Positions 1 through 64,000 of a stretch of 64,000 nt of DNA are shown in pieces. Every line of letters begins with the position of its first letter. Within the stretch, counting starts at the first letter, position 1. The DNA is taken from the NCBI RefSeq assembly GCF_000384215.1, contig NZ_KB913032.1, positions 5,786,588 through 5,850,587 on the forward strand, read 5' to 3'. Under the pieces are notes generated by a model. It made no database searches. It saw only the letters and a list, made by a program, of their open reading frames with translations, and was not told the DNA's origin. Position numbers and translations under genes: made by a program. This DNA is from Amycolatopsis alba DSM 44262 (lineage in GTDB: Bacteria > Actinomycetota > Actinomycetes > Mycobacteriales > Pseudonocardiaceae).

Positions 1-3831
<3,831 letters not shown>

Positions 3832-3836
<5 letters not shown>

Positions 3837-3861
3837 AAGATGTTACGCATCCACTCTACAG
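3832..3861 (+). other. 3' arm of the 23S rRNA processing stem
   Basis: Reverse complement of 672-700 apart from a small bulge. It closes the pre-23S helix together with the 5' arm. Confidence 0.9.
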
Positions 3862-3915
3862 CTCTGAAACACCACACTGTTTGTGGGAACAAACGAGTGT
3901 GTGTTGTTTCGTAGT

Positions 3916-4033
3916 GTTTCGGTGGTTATAGCGTCAGGGAAACGCCCGGTCCCATTCCGAACCCGGAAGCTAAGCCTGACAGCGCCGATGGTACTGCAAC
4001 CGAAGGGTTGTGGGAGAGTAGGACACCGCCGGA
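3916..4033 (+). rRNA. rrf: 5S ribosomal RNA
   Basis: A ~118-nt 5S rRNA. The diagnostic core GGTCCCATTCCGAACCCGGA (3948-3967) and AAGCTAAGCC follow, and the terminal helix pairs GGTGG near 3921-3925 with CACCGCC near 4024-4030. It is the last gene of the rRNA operon. Ends are approximate. Confidence 0.95.
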
Positions 4034-4043
4034 CTAACTTCAG

Positions 4044-4103
4044 GACAGGGTCCTGACCAGGGTCGAGAACCTCTGACAGGTTCTCCCCGGTCAGGGCCCT
4101 GTC
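4044..4103 (+). terminator. rRNA operon terminator
   Basis: GACAGGGTCCTGACC at 4044-4058 pairs with GGTCAGGGCCCTGTC at 4089-4103, with one mismatch region. A second hairpin sits inside (GAGAACCT 4065-4072 with AGGTTCTC 4078-4085). A short T-rich tail (TCTTTTC) follows. This is the expected strong intrinsic terminator after 5S. Confidence 0.88.
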
Positions 4104-4190
4104 TCTTTTCATGTCCACGGACGGACTAGAATGGTCCGTTGGCTCGCCCGACGGGTGGGCTCAAGTGTCGAAAACTTTTTCAATAGTGGC

Positions 4191-4196
4191 AGGAGG
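4191..4196 (+). promoter_or_regulatory. Shine-Dalgarno site that fixes the start of the TPR gene
   Basis: AGGAGG lies four bases before GTG 4201. The in-frame upstream ATG at 4111 sits directly on the T-tail of the rRNA terminator and has no such site. Confidence 0.75.
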
Positions 4197-4200
4197 CCAG

Positions 4201-6120
4201 GTGTCCGAGTTCGGTCGACGTGACTCAGATGATGGCGCGTCCGGCCGGTCGGGTCGCCGGGACGACAGTCCCCGCGGAGGCCGGTCTGACGCGCAGCGAG
4301 GTGACCGGCGCGGTTCCGCCGGCGGCAGGCAGGACCGGGGCGGCCGTGACGGCGGCTACCAGGGCCGCCCGCGCCGTGACGACCGTGGCGCCCGCGGTAC
4401 GAGCAGCTACTCCGGCAAGCCCGCGCGCAGTGGCGACGGTCCTCGTGACCAGCGCTCCGGTGGCGGCCGGTTCGCCGGAGCGGGACGTGACGACAGCCGT
4501 CCGCGCTACAACAACGACGACCGCCGGGGCTCCGGCGACCGTCGTGACGACCGGTCCGGTGGTCGCGACAACGACCGTCGGGCAGGCGGCTACCGGTCCG
4601 ACGACCGCCGGGACAGCCGCAGCGGCGGCGACAACCGGGGCGGCTACCGTTCGGACGACCGTCGTGACAGCCGTGGCAGCGACAACCGCGGTGGTTACCG
4701 GTCCGACAACCGGGACAGCCGGGACAACCGCGGCGGTGACCGTGGTGGGTACCGCTCCGACAGCCGGGACAACCGCGGCGGTGACCGTGGTGGGTACCGC
4801 TCCGACAGCCGCGACAGCCGTGGTGGCGACCGCGGCGGGTACCGCTCGTCCGAAAGCCGTCCCGAGCGCCGTTACGACAACCGCTCCGACAGCAGGTCCG
4901 ACAACCGCTCGGACAGCCGTTCCGAAGGCCGGTACGAGAAGCGTTCCGACAGCCGCCCGGCACGTTCCGGCTACGGCTCGGACAACCGCGGCCGCTCCGA
5001 CGACCGCCCGTCCGGCAACCGTTACGAAGGACGCCCCCAGAGCAAGTCCTACGGCGACCGCGACAACCGTGACAACAGGGGCGGCGACGACCGACGTCCG
5101 TCCTACCGCGACGACCGCGGTGGCTCCCGTTCCGGCGGCTACAACGGCGACCGTGACAACCGCCGTGACGACCGCCGCGGCCCCTCTTCGGGCGACCGCC
5201 GTCCCAGCAGCGGTGGAAGCTACGAGCGCAAGTCCTACGGCGACCGTGACAGCCGTGACAGCCGTGACAACAGGGGCGGCGACGACCGGCGTCCGTCCTA
5301 CCGTCCGTCCGGAGACCGTCCGGAGAAGCGGTACGACGACAAGCGTGGCGACCGTCCCCAGCGTGACCGTTCCGAGGGCCGCAAGGACTTCCGTTCCTCG
5401 CCGCGCGTCGACGACCGGCCGGTCGACGACGAGACCTTGGCGCGCGAGCTGCTTTCGGCTCCGGAGCTGCCCGAGGGCATCGAGTTCTCCGATCTCGACG
5501 AGGAGGTCCGCCGGGAACTCCGCACGCTGCCCAAGGCGCTCGCGGAAACCGTCGGCAAGCACCTTGTCGCGGCCGGCGGCCTCGTCGACGAAGACCCCGA
5601 AGCCGCGATGGAGCACGCCAAGTACGCGAAGGCCAAGGCGTCGCGGGTCCCGATCGTCCGTGAGGCGCTCGGCCTGGTCGCCTACCACGCCGGCAACTGG
5701 TCGGAGGCCCTTTCCGAGCTGCGGGCCGTCCGCCGGATGACCCGGACCGACGACCACATCGCGATCATCGCCGACGCGGAGCGTGCCATCGGCCGCCCGG
5801 AGCGGGCACTCGACCTCGCGAAAGAAGTCAACAAGGAGAGCCTGTCCAAGGCGACCCAGATCGAACTCGCGATCGTCGCGGCGGGCGCGCGGCGCGACCT
5901 CGGCCAGCTGGACGCCGCCGTCGTCTCCCTCCAGGGCGACGACCTCAAGGCGGAGAAGCGCGACCCGTGGAGCGCCCGGCTGTTCTACGCCTACGCCGAC
6001 AACCTCGCCGCCGCCGACCGCAAGGACGAGGCGATCCGCTGGTTCCTCAACGCGGCAGAGGCCGACGAGGAGGACGAGACCGACGCCGCCGAGCGCGCCG
6101 CGGAGCTCACGAATGGCTGA
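4201..6120 (+). CDS. TPR protein with a ~400-residue RGG/RDD-rich disordered N-terminus
   Basis: The C-terminal ~230 residues, from about residue 408, form a helical TPR-like domain with SRVPIVREALG and AYHAGNWSEALSELRAVRR. They correspond to the small TPR protein at this position in mycobacteria (Rv1691). In front lie ~400 residues made almost only of R, D, G, S, N and Y, with many RGG and RDNRGGDRGGYRSD copies, as in RNA-binding or phase-separating RGG proteins. I chose GTG 4201 (639 aa) because of the AGGAGG site. The stop overlaps the next start by 8 bp, so the gene probably leads the operon that runs to recN. An exact 45-bp DNA duplication sits in the disordered part. Function is unknown; RNA binding is inference from composition. 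Confidence 0.88.
   Translation: MSEFGRRDSDDGASGRSGRRDDSPRGGRSDAQRGDRRGSAGGRQDRGGRDGGYQGRPRRDDRGARGTSSYSGKPARSGDGPRDQRSGGGRFAGAGRDDSRPRYNNDDRRGSGDRRDDRSGGRDNDRRAGGYRSDDRRDSRSGGDNRGGYRSDDRRDSRGSDNRGGYRSDNRDSRDNRGGDRGGYRSDSRDNRGGDRGGYRSDSRDSRGGDRGGYRSSESRPERRYDNRSDSRSDNRSDSRSEGRYEKRSDSRPARSGYGSDNRGRSDDRPSGNRYEGRPQSKSYGDRDNRDNRGGDDRRPSYRDDRGGSRSGGYNGDRDNRRDDRRGPSSGDRRPSSGGSYERKSYGDRDSRDSRDNRGGDDRRPSYRPSGDRPEKRYDDKRGDRPQRDRSEGRKDFRSSPRVDDRPVDDETLARELLSAPELPEGIEFSDLDEEVRRELRTLPKALAETVGKHLVAAGGLVDEDPEAAMEHAKYAKAKASRVPIVREALGLVAYHAGNWSEALSELRAVRRMTRTDDHIAIIADAERAIGRPERALDLAKEVNKESLSKATQIELAIVAAGARRDLGQLDAAVVSLQGDDLKAEKRDPWSARLFYAYADNLAAADRKDEAIRWFLNAAEADEEDETDAAERAAELTNG
4721..4810 (+). repeat. Exact 45-bp tandem duplication inside the TPR gene
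   Basis: Positions 4721-4765 and 4766-4810 are identical and encode RDNRGGDRGGYRSDS twice. A third, diverged unit follows at 4811-4855. The array keeps the reading frame and points to expansion of the disordered region by slippage or unequal crossover. Confidence 0.93.
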
Positions 6121-7102
6121 CGCCCTGTCGGCCGGGTACGACGCGGTCCTGTTCGACCTCGACGGCACGGTCTATCACGGCAGCAAGGTGGTCCCTGGCG
6201 CACCGGAAGCACTCCGGGCGCTCCGGGACCACGGCACCGCCGTCCGGTGGGTGACGAACAACGCCTCCAAAGCGCCCGCTGAGGTCTCCGCGCATCTGGA
6301 GGCACTCGGGCTCCCCGCGACCCCCGACGAGGTCCACACGAGCTCTCAGGCCGCCGCCGCCCTGCTGGGCGAGCGGCTGCCTCAGGGCACTGTGGTGCTC
6401 GTCGTGGGCACGGAGTCCCTGGTCGCCCAGATCGAGTCGGCGGGGCTGCGGACGGTCCGGGAAGCCGGTCCGGACGTGGCGGCCGTCGTACAAGGACACT
6501 CCCCGGAGAACACCTGGGCCGCTCTCGCGGAGGCGTGTCTCGCCATCCGCGCGGGCGCGCTATGGGTGGCGACCAACGTCGACGCGACCCTGCCGACCGA
6601 ACGCGGTCTGCTGCCGGGCAACGGGTCGATGGTGGCCGCGCTGCGCACCGCCACCGGCGTCGAACCGCTGGTGGCAGGCAAACCGGCGCCGTTGCTGTTC
6701 ACCACGGCGGCGCGGGACGCGGGTGCGGAGCGCTCGCTCGTCGTGGGTGACAGGCTGGACACCGACATCGAGGGCGCGGTCGCGGCCGGGCTCGACGCGC
6801 TCTGCGTTCTGACCGGTGTCGCCGACGCGACGTCCTTGCTGAAGGCGCGGCCCGAGGAGCGTCCGCGCTACCTCGCGGCGGACCTGTCCGGGCTGAGCAG
6901 CCGGGCGGACCTGCTCGAGGTCGGGCCCAAGGACGGCTGGCGGGTCACCGCGCAGGGCGACGTTCTCGAGGCCGAAGGTGAAGGCGACGCCCTCGACCTG
7001 CTGCGCGCGTTGTGCGCGGTGGCCTGGGAGTCGGAGATCACCGAGGTCCGTGGTGTGGGCGACACCGCCCGCGCCGCGCTCGGCGAGCTGCGCCTCGCCT
7101 GA
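6113..7102 (+). CDS. HAD-IIA family phosphatase (NagD/Gpp-like)
   Basis: A 329-aa haloacid-dehalogenase hydrolase. Motif I is DLDGT with nucleophile Asp15 and acid/base Asp17. Motif II is WVTNNAS, and the C-terminal GKPAPLLF and VVGDRLDTDI segments supply the conserved Lys and the Mg-binding acids. By position and type it matches M. tuberculosis Rv1692, described as a glycerol-3-phosphate phosphatase in phospholipid recycling; the substrate here is inferred from that. ATG 6113 lies inside the end of the preceding gene (8-bp overlap). The in-frame extension to 5783 only reads the preceding gene in another frame. The last ~70 residues form an extra small C-terminal region. Confidence 0.92.
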   Translation: MADALSAGYDAVLFDLDGTVYHGSKVVPGAPEALRALRDHGTAVRWVTNNASKAPAEVSAHLEALGLPATPDEVHTSSQAAAALLGERLPQGTVVLVVGTESLVAQIESAGLRTVREAGPDVAAVVQGHSPENTWAALAEACLAIRAGALWVATNVDATLPTERGLLPGNGSMVAALRTATGVEPLVAGKPAPLLFTTAARDAGAERSLVVGDRLDTDIEGAVAAGLDALCVLTGVADATSLLKARPEERPRYLAADLSGLSSRADLLEVGPKDGWRVTAQGDVLEAEGEGDALDLLRALCAVAWESEITEVRGVGDTARAALGELRLA

Positions 7103-7124
7103 CCAGCGCTGCTAACTTGGTGGG

Positions 7125-7358
7125 GTGCAAGACCACTTCCACCCCGTTCCGCGACCCCCGGTTCCCGGCCCGCCGCCGGTGCCGGGGCCGCCGCCGGACC
7201 AGTTCGCGCAGCAGGACACGGATCCCCGTGCCGGGATCGACGAAGCCGTGGCCGGTCTCGACGACCTGACCGCGCTTCCGCTCTCGGAGCACGTCGAACG
7301 TTTCGAAGCCGTGCACACCGAGCTGACGGTGGCACTGTCCACCATCGACAAGGTCTGA
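7125..7358 (+). CDS. Small conserved protein (Rv1693-like), proline-rich N-terminus
   Basis: A 77-aa protein starting with GTG 7125. The first ~25 residues are a proline run, and the rest is a short acidic helical segment ending LSTIDKV. It sits between the HAD phosphatase and tlyA, exactly where mycobacteria carry the small gene Rv1693, with 22 bp and 4 bp gaps. Function is unknown; gene order and codon bias support it as a real gene. Confidence 0.8.
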   Translation: MQDHFHPVPRPPVPGPPPVPGPPPDQFAQQDTDPRAGIDEAVAGLDDLTALPLSEHVERFEAVHTELTVALSTIDKV

Positions 7359-7362
7359 CCGC

Positions 7363-8178
7363 GTGCCCAAACGCGCCCGCCTGGACGCGGAGCTCGTCCG
7401 GCGGGGTCTGGCCCGCTCCCGTGAGCAGGCGTCCGCGCTGATCGCCGAAGGCAAGGTCACCGTCCGCGGGATGGTGGCCACCAAACCCGCGACCGGGGTC
7501 GAGTCCGGCGCGCCGATCGTGGTGCGCGACGGCGACGATCCCGGCTGGGCCTCCCGAGGCGCGCACAAACTGCTCGGCGCGCTCGAAGCCTTTACCTCGC
7601 AAGGTCTTTCCACCGAGGGAAAGCGCTGCCTCGACGCGGGCGCCTCGACCGGAGGCTTCACCGATGTCCTGCTGCGCAACGGCGCCGCCACGGTGATCGC
7701 CGCCGACGTCGGCCGCGGCCTGCTGGACTGGCGCCTGCGCACGGACGACCGCGTGGTCGTCCTCGACAAGACGAACGTCCGCAACCTGACCCCGGAGGAC
7801 CTCGGCGGCCAGGTCGACCTCGTGGTCGGGGACCTCTCGTTCATCTCGCTCAAACTCGTGCTGCCCGCGCTGGCGGCCTGCGCGCGGGACGGCGCCGATC
7901 TGGTGCCGATGGTGAAACCGCAGTTCGAGGTCGGCAAGGACCGGCTCGGCAGCGGCGGCGTCGTCCGTGACCCGGAGCTGCGGGCCGAATCGGTGCTGGG
8001 CGTGCTCGCCGAGGCCGAGAAGCTGGACCTGCGCCTGCGCGGCGTCGTGGCGAGCCCGCTTCCAGGGCCGTCCGGGAACGTCGAATACTTCGTCTGGCTT
8101 ACCCGTGGGGCGGGGGAGACCCTCGGCACCGACGCCGAGCGGCTCGTGCGCACCGCAGTCCTGGAGGGACCCCAATGA
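7363..8178 (+). CDS. tlyA: TlyA-type rRNA 2'-O-methyltransferase (16S/23S)
   Basis: A 271-aa protein with an N-terminal S4 RNA-binding domain (about residues 3-60) and an RrmJ/FtsJ-like methyltransferase fold. The SAM-binding glycine loop reads DAGASTGGFTD and the later motifs include DLSFISLK and MVKPQFE. TlyA family enzymes methylate C1409 of 16S and C1920 of 23S rRNA and determine capreomycin sensitivity in mycobacteria. GTG 7363 starts 4 bp after the preceding stop, and the end overlaps nadK by 4 bp (ATGA). The TlyA identity is secure; the exact target nucleotides are family knowledge. Confidence 0.95.
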   Translation: MPKRARLDAELVRRGLARSREQASALIAEGKVTVRGMVATKPATGVESGAPIVVRDGDDPGWASRGAHKLLGALEAFTSQGLSTEGKRCLDAGASTGGFTDVLLRNGAATVIAADVGRGLLDWRLRTDDRVVVLDKTNVRNLTPEDLGGQVDLVVGDLSFISLKLVLPALAACARDGADLVPMVKPQFEVGKDRLGSGGVVRDPELRAESVLGVLAEAEKLDLRLRGVVASPLPGPSGNVEYFVWLTRGAGETLGTDAERLVRTAVLEGPQ

Positions 8179-9086
8179 GCGATCGCGAGGTACTGCTGGT
8201 CGTGCACCCGGACCGGGACGCGACACGGGACGCGGCACGCGAGGTGTCGGCCCGGTTCGCCAAGGCCGGTGTGCGGCTGCGCGTGCTCGACGAGGACGTC
8301 CGGGAGATGCTGGAGGCGGACGGCGGGATCGGCGCGCCCTGCACGGTCATGGCGCCGGAGCAGGACCCGGCCGCCGGCACCGAGCTGGTGTTCGTGCTCG
8401 GCGGCGACGGCACGCTGCTGCGGGCCGCGGAACTGGCGAGGCCGAACGGCGTCCCGGTGCTGGGCGTCAACCTGGGCAGGGTCGGGTTCCTCGCCGAGGC
8501 CGATTCGGACAAGCTCGCCGACACCGTCCAGCGCGCTGTCGACGGCGACTACCAGGTCGAAGAGCGGATGACCGTCGACGTCGTGGTCAGTGTCGACGGC
8601 GAGGAGACCGTCCACACGTGGGCGCTCAACGAGGCCAGCGTCGAGAAGAGCTCGCGTGAGCGGGTGCTGGACGCGCTCATCGAGGTCGACGGAAGGCCCG
8701 TGTCGTCCTTCGGTTGCGACGGCGTCCTGTGCGCCACTCCGACCGGTTCGACGGCGTACGCGTTCTCCGCGGGCGGTCCGATCATCTGGCCGGACGTCCA
8801 GGCACTGCTGGTGGTCCCCAGCAACGCGCACGCGATGTTCTCCCGGCCGCTGGTCGTCTCCCGCGACTCGGAGATCACCGTCGCCATCGATCCGGACGGC
8901 TCGTCCGCCGTCCTGACCTGCGACGGATCGCGGACCTTCGATCTTCCCGCCGGTGCGACCGTGCGGGTCACCTGTGGCCGGGTGCCGGTGCGGCTGATCC
9001 GGTTGTGGGAAGGCCCGTTCACCGACCGGCTGGTGCACAAGTTCTCGTTGCCGATCAAGGGCTGGCGGGAGCGACACGCCCGCTGA
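8175..9086 (+). CDS. nadK: NAD kinase
   Basis: A 303-aa ATP/polyphosphate-NAD kinase. The family signature GGDGT is in LGGDGTLLRAAE, followed by the NE motif (ALNEAS) and the glycine-rich TPTGSTAYAFSAGG loop. It phosphorylates NAD+ to NADP+ in the cytosol. It is translationally coupled to tlyA through ATGA and precedes recN, the tlyA-nadK-recN order shared by many actinobacteria and firmicutes. A palindrome follows the stop. Confidence 0.96.
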   Translation: MSDREVLLVVHPDRDATRDAAREVSARFAKAGVRLRVLDEDVREMLEADGGIGAPCTVMAPEQDPAAGTELVFVLGGDGTLLRAAELARPNGVPVLGVNLGRVGFLAEADSDKLADTVQRAVDGDYQVEERMTVDVVVSVDGEETVHTWALNEASVEKSSRERVLDALIEVDGRPVSSFGCDGVLCATPTGSTAYAFSAGGPIIWPDVQALLVVPSNAHAMFSRPLVVSRDSEITVAIDPDGSSAVLTCDGSRTFDLPAGATVRVTCGRVPVRLIRLWEGPFTDRLVHKFSLPIKGWRERHAR

Positions 9087-9091
9087 CGGAT

Positions 9092-9135
9092 GTCCTGAAA
9101 GGGCCTTTGAAGACAACTTTCGTCGTCAAAGGCCC
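9092..9135 (+). repeat. Intergenic palindrome after nadK
   Basis: GGGCCTTTGA (9101-9110) pairs with TCAAAGGCCC (9126-9135). The left side opens with GTCCTGAA (9092-9099), the same word that opens the palindromes at 38929 and, with one extra G, those at 27885 and 49312. It could act as a weak terminator or be a dispersed repeat; there is no T tract. Confidence 0.7.
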
Positions 9136-9190
9136 GTTCACGACGTGCCGGGTGCGGGAATGGTCGGGGTGGGCCGCTACGGTGGGCGTC

Positions 9191-10987
9191 GTGCTGGCCG
9201 AGATGCGCATCCAGGGCCTCGGAGTCATCGAGGACGCCCTGCTGGAACTGCACGCGGGCTTCACCGTGGTCACCGGTGAGACGGGTGCGGGCAAGACGAT
9301 GGTCGTCAGCGGGTTGCACCTGCTCTCCGGCGGCCGAGCCGAAGTGTCCAAGGTGCGGACGGGAATGCTGAAGGCCTTCGTGGAAGGCCGGTTCGAGCTG
9401 GGCGGTGCCGAGGGCGCCACCCGGATCGTCACCGATGCCGGGGCGGAGGTCGACGAGGACGGCAGCGTCATCGCGCTGCGCGCGGTTTCGGTCGACGGCC
9501 GGTCCCGCGCCCACCTCGGCGGCCGTTCGGTGCCGGTCGGTGTGCTGGCCGACCTGTCCGAGCAGCTGATCGCGGTCCACGGGCAGAACGATCAGCTCCG
9601 GCTGCTGCGGCCCGCCGAGCAGCGCGCGGTGATCGACCGGTTCGCCGGCGAGGCCGTCACCGAACCGCTCGAGCAGTACCGCGCGGTGCGCGACGAATGG
9701 CTCGCCGTCGTCGCCGAGCTGACCGAGCGATCGACTCGTTCCCGTGAGATGGCCCAGCAGGCCGATCTGCTGCGCCACGGGCTCACCGAGATCGACGCCG
9801 TCGCGCCCGAACCCGGCGAGGACACCGAGCTCACCGAGCAGATCAAGCGGCTCGCCGCGGTCGACGAGCTGCGCGGGGCCGCGAGCGCGGCGCACGCCGC
9901 CGTCGCCGGATCGCCGGACGGGGATCCGGACGTGCCCGGCGCGCTGGGGCTGATCGGCGAGGCGACGCGGCACCTGACCGGTTCCGAGGACGCCGTGCTG
10001 CGTGAACTAGGTCCCCGGCTGGACGAAGCCTCGGTGCTGCTGTCCGAAGTGGGCGCCGAGCTGGGCAGCTACCTCGAAACGCTCGACGCCGACCCGGCGC
10101 TGCTGGAGAAGGTGCTCGCGCGCCAGGCCGATCTGAAGCGGCTCACCCGCAAGTACGCGGCCGATGTGGACGGTGTGCTCGCCTGGGCCGACGACGCCCG
10201 CCGCCGGATGTCCACGATGGACACCTCCGAGGAGGCGCTGGCCGAGCTGGCCAAACGTCGTGACGAACTCGCGACGACGCTGGCCGAGCACGCCCTCCGC
10301 CTGTCGGAGGCGCGGGTCGAGGCCGCCGCCGAGCTGGCCGAGGCGATCACTTCCGAGATGTCCGGGCTCGCCATGGGGCAGGCGGAGATCGAGATCACCG
10401 TCGAGCGGCGCACCGTGGACGAGAGCGACTCGCACGCGGTGAAGGTCGAAGGCAGGCTCGTGCACGCCGGTCCCGACGGGGTCGACGACGTCGAGCTGCT
10501 GCTGCGCGCGCACAACGGCGCACCGCCGCTTCCGGTGCACAAGGCCGCTTCCGGCGGTGAGCTTTCGCGCGTGATGCTGGCGATCGAGGTCGTCCTCGCC
10601 CATGCGGACACCGTGCAGACGCTGGTGTTCGACGAGGTCGACGCCGGGGTCGGCGGCCGCGCGGCGGTCGAGATCGGCAGGCGGCTCGCGCGGCTGGCGC
10701 GCAGTCACCAGGTCCTGGTGGTCACGCACCTGCCGCAGGTGGCCGCGTTCGCCGATCAGCATCTGGTGGTGGACAAGGGCACCAGCGGCGGGGTGACCCG
10801 CAGCGGGGTGCGCGTGCTCAAGCAGTCGGAGCGCGTCGTCGAACTCGCGCGGATGCTCGCCGGAATGGAAAGCACCGAGACCGGCCGGGCGCACGCGGAG
10901 GAATTGCTCGCCGTCGCCGAGGCCGACAAGAGCGCGCCGGACAAGCCGAAGGCTCGTCGCGGCGGAAAGCGAAAGAAGTCGAAATAG
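9191..10987 (+). CDS. recN: DNA repair ATPase RecN
   Basis: A 598-aa SMC-like protein of normal RecN length. The Walker A motif GETGAGKTM is near residue 30, long charged helices form the short coiled coil in the middle, the ABC signature is ASGGELSRVMLA, and Walker B is VFDEVDAG near the C-terminus. RecN holds broken DNA ends for recombinational repair. I chose GTG 9191 (VLAEMRIQG), which matches the usual family N-terminus; the frame stays open upstream into nadK only by chance. The tail is very basic (RRGGKRKKSK). Confidence 0.95.
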   Translation: MLAEMRIQGLGVIEDALLELHAGFTVVTGETGAGKTMVVSGLHLLSGGRAEVSKVRTGMLKAFVEGRFELGGAEGATRIVTDAGAEVDEDGSVIALRAVSVDGRSRAHLGGRSVPVGVLADLSEQLIAVHGQNDQLRLLRPAEQRAVIDRFAGEAVTEPLEQYRAVRDEWLAVVAELTERSTRSREMAQQADLLRHGLTEIDAVAPEPGEDTELTEQIKRLAAVDELRGAASAAHAAVAGSPDGDPDVPGALGLIGEATRHLTGSEDAVLRELGPRLDEASVLLSEVGAELGSYLETLDADPALLEKVLARQADLKRLTRKYAADVDGVLAWADDARRRMSTMDTSEEALAELAKRRDELATTLAEHALRLSEARVEAAAELAEAITSEMSGLAMGQAEIEITVERRTVDESDSHAVKVEGRLVHAGPDGVDDVELLLRAHNGAPPLPVHKAASGGELSRVMLAIEVVLAHADTVQTLVFDEVDAGVGGRAAVEIGRRLARLARSHQVLVVTHLPQVAAFADQHLVVDKGTSGGVTRSGVRVLKQSERVVELARMLAGMESTETGRAHAEELLAVAEADKSAPDKPKARRGGKRKKSK

Positions 10988-11090
10988 TACCGGTCAAGAC
11001 CGTGTAGCCCGATCCGGTGTGGGTTAATCGGCGTGTTTTCATCGGCGTGGCGGACGCAGAAGGCCGCGCGGATTTGTCACTATCGGTCGC

Positions 11091-12275
11091 ATGAAGCTCA
11101 CCGGCTTGCTCACGCGTAACCAAGAGACCCTGCCTGGGATCATTGGCGTCGCCAGGGTCGACAGGCGCACGCGCGAGCTGCTCCGCCGGTTGAGCCCCGG
11201 CGACATCGTCGTCCTCGACCAGCTCGATCTCGACCGGTCGACGGCCGATGCCTTGGTGGAGGCCGAAGTCGCCGCGGTGGTGAACGCGTCGCCGTCGATC
11301 TCCGGCCGGTTTCCCAACCTGGGCCCGGAGATCCTGCTCGAAGCGGGGATCCCGCTGGTCGATTCGGTCGGCGGCGAACTGCTGCGCAAGGTGAAGGACG
11401 GCACGAAACTCCGCCTGCACGAGGGCGTCGTCTACATCGGTGAGCGGCAGCTCGGATCGGGGATCCAGCAGACGCGCGAGAGCGTCGCGGATCAGATGAT
11501 CGAGGCCAAGGCCGGGATGTCCACCCAGCTGGAGGCGTTCTCCGCGAACACGATCGAGTTCCTGCGCCGGGAACGCAGTCTCATCCTCGACGGCGTCGGC
11601 GTTCCGGAGATCCGGGTTCCGCTGCGCGACCGGCACGCCCTCGTGGTCGCGGGCGGCAACGGGCACGCCGAAGACCTCAAGAAGCTGAAGAAGTACATCT
11701 CCGAGCACCGGCCGGTGCTGATCGGTGTCGATGCCGGGGCCGACACCCTGCGAGCGCAGGGATATCAGCCGGACGTCATCGTCGGCGACCCGCACGGGAT
11801 CGGCGCGGAAACGCTGCGGAGCGGCGGCGAGGTCGTCGTCCCGGCGCAGCCGGACGGGCACGCGCCGGGTGTCGAGCGCATCCAGGACCTCGGGATCGGC
11901 GCGGTCACCTTCCCCGCGACGGGCAACGCCGAGGATCTGGCGCTGCTGCTGGCCGACGCGCACGAGGCGAGCCTGGTGGTCACCGTCGGTTTCCAGGCGA
12001 CGTTGCGGGAATTCCTCGACCACGGCCGGTCCGGGTCGAACCCGTCGACGTTCCTCACCAGGCTCAAACTCGGCACGAAACTGGTCGACGGCAAGGCGGT
12101 CGCGACCCTGCACCGCAGCCGGGTGTCCATCGGCGCCATCGTCCTGCTGGTCGTGGCGACCTTGGTGGCCGTCGCGGCCGCGCTGCTGGTCTCGGACGTC
12201 GGTTCGGTCTACCTCGACTGGATCCGCGAGACCTGGAACTCGTTCATCGCCTGGGGCAAGGGACTTTTCACGTGA
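11091..12275 (+). CDS. steA: SteA-like cell-separation protein
   Basis: A 394-aa protein. The middle contains a thiamin-pyrophosphokinase-like fold (VAGGNGHAEDLKKLKKY, GVDAGADTLRAQG, VGDPHG), and the C-terminus has one membrane helix near residues 343-365 followed by a short tail. It corresponds to Rv1697 and to Corynebacterium SteA, which acts with SteB in daughter-cell separation. It overlaps the next gene by 4 bp (GTGA), which supports a SteA-SteB pair. Catalytic kinase activity is doubtful. Confidence 0.88.
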   Translation: MKLTGLLTRNQETLPGIIGVARVDRRTRELLRRLSPGDIVVLDQLDLDRSTADALVEAEVAAVVNASPSISGRFPNLGPEILLEAGIPLVDSVGGELLRKVKDGTKLRLHEGVVYIGERQLGSGIQQTRESVADQMIEAKAGMSTQLEAFSANTIEFLRRERSLILDGVGVPEIRVPLRDRHALVVAGGNGHAEDLKKLKKYISEHRPVLIGVDAGADTLRAQGYQPDVIVGDPHGIGAETLRSGGEVVVPAQPDGHAPGVERIQDLGIGAVTFPATGNAEDLALLLADAHEASLVVTVGFQATLREFLDHGRSGSNPSTFLTRLKLGTKLVDGKAVATLHRSRVSIGAIVLLVVATLVAVAAALLVSDVGSVYLDWIRETWNSFIAWGKGLFT

Positions 12276-13219
12276 TTTCACTGCGGTACCACATCGTTTC
12301 CATCGCCGCCTGCTTCCTGGCGCTCGCGCTCGGGGTGGTGCTCGGGTCCACGGCGCTGAACGGTTCGCTGCTTTCGGGCCTCGCAAGCCAGAAGGAGGAC
12401 CTGGGTTCCCAGGTCGCGGATCTGGAGGCGCAGCGAAACTCGCTCAACGCCCGGCTCGGTGACGCGGACGCGTTCGCCGGTGCGATGGGGCCGAAGGTCG
12501 TCGCAGGTCAGCTGGACAAGCGTTCCGTGGTGCTGGTGACCACGGAAGACGCCAAGCCCGCGGACCGCGACGCGCTCAAGCAGCTCATCGGGCAGTCGGG
12601 TGCGGCCGTCACCGGTGAGATCCAGCTGACCGAGGCGTTCTCCGACCCGATGCGGTCCGACCAGCTGCGTGACGTCGTGTCCCGCCTGCAGCCCGCCGGT
12701 GTCCAGTTCCCGACCGCGGGTGACCCCGGCACGCTCGCCGGCGCTCTGCTCGGTTCGGTGGCGTTGCTGAACAAGGACAACGCGCAGCCGCAGTCCACCC
12801 CGGTGGAGCTGGCGGCCGCGCTCGGCGGGCTCACCGACGGCGGTTTCCTCAAGACCGGCGGCGACGTGAAGCCCGCGCAGCTCGCGATCGTGCTCACCGG
12901 CTCCAAGTACACCGGCGACGGCGCCGGTGACCGCGCCTCGACCGTCGCGCGGTTCGCCGCGCAGCTCGACCGTTCCGGCGCGGGCACCGTCCTGGCGGGC
13001 GACGCGGGATCCGCCGACGGCACCGGCGCGATCGGCGTCGTCCGCGCCGACACCTCGTCGACTTCCATTCTGTCCACTGTGGACAACGCGGACACCGCGG
13101 CGGGCCGGGTCACCACGATCATGGCGCTGCGCGAGCAGCTCGAAGGCGGCGCGGGGCGCTACGGCATCGCGGGCAACGCCCAGGCCCCGGCCCCTGGTAT
13201 CGCCGCCGCGGGCAACTGA
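12272..13219 (+). CDS. steB: SteB/MctB-type membrane-anchored protein
   Basis: A 315-aa protein with one N-terminal membrane helix (about residues 8-30), a short coiled coil (EDLGSQVADLEAQRNSLNARL) and a large extracytoplasmic domain rich in A, G and T. It matches Rv1698 by position and type. That family has been described both as a copper transport/channel protein (MctB) and as SteB, the partner of SteA in cell separation. GTG 12272 overlaps the steA stop. The coupling with steA favours the cell-separation role here. Confidence 0.85.
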   Translation: MISLRYHIVSIAACFLALALGVVLGSTALNGSLLSGLASQKEDLGSQVADLEAQRNSLNARLGDADAFAGAMGPKVVAGQLDKRSVVLVTTEDAKPADRDALKQLIGQSGAAVTGEIQLTEAFSDPMRSDQLRDVVSRLQPAGVQFPTAGDPGTLAGALLGSVALLNKDNAQPQSTPVELAAALGGLTDGGFLKTGGDVKPAQLAIVLTGSKYTGDGAGDRASTVARFAAQLDRSGAGTVLAGDAGSADGTGAIGVVRADTSSTSILSTVDNADTAAGRVTTIMALREQLEGGAGRYGIAGNAQAPAPGIAAAGN

Positions 13220-13248
13220 CCTTCGTGGGCGCTGCCCGAGGGCGTGTC

Positions 13249-13295
13249 GCGAAAGCCACTTTCGCAGCGTCTGACGTCCCCAAAGTGGCTTTCGC
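13249..13295 (+). repeat. Intergenic palindrome after steB
   Basis: GCGAAAGCCACTTT (13249-13262) and AAAGTGGCTTTCGC (13282-13295) are perfect 14-bp arms around a 19-nt loop. The same arm core, GAAAGCCACTTTC, builds the palindrome at 20450-20504. The site lies between two convergent genes and may serve as a two-way terminator. Confidence 0.8.
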
Positions 13296-13338
13296 AACGT
13301 GAGCGCACGGGGCCCTGCCGAGACTCGCATCCAGGTGA

Positions 13339-14061
13339 CTAATCGCGTGGGCGAGGGGTGGGCCAGGTGCGGGTTTTGGGGAGCGGGCGAGCGTAGGAGC
13401 CTGCCCGGCTGGTCTTGAGGTTCAGCGCCACCAGCGATTCGGCCAGGCGGACCGCCGCGGCGACGCCGTCGATCACCGGGATGTCGAGCATCGCCGAAAT
13501 GCGGCGATCGAGGCCGGTCATCCCGGCGCAGCCGAGGACGAGGACCTCCGCGCCCGCGTCCCGTGCACGGCGCCCGGCGGTCAGGAGCGCCGATTCCGTC
13601 CGGCGTTCGTCGGTCAGTTCGAGGACGCCGAGCCCGGCACCGAGGACGCCGACGCAGTTCTGCGCGACACCCGAGGCGTGCAGGCTGTCTTCGATCAGCC
13701 CGCACGTCCGGTCCAATGTGGTCACCACGCCGTAGCGTCTTCCCAGCAGGCAAGCCAGATGCGCGGCCGCTTCGGTGATGTCGACGACGGGGACGTCGAG
13801 CAGTTCCCTGGCGCCTTCCCGTCCGTGCTCGCCGAAGCCTGCCATCACGAGCGCGTCGAACGGTTCGTCCAGCCCGTTCAGGAGGTCGAGGACGGCCGCG
13901 GCGCTCAAGAAGCTGTCCAGCCACCCTTCCGCCGATTCCGGGCCCCACAAGGGCGTTCTGGCCAGGATTTCGGTGCCGGGGCTCGCCGCGGCACGGGCGC
14001 CCGCCTCGATCTCCTTGGTCATGGCCTCGGTGGTGTTGCAATTGGTCACCAGGATCCGCAT
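13339..14061 (-). CDS. Asp/Glu/hydantoin racemase family protein lacking the first catalytic Cys
   Basis: A 240-aa protein of the two-lobed Asp/Glu racemase superfamily. The N-terminal NCNTTEAMT replaces the usual NPNTS..MT loop. The C-terminal catalytic cysteine is present (VLGCAGM, Cys178). At the first catalytic position the family has Cys, but this protein reads VMAGFGEHG with Gly75. Gly there with Cys in the second half is the arrangement described for arylmalonate decarboxylase. It follows the NCS1 transporter gene with a 1-bp overlap (TGATG), so the two are co-transcribed, suggesting uptake and conversion of a hydantoin-, allantoin- or malonate-like compound. Substrate unknown. Confidence 0.85.
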   Translation of the reverse strand: MRILVTNCNTTEAMTKEIEAGARAAASPGTEILARTPLWGPESAEGWLDSFLSAAAVLDLLNGLDEPFDALVMAGFGEHGREGARELLDVPVVDITEAAAHLACLLGRRYGVVTTLDRTCGLIEDSLHASGVAQNCVGVLGAGLGVLELTDERRTESALLTAGRRARDAGAEVLVLGCAGMTGLDRRISAMLDIPVIDGVAAAVRLAESLVALNLKTSRAGSYARPLPKTRTWPTPRPRD

Positions 14062-15503
14062 CACGCGGCCCGCTGCTTGCGTGACACCACGAAGTAGAGC
14101 GCCGCCGCGGAACCGGTGCCGATGAACCACGAGTACGGCGCGGCGGGGGCGAAGAACGGCACCAGGGCGATGACCGCTGCCAACGCCGCCGTCGGCAGGA
14201 ACGTGACCATCGCCCGCGGGTTGAACCCGCGTTTGTAGTGGTACGGCGAATCCGGTCCGGCGACGAACAGCTTGTCGACGTCGATCCGGCCGCGTTTCAC
14301 CAGGTAGTAGTCCACGATCATGATGCCGAACAGCGGACCGAGGAAGGCGCCGAGGCCGCCGAGGAAGTAGTTGACCACCGCGGGCGACGAGTACAGCTTC
14401 CACGGCAGCACGCACAACGCGGCGACCGCGCTGATCATCCCGCCGATGGTGAAGGTGATCCGTTTCGGCCAGATGTTGGCCAGGTCGTAGGCGGGGGAGA
14501 CGAAGTTCGCGACGATGTTCACGCCCATGGTGGCGATCGCGAAGGTCAGCGCGCCGATGATCAGCACCGGCGTGTTGTCGATGCGGGCCAGCAGTTCGGC
14601 CGGGTCGGTGATGGCCTGGCCGAACACTTGGAGGCTGCCGGCGGTGACGAGCACGGACAGCAGCGCGAACGCCGTCGAGTTGATCGGCAGACCCCAGAAG
14701 TTGCCGCGCCGCACCGTCTTCTGGTTCGGGGCGAACCGGGAGAAGTCGCAGAAGTTGAGCATCAGGGTGCCGTAGATCGACAGGATCAGGCCCACCGCGC
14801 CGAACCACTGCCGTACTTGCTCCCCTGTGGACAGTGACTTCGGGTTGCTCGTCAAGGAGATGTTCCAGTCCGCCGCGGCCAGCACCCACACCGCGAGCGC
14901 GATCATCACGACCCAGATGCCGGGACCACACCAGTCCTGGAACTTCCGCACGGCCTCCATACCGCGGGTGAGCACCAGCGCCTGCGCGAGCCACAGCGCG
15001 ACGAAACAGATCCAGCCGAGGGCGTGCAGACCGAGGAAACCCACCTCTGTCAACGGTTTCAGCCCTGGATCGATCGCGAGCACGAGCAGTGTGATGGCCA
15101 CGGAGGCGAGGTAGGTCTGGATGCCGTACCAGAAGATCGCGATGATCGCGCGGATCAGCGCGGGCAGGTTCGCGCCGAAGGTGCCGAAACTGAGGCGGGC
15201 GACGACGGGGAAGGGGACGCCGGTCTTCTGCCCGATCCGGCCCATCAGGTTCATGCCGAAGTAGATGAGCACGAAGCCGGTCAGCAGCGCGGTGAAGACC
15301 TGCCACGCCGACAGCCCGAGGACGAACAGGCCCGCCGCGAAGGTGTAGTTGCCGAGGTTGTGCACGTCCGACATCCACAGCGCGAAGATGTCGTAGACCT
15401 TCCAGCGGCGTTCCTTCGCCGGGGCGAGATCCTCGTTCCAAAGCCGGGGATCGGGCTGATCCGCTGCGTGGCCTTCGGTCCGGGTGGCTGGGGCGGCGGT
15501 CAT
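14061..15503 (-). CDS. NCS1 family nucleobase/hydantoin:cation symporter
   Basis: A 480-aa membrane protein with about 12 hydrophobic segments. The N-terminal motif ..LWNEDLAP..ERRWK and the segment FWYGIQTY, which carries the Trp and Gln that contact substrate in Mhp1/PucI-type carriers, identify the NCS1 family. A second helix motif GMNLMGRIGQKTGVPFPV is also typical. Expected substrates are hydantoins, allantoin, cytosine or uracil. It overlaps the racemase-like gene and is divergent from the GntR gene; the tandem operator lies 34-62 bp upstream of its start. Confidence 0.93.
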   Translation of the reverse strand: MTAAPATRTEGHAADQPDPRLWNEDLAPAKERRWKVYDIFALWMSDVHNLGNYTFAAGLFVLGLSAWQVFTALLTGFVLIYFGMNLMGRIGQKTGVPFPVVARLSFGTFGANLPALIRAIIAIFWYGIQTYLASVAITLLVLAIDPGLKPLTEVGFLGLHALGWICFVALWLAQALVLTRGMEAVRKFQDWCGPGIWVVMIALAVWVLAAADWNISLTSNPKSLSTGEQVRQWFGAVGLILSIYGTLMLNFCDFSRFAPNQKTVRRGNFWGLPINSTAFALLSVLVTAGSLQVFGQAITDPAELLARIDNTPVLIIGALTFAIATMGVNIVANFVSPAYDLANIWPKRITFTIGGMISAVAALCVLPWKLYSSPAVVNYFLGGLGAFLGPLFGIMIVDYYLVKRGRIDVDKLFVAGPDSPYHYKRGFNPRAMVTFLPTAALAAVIALVPFFAPAAPYSWFIGTGSAAALYFVVSRKQRAA

Positions 15504-15536
15504 ACGGGCCTCCGATCGACGGGTAACTCCGGTCGA

Positions 15537-15565
15537 TTTGGTATCCCAAAATTTGGCATCCCAAA
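15537..15565. promoter_or_regulatory. Tandem GntR-type operator between transporter and regulator
   Basis: Two nearly identical 14-bp palindromes, TTTGGTATCCCAAA (15537-15550) and TTTGGCATCCCAAA (15552-15565), share the arms TTTGG-N4-CCAAA and start 15 bp apart. GntR/FCD regulators bind this kind of site, and a GntR gene lies immediately beside it. It probably controls the transporter operon and possibly autoregulates. Confidence 0.8.
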
Positions 15566-15652
15566 TATCACCCCGCGGTGGCCCGCCGTCAAGGTTTCTG
15601 CCGATAAACTCGGGTTACGGGCTGTTACAGCAGTGTTGAGAGAGGGGGTCGG

Positions 15653-16330
15653 GTGGCCGAGGAAGGACCGCGGCAGCCGCTGGCCGCGACCCGGCAGCGG
15701 GTCCGCGACGAGCTGCGCGAACGGATCCTCGACGGACGGTTGAAGCCGGGGGACCGGCTGGTCGAACGGGAACTCGCCGAAGACCTCGGTGTCTCGCGGG
15801 TCCCGGTGCGCGAGGCCATCCGCAGCCTGGAGGCCGAAGGGTTCCTCGCCGTCCAGTCACCCCGGCGCATCGTCGTGCGCCACCTGGCCAAGGCCGACGT
15901 CGAGGAGCTGTTCGACGTCCGGGAGGCGCTCGAAGGGCTCGCCGCCGGACTGGCCGCCGAACGGGCGGGTAAACCGGAACTCCGTGTGCTCGAACGTCTG
16001 CTCGCCGAGGCCGCGCGTGCCACCGACAGTGGCGACCCGGCCCGCATCACCTTGCTCAACACCCGCTTTCACGACGAGATCGTCGCGCTGGCGGGGAACG
16101 GGCTGCTGCACGAGATCCTCCGCCCGCTCGAGGGCAGGCTGCGCTGGCTCACCAGCCAGAACGAGCACTGGGGCGAACTGCTCGACGAGCACCGCCGCCT
16201 CTACGACGCGATCGCTTCGGGTGACGCGGATCGCGCGCGGGCCCACGCTGTCGAGCATGTGCGGGTGAACCGCGCGGTCACGCTGAAAACGTTGTTCCCG
16301 GAGGACGACGGAGAACGCTCCGCGGGCTGA
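15653..16330 (+). CDS. GntR family regulator, FCD subfamily
   Basis: A 225-aa regulator. The N-terminal winged helix reads RDELRERILDGRLKPGDRL and ELAEDLGVSRVPVREAIRSL, the standard GntR signature. The all-helical C-terminal FCD domain has the metal-binding pattern with LNTRFHDEIV and the final HAVEHV. GTG 15653 follows a purine-rich GAGAGGGGG. It is divergent from the NCS1 transporter-racemase pair with the tandem operator between them, so it most likely senses the transported compound or a product. Confidence 0.92.
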   Translation: MAEEGPRQPLAATRQRVRDELRERILDGRLKPGDRLVERELAEDLGVSRVPVREAIRSLEAEGFLAVQSPRRIVVRHLAKADVEELFDVREALEGLAAGLAAERAGKPELRVLERLLAEAARATDSGDPARITLLNTRFHDEIVALAGNGLLHEILRPLEGRLRWLTSQNEHWGELLDEHRRLYDAIASGDADRARAHAVEHVRVNRAVTLKTLFPEDDGERSAG

Positions 16331-16671
16331 ACCGCCTGGCGCCCTCGCCGGTGGCTGTCCGTGGAGTGGCTATCGGCGCCGGGTGGTCGTGAGCGTAAGT
16401 GTCGTTCTCACGGACTCGTATTTACCTACCCACTGGTGCGACTGGCGGTCGAGCGGGGAAGATTCCGGCCGTTGAACGAGACCGGCGCGAGCCTGCGACC
16501 GTCGAGCCCGACATCCGCAGAACCGCCACCCACGCACAGGTCAGGCGTGGGCAGGTAAATGCTGCTCCGCCCTACGACACTTACCACTCACGACCACCCG
16601 GACCCGCACCTCAGTCCTCAAGACCTGCTGCGGACCCTCGCCCTGTGGCGCGGCTCGCCGTTCGCCGGTGG
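16331..16671. other. Gene-free region holding an inverted-repeat element
   Basis: This 341-bp gap lies between the 3' ends of the GntR gene and aroA. I see no convincing gene in it; short ORFs there lack codon bias and ribosome sites. Most of it is the palindromic element at 16381-16599. Confidence 0.75.
16381..16599. repeat. 219-bp element with ~52-bp imperfect terminal inverted repeats
   Basis: Arms 16381-16432 and 16548-16599 are inverted copies with roughly 80% identity. They share GGGTGGTCGTGAG, TAAGTGTCGT and ATTTACCT.CCCA. An inner small hairpin lies at 16531-16549 (CACGC with GCGTG). No transposase is inside. The word CGTGAGTGG(T)AAG reappears near 20373, 49301 and 57613. It could be a MITE-like element or a large hairpin terminator shared by two convergent genes. 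Confidence 0.72.
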
Positions 16672-17958
16672 CTAGCCGAGCATCGAGGTCCAGGCTTCGG
16701 CGAATTCGGGGAAGGTCTTCCCGACCGTCCCCGGATTCTCCACTTCGAGCCCTTCGACGCGCAGCCCCAGGACGGCGGCCGCCATCACCAGCCGGTGATC
16801 GTCGTAGGTGTGGAACTTCCCGCCGTGCAGCGGCGCCGGCGTGATCCGCAGCCCGTCTTCGGTCTCGCGGACGTCGGCGCCGAGCGACGACAGTTCGGTG
16901 GCGAGCGCGGTCAGGCGGTCGGTCTCGTGACCGCGCAGATGTGCCACCCCGGAGATGATCGACGGTCCCTCGGCGAAGCAGAGCAGCGCCGCGATCACCG
17001 GCGTCAGCTCGCCGACGTCGTGCAGATCCAGTTCGACGCCGGGAATCGTGCCGCTGCCGGTGACCGTCAGGCCGCCCGCGTCGAGTTCGGCCGTCGCGCC
17101 GAGGACGGGCAGCAGGCTGCGGAGCCAGTCGCCAGGCTGGGTCGTCCGCTGCGGCCAGCCCGCGATCCGGACCGTGCCGCCGGTCGCGACCGCCGCGGCG
17201 ACGAACGGTGCCGCCGTCGAGAGATCCGGCTCGACGATGTACTCGGGGCAGGAGAGCCTCGTCGGGGCGACGTGGAATTCGGCGCCCTCGCGGTCCACAG
17301 TGGCCCCGAAGCGGCGGAGCATCTCGGTGGTCATCGCGATATGCGGCTCGCTCGGCACCGCGCCGCCGACCAGGCGCACGGTGACGCCCTGCTGGAACGA
17401 CGGGCCCGCGAGCAGCAGCGCGGACAGGAACTGGCTCGACGCGGAGGAGTCCAGATCGACCTTGCCGCCACGCAGGCCGCCTTCGCCGTAGACGGTGAAC
17501 GGTGGCGCCTCGCGGCGGTCGTCGTCGATGCGGGCGCCGAGACCGCGCAGCGCCTTCAGCAGCGGCCCGATCGGACGACGGCGGATGGCCTCGTCGCCGT
17601 CGAACAGTGCCGGGCCGGTGCCCAGCGCGGCGAGCGCGGGGGTGAACCGGGCGACCGTGCCCGCGTTGCCGAGTTCCACCCGGACGGTCTCGTCGGGATG
17701 GACGCGGCCGGGACCGAGCGGGTGCACGAGGTAGCCGCCGATGCTGCCCTGCGAGTGCGCGCCGAGGGCGTAGATGGCGCCGAGCATCAGCCGCGCGTCA
17801 CGGGAGTCGAGCGGGGTCCGCACCCGCGTCGGCGCGCTGGCGAGCGCGGCGAGGACATAGGCCCGGTTGGTGATCGACTTCGAACCGGGGACGCGGATGT
17901 CGGCGTCCAGCGGGCCTTCCGCGACCGGTGCGGTCCAGGTGTCGTGCGCGTCTGTCAC
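16672..17958 (-). CDS. aroA: 3-phosphoshikimate 1-carboxyvinyltransferase (EPSP synthase)
   Basis: A 428-aa two-domain enzyme of the shikimate pathway that joins PEP to shikimate-3-phosphate. Signatures are PGSKSITNRA near the N-terminus, ELGNAGTVARF, DGDEAIRRRPIGPLL, the VGELTPVIAALL segment with the catalytic-side acid, HLRGHETDRL and YDDHRLVMAAA near the end. I chose GTG 17958 (MTDAHDTW) by similarity to shorter actinobacterial N-termini. GTG 17982 would add eight residues and neither has a clear ribosome site. It is divergent from pyrG. In M. tuberculosis aroA lies elsewhere, so its place here is lineage-specific. Confidence 0.93.
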   Translation of the reverse strand: MTDAHDTWTAPVAEGPLDADIRVPGSKSITNRAYVLAALASAPTRVRTPLDSRDARLMLGAIYALGAHSQGSIGGYLVHPLGPGRVHPDETVRVELGNAGTVARFTPALAALGTGPALFDGDEAIRRRPIGPLLKALRGLGARIDDDRREAPPFTVYGEGGLRGGKVDLDSSASSQFLSALLLAGPSFQQGVTVRLVGGAVPSEPHIAMTTEMLRRFGATVDREGAEFHVAPTRLSCPEYIVEPDLSTAAPFVAAAVATGGTVRIAGWPQRTTQPGDWLRSLLPVLGATAELDAGGLTVTGSGTIPGVELDLHDVGELTPVIAALLCFAEGPSIISGVAHLRGHETDRLTALATELSSLGADVRETEDGLRITPAPLHGGKFHTYDDHRLVMAAAVLGLRVEGLEVENPGTVGKTFPEFAEAWTSMLG

Positions 17959-18046
17959 GTCGCGAGGGTAGCGGTTTTCCACTCCATCGGACGCTTGCGG
18001 CGTGGCCGGTGAGCGCTTCGGCGGGCGTGCGATAAGGTGGAAGCCC

Positions 18047-19747
18047 GTGGGACTTCAGTCGCGGGCTACCAAGTATGTCTTTGTCACCGGAGGCGTTGCC
18101 TCCTCTCTGGGTAAGGGACTCACGGCTTCCAGCCTGGGTCAGCTCCTTACCGCACGTGGGCTCCGGGTCACGATGCAGAAGCTGGATCCGTACCTCAACG
18201 TCGATCCAGGCACCATGAACCCGTTCCAGCACGGTGAGGTGTTCGTCACCGACGACGGCGCCGAAACCGATCTGGACATCGGGCACTACGAGCGTTTTCT
18301 CGACCGGGCTCTCGACGGCAAGGCCAACGTCACCACCGGACAGGTGTACTCCGAGGTCATCGCCAAGGAGCGCCGCGGTGAGTACCTCGGCGACACCGTG
18401 CAGGTCATCCCGCACATCACCGACGAGATCAAGTCCAGGATCACCGCCGCGGCGGGCGCGGACGAGGACGGGAACAGCCCGGACGTCGTGATCACCGAGG
18501 TCGGCGGCACCGTCGGCGACATCGAGTCGCTGCCGTTCCTGGAGGCCTGCCGTCAGGTCCGCCACGACGTCGGCCGCGATCACTGCTTCTTCCTCCATGT
18601 CTCGCTGGTCCCGTACCTCGCCCCGTCGGGCGAGCTGAAGACCAAGCCGACCCAGCACTCGGTCGCCGCGCTGCGCAACATCGGCATCCAGCCCGACGCG
18701 CTCGTCTGCCGCGCCGACCGTGAGCTGCCGGAGGACCTCAAGCGCAAGATCGGCCTGATGTGCGACGTCGACACCGAGGCCGTCATCGCCTGCCCCGACG
18801 CGCCGTCGATCTACGACATCCCGAAGGTGCTGCACCGTGAGGCGCTCGACGCCTACGTGGTGCGCCGTCTCGGGCTGCCGTTCCGCGACGTCGACTGGAC
18901 CGTGTGGGGCGACCTGCTCGACCGCGTGCACAACCCGTCGGAGACGGTGCGGGTCGCGCTCGTCGGCAAGTACATCGACCTGCCGGACGCGTACCTTTCG
19001 GTGACCGAGGCGCTGCGCGCGGGCGGCTTCGCCCATCGCGCCAAGGTGCAGATCTCCTGGGTCCCCTCGGACTCCTGCGAGACCCCGGCCGGCGCGGCCG
19101 CCGCGCTGTCCGATGTGGACGGTGTGCTGGTTCCGGGCGGGTTCGGCGTGCGCGGCATCGAGGGCAAGGTCGGCGCCATCGCCTACGCCCGCACCCACGG
19201 GCTGCCGCTGCTGGGACTGTGCCTCGGCCTGCAGTGCATGGTGATCGACGCGGCGCGGAACCTGGCGGGCATCAAGGACGCGAACTCGGCCGAGTTCGAG
19301 GACGGCCCGAACCCGGTCATCTCCACGATGGCCGACCAGCGCGACGTCGTCGCGGGCGAGCGCGACATGGGCGGAACGATGCGGCTCGGTGCCTACATCG
19401 CGAAGCTCAAGCCGGGCTCGCAGGTCGCGAAGGCGTACGGCAGCACCGAGGTCTCCGAGCGGCACCGTCACCGCTACGAGGTCAACAACGCCTACCGCAA
19501 GCGCCTTTCCGACGCCGGTCTGGTGTTCTCGGGCACCTCGCCCGACGACCACCTGGTCGAGTTCGTGGAGCTGCCAGCCGACAAGCACCCGTTCTTCGTC
19601 GGCACCCAGGCGCACCCGGAGCTCAAGAGCCGCCCGACCCGGCCGCATCCGCTCTTCAGCGCGTTCGTGAAGGCGGTCGTGGACCGCAAGGTCGCCGAGC
19701 GGCTGCCGGTCGAGCTGCCCGAGACGGCTCAGACGGGAGCCCGGTGA
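18047..19747 (+). CDS. pyrG: CTP synthase
   Basis: A 566-aa enzyme that makes CTP from UTP, ATP and glutamine. The N-terminal synthetase domain begins [16 protein letters not shown] and has the metal and nucleotide motifs [11 protein letters not shown] and GGTVGDIES. The C-terminal class I glutamine amidotransferase has the Cys nucleophile in GLCLGLQC and the His/Glu pair in [12 protein letters not shown] 18047 has AAGGTGG six bases upstream and gives the usual N-terminus; the frame open from 18002 is non-coding leader. The stop overlaps the NUDIX start (GTGA). It matches Rv1699. Confidence 0.97.
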
Positions 19748-20370
19748 CCGAGCCAGGCAAGCACGAGTTCACCGTCGCGTCCACAAGGGACGTCCACATC
19801 GGACGCGTCGTGGGCTTGCGGGTCGACGAGGTCGTGATGCCCGGCGGCGGCACCGCTCGCCGTGAGGTCGTCGAGCACCTCGGCGCCGTCGCCGTCCTGG
19901 CGCTCGACGAGGACGGTGCGGTGACGCTGATCCACCAGTACCGTCACCCGATCGGGCGGCGGCTGTGGGAACTGCCCGCCGGGCTGATCGACAAGGCGGG
20001 GGAGGACCCCGTCGGCGCGGCCAAACGCGAGCTGGTCGAAGAGGTCGGGCTCAGCGCCGGGCGCTGGGAGACCCTGGTCGACGTCGCGGCGTCGCCCGGC
20101 TTCACCGACGAGGTCGTCCGCGTCTACCTCGCCCGCGAACTGTCCGAAGTGGACAGGGAGGTTCTCGGCGAGGAGGAGGCCGACCTCGTCATGCGGAAGT
20201 TCCCGCTCGCCGAGGCGGTCCGGATGGCGCTGGCCGGTGAGCTGGTGAACGGGGCGACCGTCGGCGGTGTGCTCGCCGCGCACGCGGTGCTCACGGGAGC
20301 TGCTTCGACGCGGCCTTCGGACGCTCCTTGGGAGGACAGGCCGACGAAGTTCGCTTCGCGCGGCCTCTAG
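19744..20370 (+). CDS. NUDIX hydrolase, ADP-ribose pyrophosphatase type
   Basis: A 208-aa NUDIX protein. The box reads [20 protein letters not shown] followed by EVGL, which fits GX5EX7REUXEEXGU. The preceding LWELPAG and following SPGFTDE are typical of ADP-ribose pyrophosphatases, and the M. tuberculosis equivalent is Rv1700. It hydrolyses ADP-ribose to AMP and ribose-5-phosphate. Start GTG 19744 overlaps the pyrG stop by 4 bp. The much longer in-frame ORF from 18904 reads pyrG out of frame and is not real. Confidence 0.94.
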
Positions 20371-20372
20371 GA

Positions 20373-20418
20373 CTCGTAAGTGGCAAGGATCGTTCTAACC
20401 AGCCTTGCCATTCACGAC
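20373..20418 (+). repeat. Imperfect palindrome after the NUDIX gene
   Basis: CTCGTAAGTGGCAAGG (20373-20388) pairs with CCTTGCCATTCACGAC (20403-20418), 13 of 16 positions, around a 14-nt loop. It shares the CGTGAGTGGCAAG-like word with the elements at 16381, 49301 and 57612. Possible terminator. Confidence 0.65.
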
Positions 20419-20449
20419 CCCTGCACCGACGCTGTCCGGCGGTGTGTGG

Positions 20450-20504
20450 CGTTGTGAAAGCCACTTTCGCAACCTTCAGCGTTGTGAAAGTGGCTTTCAC
20501 AACG
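20450..20504 (+). repeat. Long palindrome between convergent genes
   Basis: Arms 20450-20473 and 20481-20504 match at 23 of 24 positions around a 7-nt loop. The core GAAAGCCACTTTC is the same as in the palindrome at 13249-13295. It lies between the NUDIX gene and the convergent DUF1707 gene, where a two-way terminator is expected. Confidence 0.85.
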
Positions 20505-20519
20505 TCTGCGGGGGAGGCC

Positions 20520-21008
20520 CTAGTCGTGCAGACGGCGGCCTTGCGCGTCGGTGCCGCCGTTCGCCAGCAGCACGATCCCGTCGACGATCGGCCAGACCAC
20601 CCCGATGCCGCAGGTGAACACCACGACCGCCAGCTGGGCGAGCGCGATCCCGACATGGCCGGTGTAGAAGCGCCCGATCCCGAACGGCAGCACGATCTGC
20701 AGCACCCCGGCGGCGACCTTCGACTTCGGCGAGTACGGCACGAGCACGGCCTGCTGCTGGTAGGCGGGGACGACCGGCGGCGGCTCGAACCGCGGCCGTC
20801 CCAGGTACGCCGGATGCGGCGCGGGCAGGTCTTGGAACAGCGGCCGGAGTTCGCCGATTGTCGCCGCCTCGTACGCGGCTAGGACCCGGCCCTCGTATTC
20901 GTCCGGCGTGATCCTCCCCTGGCTGTAGTGGTCGGCGAGCAGACGCGCCGCCTCTTCGCGCTCGGCGGTGCCGACGCGCATCTCCTCCGGGTCCGGTTGC
21001 TGGGACAT
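20520..21008 (-). CDS. DUF1707 and TM2 domain membrane protein
   Basis: A 162-aa protein. The N-terminal ~55 residues are a DUF1707/SHOCT-like module (MRVGTAEREEAARLLADHYS, GRITPDEYEGRVLAAYEA). A proline-rich linker precedes a TM2 domain with two membrane helices (SPKSKVAAGVLQI, GIGRFYTGH, then a Cys-containing second helix). The fusion is common in actinobacteria; its role is not known. I chose ATG 21008; GTG 21014 two codons upstream is the alternative. It is divergent from xerD. Confidence 0.85.
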   Translation of the reverse strand: MSQQPDPEEMRVGTAEREEAARLLADHYSQGRITPDEYEGRVLAAYEAATIGELRPLFQDLPAPHPAYLGRPRFEPPPVVPAYQQQAVLVPYSPKSKVAAGVLQIVLPFGIGRFYTGHVGIALAQLAVVVFTCGIGVVWPIVDGIVLLANGGTDAQGRRLHD

Positions 21009-21093
21009 GCTCACAAGGTAGCCCGTTTCACACCTGCGGCGTGGTACGCGCGGCGAACCCCCGATCGTGGCCCGGTGGTCCTAGAGTGTCCGT

Positions 21094-22029
21094 GTGTCAC
21101 GGGCTGGCGGTGCCGGAGTCGCCCAGGTGGTCGCCGCGTACCTCGACCATCTGGTGGTCGAACGCGGAACCGCGCGGAACACCCTCGACAGCTATTCCCG
21201 TGACCTGCGGCGGTACACCGCGTATCTCGGCGGCGCCGACGTCGAGCGCTTCACCGATGTCACCCCGGCGCACGTCACCTCGTTCGGCGCCGCGTTGCGT
21301 GAGGGCGACGACGACCATCAGCCGCTGGCCGCGTCCTCGGCGGCCCGTGCGCTGGTCGCGGTGCGCGGGCTGCACAAGTTCGCGCACGCCGACGGCATCA
21401 CCGAGAACGACCCGGCCCGCGAGGTCCGCCCGCCCGCGGCGGCCAAGCGGCTGCCCAAGGCGCTGCCGGTGGACGACGTGCTGAGACTGCTGGAAACCCC
21501 GCCGCCCGAGGGCGAACGGCCGCTGCGGGACCGGGCGCTGCTCGAACTGCTCTACTCCACCGGCGCTCGGATCTCCGAGGCCGTCGGGCTCGACGTCGAC
21601 GACATCGACGACGCCGAACGGACCGTGCTGCTCGACGGCAAGGGTGGCAAGCAGCGCATCGTGCCGATCGGCCGTCCCGCGCTCGAAGCGGTGCACGCGT
21701 ACCTCGTCCGCGCGCGGCCGGCGCTCGCCGCGGGCGGACGGGGGACACCGGCGATGTTCCTGAACGCCCGCGGCTCCAGGCTTTCCCGGCAGAGCGCGTG
21801 GCAGGTTCTCAAGGACACCGCGGAATCCGCGGGCATCACGGCAGGCGTCTCCCCGCATACGTTGCGCCACTCCTTCGCCACGCATCTGCTCGAAGGCGGC
21901 GCCGACGTCCGTGTCGTGCAGGAACTGCTCGGCCACGCTTCGGTGACCACCACCCAGGTGTACACGCTGGTCACGGTCACCACGCTCCGCGAGGTCTACG
22001 CGACAGCACATCCCCGCGCGCTCGGCTAA
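21094..22029 (+). CDS. xerD: Site-specific tyrosine recombinase XerD
   Basis: A 311-aa recombinase with a SAM-like core-binding domain (about 1-100) and the catalytic domain. The residues are in place: Arg in STGARISE, Lys in DGKGGKQR, His-x-x-Arg in HTLRHSF, His in [10 protein letters not shown] and the nucleophile Tyr in TQVYT. It resolves chromosome dimers at dif during division. Its position after the NUDIX gene and before parA/scpAB matches Rv1701, and the length is that of chromosomal XerD, not of a phage integrase. Confidence 0.94.
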
Positions 22030-22121
22030 TCGACCCTGTCGGTCCCGGCGAGCCTCTTTGTCACGACTCGCGAATCGCGCATAGGCTGCCGACGACCCTG
22101 CCGAGGAGGAGATTTCGCGCC

Positions 22122-23138
22122 ATGTCGACACCGAACGAGCCGGCGAAGCCGTCCGCGTCCGCTGGTTCGGCCGCGGCGAGCCTCCACCAGGTGACCATCG
22201 CAACCCCCGCCGAACACGACGGCGACGAACCGTCGGAGGACACGATCTCTTCCCGTGGCCGCAAGGCCAAACGCGCCAAAGAAACGAAGCAGCAGGAACG
22301 CGAAAGGGAAGGCATCGGCCCGACCGGCCGCCCGCTGCGCGAGATCCCCGAACCGCGGCCGCTGGAGCGGCACGGTCCCGCACTGGTGATGGCCATGTGC
22401 AACCAGAAGGGCGGGGTCGGCAAGACCACCTCGACCATCAACCTCGGCGCGGCGCTGGCCGAATGCGGCCGCCGGGTGCTGCTGGTCGACTTCGATCCCC
22501 AGGGCGCGCTTTCGGTCGGCCTCGGCATTCAGCCGCACGAACTGGACCAGACGGTCTACAACGTCATCATGGAGCGCTCGGTCAGCATCACCGACGTCAT
22601 CCGGAAGACCAGGGTGGACGGCGTCGACCTGCTGCCGAGCAACATCGACCTGTCCGCGGCCGAGGTCCAGTTGGTCGCAGAGGTAGGGCGCGAACACACT
22701 TTGTTACGGGTGCTTCGTCCGGTCATGAACGACTACGACTATGTTCTTGTCGACTGCCAGCCCTCGCTAGGCCTGCTGACGGTGAACGCACTGACCGCCG
22801 CGGACGGTGTGATCATCCCGCTGGAGTGCGAGTTCTTCAGTCTGCGAGGCGTAGCGCTCCTGATCGACACCATCGAGAAGGTGCAGGAACGCCTCAACCC
22901 CAAACTGGACATCACCGGGATTCTCGCCACCATGTACGACCCGAGAACCCTGCACTCGAAGGAGGTCATGGCGAGAGTGGTGGAGGCATTCGGCGACACC
23001 GTGTTCGACACGGTGATCAACCGCACCGTGCGGTTCCCCGAGACGACGGTCGCGGGCGAGCCGATCACGACGTGGGCTCCCAAATCGGCCGGCGCGGCGG
23101 CCTATCGCGCGCTGGCACGCGAGGTGATCGCTCGGTGA
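22122..23138 (+). CDS. ParA/Soj family ATPase
   Basis: A 338-aa protein with a ~85-residue charged, likely disordered N-terminus and a ParA/MinD fold. The deviant Walker A is KGGVGKTT, followed by VDFDPQGALS and VDCQPSLG. ATG 22122 follows GAGGAGGA. It corresponds to Rv1708, the second chromosomal ParA of actinobacteria, distinct from the oriC-linked parA. It overlaps the next gene by GTGA and forms an operon with scpA and scpB, which points to a role beside the condensin system in chromosome organisation. Confidence 0.93.
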   Translation: MSTPNEPAKPSASAGSAAASLHQVTIATPAEHDGDEPSEDTISSRGRKAKRAKETKQQEREREGIGPTGRPLREIPEPRPLERHGPALVMAMCNQKGGVGKTTSTINLGAALAECGRRVLLVDFDPQGALSVGLGIQPHELDQTVYNVIMERSVSITDVIRKTRVDGVDLLPSNIDLSAAEVQLVAEVGREHTLLRVLRPVMNDYDYVLVDCQPSLGLLTVNALTAADGVIIPLECEFFSLRGVALLIDTIEKVQERLNPKLDITGILATMYDPRTLHSKEVMARVVEAFGDTVFDTVINRTVRFPETTVAGEPITTWAPKSAGAAAYRALAREVIAR

Positions 23139-23554
23139 GCAGGCGAGCTTCCCTGCCCGGAGCGTCCGAACTTTTCAGGATCACCTCCAGCCCGGCCCTC
23201 GATCTCCCGCCCGCGCCCGCGCAGCCGGCCCCCTCGACGGGGAGCGGCAACGGGAACGGTTCCGGGGACGAGACAGCGCACAAAGACCAGCTGACCCGTG
23301 CCGCGCGCAGCGGTTCGGGGAGGACCAAGCACGACGCGAAGATCACCGTCTACGTCTCCGGCGACGAACTGCTGGCGATGGAGCAGGCCAGGCTGAACCT
23401 CCGGGCGAAGCACGGGCTCGTGCTCGACCGCGGCAGGCTGGTCCGCGAGGCGGTGGCCGTGCTGCTGGCCGACTTCGACGCGGCGGGCGAGGAGTCGGTA
23501 CTCGTCCAGCGATTGCGGGCGGGCAGCGAGGACGGGAAAGAGACCGAGAGCTGA
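23135..23554 (+). CDS. Small ribbon-helix-helix-like protein linked to ParA
   Basis: A 139-aa protein between parA and scpA, overlapping both (GTGA and TGATG). The N-terminal ~65 residues are disordered (S, G, P, N). The C-terminal half reads DAKITVYVSGDELLAMEQAR and LVREAVAVLLADFD: a beta strand and two helices, as in ribbon-helix-helix DNA-binding proteins. In plasmid systems small RHH proteins act as the centromere-binding partner of ParA. That role here is my inference; the fold call is by eye. The longer ORF from 22397 is out-of-frame parA sequence. Confidence 0.8.
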   Translation: MSRRASLPGASELFRITSSPALDLPPAPAQPAPSTGSGNGNGSGDETAHKDQLTRAARSGSGRTKHDAKITVYVSGDELLAMEQARLNLRAKHGLVLDRGRLVREAVAVLLADFDAAGEESVLVQRLRAGSEDGKETES

Positions 23555-24489
23555 TGGACGACCCGGCCGCGGCTGCTCCCAGCGGCCCGGAGCCGGTCGA
23601 GCGGACAGAAGCAGACGAGACCCCCGCCGTGCACGAGACCGTGCACGGCGGGATGGTCCCCGAAGGACTGGCCAGTGAAGAGCTGAGCACGTCCAAGTTC
23701 AAGGTGAACCTGGCGAACTTCCAGGGCCCCTTCGACCTGCTGCTCCAGCTGATCTCGCAGCACCAGCTCGACGTCACCGAAGTCGCGCTGCACCGGGTCA
23801 CGGACGATTTCATCGCCTACACCCGCGCGCTCGGCACGGACTGGAACCTCGACGAGACGACCGAGTTCCTGGTCATCGCGGCGACCCTGCTCGACCTCAA
23901 GGCGGCACGGCTGCTGCCCGCCGCCGAGGTGGAGAGCGAAGACGACCTCGCCCTGCTCGAAGCACGGGACCTGCTGTTCGCGCGCGTACTGCAGTACCGG
24001 GCGTACAAGCAGGTCGCGGCGCTGTTCGGCGAGCTGGAGGCAGGCGCGCTGCGGCGCTACCCGCGTTCGGTCGCGCTCGAAGACCGGTTCATGGGGTTGC
24101 TGCCCGAGGTGATGCTCGGCGTCGACGTGGGGAAGTTCTCCGAGATCGCGGTCGCGGTCTTCAAGCCGAAGCCGCCGCCGACGGTGTCGATCGCGCACAT
24201 CCACATGGGCCGGGTCTCGGTGCGCGAACACGCCGCGCTGCTGCGGCTCAAGCTCGCGGAACGGGGCGAAGCGACCTTCAGCGAGCTCGTCGAGGACTGC
24301 GAGCACACCGTCGAGATCGTGGCGCGGTTCCTCGCGCTGCTGGAGCTGTACCGGGAGTCTTCGGTCCAGTTCGAGCAGCTGGAGGCGCTCGCCGAACTGC
24401 ATGTGCGCTGGACCGGCGGGTCCGTGGCGGAGGCGTCGGTGGCGGCCGAACACGACCGCGCCGCCGTCGAGGACGAGGAGTACGGGTGA
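23554..24489 (+). CDS. scpA: Segregation and condensation protein ScpA (kleisin)
   Basis: A 311-aa kleisin with an N-terminal extension of ~45 acidic residues, then the family start FKVNLANFQGPFDLLLQLI and the DDFIAY and FLVIAATLLDLKAARLL helices. The C-terminal winged helix binds the SMC head. It bridges SMC dimers with ScpB. Start and end overlap the neighbouring genes, so parA-RHH-scpA-scpB form one operon. It matches Rv1709. Confidence 0.95.
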   Translation: MDDPAAAAPSGPEPVERTEADETPAVHETVHGGMVPEGLASEELSTSKFKVNLANFQGPFDLLLQLISQHQLDVTEVALHRVTDDFIAYTRALGTDWNLDETTEFLVIAATLLDLKAARLLPAAEVESEDDLALLEARDLLFARVLQYRAYKQVAALFGELEAGALRRYPRSVALEDRFMGLLPEVMLGVDVGKFSEIAVAVFKPKPPPTVSIAHIHMGRVSVREHAALLRLKLAERGEATFSELVEDCEHTVEIVARFLALLELYRESSVQFEQLEALAELHVRWTGGSVAEASVAAEHDRAAVEDEEYG

Positions 24490-25163
24490 GCCCCGAAGAG
24501 ACCGAGAAGACCGAAGAGACCCCGGTGGAGCCCGAAGAGACTTCGGAGCCCGACGCGCCTGTCGCCGAGCCGCCCGCTGACGAAGGGCTTGTGGCGGCCG
24601 GTGACGGCGACTACCCCGACGTCACCTCCGACGAGGTGCTCGAAGCGGCACTCGAGGCGTTGCTGCTGGTCGTCGACTCGCCGATCAACGAGGAATCGCT
24701 CGCCGAGACCGTCGGTCAGCCCGAGTCGCGGGTGACCGTGGCGCTGCGCACGATGTCGCAGAAGTTCACGGACCGGTCCAGCGGAATCGACCTGCGCCGA
24801 GTCGGCGAAGGGTGGCGGTTCTACACTAGGGACGTCTATGCCCCGTTCGTGGAGAAGCTTCTGCTCGACGGCCAGCGTTCCAAGCTGACGCGAGCCGCAC
24901 TGGAGAGCCTCGCCGTGATCGCCTATCGGCAGCCGGTGACCAGGGCCAGGGTCGCCGCCGTCCGAGGGGTGAACGTGGACGGGGTGATCAGGACGCTGCT
25001 GGCACGCGGCCTGATCGAGGAGATGGGGACCGACCCCGAAACCACTGGCACGCTGTACGTGACGACCGAGCTGTTCCTGGAGCGACTGGGCCTCTCGTCC
25101 TTGGCCGACCTTCCGCCCATCGCTCCGTTGCTACCCGAAGTGGACACCATCGATGACATCTGA
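24486..25163 (+). CDS. scpB: Segregation and condensation protein ScpB
   Basis: A 225-aa ScpB. The first ~45 residues are acidic and low-complexity (EETEKTEETPVEPEETSEPD). Two winged-helix domains follow, with LEALLLVVDSPINEESLAE and ALESLAVIAYRQPVTRARVA. It binds the middle of ScpA in the SMC condensin. GTG 24486 overlaps the scpA stop, and the end overlaps the pseudouridine synthase gene by 11 bp. Confidence 0.95.
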   Translation: MSPEETEKTEETPVEPEETSEPDAPVAEPPADEGLVAAGDGDYPDVTSDEVLEAALEALLLVVDSPINEESLAETVGQPESRVTVALRTMSQKFTDRSSGIDLRRVGEGWRFYTRDVYAPFVEKLLLDGQRSKLTRAALESLAVIAYRQPVTRARVAAVRGVNVDGVIRTLLARGLIEEMGTDPETTGTLYVTTELFLERLGLSSLADLPPIAPLLPEVDTIDDI

Positions 25164-25905
25164 CCCGCATCCCGACGGCATTCGGCTGCAGAAGGTCCTT
25201 TCGCAGGCAGGCGTCGCCTCGCGGCGCGCGGCCGAGGACCTGATCGTGCGTGGTCGCGTGAGCGTGGACGGCAAGGTGGTCACCGAACTCGGCCGCCGGG
25301 TCGATCCGGACAACTCCGTGATCCACGTCGACGGCACCCGCGTCCAGGTCCGCGAGGACCTCGTCTACCTCGTGCTGAACAAGCCCAAGGGCGTGCACAG
25401 CACGATGAGTGACGACCGCGGCCGCCCGTGCGTCGGCGACTACCTGCGCGGCCGGTGGGAGGAGACTCCCGGAATCGTGCACGTCGGCAGGCTCGACGAG
25501 AACACCGAAGGTCTCCTGCTGATGACCAACGACGGCGACCTCGGCCACCGGCTGATGCACCCCTCGTTCCAGGTGCTGAAGACCTACTTCGCCGAGGTCG
25601 AGGGCATCGTTCCGCGGGGCCTCGGCAAGGAACTGCGCGCCGGGTTCGAGCTGCCGGACGGCATCATCAAGGTCGACCAGTTCCGGGTCAAGGACATGCT
25701 GGCCGGGCGGACCCAGATCGAACTGGTCATCCACGAGGGCCGCAAGCACATCGTGCGGCGGCTGATGGCGGCCACCGGGCATCCGGTGCGCAAACTGGTC
25801 CGGACCGCGCTCGCCGACGTCCAGCTCGGCAACCAGCGGTCGGGCTCGGTCCGGCGGCTGAACCGGGGAGAGGTCGGCTCGCTCTACCGCGCCGTCGATC
25901 TCTAA
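25153..25905 (+). CDS. rluB: 23S rRNA pseudouridine synthase, RsuA/RluB family
   Basis: A 250-aa enzyme. An N-terminal S4 domain (IRLQKVLSQAGVASRRAAED) is followed by the RsuA/RluB catalytic domain with the nucleophile Asp in VGRLDENTEGLLLMTNDG and the later HEGRKHIVRRLM motif. Family members isomerise a uridine in helix 80-89 of 23S rRNA (U2605 for RluB). ATG 25153 lies inside the scpB end; the same linkage occurs in Rv1710-Rv1711. The exact uridine is family inference. Confidence 0.92.
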   Translation: MTSDPHPDGIRLQKVLSQAGVASRRAAEDLIVRGRVSVDGKVVTELGRRVDPDNSVIHVDGTRVQVREDLVYLVLNKPKGVHSTMSDDRGRPCVGDYLRGRWEETPGIVHVGRLDENTEGLLLMTNDGDLGHRLMHPSFQVLKTYFAEVEGIVPRGLGKELRAGFELPDGIIKVDQFRVKDMLAGRTQIELVIHEGRKHIVRRLMAATGHPVRKLVRTALADVQLGNQRSGSVRRLNRGEVGSLYRAVDL

Positions 25906-25986
25906 GACTTTCCGCTCTACTGCACCGGTGTTCATCGCGTTTAGCTCTTCTTGACGGGCTTTCAGCCGACGGGGAAGGGCTCAACC

Positions 25987-27867
25987 GTGAAAACAGTCGT
26001 GCTGGCAGGGATTTTGGCGGTCGCCGCGGCCGTGGTCGCGGCGCCGCAGTCCGCGGCGAAACCGCGGGGCAGCGAACCGGTCTACGACTTCGCCCAGGCC
26101 GTCCGCGAGACGGCCTGGGTCGACATCGGCCTCGACGGGGATGGCGACGGCCGCTCCGACCGGGTCGCCGCCGACATCATCCGCCCGAAGGAACCGGCGG
26201 CGCAGGGCACGAAGGTCCCGGTCATCATGGACGCGAGCCCGTACTACTCGTGCTGCGGGCGGGGCAACGAGAGCGAGCTCAAGACCTACGACCCGTCGGG
26301 CAGGCCGGTCGGGTTCCCGCTCTACTACGACAACTTCTTCGTGCCCCGCGGCTACGCCGTGGTACTGGTGGATCTGGCCGGTACCAACAAGTCCCGCGGT
26401 TGCACCGACATCGGCGGGCCCTCGGACATCAACTCGGCGCGCAAGGTCGTCGACTGGCTCAACGGCCGGGCGAACGGCTACACGACCGCGACCGGTTCGG
26501 CCAGGACGAACGCGTCCTGGTCGACGGGCGCGGTCGGCATGATCGGGAAGTCCTACGACGGCACGGTGGCCAACGGTGTCGCCGCGACCGGCGTCGACGG
26601 GCTCAAGACCATCGTGCCGATCGGCGCCATCAGCTCCTGGTACGACTACTACCGCTCCGACGGCGCGAGCCTGCGCCAGGGCAGCCCGGCGGGGCTGGCA
26701 CAGACCGTGTCCCAGCGCAACGGCGGGCAGAACTGCGGCGCGGCGAACCAGAAGCTCACCGCGGGCGCGACCTCGAACGGCGACTACAACGCGTTCTGGC
26801 TCGACAGGGACTACGTACAGAGCGCCTCGAAGGTGAAGGCCAGTGTGCTCGCTTCGCACGGCCTGGGTGACCTGAACGTCAAGACGATCAACTTCGGGCA
26901 GTGGTGGGAAGCGCTCAACGTCGAGCGCAAGGTGTGGCTGACGCAGGCCGGCCACGTCGATCCGTTCGACTACCGGCGGTCCGCTTGGGTCGACACCCTG
27001 CACAAGTGGTTCGACCACTACCTGCTCGGCGTCGACAACGGCATCGAGAAGACCCCCGGCGCGAGCGTGGAACGCGAGCCCGACGTCTGGGTGGACCAGG
27101 CCGCGTGGCCCGCGGGGAACGCCGTCACCCTGCGTCCCGCGTCCGGCAGCACTCCGGGTGTCGGCACGCTCGGGACGACCGCGGGAACGGGGACGGCGTC
27201 GTTCACGGACTCCTCGGGTCAGACGTCGAACAGCTGGGCCGCGAGGCCAACGGAGACCGCGAGCGGACGCGTGCTGTTCAGCACCGGCGCGCTCGCGAAG
27301 GACCTCCAGGTGTCCGGGACGGCGAAGGTGACCGTGACCGCGACGCCGTCGACCTCCACGGCGCGGCTTTCGGCGATCCTGGTGGACTACGGCCCGGCGA
27401 CCATCCGGAACTACACCGGGCCCAAGGAAGGCATCAAGAACGAGCTGACGCAGTCGTGCTGGGGTTCGAGCGCGACGGGCAACGACGCCTGCTACCTGAA
27501 CACGAGCACTGACGCGGTCTCGGTGGGACTGAACGTCATCAGCCGCGGCTGGGCGGATCTGGCCAACTACCGTTCGCTGAGCCAGGAGTCGCCGCTGACG
27601 CCGGGGCAGCCGTACACCATGACGTTCCGGCTGGCGAGTACGGATCACGTTGTCCCGCAAGGACATCAGCTCGCGCTGATCATCGGCGGGACGGACGGCT
27701 CGTTCATCTCGGGGCCGTCGCAGTACCCGAAGATCACGGTGGACCTCGGCAAGACCTCGCTGGCGCTGCCGGTCGTGGGCTCGGGTCCGTCGGCCGTTCC
27801 GGCGGCGCTTCCGGTGGCTCCGGCGCAGATCGCTCCGGCGACCGTCTCAGGCCTGGAACGCGGCTAA
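25987..27867 (+). CDS. Secreted Xaa-Pro dipeptidyl-peptidase-like S15/CocE hydrolase
   Basis: A 626-aa exported serine hydrolase. GTG 25987, after GGGGAAGGG, gives a clean signal peptide (MKTVVLAGILAVAAAVVAAP..SAA). The alpha/beta-hydrolase domain has the S15 nucleophile motif GKSYDG (Ser189), Asp295 in GLGDLNVK and His323 in QAGHVDP. A C-terminal beta-sandwich typical of PepX/CocE enzymes follows, with SASTDHV-like and GHQLALII strands. It should release Xaa-Pro dipeptides or cleave an ester outside the cell. It stands alone, ahead of a terminator palindrome. Confidence 0.9.
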   Translation: MKTVVLAGILAVAAAVVAAPQSAAKPRGSEPVYDFAQAVRETAWVDIGLDGDGDGRSDRVAADIIRPKEPAAQGTKVPVIMDASPYYSCCGRGNESELKTYDPSGRPVGFPLYYDNFFVPRGYAVVLVDLAGTNKSRGCTDIGGPSDINSARKVVDWLNGRANGYTTATGSARTNASWSTGAVGMIGKSYDGTVANGVAATGVDGLKTIVPIGAISSWYDYYRSDGASLRQGSPAGLAQTVSQRNGGQNCGAANQKLTAGATSNGDYNAFWLDRDYVQSASKVKASVLASHGLGDLNVKTINFGQWWEALNVERKVWLTQAGHVDPFDYRRSAWVDTLHKWFDHYLLGVDNGIEKTPGASVEREPDVWVDQAAWPAGNAVTLRPASGSTPGVGTLGTTAGTGTASFTDSSGQTSNSWAARPTETASGRVLFSTGALAKDLQVSGTAKVTVTATPSTSTARLSAILVDYGPATIRNYTGPKEGIKNELTQSCWGSSATGNDACYLNTSTDAVSVGLNVISRGWADLANYRSLSQESPLTPGQPYTMTFRLASTDHVVPQGHQLALIIGGTDGSFISGPSQYPKITVDLGKTSLALPVVGSGPSAVPAALPVAPAQIAPATVSGLERG

Positions 27868-27888
27868 GTCGTTCGCAGGTCCAGTCCG

Positions 27889-27933
27889 TGAAGGCCCCCT
27901 TCCTGTACCTAGGCGCAAGGAAGGGGGCCTTCA
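27889..27933 (+). terminator. Perfect 15-bp palindrome after the S15 peptidase gene
   Basis: TGAAGGCCCCCTTCC (27889-27903) and GGAAGGGGGCCTTCA (27919-27933) pair perfectly around a 15-nt loop. GTCCG precedes the left arm, the same opening as at 49312. No T tract follows, as usual for high-GC actinobacterial terminators. Confidence 0.78.
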
Positions 27934-27968
27934 TGTACTTCAGGTGAGTGGGGGGCGCCGGGACGGGA

Positions 27969-28116
27969 GACGTGACTCGCGTGCTTGGAGGCGGAACTCA
28001 CGTGCTTGAAGGCGGAACTCGCGTGATCAGACGGCGATCTCGGGTGTGCGGTGTCTGATCACGCGAGTTCCGTCTCCAATCACGCGAGATCCGCCTCTGA
28101 TCACGCGAGATCCGCT
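27969..28116. repeat. Seven 21-bp repeat units, four direct then three inverted
   Basis: Units start at 27969, 27990, 28011 and 28032 in one orientation. After a single base (28053) three units start at 28054, 28075 and 28096 in the opposite orientation. The spacing is exactly 21 bp throughout. The orientation-corrected consensus contains GGCGGA(A/T)CTCGCGTG followed by ATCAGA; the fourth unit is the most diverged. There are no spacers, so it is not a CRISPR array. The two halves can pair into a long hairpin. Confidence 0.9.
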
Positions 28117-28177
28117 CGACACGCCACCTTTGACTTTCGGCCCAGTAGAACCCGAATCGCCACTCGGGACCGAAGGG

Positions 28178-29374
28178 TCAGCCGGTTTGGGAGGCGGGGC
28201 TCTTCGAGCCGAAAGGCAGGCGCTGCAAGGCGCGGGCCACCGGTTCCACGATCCGCGCGGCCGTCGGGCCGAGGATCGCCATCAGGAGCACGTACGCCGT
28301 CGCGAGCGCCGCGAGTTCGCCGGTCACCGCGCCCGCCGCCACCGCCAGCCCGGCGATGACGATCGAGAACTCGCCCCGTGCCACCAGCGCGGCCCCGGCT
28401 CTCGCCCGGCCCATGTTCCCGATGCCTTGTCTCCGCGCGGCCCACCAGCCGGTGCCGACCTTCGTGAGGGTGGTCGCCACCGCCAGCACGACCGCCCAGC
28501 CGAGTACGGGCGGGATCGAGGCGGGGTTGGTGTTGAGCCCGAACACGACGAAGAACACGGCCGCGAAGAGGTCTCGCAGCGGTTCGAGCATGTGTGTCGC
28601 GTTCTCGGCCGTCGAACCCGAGATCGCGATGCCGAGCAGGAACGCGCCGACCGCGGCCGAAACCTGCATCGCCGAGGCGACGCCGGCGACCAGCAGGGCC
28701 GCGCCGAGGACCTTGAGGAGGAAGACCTCGCGGTCCGGGCTGTCCACCGCCGCGGAGACGTACCGGCCGAACTTCAGCGCGATCACCAGGACGACCGTGA
28801 TCACCATCAGCGAGATCCCGACGGCCTTCAGGCCGCCGAGGAAGCTCACGCCGCCGAGCACCGCGGTGAGGATCGGCAGGTACAGCGCCATCACCAGGTC
28901 CTCGAACACCAGGATCGACAGCACCACCGGCGTTTCCCGGTTACCGAGCCGCCCGAGGTCGCCGAGTACCTTCGCGATGATCCCGGACGACGAGATGTAC
29001 GTGACACCCGCCATGACGATCGCGCCGATCGGGCCCCAGCCGAGGATGAGCGCGACGATCGCGCCCGGCGCGGCGTTGAGCACGATGTCCACGACGCCCG
29101 CCATCCACGAGCGTTTCAGCCCGGTGAACAGTTCGGCCGCCGAGTACTCCAGGCCCAGCAGGAGCAGCAGCAGGACGACACCGATCTCGCTGGCGAGGTG
29201 GGTGAAGTCACCGATGTCGCCGAGCGGGATGAGCCCGCCCTGCCCGAAGCACAGGCCACCGATCAGGTACAGCGGGATCGGGGACATCCCGATCTTCCCG
29301 GCGAGGCGTCCCAACGCGCCCAGCCCGAAGAAGACCGCCCCGAGTTCGATCAAGGACAGTGCGGTGTGATCCAT
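28178..29374 (-). CDS. CPA2-type K+(Na+)/H+ antiporter membrane subunit
   Basis: A 398-aa protein with about 12 membrane helices of the monovalent cation:proton antiporter-2 (KefB/KhtU-like) type. LIELGAVFFGLGALGRLAGKIG at its start and VGAFLLGIAISGS and GVTYISSSGIIAKVLGDLGR inside it are family-like. It lacks a fused cytosolic TrkA domain; the separate gene immediately upstream supplies one, six bp away. Together they would exchange K+ or Na+ for protons at the membrane. Confidence 0.9.
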   Translation of the reverse strand: MDHTALSLIELGAVFFGLGALGRLAGKIGMSPIPLYLIGGLCFGQGGLIPLGDIGDFTHLASEIGVVLLLLLLGLEYSAAELFTGLKRSWMAGVVDIVLNAAPGAIVALILGWGPIGAIVMAGVTYISSSGIIAKVLGDLGRLGNRETPVVLSILVFEDLVMALYLPILTAVLGGVSFLGGLKAVGISLMVITVVLVIALKFGRYVSAAVDSPDREVFLLKVLGAALLVAGVASAMQVSAAVGAFLLGIAISGSTAENATHMLEPLRDLFAAVFFVVFGLNTNPASIPPVLGWAVVLAVATTLTKVGTGWWAARRQGIGNMGRARAGAALVARGEFSIVIAGLAVAAGAVTGELAALATAYVLLMAILGPTAARIVEPVARALQRLPFGSKSPASQTG

Positions 29375-29380
29375 CCGCGA

Positions 29381-29863
29381 TCAGCCGTACTTCAAGATCT
29401 TGACGGCGGCTTCGAGACCTTCGGACGTGCCGACCGCGACGAGCACGTCGCCCGCGGTGAGGTTGAAGTCCGGGTTGGGGGAGGGGTGCACCTGGCCTGC
29501 CCGCATCACCGCGACGACCGAGACGCTCGTCCGCGTCCGCATGGCCGTGTCGCCCAGCGTCCGCCCGTCGAACGGTGACGACGACTTGATCGGGAGCTGC
29601 TTGGTGTTGATGCCAGGCAGGTCCCGGTGCTCTTCGGTGAGCTGGGCGACCAGCTGGGGCGCGCCGAGCAGATTCGCCAGCGCGCCCGCCTCGTCGGTGG
29701 TGAGCGGAAGCGAGGCCAGACAGGCGTCGGGATCGTCCGTTTTGGACACGATCAGCTCGACGTGTCCGTCACGATGGGTCACCACACCCACACGGCGGCC
29801 GTGGCGGGTGGCGAAGTCCTTGCGGACGCCTATTCCGGGGAGCGGGGTCACTTCGACGTTCAC
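29381..29863 (-). CDS. KhtT-like regulatory subunit of the antiporter (TrkA-C domain)
   Basis: A 160-aa soluble protein. The C-terminal ~80 residues form a TrkA-C (RCK-C) domain with LPIKSSSPFDGRTLGD, NPDFNLTAGDVLVAVGTSEG. The N-terminal part resembles the small domain found in KhtT. Such proteins gate the antiporter in response to a nucleotide or ion. GTG 29863 is followed by NVEVTPLPGIGVR. It lies six bp ahead of the membrane subunit in one operon. Confidence 0.88.
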   Translation of the reverse strand: MNVEVTPLPGIGVRKDFATRHGRRVGVVTHRDGHVELIVSKTDDPDACLASLPLTTDEAGALANLLGAPQLVAQLTEEHRDLPGINTKQLPIKSSSPFDGRTLGDTAMRTRTSVSVVAVMRAGQVHPSPNPDFNLTAGDVLVAVGTSEGLEAAVKILKYG

Positions 29864-29878
29864 GTGAACAACGATAAC

Positions 29879-30271
29879 TCACTGTCCGTTTTGCGCCGGG
29901 CGGATCAGGAACAACGCCGAGATCAGCACCATCACCGCGGCCGTCGCGCCGTGGATGCCGAACGCGGCGGCGGGGGAACCGTTGTGGGTCAACACGATCA
30001 GCATGTCGCCGACCGGGATGAACGCCAGCGCCAGCAGCCCCCAGCCCACCGCGCGGACATTCCTGAACAGGAGCAGCGCGAGCAGCACGAGCGCCGTGCC
30101 GATGTCCCGGACGCCCTTGACCGCGAGGATCGGATCGCCTTCGGGTGGCATGACAGGCAGGCCGAAGCCGCCGGTCTGGGTCGCGGGGAAGAACACGTAA
30201 CCGGTGCCGAAGTAGAGGACGAAGAGCACGAGGGCGATGGACAGGCCGTAAGCGATCTTGATTCTGGTCAT
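29879..30271 (-). CDS. DUF4267-like four-helix membrane protein
   Basis: A 130-aa protein with four hydrophobic helices (IALVLFVLYFGTGYVFF, IGTALVLLALLLF, VGWGLLALAFIPVGDML, ATAAVMVLISALFLI) and the conserved GVRDIGTAL segment of the DUF4267 group. Function is unknown. Its ATG at 30271 has two CTAGC-N3-GCTAG palindromes just upstream, so a TetR-type repressor encoded elsewhere probably controls it. It lies 15 bp upstream of the antiporter regulatory gene on the same strand and could be co-transcribed with it. Confidence 0.78.
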   Translation of the reverse strand: MTRIKIAYGLSIALVLFVLYFGTGYVFFPATQTGGFGLPVMPPEGDPILAVKGVRDIGTALVLLALLLFRNVRAVGWGLLALAFIPVGDMLIVLTHNGSPAAAFGIHGATAAVMVLISALFLIRPAQNGQ

Positions 30272-30289
30272 GGTCTCCGACTCCGGAAG

Positions 30290-30353
30290 CTAGCAGCGCT
30301 AGGAACAATGTGAACGCTAGCAATAGTGTCGATAGTTTGTCTAGCGGCGCTAG
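30290..30353. promoter_or_regulatory. Pair of CTAGC-N3-GCTAG operators
   Basis: CTAGCAGCGCTAG (30290-30302) and CTAGCGGCGCTAG (30341-30353) are the same 13-bp palindrome with a one-base change in the spacer, 51 bp apart. A half-site GCTAG lies at 30316-30320. They lie just upstream of the DUF4267 gene and in the leader of cmk. No regulator gene is adjacent. Confidence 0.7.
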
Positions 30354-30459
30354 CGGGCAGATTCGGCGACTTCGCCGTGGGCGGCTGAGGCGTGTCGTTC
30401 GCCACCAGGCAGAATGGACGTCGATCAGATGAGCGACGGATGAGCTGAGGAGAGTTTCG

Positions 30460-31185
30460 GTGGCGGGAGCCCTGCGTGGTGTGGTCGCGATGGACGGCCC
30501 GTCCGGGACCGGGAAATCCACGGTTTCGCGGAAGCTCGCGACGAAGCTCGGCGCCGGCTACCTCGACACGGGCGCGATGTACCGCATGGTCACCCTCGCC
30601 GTCCTGCGCGCCGGGACCGACCTGGCCGACGCGGACGCGATCTCCGACGTCGCCAGGAAGGCCGAACTCGGCATCGGGACCAGCCCCGACGAAGCGACCG
30701 TGACCCTCGCGGGCGAGGACGTCGCCGCCGAGATCCGCGGCTCGGACGTCACCACGGCGGTGTCCCCGGTTTCGGCCGTCCCCGCGGTCCGAGAACTGCT
30801 GGTCGCCCGGCAGCGCGAGATCATCGACGAGGTGCTCGGCCGGGTCGGCGGCATCGTGGTCGAAGGCCGTGACATCGGCACCGTCGTCTCGCCGGGGGCC
30901 CCGCTCAAGATCTTCCTCACCGCCTCGGCCGAGGTCCGTGCCGCGCGCCGCAGCGCGCAGGACTCCGCCGCCGGTCGTGAATCCACCGTGGATGTCGCGA
31001 AGGCGGCGGTGGAACGGCGCGACCGCCTGGACTCCACGCGGGCGGCTTCGCCTCTGCGCGCGGCAGATGACGCCGTCGAGGTGGACACCTCGGCGCTCAA
31101 CATCGATCAGGTGATCGTCGCGCTGGCGGAACTGGCCCTGCACCGCGGCATTCTCGAAGGCTGCCCCGCCGAGGCCGCGCGGTGA
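30460..31185 (+). CDS. cmk: Cytidylate kinase
   Basis: A 241-aa (d)CMP kinase. The P-loop is [10 protein letters not shown], followed by [20 protein letters not shown] and the arginine-rich ARRSAQD lid with [12 protein letters not shown] near the end. It phosphorylates CMP and dCMP to diphosphates. GTG 30460 follows GAGGAGAG. It overlaps the acyltransferase gene by GTGA and begins the cmk-plsC-der unit, corresponding to Rv1712-Rv1713 with one extra gene between. Confidence 0.95.
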
Positions 31186-31856
31186 GCGCGAAAGGACTGC
31201 CCGAGGGCGCGAGCGACCCGTACCACACCTTCGGCCGGGGGATCTCGAAGTTCATCGTCCGGCCCGCGTTCCGGGTCCGGGTGCACGGCGCCGAGCGCGT
31301 TCCGGCGTCCGGGCCGGTGGTGTTCATGGCCAATCACAGCTCGATGGCGGAACCGGCGCTGCTGTTCGGAATGTTCTCGCGGCGCACCGCGTTCCTGGTC
31401 AAGGCCGAACTCTTCCGGGGGTTCGTCGGCTGGTTCTTCCCGAAACTGGGCCAGATCCCGGTGAAACGGGGTGCGGTGGACCGCAAACCGCTGATGATGG
31501 CGGTCAAGGTGCTCGAGGACGGCGGTGCGGTCGGGATCTTCCCCGAAGGCACCCGAGGACTCGGTGACGCCGAAAACTTCGAGCGCGGCGCGGCCTTCCT
31601 GGTCCGCGCCGGGAAGGCGACCGTGGTTCCGGTCGCCACTCGGGGGACGTACAAACCCGCCGGCGCCAAGAGGCGTTGGCGGCCACGCGTCGACATCATG
31701 GTCGGCGAACCTTTCACTCCCGAGATCGGGAAGGGAAGGACAGGGCTGGAGGAGGGAACCGAGCGGCTTCGCCTCGCGCTCGCGGACCTCGTGAAGGCAC
31801 TGGACGAATGGCGCTTGGAGCACGGGCTCCAAGACACGCGACAGAATGTGAAGTAA
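31182..31856 (+). CDS. PlsC-like lysophospholipid acyltransferase with HX4E motif
   Basis: A 224-aa member of the PlsC acyltransferase family. The catalytic block reads [13 protein letters not shown], so the usual NHX4D motif ends in Glu57 instead of Asp. The substrate-binding FPEGTR motif is intact (120-125), and VPVATRGT is the later block. It would acylate lysophosphatidic acid or a similar lysolipid at the membrane face. It sits between cmk and der, overlapping cmk by 4 bp and ending 3 bp before der, an arrangement found in many actinobacteria. The Glu needs checking against close homologues. Confidence 0.88.
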
Positions 31857-31859
31857 GCA

Positions 31860-33341
31860 ATGACAGAGCTTGACGGAGTCGGCGAGGTCGACGGCTCCTG
31901 GTCCGACGAGTCCGAATTCACCGCGCTGGACGCCCAGATCGCCGCGGGCGAGGCCGAGGAGGAAGCGCAGCTCGCGCAGCCGGTCCTCGCCGTCGTCGGC
32001 AGGCCCAACGTGGGCAAGTCGACCCTGGTCAACCGCATCCTCGGCCGTCGCGAGGCGGTCGTGCAGGACGTCCCCGGCGTGACCAGGGACCGCGTCGCCT
32101 ACGACGCCTTCTGGGCGGGCCGCCGGTTCACCCTGGTCGACACGGGCGGCTGGGAGCCGGACGCGACCGGGCTGCAGGCCTCCGTCGCCGCGCAGGCCGA
32201 GATCGCGATGGCCACCGCCGACGCGGTGCTGCTGGTCATCGACGCCAGTGTCGGCGCGACCGCGACCGACGAGGCCGCCTCGAAGGTGCTGCGCCGCTCG
32301 AAGAAGCCGGTGCTGCTCGTCGCCAACAAGGTCGACGACGACCGCCTGCTCGCCGACACCGCGTCACTGTGGTCGCTCGGCCTCGGCGAACCGCATCCGG
32401 TCAGCGCGCTGCACGGCCGCAGTTCGGGTGACCTGCTCGACGCCATCGTCAAGGCGCTGCCGTCGATGCCGCGCGACGGCGAACGCGCCACCGCCGGCCC
32501 GCGCCGGGTCGCGCTGGTCGGCAAGCCGAACGTGGGCAAGTCCAGCCTGCTGAACAAGATCTCGGGCGAAGAACGCTCCGTCGTGGACTCGGTCGCCGGT
32601 ACCACCGTCGATCCGGTCGACTCGCTGGTCGAACTGGACGGCGACATCTGGCGGTTCGTCGACACGGCGGGTCTGCGCAAGCGCGTCAACTCGGCCAATG
32701 GCGCGGAGTACTACGCGTCGCTGCGGACCAAGACCGCGATCGACGCCGCCGAGGTGGCGATCGTGCTGCTGGACGCCGCCGAACCGCTTTCGGAGCAGGA
32801 CCTGCGGGTGCTGACGATGGTCGTCGAGGCGGGCCGCGCGTGCGTGCTCGCCTTCAACAAGTGGGACCTCGTCGACGAGGACCGCCGCCACGCCATGGTC
32901 CGCGAACTGGAACGCGGCCTGGTCCGGGTGCCGTGGGCGGACAAGGTCAACATCTCGGCGCTCACCGGCCGGTCCGTCCGTAAGCTCGCGCCCGCGCTGC
33001 GGACCGCACTGAAGTCCTGGGACCAGCGCGTCCCGACCGGTCAGCTGAACGGCTGGCTGGCCGACCTCATCGCCGCGACCCCGCCGCCGGTGCGTGGCGG
33101 CAAGCAGCCGAAGGTGCTCTTCGCGACCCAGGCGGGCATTCGGCCGCCGACGCTGGTCCTTTTCACCACCGGATTCCTCGAGGCGGGCTATCGCCGGTTC
33201 ATCGAACGCAAGTTCCGTGAGCGATTCGGCTTCGAGGGCAGCCCCGTACGGGTGAATGTCCGGGTACGCGAAAAGAAGCAACGGCCCAAGGTCGGCGGAA
33301 AAGCGGCCGGTAAATCGGCCGGAAAACCGAAGACTCGCTGA
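31860..33341 (+). CDS. der: Ribosome biogenesis GTPase Der (EngA)
   Basis: A 493-aa double GTPase with a ~40-residue acidic N-terminal extension. G1 motifs are GRPNVGKST and GKPNVGKSS, switch segments [11 protein letters not shown] and DTAGLRK, and specificity motifs NKVD and NKWD. A KH-like domain follows ([16 protein letters not shown]) and a basic Lys/Gly-rich tail. It is essential for 50S subunit assembly. ATG 31860 starts 3 bp after the acyltransferase stop. It is the last gene of the block matching mycobacterial Rv1691-Rv1713. Confidence 0.96.
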
Positions 33342-33374
33342 ATTCTCACTATGTAGGTGAATAGTTCACAGGGT

Positions 33375-33408
33375 GGACACGTCGATGACCTCGGGTTTCG
33401 GCGTGTCC
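33375..33408 (+). terminator. Possible terminator hairpin after der
   Basis: GGACACG (33375-33381) pairs with CGTGTCC (33402-33408) around a 20-nt loop. A short palindrome GTGAATAGTTCAC (33357-33369) lies just before. The stem is short and has no T tract, so the call is weak. Confidence 0.4.
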
Positions 33409-33493
33409 GCCGGTGAGCTTCGACACTCTGCCGAGACCCTCCCGAGATATGTCGTTCACCTGCGGTAAAGTGATTGGTCTGCTAGCGGGCGCC

Positions 33494-33558
33494 TCATTCG
33501 GAGAGCGAGCCCGAATGACGCACTTCGCGAAAGGTGTGTGATGGGCTTGCGCGCCCAT
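33494..33558 (+). promoter_or_regulatory. Structured leader of the pls-like gene
   Basis: Two hairpins lie in the ~110 bp before the start codon. TCATTCGG (33494-33501) pairs with CCGAATGA (33511-33518), and ATGGGC (33541-33546) pairs with GCCCAT (33553-33558). The second ends 29 bp before the ATG. Control of translation or transcription by this leader is only inference. Confidence 0.4.
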
Positions 33559-33587
33559 GGTTATGCCCTGCCCGTGGTGATGAGCCG

Positions 33588-36500
33588 ATGACACTGACCG
33601 CCGATTCCCGGCCGATCGCCTGTGTCGCCGACGTCACCGTCGCCCCGTCCCCGGCTCCCGTCGCCGACCGTGCCCTGTTCTGGTCCGGTCTCGGCGCCGG
33701 TGAGCGCACACTGATCGACATCCTCGCCGAGACCGCCGCCCGCCACCCCAACGCGGGCGCGATCGACGACGGCGAGACCACACTGTCGTACCGCAAGCTC
33801 GTCGAGGAGATCGACGCCTACGGCCGCAAGCTGACCGCCAACGGCGTCGGCGTCGGCGACCGGGTCGGCGTCCGGATCTCCTCCGGCACCGCCGAGCTCT
33901 ACGTCGCGATCCTCGCCATCCTGTCCGTCGGCGCCGCCTACGTGCCGGTCGACGCGGACGACCCGGACGAGCGCGCCGAACTGGTCTTCGGTGAGGCCGA
34001 CGTCGCCGCCGTCCTCACCGACGGCGGCGTGATCACCGTCCTCGGCTCGCCGGGCGGCGTCGAGGGTTCGCCCGCGCCGACCGACGACGCCTGGATCATC
34101 TTCACCTCCGGTTCGACCGGTAAGCCGAAGGGCGTCGCGGTTTCGCACGCCTCGGCGGCCGCTTTCGTCGACGCCGAGGCCCAGCTGTTCCTCACCGAGG
34201 AGCCGATCGGTCCCGGCGACCGCGTGCTCGCCGGACTGTCCGTCGCCTTCGACGCGTCCTGCGAGGAGATGTGGCTCGCCTGGCGCCACGGCGCTTGCCT
34301 GGTCCCGGCGCCGCGTTCGCTGGTGCGCACCGGCGTCGACCTCGGCCCCTGGCTGGTCGCTCAGGGCATCACCGTCGTCTCGACCGTTCCGACGCTGGCC
34401 GCGCTGTGGCCCGCCGACGCGCTCGAAGACGTCCGCCTGCTGATCTTCGGCGGCGAAGCCTGCCCGCCCGAGCTGGCCGAACGCGTCGCCGTCGAAGGCC
34501 GCGAAGTCTGGAACACCTACGGCCCGACCGAGGCCACCGTCGTCGCCTGCGCCGCGCAGATGACCGGGGAAGGGCCCGTCCGGATCGGCCTGCCGCTGGT
34601 CGGCTGGCAGCTCGCCGTCGTCAACGAAGCGGGCGACCCGGTCGCGATGGGGGAGACCGGCGAGCTGGTCATCGGCGGTGTGGGCCTGGCCCGCTACCTC
34701 GACCCGGAGAAGGACGCCGAGAAGTTCGCGCCGCTGCCGTCGCTGGGCTGGCGCCGCGCGTACCGCAGCGGTGACATGGTCCGCGCCGAAGCCGAGGGCC
34801 TGCTGTTCCTCGGGCGTCTCGACGAGCAGGTCAAGCTCGGCGGCCGCCGCATCGAACTCGGCGAGGTCGACGCCGCGCTCCAGGCGCTGCCCGGAGTGCA
34901 GGGTGCCGCCGCCGCGATCCGCCGCACCAAGGCGGGCAACCAGGTGCTCGTCGGGTACGTCGTGCCAGCCGAAGGCGTGAAATTCGACCACGACGAGGCC
35001 GCGACCAGGCTGCGTGAGCAGCTGCCCGCCGCGCTCGTCCCGCTGCTGGCGCTGGTCGAAGACCTGCCGACGCGGACCTCGGGCAAGGTCGACCGCAACG
35101 CCCTGCCCTGGCCGCTGTCCACTGTGGACGCCGCGAAATCCGGTCTGTCGCCGACGGAGAGCTGGCTCGCCGAAGGCTGGGCGGAGATCCTGGGTGTCTC
35201 GGTCGACAACCCGAAGGCCGACTTCTTCACCAACGGCGGCGGCAGCCTGACGGCCGCCCAGCTGATCGCGCGGATCCGCACCCGGCACCCGCAGGTGTCG
35301 GTGAACGACATCTACGCCAACCCGAAGCTCGGCGCGCTCGCGTCGATGCTGGACGCGCTGAGCGGACAGAAGACCGAGCGACGCGACATCGCCCCGACCC
35401 CGCGCAAGGCCGGGATCATCCAGTCGTTGCTGACGATCCCGCTGATGGGCCTGGTCGGCCTGCGCTGGACGACCATCGCCGCGACGCTGTCGAACGTGCT
35501 GTCGCTGGCCGGTTTCGCCTGGGCGCCGACGCTGAACTGGGTGTGGATCGCCGTCGCGTGGGTCGCGCTGTTCAGCCCGGCGGGCCGGATCGCGATCTCG
35601 GCGACCGGTGCGCGGCTGCTGCTGCGCGGTGTCCGTCCCGGAAGCTACCCGCGTGGCGGGAACGTCCACTTGCGACTGTGGACGGCCGAGAAGCTCGCTG
35701 AATTCAGCGGCGCGGACAGTGTCGCCGGCGCTTCCTGGATGACGACGTACGCCAAGGCACTCGGCGCGCGGATCGCCAAGGACGTCGACCTGCACTCGCC
35801 GCCGCCGGTCACCGGCATGCTGAAACTCGGCCGCGGTGCCGCCATCGAACCCGAGGTCGACCTGACCGGGCACTGGGTGGACGGCGACCTCGTGCACATC
35901 GGCAAGATCCGGATCGGCGCCGACGCGCGGATCGGTGCGCGCAGCACGCTGTTCCCCGGCGCGCGGATCGGCAAGGGCGCGGAGATCGCGGCCGGGTCGA
36001 CCGTCCGCGGCAACGTGCCGACCGGGCAGCGCTGGGCCGGTGCGCCCGCCGCCCGCGCCGCCAAGGACGCGCTGAAGTGGCCGTCGAGCCGCCCGCCGCG
36101 TTCACGCTTCTGGGCGTCGGTGTACGGCGCGACCTCGGTCGCGCTGGGGCTGCTGCCCGCCGTCGCCGCCCTGCCCGCCGTCGCGGTGCTGGGCTACGCG
36201 ATCGCCGGTACGCCTTCGCTGGGCGCCGCGCTCGGTCAGGCGCTGCTGTTCACGCCGCTGGCGACCGTCGCGTACTTCCTGGCGTACGCCCTGCTCGTGC
36301 TCGTCGGCGTCCGTTCGCTGAGCATCGGCATGGTCGAGGGCTACCACCCCGTGCACGGCCGCGTCGCGTGGCAGGTCTGGGCGACCGAACGGCTGATGGG
36401 TATGGCGCGTGAGGGGCTGTTCCCCTTGTACGCCAGCCTGTTCACCCCGGTGTGGCTCCGGATGCTCGGGGCGAAGGTCGGCCGCAACGTCGAAGCGTCC

Positions 36501-37490
36501 ACCGTTCTCGCGCTGCCGAAGATGACCCAGGTGGACAGTGGCGCGTTCCTCGCGGACGACACCATGGTCGCCACCTACGAACTCGGCCACGGCTGGCTGC
36601 ACGTCGCGCCGGCGCGGATCGGCAAGCAGGCGTTCCTCGGCAACTCGGGGATGGCCGCGCCCGGCCGTTCGGTGCCCAAACGCGGTCTGGTCGGCGTGCT
36701 GTCTTCGGCTCCGCTGAAGGCGAAGAAGGGCTCCTCGTACCTCGGGATGCCGCCGCTGCCGGTCCGCCGGTCGGTCGGCGAGTCCGACACGAGCCGCACG
36801 TACACGCCGCCGCTGCGGCTGAAGGCGGCCCGCGCGCTCGTCGAACTGTGCCGGATCGTGCCGGTGATGTGCGGTGTCGCGCTGACCGTGCTGGTCGCCG
36901 CCGGGATCTTCGCGCTCGCTTCGTCCTTCGGGTTCCTGGTCGCGGTGCTGCTCGGCGGGCCGCTGCTGCTGGCCGCCGGTGCCGCCGCCGCGCTGACCGC
37001 CACCGCGATGAAGTGGCTGCTGGTCGGCCGGTTCCGCGCGGTCGACCACCCGCTGTGGAGCTCGTTCGTCTGGCGCAACGAACTCGCCGACACCTTCGTC
37101 GAGGCGCTCGCCGTGCCGTGGCTGATCGGTTCGCTCGGCGGCACTCCGCTGCTTCCGGCGTGGCTGCGGACCATGGGCGTCAAGATCGGCCGCGGGGTGT
37201 GGCTGGAGACGTACTGGCTGCCCGAGTCGGACTTGGTGAGCCTCGGCGACGGCGCGACGATCAACCGCGGCTGTGTCGTGCAGACGCACCTGTTCCACGA
37301 CCGGATCATGACGATGTCGCCGGTGACCCTGGACGAGGGAGCGACGCTCGGGCCGCACGGTATCGTGCTTCCTGGCGCGAGCATCGGCGCGCGGACGACC
37401 GTCGGACCGGGGTCTCTGGTGACCAGGGGTGACGCGGTTCCCGCCGACTCGCGCTGGCTGGGCAATCCCATCTCGGCCTGGACGAAGTAG
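33588..37490 (+). CDS. Pls/PosA-type nonribosomal peptide synthetase (poly-amino-acid synthetase-like)
   Basis: A 1300-aa protein, close to the 1319 aa of Streptomyces epsilon-poly-L-lysine synthetase. Order: adenylation domain (1-510; FTSGSTGKPKGVAV near 173, FDASCEEMW at 221, NTYGPTEATVV, TSGKVDRNAL), carrier domain with pantetheine Ser553 (NGGGSL), then ~700 residues of alternating membrane helices and soluble domains rich in hexapeptide-like repeats (IGKIRIGADARIGARSTLF, GRGVWLETYW). There is no classical condensation or thioesterase domain, as in Pls. My hand-read ten-residue code is D-A-E-S-I-G-T-V-V-K, which resembles codes for lysine. An M1 peptidase follows 21 bp downstream. Product unknown; such homologues also occur in non-producers. 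Confidence 0.9.
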   Translation: MTLTADSRPIACVADVTVAPSPAPVADRALFWSGLGAGERTLIDILAETAARHPNAGAIDDGETTLSYRKLVEEIDAYGRKLTANGVGVGDRVGVRISSGTAELYVAILAILSVGAAYVPVDADDPDERAELVFGEADVAAVLTDGGVITVLGSPGGVEGSPAPTDDAWIIFTSGSTGKPKGVAVSHASAAAFVDAEAQLFLTEEPIGPGDRVLAGLSVAFDASCEEMWLAWRHGACLVPAPRSLVRTGVDLGPWLVAQGITVVSTVPTLAALWPADALEDVRLLIFGGEACPPELAERVAVEGREVWNTYGPTEATVVACAAQMTGEGPVRIGLPLVGWQLAVVNEAGDPVAMGETGELVIGGVGLARYLDPEKDAEKFAPLPSLGWRRAYRSGDMVRAEAEGLLFLGRLDEQVKLGGRRIELGEVDAALQALPGVQGAAAAIRRTKAGNQVLVGYVVPAEGVKFDHDEAATRLREQLPAALVPLLALVEDLPTRTSGKVDRNALPWPLSTVDAAKSGLSPTESWLAEGWAEILGVSVDNPKADFFTNGGGSLTAAQLIARIRTRHPQVSVNDIYANPKLGALASMLDALSGQKTERRDIAPTPRKAGIIQSLLTIPLMGLVGLRWTTIAATLSNVLSLAGFAWAPTLNWVWIAVAWVALFSPAGRIAISATGARLLLRGVRPGSYPRGGNVHLRLWTAEKLAEFSGADSVAGASWMTTYAKALGARIAKDVDLHSPPPVTGMLKLGRGAAIEPEVDLTGHWVDGDLVHIGKIRIGADARIGARSTLFPGARIGKGAEIAAGSTVRGNVPTGQRWAGAPAARAAKDALKWPSSRPPRSRFWASVYGATSVALGLLPAVAALPAVAVLGYAIAGTPSLGAALGQALLFTPLATVAYFLAYALLVLVGVRSLSIGMVEGYHPVHGRVAWQVWATERLMGMAREGLFPLYASLFTPVWLRMLGAKVGRNVEASTVLALPKMTQVDSGAFLADDTMVATYELGHGWLHVAPARIGKQAFLGNSGMAAPGRSVPKRGLVGVLSSAPLKAKKGSSYLGMPPLPVRRSVGESDTSRTYTPPLRLKAARALVELCRIVPVMCGVALTVLVAAGIFALASSFGFLVAVLLGGPLLLAAGAAAALTATAMKWLLVGRFRAVDHPLWSSFVWRNELADTFVEALAVPWLIGSLGGTPLLPAWLRTMGVKIGRGVWLETYWLPESDLVSLGDGATINRGCVVQTHLFHDRIMTMSPVTLDEGATLGPHGIVLPGASIGARTTVGPGSLVTRGDAVPADSRWLGNPISAWTK

Positions 37491-37511
37491 AGGAAGCGGG
37501 GTCTTTCGCGG

Positions 37512-38921
37512 GTGATTTCGAAGGCCTCCGCGCAGCCCTCGCCCGGCGCGGACACCTCCGGCGACTCCTATCTGCCCCATCACGGTAACGGCGGTTACCG
37601 GGTCCGGCACTACGATCTGGAGCTGGACTACAAGATCGGTCCCAACCGGCTGTCGGCCTCCGCGGGTATCACCGCGGAGGCGACGCAGGCGCTGTCGCGG
37701 TTCACACTCGACTTCGGCGAGTTTCGGATCAACCGGGTCCTGGTCAACGGGAAACCGGCCAAGTACACGCGGCGCGGGCACAAGCTCCAGGTGAAGCCCG
37801 CAAAGTCGTTGGCTCTCGGTAGCGAGTTCCTGGTGGAGATCCACTATGTCGGTAATCCGCGGCCGCTTCCCGGACTGTGGGGCGACATCGGGTGGGACGA
37901 ACTGACCGATGGCTCGCTCGTCGCGAGCCAGCCGGTCGGGGCGCCGTCGTGGTTCCCGTGCAACGACCATCCGGCGGACAAAGCGACCTACCGTGTCGCG
38001 CTGACGACGTCTTCGCCGTACCTCGTGGCCGTCACCGGGAACCTGGTGTCGCGGCTTTCGCGCGCGAGCACCACGCGGTGGGTCTTCGAACGCCCGGAGC
38101 CGACGCCGACGTATCTGATGAGTGTCCAAATCGGACGGTACGACGACGTCGAACTGGTCTCCGGCCCGCAGCCCGGCTGGCTTTCGCAACCGTCGGTTTC
38201 GGCGTACCGGATGAGCATCGACGGTGACACCGTGCTCGCTGCGGTCCCGCAACGGGCCGCCGTCCCGCCGCGCCTGCGCCGCCCTTTTTCGCGCGACTTC
38301 GGGCGCCAGGGCAAGATCATGGACTCGCTGCAGCGGCTGTTCGGTCCTTACCCGTTCGGTGAATACGTCATCGTGGTCACCGACGACGACCTCGACGACC
38401 CGATCGAAGCGCAGGGCATGTCGATCTTCGGCGCCAACCACGTCGACGGGCGGCGCACCCACGAGCGGCTCGTCGTGCACGAACTGGCGCACCAGTGGTT
38501 CGGCAACAGCCTGACCGTCGCCGACTGGCGCCACATCTGGCTGAACGAGGGCTTCGCGACGTACGCGGAATGGCTCTGGTCCGAGGAATCCGGCGGGCAG
38601 ACCGCCCACGCGTGGGCGAAGACGTGGCACGCGCGGATGAAGGCGAAGCCCGCGGACCTGCGCCTCGCCGACCCCGGAGTGTCGCGGATGTTCGACGAGC
38701 GGGTGTACAAACGCGGCGGCCTTCTGTTGCACGCCTTGCGTTCTCTCGTCGGCGACGAGGTCTTCTTCCCGCTGGTGAAGGCTTGGGCGGTGGAGAACCG
38801 GCATGGTCTGGTGAGCACCGCTGGGTTTGTGGCGCTCGCGGAACGCTTCGCTGGGCGCTCGCTTGCCGCTTTCTTCGACGCCTGGCTGGACGCTCCGGCG
38901 CTGCCTCCGCTTCCGGCTTGA
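37512..38921 (+). CDS. M1 family zinc metallopeptidase
   Basis: A 469-aa peptidase of the aminopeptidase N family. The zinc site is HELAHQW with a second ligand 18 residues on in NEGFATYAEW (His323, Glu324, His327, Glu346). The usual GAMEN exopeptidase motif is replaced by EAQGMSIFG. An N-terminal beta-saddle domain precedes, and the helical C-terminal domain is short, so this is a compact form about half the length of PepN. No signal peptide is seen, so it acts in the cytoplasm. It begins 21 bp after the Pls-like synthetase and is probably co-transcribed. A role in degrading or trimming the synthetase product is inferred from this pairing. Confidence 0.92.
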   Translation: MISKASAQPSPGADTSGDSYLPHHGNGGYRVRHYDLELDYKIGPNRLSASAGITAEATQALSRFTLDFGEFRINRVLVNGKPAKYTRRGHKLQVKPAKSLALGSEFLVEIHYVGNPRPLPGLWGDIGWDELTDGSLVASQPVGAPSWFPCNDHPADKATYRVALTTSSPYLVAVTGNLVSRLSRASTTRWVFERPEPTPTYLMSVQIGRYDDVELVSGPQPGWLSQPSVSAYRMSIDGDTVLAAVPQRAAVPPRLRRPFSRDFGRQGKIMDSLQRLFGPYPFGEYVIVVTDDDLDDPIEAQGMSIFGANHVDGRRTHERLVVHELAHQWFGNSLTVADWRHIWLNEGFATYAEWLWSEESGGQTAHAWAKTWHARMKAKPADLRLADPGVSRMFDERVYKRGGLLLHALRSLVGDEVFFPLVKAWAVENRHGLVSTAGFVALAERFAGRSLAAFFDAWLDAPALPPLPA

Positions 38922-38928
38922 GTCGCTT

Positions 38929-38981
38929 GTCCTGAAGGCCACCTTTGAGACGATCAACGTCTCAAAGGTGGCCTTCAGGAC
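38929..38981 (+). terminator. Perfect 24-bp palindrome after the M1 peptidase gene
   Basis: Arms 38929-38952 and 38958-38981 are exact inverted copies around the loop ATCAA. The left arm begins GTCCTGAAGGCCACCTT. It lies 8 bp after the stop and probably ends the pls-peptidase transcript, without a T tract. Confidence 0.88.
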
Positions 38982-39081
38982 AGCCGGTCAGTTATCCACA
39001 GTGGTGCTGGTGTGGCGAGTTGTCCACAGGTGGCGCGGAAGGGGCTGGCGGCGGCGCTGTCCAGGAGCTGACGATCATGGG

Positions 39082-40026
39082 GTGAAAATCGGAGACTGGG
39101 CCGACGACCCCGAACGGCTCCACCAGCACAGTAGTGGCGGGGTGATAACCGTCGCCCGGCTCGTGGAGCTCGGCGTTCCTGCCAGAACCTGCTATCGGCG
39201 CTGTCTTCCTGGGCGCCCTTGGCGAAGGCTGCTGCCAGGCGTTGTCCTGCTCACCGCCGGTGAACCCAGCTATCGGCAGTCGGTCGATGCGGCGTTGCTG
39301 TACGCCGGACCAGGCGCCGTGGTGACCGGCGCGGCGGCCTGTCGTCGCCAAGGCCTGCGTGCGGTGCCTGCCGGGCCGCTGGAGGTGCATCTCCTGGTCC
39401 CACACGAACACAAGATCGGCAGCTCGGGATTCGTGGTCGTCGAGCGCACTACCCGAATGCCGACGGCGGTCTTCGAGGACGGCGTTCCCGTGGCGCCGCT
39501 CGTTCGCGCAGTTCTTGACCTGTGCCGCAGGCTCAAGTCGCCGACGGTGGTTTCCGCCTTGCTCGCCGAGGCAGTGCAGTCGGGCGGGGCAAAGCCGGCG
39601 ACATTACTGGAGGAGCTCGAAGGCGGCAGCAACCGTGGCACCGCGATCCCGCGAGCAGCGCTCCGGCACGTGGCGGCCGGCGCACGGTCGGTCGCGGAGA
39701 TCGACGCGATGAAAGTGTGGCGGCTCTCCGGCTTGCCCGAACCGAGTTGGAACCGGCAACTGAGAACGGAGAACGGCGAGTACATCGGCACGCCGGACGG
39801 CTACTTCGGCAAGGTCCGGCTCGCGTGGGAGATCGACTCGTACGACTTCCACTTCGGTAAGCAGCAGTACGCCGCGACACTGGCGCGAAACGGCAGGTAC
39901 ACCGCCGCGGGAATCGCGGTGCTCCAGACGCTGCCGAACCGACTCCGTACGGAACCGAAGCAGGTGGCCGTCGAACTGGCCGCCGCGTACCGCGCGGCTG
40001 AGGCACGCGCGCGTCGTGCTGCCTGA
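39082..40026 (+). CDS. AbiEi-like HTH plus DUF559-like nuclease-fold protein (orphan)
   Basis: A 314-aa protein. The N-terminal half resembles the AbiEi-type antitoxin domain: a helix-turn-helix (VITVARLVELGVPARTCYRR), then GPGAVVTGAAACRRQGL. The C-terminal ~90 residues look like a DUF559/Vsr-type restriction-endonuclease fold (IGTPDGYFGKVRLAWEIDS, then FHFGKQQYAATLARNGRY), with Asp and Glu-x-Asp in the usual places. Actinobacteria carry many such solo proteins of unknown function. No AbiEii-like toxin gene is adjacent. GTG 39082 follows AGGAG at a rather long distance. Confidence 0.78.
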   Translation: MKIGDWADDPERLHQHSSGGVITVARLVELGVPARTCYRRCLPGRPWRRLLPGVVLLTAGEPSYRQSVDAALLYAGPGAVVTGAAACRRQGLRAVPAGPLEVHLLVPHEHKIGSSGFVVVERTTRMPTAVFEDGVPVAPLVRAVLDLCRRLKSPTVVSALLAEAVQSGGAKPATLLEELEGGSNRGTAIPRAALRHVAAGARSVAEIDAMKVWRLSGLPEPSWNRQLRTENGEYIGTPDGYFGKVRLAWEIDSYDFHFGKQQYAATLARNGRYTAAGIAVLQTLPNRLRTEPKQVAVELAAAYRAAEARARRAA

Positions 40027-40188
40027 GTACCGCTTAACCGCTCGCGCTTGCCGCGCAACTGGCCGATGGTCGGATGTATCTGCCGCTTTCCGGGTGAGCG
40101 CTCTGGCCAAAGCGTGCAGTTCTCTGGAAACATGCCGGTCGCCAGGGCTTGAACTGCGGTAAACGTAGTATGAATCTGGAGGCGACCC

Positions 40189-42480
40189 ATGAGCGGGCTG
40201 TCCAGGCGATCGATGCTGAAGGCTGCCGCGGGGACCGCCGCGCTCGGCGGTCTGTGGGCGCGAGGGGTCGCTCCGGCGGAGGCGTCCGGGGACGTCCACC
40301 GGAGAGTGGCCGACGACGCGCGCATGGTCTGGAAGCGCATGCCGAAGAGCTGGCAGGAGGGGCCGTTCCTCGCGAACGGCTTCCTCGGCGTCCAGCTCTA
40401 CGCGGGGGCGGCGCCGAACGTCCTCAAGGTGATGCTCAGCCACTCCCGTGTCCAGGACCAGCGAGGACAGTGGGAAGCGGGCATCGGGTACTCACGGCTC
40501 CCGATCGGCTACCTCACCCTCACCTTCGCGGGCGCGATCACGGCGGTGGACTGGCACCTCGATCTGTACAACGCCGAACTCGGCGGCACGATCACCACCA
40601 CACGGGGTTCGGTGCGGTTCTCCGCGCTGGTCCACAACGACCAGGACCTCCTCCTCGTCTCGCTCACCGGAGAGGCGGCCGCGGACTGGGGGTTCACGCC
40701 GATCGAGTCGGCCACGACCAGGACGATCCGCAAACCGCCCGAGTACACCGCCAATCCCGCTCCCAAGCTCGGCAGCGCGGGCGCTGTCCGGTACTGCGAG
40801 CAGCCGCTGCACGCGGGCGGCGGCTACACGACGGCGTGGCGTGAGCGGACCATCGGTACGCGACGGCTCCTGGCGGCGACGGTCGCGTACGGGTTTCCCG
40901 AACCGACTCACACGGCCGAAGCGATCAGGACGGTCCACCGGGCGTCGGCGTCGAATCCGGACGTGCTCGTCGCCCGCCATCGGCGCTGGTGGAACGCCTT
41001 CTACCGGCGCAGCTTCGTGTCCATTCCGGACAAAAGGATCCAGCGGTTCTACTGGATCCAGCTGTACAAGACCGCCTGCGCCACCCGCGCCGACGGCCCG
41101 GTCGTCGCCGAATGGGGGCCGTGGTTCCCGGAGGTCGGCAACAGCTGGACGGCGGTGTGGTGGAACCTCAACGTCCAGGTCACGTACCCGATCGTCAACA
41201 GCAGCAACCATCCCGAGCTCGACGCCGTCACGGAGACCTTCCGGCGAGACCACGCCAATCTCGAACTCTCGGTCCCTCCCGCGTACCGGGACGGCGACAC
41301 GTACGCGCTCTCGCATCCGGGGGACTGGCGGCTGCGGCCCGGCGGCACCCGCGCGGTCGGGATCCCCGGCCCGGCCACGAAGAACGACCAGACCGGGAAC
41401 CTGATCTGGGGCCTGCACAACGTCTGGCTCGCGTACCGGCACAGCATGGACGTCCGCATCCTGCGCGACGTCCTGTACCCGACGCTCGCCAAGGCGCTCA
41501 ACTACTACCGCCACTTCCTCGTCACCGGACCGGACGGCAGGCTGCATCTGCCGATGACGCGGTCGCCCGAGTACGCCGACGCGGCCGACTGCACGTACGA
41601 CCTGTCGCTGATCCGCTGGGCCGCGCGCACCCTCGTCGAATCCGCGGCCAAGCTGCGTATCGACGACCCGCGCGTACCCGCGTGGCGCGAGATCGGCGAG
41701 AAACTGGTTCCGTATCACCAAGATCCCGATCGGGGAGTGCTGATCGGCGACGGTGTGCCCCTCGCCGAATCACACCGGCACTTCTCGCATCTGCTGTGGC
41801 TCTATCCACTGCGGGAGAAACTCTGGGACCGCCCCGGTGACCGGGACGTCATGCGCCGTACGTTCGCGCATTGGTCGAGCATCCAGGACAAATGGCACGG
41901 CTACAGTTTCGCCGCCGCGTCGTCGATGAGTTCCGTGATGGACGCGCCCGAGGAAGCGTTGCGCTACCTGAAGATCTTCCTCGACGGGACCGTCGTCGCG
42001 GACACCCAGCTGACGCCGAACACGATGTACCGCGAAGGCGCGAACCTCGCGATCGAAAGCCCGATCACCGCCGCGCAGTCCGTTGTGGACATGCTCCTCC
42101 AAGGCGATCACAACGTCCTGAAGGTCTTTCCGTCGGTTTCGCGGGCCTGGCCGGACGCCTCCTTCGAAAGCCTGCGCGCGGAGGGCGCCTTCCTGGTGGA
42201 CGCTTCCCGGCGGAACGGCGCGACCGAATGGATCCGCGTCCGCAGCGAAGCGGGGGAGCCGCTCACCCTCCAGCACGGGATCCCCGGTGACATCGAGGTC
42301 CGTGACGCGCGCGGGCGGCGATTGCCTTGGCGGGCCGAAGGTCCGGGCGCGATCTCGATCCCGCTCGGCCGCGGCGGGACGGCCGTCGTCACGCGGCGCG
42401 GCACTCGTCCGGTCATGGAGCCTCGCGACGTACCCGGCGACCGCGGTACTCCGGCATGGGGACTCGACCAGGAGGTCTGA
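40189..42480 (+). CDS. Tat-exported GH95-like protein, copy 1
   Basis: A 763-aa protein with a twin-arginine signal (LSRRSMLKAAAG..) and GGAGG before ATG 40189. The architecture matches family GH95 (alpha-L-fucosidase/galactosidase): an N-terminal beta-sandwich starting at the WxxMPxxWxEGPFLANGFLG motif, then an (alpha/alpha)6 toroid. The Asn-x-Asn pair is present in WWNLNVQVTYP (near residue 326) and a Glu in RSPEYADAADC (near 460). Where GH95 has the catalytic Asp (QIDGNFG) this protein has AIESPITAAQS (near 621). Activity is therefore uncertain. Copy 2 starts 2 bp after its stop, so they form one operon. Confidence 0.82.
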   Translation: MSGLSRRSMLKAAAGTAALGGLWARGVAPAEASGDVHRRVADDARMVWKRMPKSWQEGPFLANGFLGVQLYAGAAPNVLKVMLSHSRVQDQRGQWEAGIGYSRLPIGYLTLTFAGAITAVDWHLDLYNAELGGTITTTRGSVRFSALVHNDQDLLLVSLTGEAAADWGFTPIESATTRTIRKPPEYTANPAPKLGSAGAVRYCEQPLHAGGGYTTAWRERTIGTRRLLAATVAYGFPEPTHTAEAIRTVHRASASNPDVLVARHRRWWNAFYRRSFVSIPDKRIQRFYWIQLYKTACATRADGPVVAEWGPWFPEVGNSWTAVWWNLNVQVTYPIVNSSNHPELDAVTETFRRDHANLELSVPPAYRDGDTYALSHPGDWRLRPGGTRAVGIPGPATKNDQTGNLIWGLHNVWLAYRHSMDVRILRDVLYPTLAKALNYYRHFLVTGPDGRLHLPMTRSPEYADAADCTYDLSLIRWAARTLVESAAKLRIDDPRVPAWREIGEKLVPYHQDPDRGVLIGDGVPLAESHRHFSHLLWLYPLREKLWDRPGDRDVMRRTFAHWSSIQDKWHGYSFAAASSMSSVMDAPEEALRYLKIFLDGTVVADTQLTPNTMYREGANLAIESPITAAQSVVDMLLQGDHNVLKVFPSVSRAWPDASFESLRAEGAFLVDASRRNGATEWIRVRSEAGEPLTLQHGIPGDIEVRDARGRRLPWRAEGPGAISIPLGRGGTAVVTRRGTRPVMEPRDVPGDRGTPAWGLDQEV

Positions 42481-42482
42481 GC

Positions 42483-44765
42483 ATGGACATCACGCGCAGG
42501 ACGGTGCTCGGCGGGGCGCTGGCGGGTGTGGCGGCGGCCGGGTTCGCGCCGTCCGCCTCGGCGGCGGAGATCGACAGCGGCCTCGACTGGCCCGGTTTCC
42601 TCGCCGCCGCGGACCTGGTCTGGCGGAGGATGCCGAAGACCTGGTACGAAGGCCCGTTCCTGGGCAACGGTTTCCTGGGCTCGGGTATCTACGCGGAACC
42701 GGGCAGGAACGCTGTCCGGTTCAACGTCCAGCACAGCGAGGTACAGGATCACCGGCCCGAATTCGGTTCCCTGTTCGGGCTCGCGAGGCTGCCGATCGGC
42801 CATTTCACCCTCGAACCGGTCGGCGCCATCACCGGGATCGACTGGCGGATGGACCTCTGGAACGCCGAACTCAGGGGAACGATCACCACCGCCGCGGGCA
42901 GTCTTTCGGTGCGGGCGATCGTCCACACCGGACAGTCGCTGCTGGCCGTCGAGATCGAGCCGACCGAGGGTGAGCGCGGCTTCGCGTGGGTGTTCCACCC
43001 GGCCGAGGCGGTGAGCCCGAGAACGGATCCGAAGTTCGGGAAGCCGCCGCCCGCCGGGTACGTCGCCAATCCACCCGCGAGCCTGGAAACCAGTGGTGAC
43101 AGCAGGCTGTCCGTGCAGAGCCTGCTGGCGGGCGGTGAGCACGTCACGGCGTGGCGTGAGGTCGCCAGGGGATCCAAGCGCACGCTGTACACGTCCGTCG
43201 CCTGGTCACATCCGAAGAGGACGGCCGCACGGGAAGCGCTGAGGACGGTCCGCCGGGCCGAGCCGTTCGACGTCCTCGCGATCGATCACCGCCGCTGGTG
43301 GCACGACTACTACCGGCACGGCTTCCTGTCCATTCCGGACACCCGGCTCCAGAGCTTCTACTGGATCCAGCTGTACAAGGTCGCCTCGGCCGCGCGAAAA
43401 GAAGCGCCGGTGATGGCGACCTGCGGACCGTGGCTGGAACCGACCCCGTGGCCCGCGACCTGGTGGAACCTCAACGTCCAGCTGGAGTACTGGCTTATCC
43501 ACGGCTCGAACCACCTGGAACTGGACGCCGTCAGCCACTCGCTCGGCAAATACCGCGCGAACCTGACGAGCCAGGTCGCCGAGCCGTACCAGCACGATTC
43601 CGCGGGTATCCCGCGCACGACCGACATGAACCTGCTCAACGGCGCGGCCGGGACGAACTCCGGGTTCCCGGTCGGCGTCCCCGGCCAGGAGACGCCGACG
43701 CCGGAGGTCGGCAATCTCACCTGGGCACTGCACAACGTCTGGCTGTCCTATCGGCACACGATGGACCGGCGCCTCCTGCGTGACACGCTGTTCCCGTTGC
43801 TGCGCAAGGCGATCAACTACTACCTGCATTTCCTCGCACCCGGACCGGACGGGAAGCTGCACCTGCCGCCGACGTTCTCCCCGGAGTACGGCGTCAACGC
43901 GCCCGACTGCAACTACGATCTCGCGCTGATCCGCTGGGGATGCAAGACGCTGCTGGAATCGGCGGCGGAACTGCGGATCGAAGACCCGCTCGCGCGGCGG
44001 TGGCGGGAGGTCCTGGTCACGCTGGTCCCGTATCCGGCCGACGCCGACGGCTACATGATCGGCGCCGGGGTGCCGTTCGCGAAGTCGCATCGGCACTACT
44101 CGCATCTGCTGCAGATCTACCCGCTGTACGAGATCACCTGGGAGCGGCCGGAGCACCGGCACGTCATCGAGACCTCGCTCGACCACTGGGTGGGCTTCGA
44201 GGGCGCGTTGCAGGGCTACACGTTCACCGGGGCCGCGTCGATGTCGGCACAGATGCTGCGCGGCGAGAAGGCCGAGTTCTACCTCGGGGAGCTGCAGCGG
44301 CGCTACATCCAGCCGAACACGATGTACAAGGAATCCGGCCCGGTCATCGAGACGCCGCTCTCGGCGGCGCAGTCGCTGCACGACATGCTCGTGCAGAGCT
44401 GGGGCGGGGTCATCCGGCTGTTCCCGGCCGTACCCGCCGGCTGGGCGGACGCCGCGCTGCGCGACTTCCGGACGCAGGGCGCGTTCCTGCTCAGCGCCTC
44501 ACGGCAAGGTGGCAGGACACGCTGGGTCAAGGTGACCAGTGAGGCCGGGGCGCCTTGTGTGCTGCGGACCGACCTGGAAGGGGAGCTGACCGTCCGCGAC
44601 CGGTGGGGGAGGCCGAAACGCTGGCGGCGGCTGCCGAACGGCGACGTCCAGCTCGACCTGCGGCGCGGCGAAGAAGCCGTCGTGCATCGCGCGGGCGACC
44701 ACCCAGACCTCGAGATCCGGCCCGTTCCGGCGAACGGGGACCCCGCTCCGTGGGGGATGCCGTGA
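42483..44765 (+). CDS. Tat-exported GH95-like protein, copy 2
   Basis: A 760-aa paralogue of the preceding protein, with a Tat signal (ITRRTVLGGALAGVAAAG). The same landmarks are present: MPKTWYEGPFLGNGFLG, WWNLNVQLEYW near 326, FSPEYGVNAPDC near 464 and VIETPLSAAQSLHDMLVQ near 620. It shares the Glu-Ser/Thr-Pro replacement of the GH95 QIDGNFG motif, so the change predates the duplication. The two copies probably act on related side chains outside the cell. The in-frame ORF upstream to 42327 belongs to copy 1 in another frame. Confidence 0.82.
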   Translation: MDITRRTVLGGALAGVAAAGFAPSASAAEIDSGLDWPGFLAAADLVWRRMPKTWYEGPFLGNGFLGSGIYAEPGRNAVRFNVQHSEVQDHRPEFGSLFGLARLPIGHFTLEPVGAITGIDWRMDLWNAELRGTITTAAGSLSVRAIVHTGQSLLAVEIEPTEGERGFAWVFHPAEAVSPRTDPKFGKPPPAGYVANPPASLETSGDSRLSVQSLLAGGEHVTAWREVARGSKRTLYTSVAWSHPKRTAAREALRTVRRAEPFDVLAIDHRRWWHDYYRHGFLSIPDTRLQSFYWIQLYKVASAARKEAPVMATCGPWLEPTPWPATWWNLNVQLEYWLIHGSNHLELDAVSHSLGKYRANLTSQVAEPYQHDSAGIPRTTDMNLLNGAAGTNSGFPVGVPGQETPTPEVGNLTWALHNVWLSYRHTMDRRLLRDTLFPLLRKAINYYLHFLAPGPDGKLHLPPTFSPEYGVNAPDCNYDLALIRWGCKTLLESAAELRIEDPLARRWREVLVTLVPYPADADGYMIGAGVPFAKSHRHYSHLLQIYPLYEITWERPEHRHVIETSLDHWVGFEGALQGYTFTGAASMSAQMLRGEKAEFYLGELQRRYIQPNTMYKESGPVIETPLSAAQSLHDMLVQSWGGVIRLFPAVPAGWADAALRDFRTQGAFLLSASRQGGRTRWVKVTSEAGAPCVLRTDLEGELTVRDRWGRPKRWRRLPNGDVQLDLRRGEEAVVHRAGDHPDLEIRPVPANGDPAPWGMP

Positions 44766-44825
44766 CTTCCCTCGTGGTGATAGGCCAAAGTGGACCTGCA
44801 CATCCTCAGGATGACAGGAGCACAG

Positions 44826-45716
44826 ATGTCCCAGCCGCCGCAGCAGCCGTACCAGCAGCCGGGCTGGTACGGCGCACCGCAACAGCCGCCTCCGCCGGCG
44901 TCGAACAAGACGGCGCTCTGGATCGGGCTGGGTGTGCTGGGACTGGTCGTGGTGGTCGCCGTCGTGGCGATCACGGGCTTCGTGGCGCCGGGGTTCTTCC
45001 TGCCGGATCGGAAGAGCGAGGCCGCGGCTTCGTCGGCCGCTCCGACGTCGAGTGCCCAGGACACGACTACGCAGAGCCCGGTGCAGATCCCGACAGACCG
45101 GCTTCCGCTGCCGAAGCGCCCCACGCCGTTGGCGGATCCGACCGAATGCGCGTATCCGGCGGACACGAGCGGCGGCCACGTACCGAAGAAGGCCACCCCG
45201 CCCGCCGCGGGCCCGACCCCGGCGTCCGGTACGACGGCGGTCACGCTCAGGACGACCGCGGGTGACATCGGGCTGACCCTGGACAGCGCGCTCGCGCCGT
45301 GCACCGTGGCGAACTTCCTTTCGCTGTCGCGGCAAGGGTTTTACGACAGCACCTCGTGCCACCGGATCGGCACGTCCGGGTTGCAGATGCTCCAGTGCGG
45401 TGACCCGGAGGCCAGCGGCATGGGCGGGCCGGGGTACACCATTCCGGACGAGATCTTCCCGGAGCTCAAGTACGGTCGCGGGATCCTCGCCATGGCGAAG
45501 ACCCAGGCACCGAACTCGGGCGGCAGCCAGTTCTTCATGGTCTTCGGTTCGGCGGAACTGCCCCCGGACTACACGGTGTTCGGGAGCATTTCCGACGCGG
45601 GCCTGCAGGTGCTGGACAAGGTCGCGAGTGGCGGCGTGGACGAGTCCCAAGGCACCGGTGACGGGACGGGCCCGCCGCGGATCCCGGTGACCTTCCAGTC
45701 CGTCGTGATCGGCTGA
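44826..45716 (+). CDS. Membrane-anchored cyclophilin-type peptidyl-prolyl isomerase
   Basis: A 296-aa protein. A Pro/Gln-rich cytosolic N-terminus (SQPPQQPYQQPGWYG) leads into one membrane helix (LWIGLGVLGLVVVVAVVAI), an S/T/P-rich linker and an extracytoplasmic cyclophilin domain (CTVANFLSLSRQGFYDSTSCHRI, LAMAKTQAPNSGGSQFFM, YTVFGSI). It should assist folding of exported proteins. Two Cys pairs in the outer domain may form disulfides. ATG 44826 has AGGAG five bases upstream. The next gene is convergent. Confidence 0.92.
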   Translation: MSQPPQQPYQQPGWYGAPQQPPPPASNKTALWIGLGVLGLVVVVAVVAITGFVAPGFFLPDRKSEAAASSAAPTSSAQDTTTQSPVQIPTDRLPLPKRPTPLADPTECAYPADTSGGHVPKKATPPAAGPTPASGTTAVTLRTTAGDIGLTLDSALAPCTVANFLSLSRQGFYDSTSCHRIGTSGLQMLQCGDPEASGMGGPGYTIPDEIFPELKYGRGILAMAKTQAPNSGGSQFFMVFGSAELPPDYTVFGSISDAGLQVLDKVASGGVDESQGTGDGTGPPRIPVTFQSVVIG

Positions 45717-45720
45717 GACC

Positions 45721-46521
<801 letters not shown>

Positions 46522-46546
46522 GAGAAATCCTTCCGAGGCGAGCTAT

Positions 46547-46591
46547 GTCTACAGCTGTATACTACGCTCAGTTATGTAACCACCTGTAGAC
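46547..46591. promoter_or_regulatory. Putative TetR operator between SDR and tetR genes
   Basis: GTCTACAG (46547-46554) and CTGTAGAC (46584-46591) form an inverted repeat. The left half also contains the perfect 10-bp palindrome TACAGCTGTA (46550-46559). The region lies between the two divergent starts and fits a shared operator. Confidence 0.65.
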
Positions 46592-46599
46592 TTGCTCGC

Positions 46600-47175
46600 A
46601 TGAGCCGCACCACACCCCGAGCCCGCAACGCGGCCGCGACCCGGCAGGCCATCCTCGATTCGGCGATCACGGCGTTCACCCGCCACGGCTACGACGGGGT
46701 CGGCCTCCGCGAGATCGCGGCCGAGGCAGGCGTGACGGCGATCTTGATCAACCGCTACTTCGGCTCCAAGGAAGCCTTGTTCGCCGAGGTCGTCGATGTC
46801 TCGTTCGCGCAGCCCACGATGATCCCGAGCGACCCGGCCGACCTCGCCGAGCTGACCGCCCGCGCTCTCGTCGCCCGCACCGCCCCGGACGCCGACCATC
46901 TCGGCCCGTTCGAACTGCTGCTCAAATCGGCGGCCAATCCGAGAGCGGCGGAAATCATGCGGGCAGGCATCGGCAACCACGTCGGCGCGCGTTTCACCGG
47001 CGCGCTGGAAGGCGCTCATGCCGGGGAACGCGCCGAGCTGGGGCTCGCCCTGCTGGCGGGCACCTGGCTGATGCGCCGGATCATCGGCACACCCGCGCTG
47101 CGTGACGCCGACCCCGAAGAGCTGACGGCTCAGGTCGCCCGCGTCCTCGCCGTGATCGTCGAGCAACCCGGCTGA
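46600..47175 (+). CDS. TetR family transcriptional regulator
   Basis: A 191-aa regulator. The N-terminal helix-turn-helix reads TRQAILDSAITAFTRHGYDG, LREIAAEAGVTAILINRYFGSKEALF. The C-terminal ligand domain is helical and unassigned. ATG 46600 gives the standard length; the frame open upstream to 46060 is the antisense of the SDR gene. It probably represses the divergent SDR gene and itself through the palindromes between them. Confidence 0.93.
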   Translation: MSRTTPRARNAAATRQAILDSAITAFTRHGYDGVGLREIAAEAGVTAILINRYFGSKEALFAEVVDVSFAQPTMIPSDPADLAELTARALVARTAPDADHLGPFELLLKSAANPRAAEIMRAGIGNHVGARFTGALEGAHAGERAELGLALLAGTWLMRRIIGTPALRDADPEELTAQVARVLAVIVEQPG

Positions 47176-47258
47176 GGCGGCGGAAAAGAACAAGACTGTT
47201 TCTCCCGGAGGTCGCGGTGCACGCTCGATGGCATTGATCGCCGACCCGAGGGGGACGC

Positions 47259-49304
47259 GTGCCCGGCAGTGAGATCGACAGGGAACAGGAATACGTGGCG
47301 ACCCTGTACGCCCGTCTGGACGCCATGCGGGAGGAGGCGGCCGAGCGGCTGGCCGCGGCCGGGGACCGGGAAGCCGCCGGTGTCTGGCGGGCGGAGGTGG
47401 CCCGCTTGGACGCGGTGGAGCAGGGGCTGTGTTTCGGGCGGCTGGACCTGCACGACGGCAGGCGCGTCTATGTCGGCAGGCTCGGCCTGTTCCGGGGCGA
47501 AGGCGGCGAACCGTTGCTGGTGGACTGGCGGGTGCCGGTGGCGCAGGCGTTCTACACCGCGACGGCGAACGCTCCCGACGGCGTGCGGAGACGACGGCGC
47601 ATCACCACACGCGGCCGGACCGTCGTCGCGCTGGACGACGAACTGCTGAACCCGGACGGTGCCGTCGACGACGGCCTGGTCGGCGAGGCCGCGTTACTGG
47701 CCGCCGTGACCGCGGAGCGGACCGGTCGGATGCGCGACATCGTCAGCACCCTTCAGTCCGAACAGGATCGGATCGTCCGGCACGAGTCCGGCGGGGTGCT
47801 GGTGGTGCAGGGCGGTCCCGGCACGGGGAAGACGGCCGTCGCGCTGCACCGGGTCGCGTACCTGCTCTACACCCGTCCGCTCCTGCGCACGCGCGGTGTT
47901 CTGGTGGTGGGTCCCAGCCGGGTCTTTCTCGATTACATCGGCCAGGTCCTGCCGGGCCTCGGCGAGAACAGCGTGGTGACCACGACCATCGCCGACCTGA
48001 GACCGGACGTCGAGGTCAGCCGGGTGGATCCGCCGGGAACCGTCGAGTTCAAGGGCGCGGCGGTCATGGCCGAACGGCTGGCGGCGGCGGTGCGGTCGCG
48101 GGTCCGGGTCCCGGATCACCCGGTCGACATCGAGTTCGAGCAGCAGGTGTTGCGGCTCGGCCCGCGCGAGTGCGGCCGTGCCCTGCGGAAAGCCAGGCGG
48201 ACCGGACTGCCGCACAACCAGGCCAGGCTGGTCTTCCACCGGGAGATCGTGGAAGTGCTCGCGCGGCGGTTGATCGCGGAGATGGAGGCGGTCGTGCTCA
48301 CCGAAACGGGGGAGGCGATCGATGGCGGCAGCCCGGACGGCCGCCTCGGCGAGGCCGATCTGCGCGCGCTCGCCGCCGCCGGCGTCGTGATCGACCAGGA
48401 CGACGGGCCGCGGACCCTGTCGGACGAGATCGACCGGACCGGTTTGCGGGACTCCTTGCTCGCCGACACCGGCGTCCGGGCCGTACTCGACATGCTGTGG
48501 CCGCCGCTGACGCCGGAGCGTGTGGTGTCGGACCTCCTCGGCGAACGGGCGGACGGCTGGAGCGCCGCGGACATCCCGTTGCTGGACGAGGCCGCGGCCT
48601 TGCTCGGCGCCGGGCAGGCGACGTTCGGGCACGTGGTCGTCGACGAGGCGCAGGAACTGTCCGAAATGGACTGGCGGATGCTGATGCGCCGGTGCCCCAG
48701 CAGATCGATGACCGTCGTCGGGGACCTCGCCCAGACCGGGAGCCCGGCGGGCACCGCGTCGTGGGACCGCGTGCTGCGGCCGCATGTGGGGGATCGGTGG
48801 CGGCTCGCCGGGCTCACGGTCAACTACCGCACGCCGTCGGAGATCATGGCCGCCACCGCGGATCTGCTCGCCGTCCACCATCCCGGAACGCCCCCGCTCC
48901 GGTCGGTCCGCTCGACCGGTGAGCCACCGTGGCGGATCGGCACCTCCAGGACCGGCCTGATCGCGACCGTCGCGGACCTCGCCACGGTGCACACCGACGG
49001 TCAACTCGGGATCATCGCCCCGAACGACCTCGTCGAGCCGCTGGCCGCCGCGTTGTCCCTCGCCGTCCCGCCGGACCTGACCGGCGAGGCCGTCCTGCTC
49101 ACCCCCGCGCAGGCCAAAGGCCTGGAATTCGATTCGGTCCTGATCGCCGACCCGGCCGGAATCCTCGGCGCCGCGGCGCAAGGCCACAACGATCTCTACG
49201 TGGCCATGACCAGAGCCACCCGTCGGCTGGGGATCGTGCACCCCGGTCGGCCACCGGCGGAACTGGCCGCGCTGCGGGAACTCGGTCGCCCCGGCTGGCC
49301 GTGA
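47259..49304 (+). CDS. helR: HelD/HelR-type RNA polymerase-associated motor ATPase
   Basis: A 681-aa UvrD/Rep-like superfamily 1 protein. An N-terminal coiled coil (EYVATLYARLDAMREEAAERL) is followed by the HelD-specific segment VYVGRLGLF and LLVDWRVPVAQAFYTAT. Walker A is QGGPGTGKTAVALHRVAYLLY, Walker B is VVDEAQELSEMDW, and the later motifs include VVGDLAQT and YVAMTRATRRLGIVH. HelD/HelR proteins clear stalled RNA polymerase, and HelR homologues confer rifamycin tolerance. GTG 47259 follows GAGGGGG. I see no rifamycin-associated element upstream. Assignment to HelR over HelD rests on the actinobacterial form. Confidence 0.85.
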   Translation: MPGSEIDREQEYVATLYARLDAMREEAAERLAAAGDREAAGVWRAEVARLDAVEQGLCFGRLDLHDGRRVYVGRLGLFRGEGGEPLLVDWRVPVAQAFYTATANAPDGVRRRRRITTRGRTVVALDDELLNPDGAVDDGLVGEAALLAAVTAERTGRMRDIVSTLQSEQDRIVRHESGGVLVVQGGPGTGKTAVALHRVAYLLYTRPLLRTRGVLVVGPSRVFLDYIGQVLPGLGENSVVTTTIADLRPDVEVSRVDPPGTVEFKGAAVMAERLAAAVRSRVRVPDHPVDIEFEQQVLRLGPRECGRALRKARRTGLPHNQARLVFHREIVEVLARRLIAEMEAVVLTETGEAIDGGSPDGRLGEADLRALAAAGVVIDQDDGPRTLSDEIDRTGLRDSLLADTGVRAVLDMLWPPLTPERVVSDLLGERADGWSAADIPLLDEAAALLGAGQATFGHVVVDEAQELSEMDWRMLMRRCPSRSMTVVGDLAQTGSPAGTASWDRVLRPHVGDRWRLAGLTVNYRTPSEIMAATADLLAVHHPGTPPLRSVRSTGEPPWRIGTSRTGLIATVADLATVHTDGQLGIIAPNDLVEPLAAALSLAVPPDLTGEAVLLTPAQAKGLEFDSVLIADPAGILGAAAQGHNDLYVAMTRATRRLGIVHPGRPPAELAALRELGRPGWP

Positions 49305-49309
49305 GTGGC

Positions 49310-49368
49310 AAGTCCGTGAAGGCCTCCTTGAGGGACTCTGAGTCCCTCAAGGAGGCCTTCACGGACTT
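49310..49368 (+). terminator. Perfect 28-bp palindrome after the helR gene
   Basis: Arms 49310-49337 and 49341-49368 are exact inverted copies around a 3-nt loop. The left arm contains GTCCGTGAAGGCCTCCTT. It sits between convergent helR and the uronate dehydrogenase gene and can end transcription from both sides. Confidence 0.9.
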
Positions 49369-49385
49369 CCGAACGAGACCAGCGG

Positions 49386-50210
49386 TCAGAGCGGGTTGTA
49401 CGCCCCCAGCGGAGCGGTGCAGAAAGGACCGCCGACGTACTCGGCCGCCACCCCGGTCGGAGCGGGCATGTCCGCCAGCTGGTCCGCGTAGGTTTCCGCG
49501 TTGTCGAGCGACTTGTAGCCCAGCTCCTCGGCTTCGGCGAGCGAGTAGATCCGGCGCGTGTTGTCGGAGACGCCCCAGATCAGCCGGTAGCCGGGGGAGG
49601 GGTAGCTCAGGCAGGCCTCGAACAGGCGGGCGCCGTCGTCGGGGGAGAGCCAGGTCGTCAGGCCGCGCGGGCCGAGGACGAGCGGACTTTCGAAGCATGA
49701 GCCGATCCGGATGACGATCACGTCCATGCCGAACCGCGAGTGGTACAGGCTGCCGAGCGCTTCGATGGCCGCCTTGCTGACGCCGTAGTAGGTGTCGGGT
49801 CGCGGGGTGGAGTCGGCGGGGAGGCCGTTCTCGCCAGCCTCGTCGTTGCGGCGGAAGCCGACGGAGTGGTTGCTGGAAGCCAGGATCACGCGTGGCACGC
49901 CCGCCGCCCGCGCGGCTTCGAGGACGGTGTGGGTGCCGTTGATGTTGACGTCGAGCGTGGCTTCCCACGAGCTCTCGCGGCTGTGCCCGCCGAGGTGGAT
50001 CACCGCGTCGACGCCCGCGCACGCCTTCGTCATCGCTTCGGGGTCGGTCACCGACGCGATGATCAGCTCGACGTCCTCGCCGCCCGCGGCTTCGGGCTGC
50101 GCGGCCAGGTCGAGCAGCCGCAGCACCCGGCCGGAACGGCGCAGCCTCGACCGCATCAGGGTGCCGACGATGCCCGCCGAGCCGGTGATCAGGACGCGCT
50201 GGTCTGCCAT
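49386..50210 (-). CDS. udh: Uronate dehydrogenase-like NAD-dependent enzyme
   Basis: A 274-aa extended SDR. The NAD motif is ITGSAGIVGT near the N-terminus, the catalytic pair is YYGVSK, and ASSNHSVGF precedes it, as in bacterial uronate dehydrogenases. The enzyme oxidises D-glucuronate or D-galacturonate to the aldarolactone with NAD+. It heads a minus-strand pair with the IclR regulator, and the rest of the oxidative uronate pathway is encoded divergently, which supports the assignment. ATG 50210. Confidence 0.85.
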   Translation of the reverse strand: MADQRVLITGSAGIVGTLMRSRLRRSGRVLRLLDLAAQPEAAGGEDVELIIASVTDPEAMTKACAGVDAVIHLGGHSRESSWEATLDVNINGTHTVLEAARAAGVPRVILASSNHSVGFRRNDEAGENGLPADSTPRPDTYYGVSKAAIEALGSLYHSRFGMDVIVIRIGSCFESPLVLGPRGLTTWLSPDDGARLFEACLSYPSPGYRLIWGVSDNTRRIYSLAEAEELGYKSLDNAETYADQLADMPAPTGVAAEYVGGPFCTAPLGAYNPL

Positions 50211-50245
50211 GTGAACCCCTTGTCAGTAAAGGAAGTGCGGGATGA

Positions 50246-51064
50246 TCAGCGGATGCCGGCGCGGCGCAGTTGCTGGCCGAGTTCCGCGGTGATTTCGGCG
50301 AGGAGTTCGCCGACGCGCCGGGCGTCGGCGTCGGTGACTTCGGTGATCGGCATGGAGCAGCTGATCGCGTCCGTGCCGGGGATGCGGTACGGGATCACGG
50401 CCGCGACGCACCGGACACCGAGGCTGCCTTCCTCGATTTCCGCCGCATAGCCGCGTTCGCGGGTCTTCGCGCATTCGGCGTGCAGCGCTTCGGCCGTGGT
50501 GATGGTGTTCGGGGTCAGCGCCGACAGTTCCCCGGTCAGGAGCCCGTCGATCTCGTCGTGCGTCAGTTCGGCCAGTAAAGCCTTCCCCAGCGCTGTCGCG
50601 TGGGTGGGCAGCGTGCGGCCGACGCGGGACACGAGATGCGTCGAGTGCCGTGACTCGCGTGTCTCCAGGTAGACGACGTCGGTGCCCTCGCGGCGCGCGA
50701 AGTGCGCGGTGAAACCGGTCTTCTCCCGGATCCGCTCCAGCGCCTCGGTCGCGTACGGGACGACCGGGTCGCGGTCCAGGTACGCCGTGCCACAGATCAG
50801 CGCGCGGACGCCGAGACGGTAGCGGGCGGTGTTGGTGTCGACTTCCAGCCAGCCGGCTTCGAGCAGCGTGCGGAGCAGTCCGTGCAGGCTCGACCTGGGG
50901 AAACCGGTCCGCGCGTGGAGATCCGACAGGGAAAGCCACACGTCGTTCGCGGCGAAGGTCTCGATGAGATCGATCGCCCGCCGGGCCGACTTGACCCCGG
51001 CGGGCTCAGGCGCCGCGGACGCGCCGTTCTCCACCGTGACAGCGGGGGCTCCCTGCTGTGGCAT
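50246..51064 (-). CDS. IclR family transcriptional regulator
   Basis: A 272-aa regulator. The winged helix reads SARRAIDLIETFAANDVWLS and LHARTGFPRSSLHGLLRTLL. The C-terminal IclR effector domain has PTHATALGKALLAEL and ISCSMPI. ATG 51064 is preceded by GGAGGAG at good spacing; earlier in-frame starts up to 51148 would run through the operator region. It lies between the uronate dehydrogenase gene and the divergent symporter operon and probably senses a uronate or aldarate. Confidence 0.93.
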   Translation of the reverse strand: MPQQGAPAVTVENGASAAPEPAGVKSARRAIDLIETFAANDVWLSLSDLHARTGFPRSSLHGLLRTLLEAGWLEVDTNTARYRLGVRALICGTAYLDRDPVVPYATEALERIREKTGFTAHFARREGTDVVYLETRESRHSTHLVSRVGRTLPTHATALGKALLAELTHDEIDGLLTGELSALTPNTITTAEALHAECAKTRERGYAAEIEEGSLGVRCVAAVIPYRIPGTDAISCSMPITEVTDADARRVGELLAEITAELGQQLRRAGIR

Positions 51065-51069
51065 CCGCA

Positions 51070-51076
51070 CTCCTCC
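51070..51076 (-). promoter_or_regulatory. Ribosome-binding site that fixes the IclR start
   Basis: GGAGGAG on the minus strand, five bases before ATG 51064. The upstream in-frame starts lack a comparable site. Confidence 0.75.
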
Positions 51077-51124
51077 AACCGGCCGTTGACTTGTGACCCT
51101 GGCCATATTAGCGTCCCGAACAGC

Positions 51125-51177
51125 GTTCTTATAGATGAACATAATCACTATAACAGACTCCGTTCATGAATGTGAAC
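51125..51177. promoter_or_regulatory. Tandem 16-bp operator of the uronate regulon
   Basis: GTTCTTATAGATGAAC (51125-51140) and GTTCATGAATGTGAAC (51162-51177) share the frame GTTC-N8-GAAC and start 37 bp apart. They lie between the divergent IclR and symporter genes and are the best candidates for IclR binding. The AT-rich stretch between them (CATAATCACTATAAC) may hold the promoter. Confidence 0.8.
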
Positions 51178-51218
51178 AGGTCGGGCTGGACCTTCGTGAA
51201 CGCGGAAAGGAGTCAGCG

Positions 51219-52730
51219 GTGCATTTGCTGGACTGGATCATGGTGTCCGCGTATTTCGTGCTGATGGTGGTGATCGGGCTGTGGTCGCACAGCCGGGTCA
51301 ACACGGTCAGCGACTTCTTCACCGCCGGCGGGAAGATGCCGTGGTGGCTGGCCGGTATTTCCCACCACATGTCCGGCTACAGCGCGGTCCTCTTCGTCGC
51401 GTACGCGGGCGTCGCCTACACGGACGGCATCACCGTCTACTTCTGGGGCATGGCCAGTATCGGTATCGGCGTCGGCATCGGCAGCTGGCTGTTCGCCGCG
51501 CGCTGGAACCGCCTGCGCTCGAAGCTCGGTGTCGCCTCGCCGCTCGAGTACCTGGCGAAGCGCTTCAACGTGCCCACCCAGCAGGCGCTGGCCTGGAGCG
51601 GCAGCCTCCTGAAGATCTTCGACATCGCGGCGAAGTGGTTCGCGGTCGCGACGATCCTCAACGTCTTCGCGGGCGTGCCCTACACCTGGGGCATCGTCAT
51701 CACCGGTTCGATCACGCTGATCTACTGCACCGTCGGCGGCCTGTGGGCCGACGCGCTCACCGACTTCGGCCAGTTCGTCATCCAGGCCATCGCGGCGATC
51801 GTGATGCTGTGGGTCGTGCTGGACAAGCTCGGCGGAGTCTCCGGCCTGTGGACCGTGTGGGGAGACCTCCCGCCCGCCCACCTCAACCCGACCACGTCGA
51901 AGTTCACCACCGTGGTGTTGCTCGTCTACGTGCTGGTGAAGACGCTGGAGTACAACGGCGGTATGTGGAACCTGGCGCAGCGCTACATGGCCGCGCCGAA
52001 CACCTACGAAGCCCGTCGCGGCGCGCGGCTCTCCTCGATCCTGTACCTGGTGTGGCCGCTGGTCATGATGTTCCCGATGTTCGCCGCCCCGCTGCTGATC
52101 CCGAACATCTCCAACCCCAACAACGCCTACGCGATCATGACCACGACGTTCCTCCCGCCGGGGCTGGTCGGGCTGGTACTGGCCGGGATCTTCTCGCACA
52201 CCATGGCGATGGTCTCCTCCGACGCCAACGCGATCTCCGCGGTCATCACCCGCGACATGATGCCGGTGCTGTGGAAGAAGGCCCGGAGCTTCACCGAATC
52301 GCAGGGGCTGCTCGCCGCGCGGATCTCGACGGTGATCTTCGTCGTGCTGACCATGGCGGTGGCCACGCAGGCCGAGAAACTCGGCGGTGTGCTCGGTATC
52401 GTGGTGCTCTGGGTCGCGGCGCTGATGGGCCCGATCTCGGTACCGCTGCTGCTCGGCATGCTGCCGGCGTTCCGCCGCTCCGGCTCCCGCGCGGCGCTGA
52501 TCTCGTGGGCGGGCGGTCTCATCGCCTACGCGATCGCCTACTACGGCTACAACGCCACCCTCGCGGTCACCGTGTCCACCCCGATCCTGGTCTCGCTGGC
52601 GCTGTTCATCGGGCTCGGCTACCTCATGCCCGAGCGCAAGGCCACCACCGACGAGATCATCGACACCATCGACCGCGACGACGACGTCACCCCTCGCAAG
52701 TCGCAGGAGGGCACCACCGTGCCCGCCTGA
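51219..52730 (+). CDS. Sodium:solute symporter (SSS family)
   Basis: A 503-aa carrier with about 13 membrane helices. Family-like segments include NTVSDFFTAGGKMPWWLAG, SGYSAVLFVAYAG, GGLWADALTDFGQFVIQ and FSHTMAMVSSDANAIS. GTG 51219 follows AAGGAG. The substrate is probably a uronate, aldarate or small uronate oligomer, given the downstream catabolic genes; this is inference. It is the first gene of the plus-strand operon under the tandem operator. Confidence 0.92.
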   Translation: MHLLDWIMVSAYFVLMVVIGLWSHSRVNTVSDFFTAGGKMPWWLAGISHHMSGYSAVLFVAYAGVAYTDGITVYFWGMASIGIGVGIGSWLFAARWNRLRSKLGVASPLEYLAKRFNVPTQQALAWSGSLLKIFDIAAKWFAVATILNVFAGVPYTWGIVITGSITLIYCTVGGLWADALTDFGQFVIQAIAAIVMLWVVLDKLGGVSGLWTVWGDLPPAHLNPTTSKFTTVVLLVYVLVKTLEYNGGMWNLAQRYMAAPNTYEARRGARLSSILYLVWPLVMMFPMFAAPLLIPNISNPNNAYAIMTTTFLPPGLVGLVLAGIFSHTMAMVSSDANAISAVITRDMMPVLWKKARSFTESQGLLAARISTVIFVVLTMAVATQAEKLGGVLGIVVLWVAALMGPISVPLLLGMLPAFRRSGSRAALISWAGGLIAYAIAYYGYNATLAVTVSTPILVSLALFIGLGYLMPERKATTDEIIDTIDRDDDVTPRKSQEGTTVPA

Positions 52731-52777
52731 ACGGGACCCGAACCCGTGATCAACCGATAAGAACGAAAGAGAAATCC

Positions 52778-53722
52778 ATGGCGCAGACCAAGATTGAGCT
52801 CGACGGCCTACTGGCGTTCCCCTTGACCCCCTTCACCGAGGGGCTGGAACTCGACCTCGACGTGTTCGCGGAAACCGTCGAGAGCCACGTGGCCGCCGGA
52901 GCCGGCGCACTGTTCGTCGCCTGCGGTACGGGCGAATTCAGCTCGCTGTCCCCGGACGAGCACGCAGCGATCCTGCGTAAGGCTCGTGAGGTCGTCGCCG
53001 GGCGGGTGCCCGTCTGGGTCGGCGCCGGCGGTGGTGCCGCGACGGCTCGTGCCGGGATCGCGGCGGCGGAGGCGGGCGGCGCGGACGGCGTCCTCCTCCT
53101 GCCGCCGTACCTGGTGACCGGTCCGCCTTCCGGACTGGTCGACCACGTCCGGTACGCCGTCGGGGATTCCTCGATCCCGGTGATCGTGTACCACCGTTCG
53201 ACCGGTGTGTTCACCCCGAACTCCGCCGTTGAGCTCCTCGACATCCCGTCGGTGGTCGGTCTCAAGGACGGCTTCGGCGACGTCGAACTCATGAGCCGGA
53301 TCATCACCACGATCCGTTCGGTCGACACCGACCGCGCCCGTGATTTCCTGTTTTTCAACGGTCTTCCCACGGCCGAGGTCTCCGCGCGTGCCTATGCCGC
53401 GGTCGGCGTGGCGCGCTACTCCTCGGCCGTGCACTGCTTCGCCCCCGAGATCGCGGCCCGCTTCCACCGCGCGCTCGCGGAGAAGGACGACGCGGTCATG
53501 GAGGCGCTGCTCGCAGGGTTCTACCTGCCGCTCGTGGCGCTGCGGGACGAGGGACAGGGTTTCGCCGTGTCGCTGGTCAAGGCCGCTGCGCGGCTTCGCG
53601 GTGACAAGGTCGGCTCGGTCCGGCCGCCGCTGGTCGAGCCGACGGGCGACCAGATCGCCCGCCTGGAGAAGATCGTCGACGACGGATTCGCCGTCCTCAA
53701 GTCCGTCGAGGCCGGTGCCTGA
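52778..53722 (+). CDS. kdgD: 5-dehydro-4-deoxyglucarate dehydratase (DHDPS family)
   Basis: A 314-aa class I aldolase-fold enzyme. The N-terminal LLAFPLTPF, the substrate-phosphate-like loop ACGTGEFSSLS, the Tyr in VIVYHRSTG and the Schiff-base Lys in VVGLKDGFGD are typical of KdgD. It dehydrates and decarboxylates 5-keto-4-deoxyglucarate to 2,5-dioxopentanoate. It lies between the symporter and glucarate dehydratase, 2 bp before the latter. ATG 52778 follows AAAGAG. The long in-frame ORF from 51281 is out-of-frame symporter sequence. Confidence 0.92.
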   Translation: MAQTKIELDGLLAFPLTPFTEGLELDLDVFAETVESHVAAGAGALFVACGTGEFSSLSPDEHAAILRKAREVVAGRVPVWVGAGGGAATARAGIAAAEAGGADGVLLLPPYLVTGPPSGLVDHVRYAVGDSSIPVIVYHRSTGVFTPNSAVELLDIPSVVGLKDGFGDVELMSRIITTIRSVDTDRARDFLFFNGLPTAEVSARAYAAVGVARYSSAVHCFAPEIAARFHRALAEKDDAVMEALLAGFYLPLVALRDEGQGFAVSLVKAAARLRGDKVGSVRPPLVEPTGDQIARLEKIVDDGFAVLKSVEAGA

Positions 53723-53724
53723 AG

Positions 53725-54981
53725 ATGAAGGTTCTCGACGTAGTCCTGACCCCGGTCGCCTTCGCCGACCCGCCGCTGCTCAACGCGATGGGCGTGCACG
53801 AGCCCTTCGCGCTGCGCGGTGTCGTCCAGCTGATCTGCGAGGACGGCGTGGTCGGCCTCGGCGAGTCCTACGGTGACCTCGCGTTCCTCGAACAGGTCCG
53901 CAAGGTGCTGCCGGAGCTCAAGGGACACGACGTGTTCGACCTGCCGGGCCTCCGCCGGAAGGTCGCCACCACGCTGGGCGAGGTCGTCTTCGCCGACGCG
54001 CACGGGCTCACCGGCGGATTCTCCGTCAGCAAGACCGTGGCCAGCGTGTACTCGCTGTTCGAGGTCGCCGCGCTCGACGCGCAGGGCCACTACCTCGGCA
54101 GGCCGGTGGTGGACCTGCTCGGCGGCAAGGCGCGGGACGCCGTCGACTTCTCCGCGTACCTGTTCTACAAGTTCGGCGCCCACATCGGCGCCGAGGCGGA
54201 CTCGTGGGGCGAGGTGACCACGCCGGAGGCACTCGTCGGCGAGGCACGGCGGATGGTCGACGAGTACGGCTTCCGCTCCATCAAGCTCAAGGGCGGTGCC
54301 TTCGACCCCGACCAGGAGATGGCCGGGATCCGCGCGCTCGCCGAGGCGTTCCCGGACCACCCGCTCCGCATCGACCCGAACGCGGCCTGGACCGTCGAAA
54401 CCGGGATCCGGGTCGCCGAGGAGCTCGACGGCGTCCTGGAGTACCTCGAAGACCCGACGCCGGGTATCGAAGGCATGGCGCGGGTCGCCGAGAAGGCGAA
54501 CATGCCGCTGGCCACGAACATGTGCGTCGTGCGCTTCGCGGACATCGAGCCCGCCTTCCGGCAGCGAGCGGTCGGGGTCATCCTGTCCGACCATCACTAC
54601 TGGGGTGGCCTGCGGGACACTCAGGCACTGTCCATCACGGCGGAATGCTTCGACGTGGGGCTTTCCATGCATTCGAACAGTCATCTCGGGATCAGCCTGG
54701 CCGCTATGGTGCACGTGGCCGCGGCGACGCCGCACCTGACCTACGCCTGCGACACCCACTGGCCGTGGAAGACGGCCGACGTCATCGCGCCGGGTGCGCT
54801 GGAGTTCGTCGACGGTGCGGTCGCGGTGCCCGACAAGCCGGGGCTGGGGATCGAGCTCGACCCCGACGCGCTGGCACGGGCCCATGAAGACTATGTCCGC
54901 AGTGGACAGACCAAACGGGATGACGTGACCTATATGCGGAAGTTCGTCGGAAACTTCGAACCGAACACAGCACGGTGGTGA
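53725..54981 (+). CDS. gudD: Glucarate dehydratase (enolase superfamily)
   Basis: A 418-aa enolase-superfamily enzyme with the catalytic set of glucarate dehydratase: KLKGG (Lys-x-Lys), metal ligands in RIDPNAAW, YLEDPTPG and ATNMCVV, the Asp-His dyad region SDHHYWGG and MHSNSHLG. It removes water from D-glucarate or galactarate to give 5-keto-4-deoxyglucarate, the substrate of the preceding gene's enzyme. Full length for the family. It is followed 4 bp later by an unrecognised gene. Confidence 0.94.
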   Translation: MKVLDVVLTPVAFADPPLLNAMGVHEPFALRGVVQLICEDGVVGLGESYGDLAFLEQVRKVLPELKGHDVFDLPGLRRKVATTLGEVVFADAHGLTGGFSVSKTVASVYSLFEVAALDAQGHYLGRPVVDLLGGKARDAVDFSAYLFYKFGAHIGAEADSWGEVTTPEALVGEARRMVDEYGFRSIKLKGGAFDPDQEMAGIRALAEAFPDHPLRIDPNAAWTVETGIRVAEELDGVLEYLEDPTPGIEGMARVAEKANMPLATNMCVVRFADIEPAFRQRAVGVILSDHHYWGGLRDTQALSITAECFDVGLSMHSNSHLGISLAAMVHVAAATPHLTYACDTHWPWKTADVIAPGALEFVDGAVAVPDKPGLGIELDPDALARAHEDYVRSGQTKRDDVTYMRKFVGNFEPNTARW

Positions 54982-54985
54982 CCGG

Positions 54986-56152
54986 GTGAAGGTCACCGGA
55001 TACGCCTACCCCTGGGACGTCGTCGACGATCCCGGTTTCGTCGAGCGCGTACGGGAACTCGGCGTCGACGAGGTCGCCGTCGCGGTGTCGTACCACAGCG
55101 CCCGCGCGGCGACGCCCTGGTCGCCCGAGCGCACCTCGGTCGTCGCACGCCACGCGGCGCTGTACCGGCCGGTACGCGACGAGGCCTGGGGTGAGCTGAA
55201 GCCCGCCGAACCGGACTGGGTGGAGAGCCGCGACAGCGCGGGCGACGCCGTCCGGCTGCTGAACGAGGCGGGGATCCCGGCCGCGGCGTGGATCGTGCTG
55301 ACGCACAACTCGCAGCTGGGCCTCCAGTTCCCGGATTACACCGTGCGGAACTGCTTCGGCGAGCGGTACCCGTGGGCGCTGTGCCCCGGCCAGCCCGCGG
55401 TGCGCGAGTACGCGGCGAACGTGACGGCGGAAAGCCTCGCCGGACTCGGCTTCGCCACGGTGATCCTCGAAGCCTGCGGCCCGCTCGGCGCCGTGCACCA
55501 GCACCAGCACGAGAAGACCGACGGCGTCTGGTCGCCCGCGGTGGCGCGGCTGCTGTCGATCTGCTGCTGCGACGCCTGTCTCGACACCTGGGCCGCCGCC
55601 GGTCAGGACCCGGCGAAGGCGCTGGGCAAGCTGCGGGCCGAGGTCCGGCGGCTGATCGACAGCGGTGACCTCCGGGCCACCGAGGACAAGATCCTGCCCA
55701 CCTTGCGGCAGGTTCTGCTCGACGCCCGCCAGAAGGCGACGGACGCGCTCCGGCGTGAAGTGCTCGCGAAGATCCCGTCCGGCCCCCGGATCGTGCTGCA
55801 CGGCGCGATGGACCCGTGGGTCACCGGCGCGCTGCCGGGGCTGACGCCGTCGGCGCCGGACGACGTCGACGCGGTGGTGCTGCAGAACTGGGTACCCGGT
55901 CACCCCAGCGTGGGCGCGGTCGCGACGGCACGGGCGAAGCTGCCGGAGAAGGTCGCCGTCGGCAGCTACATCACCGCTGTGGCGGCGAGCCCGGTGCCCG
56001 ACATCGAGGCCTACACCACCGAACTCGGCAAGGCAGGCGCCACCGAACTGCACCTGTACCACCTCGGCCTCGCCGGCCCTGGACGCTGGGCGGATCTCAT
56101 CGCCGCCGTCAGCGCCGCACAAGAACTCGTTGAGGAGAAAAGAAAACCATGA
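54986..56152 (+). CDS. Unrecognised protein of the uronate operon, TIM-barrel glycosidase-like
   Basis: A 388-aa soluble protein without signal peptide. I do not recognise a named family. The alternation of strands and helices and segments such as AAAWIVLTHNSQLG, NCFGERYPWALCPGQPAVREY, ATVILEACG and the late VAVGSYI suggest a TIM barrel like those of GH10/GH42-type enzymes. A cysteine cluster (SICCCDACLDTW) and an HQHQHEK stretch could bind a metal. GTG 54986 starts 4 bp after gudD, and the end overlaps the aldehyde dehydrogenase by ATGA, so it belongs to the pathway. It might process an unsaturated uronide or an aldarolactone, steps with no other clear gene here. Confidence 0.85.
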   Translation: MKVTGYAYPWDVVDDPGFVERVRELGVDEVAVAVSYHSARAATPWSPERTSVVARHAALYRPVRDEAWGELKPAEPDWVESRDSAGDAVRLLNEAGIPAAAWIVLTHNSQLGLQFPDYTVRNCFGERYPWALCPGQPAVREYAANVTAESLAGLGFATVILEACGPLGAVHQHQHEKTDGVWSPAVARLLSICCCDACLDTWAAAGQDPAKALGKLRAEVRRLIDSGDLRATEDKILPTLRQVLLDARQKATDALRREVLAKIPSGPRIVLHGAMDPWVTGALPGLTPSAPDDVDAVVLQNWVPGHPSVGAVATARAKLPEKVAVGSYITAVAASPVPDIEAYTTELGKAGATELHLYHLGLAGPGRWADLIAAVSAAQELVEEKRKP

Positions 56153-57606
56153 GCCAGGCAACAGATCCCGCCACGCTCGAACAGATCCTCGCGGCTGCCG
56201 CCGATGCGGCAGGCACGGCGGCGGCCGCGACCCCAGTCCAGCGAGCCGCATGGCTGAACGCGGCCGCGGACGCCCTCGACGCGGCCGCCGACGAGCTGGT
56301 CGCGCTGGCCAACCAGGAGACGCATCTCCCGGTCGCCCCGCGGCTGCAGGGTGAGCTCAAGCGCACGACGTTCCAGCTGCGCCTGTTCGGCGAGGTGCTG
56401 GCCGACGGTTCGTTCCTCGGCGCCACCGTCGACCACGCGGACGCCGCGTGGCCGATGGGACCGCGGCCGGACATCCGCCGTCTGCTCACCCCGATCGGGC
56501 CGGTGCTGGTGTTCGCCGCCAGCAACTTCCCGTTCGCGTTCAGCGTCGCGGGCGGCGACACCGCGTCGGCGCTGGCCGCCGGATGCCCCGTTGTGCTCAA
56601 GGCGCACTCCGGTCACCCGGAGCTGTCCGCGCGCACCGGCGAGATCCTGCGTGAGGCACTGATCAAGGCCGGTGCGCCGGAAGGGATCTTCGCGGTCGTC
56701 TATGGCCAGCAGAACGGCGTGACCGCGCTGAAGGACCCGCGGATCCAGGCGGCGTCGTTCACCGGCTCGGTGCCGGGCGGGCGCGCGCTGTTCGACATCG
56801 CGACTTCGCGTCCGTCGCCGATCCCGTTCTACGGCGAGCTCGGCAGTGTCAACCCCGTCGTCGTCACGCAGTCGGCGATCGACGCGCGCGGCGAGGCGAT
56901 CGCCAAGGCGTACGCGGGTTCGTTCACCCTCGGTGCCGGGCAGTTCTGCACCAAGCCGGGACTGCTGTTCCTGCCCGAGGGCCACGGCCTGGAAGACACC
57001 CTGCGCGAGGCCGTCTCGACGATCCCGGCGCAGCCGATGCTCAACGAGCGCATCGCGGCCGGTTTCGCCGACGGACTGGCGAAGCTGAGCGACGTCGATG
57101 GCGTCGAGGTGCTGTCGGAATCCGGTGGCGCGGAAGGGATCTCGCACGGCGCGACCCTGCTCGCCACCACCGCCAAGGCCTTCCTGTCCGACGCCGACAC
57201 GGTCCGCGAGGAGTGCTTCGGGCCCGCGTCGCTGATCGTCACCTACACGGACCAGGCCGAGCTGGTCAGCCTGCTCGGCGTGATGGAACCCGGTCTCACC
57301 GCGACCATCCAGGGCGAAGAGTCCGATGTGGACTGGATCCGCCCGGTACTCCCGTCGCTGACCCGCGTCGCCGGTCGCCTGCTGTGGAACGACTGGCCGA
57401 CCGGGGTCACGGTCAGCTGGGCACAGGAACACGGTGGTCCCTACCCGGCGACCACCGCGCCGACCAGCACCTCGGTCGGCACCGCCGCGATCGAGCGGTT
57501 CCTGCGGCCGATCGCCTGGCAGGGCTTCCCCGACGCGCTGCTGCCGGAACCGTTGCAGGAGAACAACCCGTGGGACCTGCCCCGCAGGACCGACGGGAAA
57601 CGCTAG
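56149..57606 (+). CDS. Alpha-ketoglutarate semialdehyde (2,5-dioxopentanoate) dehydrogenase
   Basis: A 485-aa NADP-type aldehyde dehydrogenase. The cofactor segment is GPVLVFAASNFPFAFS and VVLKAHSGHP, the catalytic Cys lies in GAGQFCTKPGL and the Glu in FYGELGSVNP. This subgroup oxidises 2,5-dioxopentanoate to 2-oxoglutarate, the last step of the oxidative uronate pathway, and it lies in one operon with gudD and kdgD (ATGA overlap upstream). A strong palindrome follows the stop. Confidence 0.93.
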   Translation: MSQATDPATLEQILAAAADAAGTAAAATPVQRAAWLNAAADALDAAADELVALANQETHLPVAPRLQGELKRTTFQLRLFGEVLADGSFLGATVDHADAAWPMGPRPDIRRLLTPIGPVLVFAASNFPFAFSVAGGDTASALAAGCPVVLKAHSGHPELSARTGEILREALIKAGAPEGIFAVVYGQQNGVTALKDPRIQAASFTGSVPGGRALFDIATSRPSPIPFYGELGSVNPVVVTQSAIDARGEAIAKAYAGSFTLGAGQFCTKPGLLFLPEGHGLEDTLREAVSTIPAQPMLNERIAAGFADGLAKLSDVDGVEVLSESGGAEGISHGATLLATTAKAFLSDADTVREECFGPASLIVTYTDQAELVSLLGVMEPGLTATIQGEESDVDWIRPVLPSLTRVAGRLLWNDWPTGVTVSWAQEHGGPYPATTAPTSTSVGTAAIERFLRPIAWQGFPDALLPEPLQENNPWDLPRRTDGKR

Positions 57607-57611
57607 AAACG

Positions 57612-57657
57612 CTCGTGAGTGATTTGGGTCGTTCCAACGGCCCAAATCACTCACGAG
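57612..57657 (+). terminator. 17-bp perfect palindrome after the uronate operon
   Basis: CTCGTGAGTGATTTGGG (57612-57628) pairs exactly with CCCAAATCACTCACGAG (57641-57657), and an inner CGTT/AACG pair (57630-57639) shortens the loop. The outer word CTCGTGAGTG recurs in other palindromes of the window. Probable terminator between the operon and the PL8 gene. Confidence 0.85.
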
Positions 57658-57714
57658 ACGCAGCACCCGCCGCCGCCCTCAGTACGCGTCTTCGACCCCT
57701 TGGGAGGCTTCGCC

Positions 57715-60066
57715 ATGCCCGGATTCGGTTACGTCGACAGGAGAACGGCCTTGCGGGGAGGCGCGGCCGCGGCCGCTTCGGTAGCGCTCACGACCGCTCT
57801 CGCGAGTCCCTCGTCAGCTCAAGCAAAGGCTGCGGGGACGGCGGGTATGGCTTCGATCATCACCGGCTACCGCGAACTCCAGACCGGGATCGACCGGCCG
57901 TCGGCGGAACGCGCCGCCGCGCTGGCGAACCTGGACCGGGTGGCGAAGTCCTATCACGACAGCATGACAAGCGGCAGCGGTCCACTGTGGAAGGATCTCC
58001 CGCTCGGTCCCGGCAGCGAGTTCACGACGTCGATGTACGCGAGGCTCCGCGCGATCGCGGTCAACTGGGGCACCCCCGGTGGCGCGCTGGCGGGCGACCC
58101 GGCCGTGCTCGGCCGCATCAAGGCGGCGCTGGAACTGCTGTACACCAGCGATCAGTACAGCGAGAAGACCGCCGAGATCGGCAACTGGTACACCTACGAG
58201 ATCGGCATCCCGCTCTATCTGCTGCACATCCTCGCCACCGTCGCCGACGAGCTGACCCAGGACGAACTCGCCAAGTACCTCAAGCCGGTACTGAAGTTCT
58301 CCGGCAACCCGAACCTCCGCACGAACAACCCGAGCGTCGTCGAGACCGGCGCCAACCGCGCGGACAAGTCGACGATCTCCATCGTGTCCGGCGCGATGCT
58401 CGGCGACGCCGAACGGATCAAACGCGGCGTCGGGGCCTTCACCGACGTCGAAGGCGGGGGAGTGGCGAGCGTCATCGCCAAACTCCACCGCGCGGCCGGC
58501 GACGGCTTCCACACCGACGGCTCGTTCATCCAGCACGATTCGGTGCCGTATCCAGGCCACTACGGGATCGTCCTGCTCACCGCCGTCGCGTCCGCCATCC
58601 ACGTCACCAAGGGCACTGAGTTCGAGCTGCCCGCCGACGTCCGCGACGCGGCGTACGGACTGGTTTCCGACACCTTCGCGCCGTTCGTCTACGCGGGCGC
58701 GCTGATGGAGTCGGTCCGCGGCCGGTTCCTTTCCCGGCAAGGGGAATCCGCGCACGACATCGGGCATCAGCTCACCGGCGCGATCGTGCTGCTTGCGCGG
58801 TCGGCGAACGGGAAACGCAAGGAAGAACTCGGCGGGCTCGCCGCGAAATGGATCACCGAGGACACCTTCGCGCCGTACCTGAAGATCCCCGATCCCGAAC
58901 GGTTCGCGCCGGGCCCCGACCTCGTCGGCATCCCCGGCATCGAATTCGCGCAGGAGCTGCTGGCGACCGGGATCCGCCCGGCACCCACGGTCGCGACGCA
59001 CCGCGTGTTCGGCCAGCAGGACCGGATGGTGCACATCAGCGAAGGCTGGTCGGCCTCGCTCGGCGTCGCCTCGACCCGGATCTCGCGGTACGAGTCGGTC
59101 AACTCCATGAACCTGCACGGCTGGTACACCGGCGACGGTTCGCTGTACCTGTTCCTGCCCAAGGCCAAGGGACACTTCACCGACGCATACTGGCCGACCG
59201 TCGACCCGCGGCTGCTGCCGGGCACCACCACCAAGACCGGCGCCACCCCGGCGCTGGAGCAGGTGCCGCTGACCGGCAAGGACCACTGCGGCGGCGTTCG
59301 CTGGGACGCGCGGCACGGCGCGCACGCCCTCGACTTCGTCTCGCAGGACGGCACTCTGACCGTGAAGAAGTCGTACTTCTTCACGCCGTCGGGGGTGGTG
59401 TGCCTCGGTGCCGGGATCACCGACACTTCGGGCGAGTGGATCCGGACCACGATCGAGAACCGCAACCTCGGCGAGAACGGCTCGGGTGTCCTGCTCGCCG
59501 ACGGCCATCTCGTCGGCGGCTCGGAGTCCTTGCGGCGCAAGCGATGGCTGCACCTGGAGAAGGTCGGTGGGTACGTCCTGCTCGACGACGCCGAGGTGAC
59601 CGCGCTGCGCGAGGACCGGACGGGGACCTGGCGCGACGTCGACAAGGGTGCCAACACCAAGGGCACCACCGTGCCCTACACCCGGCGCTACCAGAAGCTG
59701 GTGATCGAGCACGGGGCCAGGCCTTCGGGCGCGAGCTACGCGTACGCCGTCTTGCCCGCCGCGTCGGTGCTGGAGACGATCGCCTCGGCCTGGACGTGGC
59801 GCGTGCGGTCCAACACCGTGACCGTGCAGGCCGTCCGGCTGTGGAACGCGACGCTGCTGGCGAACTTCTTCGCCGCAGGCTCGGTCGACGAGGTGTCGGT
59901 GTCCGGTCCGGCGTCGGTGGCGCTGGGACGGACGGGGAACGGCTGGCAGCTGGCCGTTTCGGATCCGACGCAGCGGCAGGACGTCCTGCGCGTGACCGTG
60001 CGGCGCAAGACCGTGGAGGTGCCGGTGAAGGACACCTTCGGCGCGACCCAGATCGTCCGCGTTTAG
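57715..60066 (+). CDS. Tat-exported PL8 polysaccharide lyase
   Basis: A 783-aa secreted lyase. The Tat-like signal reads DRRTALRGGAAAAAS and ends near SSAQAKA; GGGAGG lies before ATG 57715. The helical toroid carries the PL8 catalytic set: Asn214 in TGANRADK, His274 and Tyr283 in FIQHDSVPYPGHYG, and arginines in VRGRFLSR (335-341). A C-terminal beta-sandwich follows. PL8 enzymes cut hyaluronan, chondroitin or xanthan by beta-elimination, leaving an unsaturated uronic acid. The neighbouring uronate pathway fits such a product. The exact substrate cannot be read from sequence. Confidence 0.92.
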   Translation: MPGFGYVDRRTALRGGAAAAASVALTTALASPSSAQAKAAGTAGMASIITGYRELQTGIDRPSAERAAALANLDRVAKSYHDSMTSGSGPLWKDLPLGPGSEFTTSMYARLRAIAVNWGTPGGALAGDPAVLGRIKAALELLYTSDQYSEKTAEIGNWYTYEIGIPLYLLHILATVADELTQDELAKYLKPVLKFSGNPNLRTNNPSVVETGANRADKSTISIVSGAMLGDAERIKRGVGAFTDVEGGGVASVIAKLHRAAGDGFHTDGSFIQHDSVPYPGHYGIVLLTAVASAIHVTKGTEFELPADVRDAAYGLVSDTFAPFVYAGALMESVRGRFLSRQGESAHDIGHQLTGAIVLLARSANGKRKEELGGLAAKWITEDTFAPYLKIPDPERFAPGPDLVGIPGIEFAQELLATGIRPAPTVATHRVFGQQDRMVHISEGWSASLGVASTRISRYESVNSMNLHGWYTGDGSLYLFLPKAKGHFTDAYWPTVDPRLLPGTTTKTGATPALEQVPLTGKDHCGGVRWDARHGAHALDFVSQDGTLTVKKSYFFTPSGVVCLGAGITDTSGEWIRTTIENRNLGENGSGVLLADGHLVGGSESLRRKRWLHLEKVGGYVLLDDAEVTALREDRTGTWRDVDKGANTKGTTVPYTRRYQKLVIEHGARPSGASYAYAVLPAASVLETIASAWTWRVRSNTVTVQAVRLWNATLLANFFAAGSVDEVSVSGPASVALGRTGNGWQLAVSDPTQRQDVLRVTVRRKTVEVPVKDTFGATQIVRV

Positions 60067-60126
60067 CCGACCGAATGCGGACCATTCAGGTCAGTTTCTG
60101 GCCTGAATGGTCCGTATGGTCGGCTC
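60067..60126 (+). repeat. Palindrome between PL8 and epoxide hydrolase genes
   Basis: CGGACCATTCAGG (60078-60090) pairs perfectly with CCTGAATGGTCCG (60102-60114). Outer CCGACC (60068-60073) and GGTCGG (60118-60123) extend the stem with a mismatch. It fills the whole gap and ends 3 bp before the next start codon, so it could terminate the lyase transcript or shield the next start. Confidence 0.8.
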
Positions 60127-61275
60127 ATGACCGACATCGAGCAGTTCCGCATCGACATCCCGCAGTCCGATCTGGACGACCTGACCGACCGGCTGGCCCG
60201 CACCCGCTGGCCGTCGGCGCTGCCCGGTGCCGAGTGGAGCAGGGGCGTCCCGGTCGCCTACCTCAAGGACCTGGCCGAGTACTGGCGAGACGGCTACGAC
60301 TGGCGAGCGTGGGAGAAGCAGCTCAACGAGTTCCCGCAGTACACCACCGAGATCGACGGCCAGCGCGTGCACTTCCTGCACGTCCGGTCGCCGGAACCGG
60401 ACGCGATCCCGCTGATCATGACGCACAGCTGGCCCAACTCGATCGCCGAATTCCTGAACGTCCTCGGGCCGCTCACCGACCCTCGGGCCCACGGGCTCGA
60501 CCCGTCGCGTGCCTTCCACGTCGTCGCGCCGTCCCTGCCGGGCTTCGGCTTCTCGCCGTTCCCCGAACCGGCCGACGAGCAGCCGTGGGACATCGCGAGG
60601 GTGGCGCGGACCTGGGCCGTGCTGATGAGCCGTCTCGGCTACGAACGTTATGGCGCGCACGGCAACGACGCCGGCGCGCTGGTGACGCCTTGTCTCGCGG
60701 TGCACGCGCCCGAGCACGTCATCGGCTCGCACATCACGTCCGGACTCGGTGTCCCGATGGGGGATCCGGCCGATTTCGAAGGGCTCACCGAACAGGACCA
60801 GGCCGATCTGACGGGGCTGATGGAGCGGTTCGCGGGCGGCAGCGGCTACGCGCCGTACCTGACGAACAGGCCGCAGACGCTGAGTTTCGGTTTCCTCGAC
60901 TCTCCGGTCGCGCAGCTGGCTTACCTGGTCGAACGGTTCAAGGAGTTCGACGGCTGGCCCGAAGGCGCGGCGCCCGCCGAGCCGATCGACCGCGACCTGC
61001 TGCTCACCAACGCGACGCTGTACTGGCTGACCGGGACCGGCGCGACCGCGCTGTGGCCGTACTACGAGGGCGCGGCCGCGATGCCGGTCGACCAGACGGC
61101 GGTGCCGACCGGTGTCTCGCACGGCGGCCCGGCCGCCCTGCGCAAGATCGCCTCGCGCAAGAACGACGTCGCGCGCTGGGCGGATCACGAGAGCCCGAGC
61201 CATATGGTCGCGATGGCCGTCCCGGACGACGTGGTGACCGAACTCCGCGCGTTCTTCGGGAATCTCCGGAACTGA
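60127..61275 (+). CDS. Epoxide hydrolase-like alpha/beta-hydrolase (EHN domain)
   Basis: A 382-aa enzyme with the N-terminal EHN domain ([20 protein letters not shown], then [16 protein letters not shown]). The nucleophile Asp lies in [10 protein letters not shown], and the catalytic His in [13 protein letters not shown]. The segment [12 protein letters not shown] is family-typical. Such enzymes open epoxides in the cytoplasm. It follows the PL8 gene by 60 bp. An uronate-related role is possible but nothing specific supports it. Confidence 0.9.
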
Positions 61276-61345
61276 TGTCGAGCGGTGGTCGTCGGCTCCG
61301 ACCCACGGACGACGCTAAAGTCGAAGTGACCCCGTGGAGGACCTG

Positions 61346-62143
61346 ATGACCACCTCGTTCGAGACCGTGAACTCGGCCGACGGCACCCTGATCGCCTTCG
61401 ATCGGACGGGGGAGGGCGCACCGGTGATCCTGGCAGGCGGAGCCTTCAACGACCGGACGACGGTCGCAGGTCTCGCCGCGACGCTGGCCCCTGATTTCAC
61501 CGTGATCGCCTACGACCGGCGCGGGCGGGGCGGCAGCGGCGCGGGTGCGGTCTATTCGGTGGAGCGCGAGGTCGAGGACCTCGCCGCGCTGATCGACCAC
61601 GTCGGCGGTTCCGCGGCGGTCTTCGGGCACTCGTCGGGAGCCGTGCTGGGGCTGGAGGCGGCCGCCAGAGGCGTCGCCATGACCAGGCTCGCCGTGTACG
61701 AGCCGCCGTACGTCGTCGACGACAGCCGCCCCAGGCCGGCCGCCGACCTCTTCGACCGCGTCCGGGCACTGATCGCCGACGGCGACCGCGACGGCGCGGC
61801 GGAACTCTTCCTGGTCGAGGGGACGAACACCCCGGCCGAGATCGTCAAGGGGATGCGGGACGACGCGTTCTGGGCCTGGTTCGCCGGACTCGCCCACACG
61901 CTGCCCTACGACCTCGCCCTGTGCGGTCCCGGCAACGTGCTGCCCGCCGACAGGCTGGCCAAGATCTCCGTGCCCACGCTCGTCATGGACGGCGGGGAGA
62001 GCGACGCCTGGATGCGGGCAGGTGCCCGCGCGGTCGCCGAGACGATCCCCGGCGCCCGGTACGCCACCGTCGAGGGGCAGGACCACGGCGTCCTCCGCCA
62101 GCCGGACGTCTTGCGCGGCCTGCTCACCGAATTCCTCGGGTGA
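61346..62143 (+). CDS. Alpha/beta-fold hydrolase
   Basis: A 265-aa hydrolase with nucleophile Ser in FGHSSGAVLG, probable acid in MDGGESDAW and His in EGQDHGVL. The oxyanion region reads LAGGAFNDRT and YDRRGRGGSG. Substrate unknown; lactones and esters are typical. ATG 61346 has GTGGAGG just upstream; the GTG at 61334 inside that site is the alternative. The 3' end overlaps the convergent regulator gene by 20 bp. Confidence 0.9.
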   Translation: MTTSFETVNSADGTLIAFDRTGEGAPVILAGGAFNDRTTVAGLAATLAPDFTVIAYDRRGRGGSGAGAVYSVEREVEDLAALIDHVGGSAAVFGHSSGAVLGLEAAARGVAMTRLAVYEPPYVVDDSRPRPAADLFDRVRALIADGDRDGAAELFLVEGTNTPAEIVKGMRDDAFWAWFAGLAHTLPYDLALCGPGNVLPADRLAKISVPTLVMDGGESDAWMRAGARAVAETIPGARYATVEGQDHGVLRQPDVLRGLLTEFLG

Positions 62144-64000
62144 CGACCTTCAGCGGTCCGGCGGGCAGGCCCATCGCGGCATAGTGGTCGCGCGCGGCGC
62201 CGGCTTGCCCGATCCCGGCCAGCGCGCGGGCTTCCTGCAGCCGGTAGCCGATCCGTCTCGCCGTTTCGAGCGCGAGGCGATGCTGCCGGAGCCCCGCCGA
62301 CGTCTCGCCGAGCGCGCGGCAGGCGGTGCCCAGGCTGTTGGCCGCCATGGCCAGCAGCAGCGGATGGTTGAGCCGGGTGAGGATCTCGCAGGCGCGTTCG
62401 GCCTGCTCGCGCGCGTCACCCGGCCGCTCGGCGAGCAACAGCGCGTCGGCGTGGTCGATCCGGCTCCACGCCTCGCCGAACAGATACCCGAGATCCCGCG
62501 AGGCGGCGATCGAGCCTCCGATGACCTCGAACGCTTCCTCGAACCGGCCGAGCCGGGCGAGGACAAGGCCGAGCTGGGCCGAACTCAGGATCCGGCCGCG
62601 GGGTTCCGCGCGCAGTTCCACCGACCGCCGGGCGGCGGCCAGCGCGTCGTCAAGCCTGCCGAGGACCTCCTGCGCGTTGCTGAGGTTGGTCCAGAGCGTG
62701 GCGGTGACCTCGGGGGCGGCGATCTCGTCCGCGACGGTGAGGCCGTCGCGATAGAACCGGATCGCCTCGGGGTAGCGGCCGAGCATGCCGTGCAGGGCGC
62801 CCACTCTGGACAGCGCGATCGCCTCGGCCGCGCGGTCGCCGGATCCGCGCACGACGGCCAGCCGATCCAGCGCGCAGTCCATCCCCTCCGTGAGCCGTCC
62901 GTTCTCCCAAAACGCCAGGGTGAGGCTCGCCAGGCTCAGCTGGATCGCGTGCGCGTCACCGATCCGGCGGGCGGCGGTGACACCGGTTCGCGCCACGGCG
63001 AGCAGTTCGTCGAGGTGCCCGCTCTCCCGGAGGTGTTCCGCGGTGGCCGCGGCGATCCGCCAGGCATGCTCGTCGCGACCGGTGCCGAGGGCGTGGCGGG
63101 TCATCGCGACCAGGTTGGCCCGTTCCGTCTCGTACCAGCCGGAGCCGCCGCCGTCGCGATAGTGATCGAGCAGCCTGCTCACCGCGGGAGCCGATTCGTC
63201 GTCACGGGACAAGGTGCGGGCGTGCTCGGCGATCAGGTCATGAAACCCATAGCGGCCCAGCGCCGGCTGCCTGAGCAAATGGGCGTCGAGCAGGTCCTCC
63301 AGCAGGCGTTCGGCTTCCTGTTCGCCGGTACCGGCCAGCGCGGCCGCGGCGGGAACGCCGATGTCGGCCCCTGGATTCCGGCCCAGCAACCGGAACATCC
63401 GCTGTTGCCCGGCGTCGAGTTCCCGATAGGACAGTGCGAACGCCGCCGCGACGTCGCGTCCGGCGACCTTCAGTTCGGCCAGCCGGTCCTGTTCGGACCC
63501 CAGCCGCGCGACGAGTGTCTCCACTGTCCAGTGTGGACGATTCTGCAATCGGGCGGCCGCGAGCCGGATCGCCAGCGGGAGGTTGCCGCACAGCGCGGCC
63601 ACTCCCGAGTCCGGCCGTCCTGAGGCGGCCGCGAACAAGGCGCCCGCCTGTTCGTCCGGCAGGACTTCGAGACTGATCGCCGTGGCGCCGTCGATGGCGG
63701 ACAGACGGCGCCTTCCGGTGACGACGAGGGCGACCGTGGCCGAACCGGGAAGAAGCGGCCGTAGCTGTTCGGCGTCGGCGGCGTTGTCGAGCAGCACGAG
63801 CAAGGACCGGCCCGCCGTTCTGGTCCGCCACAGCTCGGCTCGCCGGTCCACACCGCCGGGGAGCCTGCTCGCTGGGACGTCCAATTGCCCGAGCAGGGCT
63901 TCGAGCGCGGCCTCGGGGGGAAGTGGCTCGCGGGCCGGGGAATGGCCGTGCAGATCGACGAACAGTTGCCCGTCGGGGAAATCGGCGGCGAGCCGGTGCG
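62124..64000 (-). CDS. AfsR/SARP-type regulator, NB-ARC and TPR part (5' end outside window)
   Basis: At least 625 residues of a large regulator; the frame stays open to the window edge with AADFPDGQLFVDLHGHSP, the typical segment after the P-loop of AfsR-like NB-ARC proteins. Then follow LLVLLDNAADAEQLRPLLPG (Walker B-like), VVTGRRRLSAIDGA, GNLPLAIRLAAARL and a long TPR array (LSRVGALHGMLGRYPEAIRF, LGRLDDALAAARRSVELR). The P-loop and any N-terminal SARP DNA-binding domain lie beyond position 64000. Such proteins often activate secondary-metabolite clusters. The apparent start at 63884 is an internal TTG. Confidence 0.88.
   Translation of the reverse strand, partial: HRLAADFPDGQLFVDLHGHSPAREPLPPEAALEALLGQLDVPASRLPGGVDRRAELWRTRTAGRSLLVLLDNAADAEQLRPLLPGSATVALVVTGRRRLSAIDGATAISLEVLPDEQAGALFAAASGRPDSGVAALCGNLPLAIRLAAARLQNRPHWTVETLVARLGSEQDRLAELKVAGRDVAAAFALSYRELDAGQQRMFRLLGRNPGADIGVPAAAALAGTGEQEAERLLEDLLDAHLLRQPALGRYGFHDLIAEHARTLSRDDESAPAVSRLLDHYRDGGGSGWYETERANLVAMTRHALGTGRDEHAWRIAAATAEHLRESGHLDELLAVARTGVTAARRIGDAHAIQLSLASLTLAFWENGRLTEGMDCALDRLAVVRGSGDRAAEAIALSRVGALHGMLGRYPEAIRFYRDGLTVADEIAAPEVTATLWTNLSNAQEVLGRLDDALAAARRSVELRAEPRGRILSSAQLGLVLARLGRFEEAFEVIGGSIAASRDLGYLFGEAWSRIDHADALLLAERPGDAREQAERACEILTRLNHPLLLAMAANSLGTACRALGETSAGLRQHRLALETARRIGYRLQEARALAGIGQAGAARDHYAAMGLPAGPLKVVTRGIR

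Follow-up and report, generated by a model that had tools for sequence, protein, structure and literature searches.

epsilon-Polylysine (epsilon-PL) is a natural antimicrobial lysine chain from soil bacteria that is already in food use. The mechanism of its synthetase, Pls, has been published (PMC9205021), as has the architecture, in which the C-terminal region holds six transmembrane helices around three soluble domains. In Streptomyces albulus, pldII adjoins pls with a published overlap of 4 bp, and the enzyme adjoining pls in Streptomyces has been reported to degrade epsilon-PL (PMC8117764, PMC9205021). PldII is described as a zinc metallopeptidase and was modelled with two zinc ions and the residues D44, T45, D173, K174, T194 and E281 (PMC9223678); its activity was reported outside the cytoplasmic membrane, on the cell surface (quoted in PMC9205021). 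Corynebacterium variabile also has a pls-peptidase operon, and expression of its pls in S. coelicolor yielded epsilon-PL chains of 26-35 residues, while none was detectable in C. variabile itself (PMC8117764).

Here, we analyse a stretch of 64,000 nucleotides from Amycolatopsis alba DSM 44262, called the window below, in which a synthetase gene of this type is followed by a gene for an M1 metallopeptidase (Table 1). We will argue that the two genes form an S. albulus-type pls operon in which the M1 gene stands where pldII would, predicted from sequence to provide for the synthesis of epsilon-poly-L-lysine and its hydrolysis by the M1 enzyme; we give this reading a probability of about 0.88. 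Both the epsilon-PL product and the peptidase activity are predicted from homologues and published work. The observation is well founded but not unusual: a pls-peptidase operon has already been published, and epsilon-PL clusters have previously been annotated in Amycolatopsis.

Table 1. Features of the pls-M1 locus, with positions in the window.
Feature	Position	Strand	Basis and remarks
der, ribosome biogenesis GTPase	31860..33341	+	NF002828, 822 bits; upstream housekeeping neighbour outside the system
pls, epsilon-poly-L-lysine synthetase-type single-module NRPS, 1300 aa	33588..37490	+	ORF; TIGR02353; 7wew match
Adenylation (A) domain, pocket code DAESIGTVVK	33645..35120	+	Pfam; 7wew match; pocket alignment
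Peptidyl carrier domain	35163..35351	+	PF00550; phosphopantetheine Ser553 (35244-35246) in FFTNGGGSL
Pls/PosA C-terminal region	35418..37472	+	TIGR02353, hydropathy, profile matches to hexapeptide acyltransferases
Hexapeptide-repeat stretch, C-terminal half of synthetase	35907..36011	+	PF00132, 49.6 bits
Compact M1 metallopeptidase, 469 aa, in pldII place	37512..38921	+	PF17900 + PF01433; best PDB match 6a8z
Insertion of about 25 residues before catalytic domain, residues 219-243	38166..38240	+	alignment occupancy
D-P-I-E-A at GAMEN position, residues 296-300	38397..38411	+	profile alignments to 3q7j/1z1w and 7zyf
HELAH zinc-binding motif, residues 323-327	38478..38492	+	H323, E324 and H327 in 151/151 distinct linked sequences

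The pls frame opens with an ATG, and an alternative in-frame GTG at 33534 would lengthen the protein by 18 residues to 1318; the M1 gene starts with a GTG after a gap of 21 bp. The synthetase scores 739.4 bits against the NCBIfam model TIGR02353 (Pls/PosA), for which the cut-off is 423.1, over model positions 2-695 of 695. Pfam places AMP-binding, AMP-binding_C, PP-binding and Hexapep domains in it and, at E <= 0.001, no condensation or thioesterase domain, which leaves a single A-T module. A preliminary description, made from the sequence alone, had claimed just this: a Pls-type A-PCP protein of 1300 residues without condensation or thioesterase domain, with an M1 gene 21 bp further on. Its claim of membrane helices and hexapeptide-like domains holds in part. 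PF00132 is present, and a profile of 34 sequences gives weak matches to hexapeptide-type acyltransferases at two soluble parts of the C-terminal half (best E = 6e-7); as for helices, a simple hydropathy scan gives four hydrophobic stretches in this half (residues 652-672, 844-878, 885-919 and 1081-1141) and a further one inside the A domain (residues 101-124).

The substrate can be predicted from the A domain, which is 67% identical (E = 1.1e-204) to that of 7wew, a crystallised epsilon-poly-L-lysine synthase that we take to be Pls of S. albulus. The pocket is the same in both at 10 of 10 positions, which reproduces the code read by hand in the preliminary description and agrees with the basic residue proposed there; the neutral residue that it had named as the opposite outcome did not occur. 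A degenerate A domain, also named there as an outcome that would speak against the proposal, was dropped, since the A-domain motifs inspected and the serine motif of the carrier domain are all intact. PMC10522769 states that Lys-activating cationic poly-amino-acid synthetases carry Ala at pocket position 2, and Ala is found there in the window synthetase.

It is important to point out that several polymers are made by the same architecture, according to PMC10522769 and PMC8117764, and that a poly-beta-lysine maker with an adjoining lysine 2,3-aminomutase is mentioned in the former. The synthetase could then make another cationic homopolymer, of ornithine, diaminobutyrate, diaminopropionate or beta-lysine, with the M1 peptidase adapted to that polymer. 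We regard this as very unlikely. The pocket is that of 7wew, whereas PMC10522769 gives DMEHNGTVSK for the ornithine synthetase PosA and Phe at position 2 for the PDAP synthetase; no aminomutase or diamino-acid gene was found by Pfam among the 10 neighbouring frames scanned, which include part of the frames between 38921 and 42327; and the other three synthetases sit in a different gene context (PMC8117764). A new homopolymer was dropped as a candidate on the identity of the pocket with that of Pls. The neighbours of the second Pls/PosA gene revealed no monomer pathway.

Conserved adjacency of pls and M1, a check proposed at the outset, is what the genome comparison gives. An M1 gene lies directly downstream of pls, on the same strand, in 80/80 named loci, which are the 80 highest-scoring among 593 stretches that matched. 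Among the 150 family members listed, out of more than 150 in related genomes, M1 adjoins 81 of the 82 close lysine-code Pls copies, the remaining one lying at a contig end, and none of the 68 other Pls/PosA members, 3 of which end with the contig. The 1500-bit line that separates close from distant lysine-code copies was set after the table had been viewed; if no such line is drawn, M1 adjoins 81 of the 93 exact-code copies in the same list and is missing beside 10, while 2 are at a contig end. Contig ends truncate some of the stretches compared, and the named and unnamed locus sets overlap and were for this reason not summed. Within the related genomes compared, the rule is sharp: close lysine-code Pls comes with M1, and other Pls/PosA proteins come without it. 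A chance neighbourhood of the two genes was rejected because the linkage is too consistent. A start codon permitting a 4-bp overlap with pls is present at 96 of the 161 linked loci and is absent from the window. The locus might also be silent or decayed and yield no product, as the lack of detectable epsilon-PL in C. variabile could suggest. We think there is little chance of this, as the frames are open, the inspected motifs are intact and the pair is kept in all seven of the genomes drawn from Amycolatopsis.

The hallmarks of the M1 family are an HExxH-(18)-E zinc site, a catalytic tyrosine and the glutamate of the GAMEN motif. The window peptidase has all of these (HELAHQW, Glu346, Tyr399), with GAMEN itself changed to D-P-I-E-A. 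Removing duplicates from the 161 linked M1 proteins and the window copy leaves 151 distinct sequences, and Glu346 and Tyr399 are invariant in 151/151 of them, as is Glu299, which profile alignment places on the GAMEN glutamate. The altered GAMEN noted earlier is thus real and its Glu is kept; loss of this Glu was considered and dropped on the same alignment. The insertion in Table 1 occurs in 8 of the 151 distinct sequences, the window copy included. The enzyme had also been called signal-less, and indeed the hydropathy scan of the window M1 revealed no export signal and no hydrophobic N-terminal segment, so that a location outside the membrane like that of PldII is not indicated; such a stretch is likewise absent from 159 of the 161 linked M1 proteins. 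The linked form is distinct, given that 20 separate M1 paralogues are only about 40% identical and nearly all have signal-like N-termini. Two marks set it apart: GAMEN is replaced by P-[IVL]-E-A-Q, where the secreted paralogues mostly have A-L-E-N, and Asn332 lies beyond the zinc motif, at a position where they have Asp.

We now consider whether this enzyme is the published PldII. The two-zinc residue set of the PMC9223678 model is not an M1 zinc site. Scored on 151 Streptomyces/Kitasatospora-type M1 relatives, a set that lies apart from the window protein, the six residues do not fit: the best single shift places 3/6 in 50 relatives and 2/6 in 101, and shuffled sequences reach at least 3 of 6 in 110/755. 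Either the PMC9223678 model is incorrect or PldII and this M1 are different enzymes, and we therefore claim for the window enzyme no more than the position of pldII. S. albulus is absent from the best 120 matches of a Kitasatospora and of a Streptomyces lydicus M1 query. Proteins of K. kifunensis and K. aureofaciens are among the matches listed for these queries.

This misfit, together with the retained GAMEN Glu and the general lack of a hydrophobic N-terminus, would also suit a general cytosolic aminopeptidase that happens to lie beside pls and takes no part in epsilon-PL metabolism, PldII being a different kind of enzyme. We find this improbable, because the linkage is confined, in the matches listed, to the close lysine-code Pls group and extends across many actinobacterial genera, because the linked form differs from the 20 paralogues, and because the Streptomyces enzyme adjoining pls is reported to degrade epsilon-PL. 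More tentatively, and with the odds rather against it, the Pls-linked M1 proteins may form a distinct, mostly cytosolic, isopeptide-specialised subfamily that acts on intracellular epsilon-PL and guards or recycles lysine at the site of synthesis, not at the surface as S. albulus PldII reportedly does; PldII would then perhaps be another enzyme.

In the preferred reading, that of a pls operon with a peptidase acting on its product, the membrane-bound Pls would adenylate L-lysine and load it onto its own carrier domain. The C-terminal soluble domains would form the isopeptide bond, joining lysine to the epsilon-amine of free lysine or of the growing chain, which would be held non-covalently; the result would be epsilon-poly-L-lysine in a range of lengths. 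The zinc M1 peptidase encoded beside pls may hydrolyse this polymer, limiting self-damage or recovering lysine. Counting against this reading are the 10 lysine-code Pls copies without an adjoining M1 in related genomes (150 listed), the misfit of the PldII residues, the surface location of PldII versus the signal-less M1, and the lack of detectable epsilon-PL in C. variabile. The preliminary description held that the pair makes and trims a basic homo-oligomer. The first half is supported by the predicted lysine pocket and the linkage, while trimming is disputed in print: loss of Pld and PldII was published as having no effect on epsilon-PL chain length, whereas pldII repression gave longer chains.

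With the standard epsilon-polylysine arrangement, this Amycolatopsis is a candidate producer of the antimicrobial, and the comparison supplies a motif that can be examined in peptidases with a possible activity on isopeptide-linked polylysine. The window M1 is similar in length to the 474-residue zinc metalloprotease of PDB 6a8z/6iff, presumably from Deinococcus radiodurans, and alignable with it over residues 12-468, although the relation is distant. PldII of S. albulus, set against the window M1 by description only, shares the gene position directly after pls and the designation as a zinc metallopeptidase, but is reported at the cell surface, while the window M1 has no export signal, and the residue positions given for it in print do not agree with M1 relatives. 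The delta-poly-L-ornithine synthetase PosA of Acinetobacter baumannii shares TIGR02353, a family named for Pls and PosA, and differs from the window synthetase in its ornithine pocket. Closest are the systems of S. albulus (7wew) and C. variabile, which have the same A-T module and Pls/PosA C-terminal region without condensation or thioesterase domains, and a peptidase gene directly downstream; with S. albulus, the window differs in having a 21-bp gap instead of the reported overlap, and shares an identical pocket code.

The synthetase gene and the M1 metallopeptidase gene lie in tandem on the same strand with a gap of 21 bp, and the open reading frames and the Pfam domains confirm the pair as it had been claimed in the preliminary description. 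The Pfam scan of the synthetase yields AMP-binding, AMP-binding_C, PP-binding and hexapeptide domains, and neither a condensation nor a thioesterase domain is found by it. In NCBIfam, the protein scores 739 bits (cut-off 423) as a Pls/PosA family non-ribosomal peptide synthetase. The second protein carries both M1 domains, N-terminal and catalytic. On its upstream side the pair adjoins der, a housekeeping gene, ahead of which lie an acyltransferase gene and cytidylate kinase; the host genome forms a single contig of 9.8 Mb. The analysis supports the view that the two genes are one more case of pls accompanied by a peptidase, and we infer both the product and the peptidase activity.

Positions of the genes and other features discussed in the text
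Feature	Position	Strand	Length	Remark
Pls/PosA-family synthetase gene	33588-37490	+	1300 aa	
M1 peptidase gene	37512-38921	+	469 aa	in tandem with synthetase gene
Insertion in window M1	38166-38240		~25 residues	ahead of catalytic domain
Frame with glycoside hydrolase family 95 domains	42327-44765		812 aa	downstream; apparently unrelated to the pair
Second Pls/PosA synthetase of the host	contig 1, about 7008942-7011023; L266:7892-12301 (fetched stretch)	-		

Among solved structures, the best relative of the synthetase is an entry deposited as epsilon-poly-L-lysine synthase, 7wew (E = 1.1e-204), to which the A domain is 67% identical across 491 residues. The ten pocket residues read DAESIGTVVK in both proteins, and the code that had previously been read by hand is therefore correct. 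Across the Pls-type synthetase family, Asp1 and Glu3 of the pocket are reported to be conserved, while position 2 is Ala in lysine-activating members and Phe in the PDAP synthetase, and the ornithine-specific PosA has DMEHNGTVSK (PMC10522769). The pocket code points to lysine as the predicted substrate.

In the C-terminal half, TIGR02353 spans the sequence end to end. Two of its soluble parts match hexapeptide-type transferases (best E = 6e-7, with a profile of 34 relatives), among others a WxcM-like protein, serine acetyltransferase, QdtC and galactoside O-acetyltransferase. A simple hydropathy scan gives four hydrophobic segments, the published count being six helices.

The host also encodes a second Pls/PosA synthetase, ca 30% identical to the first, with the pocket DFECLSVVTK and no adjoining M1. 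The Phe at position 2 resembles that of the reported PDAP synthetase. An M24 peptidase, ABC transporters and an RHS-repeat protein are encoded nearby.

We now turn to the conservation of pls-M1 adjacency, for which a search had been suggested in the preliminary description. In the named collection, 593 stretches encode a Pls relative, and in each of the best 80 of these Pls has the exact lysine code and is followed immediately by an M1 frame in the same orientation (80/80 for both); by Pls, Amycolatopsis regifaucium and A. decaplanina are the nearest in this set (95-96% identity). A same-family sample of 150 genomes gave at least 150 Pls-family matches, and 150 listed regions, some ending with the contig, were scored. 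Copies were counted as close if they had the exact code and scored above 1500 bits with the window protein, a line chosen after the table was seen. An M1 scoring above 300 bits adjoins 81 of the 82 close copies, while 10 of the 11 distant lysine-code copies have none next door, the one remaining in each group reaching a contig end. The other 57 of the 150 listed comprise 52 without M1, three weak matches (27-46 bits) and two contig ends. Within the window's own genus, all seven genomes drawn have the pair. The der gene lies within the flank in 9 of the best 80 named loci, where 6 kb of upstream sequence was covered except at contig ends, and in 18/82 close copies, where little was. This means that the chromosomal place is common to some relatives only, and that the pair is kept more widely.

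Related genomes also contain a second Pls group, which combines the exact lysine code with 40-56% identity to the window protein and lacks an adjoining M1 (stretches L229, L230, L237, L240, L243, L248, L251, L258 and others). In L268 and L271, such a gene sits between recO and the undecaprenyl diphosphate synthase gene.

The best solved relatives of the window M1, by sequence, are 6a8z/6iff. Aligned by profile with tricorn interacting factor F3 and leucyl-cystinyl aminopeptidase, the window M1 has D-P-I-E-A at the G-A-M-E-N position, and the altered motif noticed earlier is thus borne out, with the Glu retained. This Glu is invariant in the 151 distinct M1 sequences linked to a Pls gene, and so are P297, H323, E324, H327, N332, E346 and Y399. 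For comparison, 20 M1 paralogues elsewhere in related genomes, picked from rows at ~40% identity, have mostly A-L-E-N at the GAMEN position and Asp at that of Asn332 (20/20). A strongly hydrophobic N-terminal stretch is present in 19 of them, the twentieth scoring 1.69 against a line of 1.8. By hydropathy, no such stretch is found in the window M1, nor, from the first possible start, in 159 of the 161 linked M1 proteins; of the two exceptions, L105 may be a wrong start. The other, L221, has a divergent lysine-code Pls (1520 bits) followed by an M1 whose N-terminus resembles a Tat lipoprotein signal, unlike nearly all linked M1. The insertion listed in the table occurs in 8/151 distinct linked sequences.

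In S. albulus, pldII adjoins pls with a 4-bp overlap in a single operon (PMC4361855), and translational coupling of PldII to pls has been described (PMC9223678). A 4-bp overlap is possible by start-codon choice in 96/161 linked loci, the window, with its 21 bp gap, not being among them. The published homology model of PldII has two zinc ions and the residues D44, T45, D173, K174, T194 and E281 (PMC9223678). With a single shift of -40 to +40, at most three of these six fit the 151 Streptomyces- and Kitasatospora-type M1 relatives (three in 50, two in 101), and three or more fit 110 of 755 shuffled sequences. This leaves two readings: the homology model or the residue numbers cannot be relied on, or PldII is an enzyme other than the M1. 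Because of this poor fit, we call the M1 the peptidase in the pldII place, and not PldII.

An epsilon-poly-L-lysine cluster is listed at 100% similarity in an Amycolatopsis study, according to which every strain examined carries it (PMC11004387), and 730 such clusters were counted in Streptomyces (PMC11734326). Corynebacterium variabile has a pls-peptidase operon, the pls of which yielded epsilon-PL of 26-35 residues when placed in S. coelicolor, while in C. variabile itself epsilon-PL was not detected (PMC8117764). Reports on trimming by PldII differ: inactivation of Pld and PldII had no effect (PMC8506220), while PldII repression gave longer chains (PMC9223678). A further source gives the Pls mechanism and locates PldII activity at the cell surface (PMC9205021). 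To these systems our comparison adds a little, namely a clean rule, that the M1 goes with the close lysine-code Pls group, the Glu retained inside the changed GAMEN motif, and a discrepancy in location, PldII being reported at the cell surface and nearly all linked M1 proteins being without an export signal.
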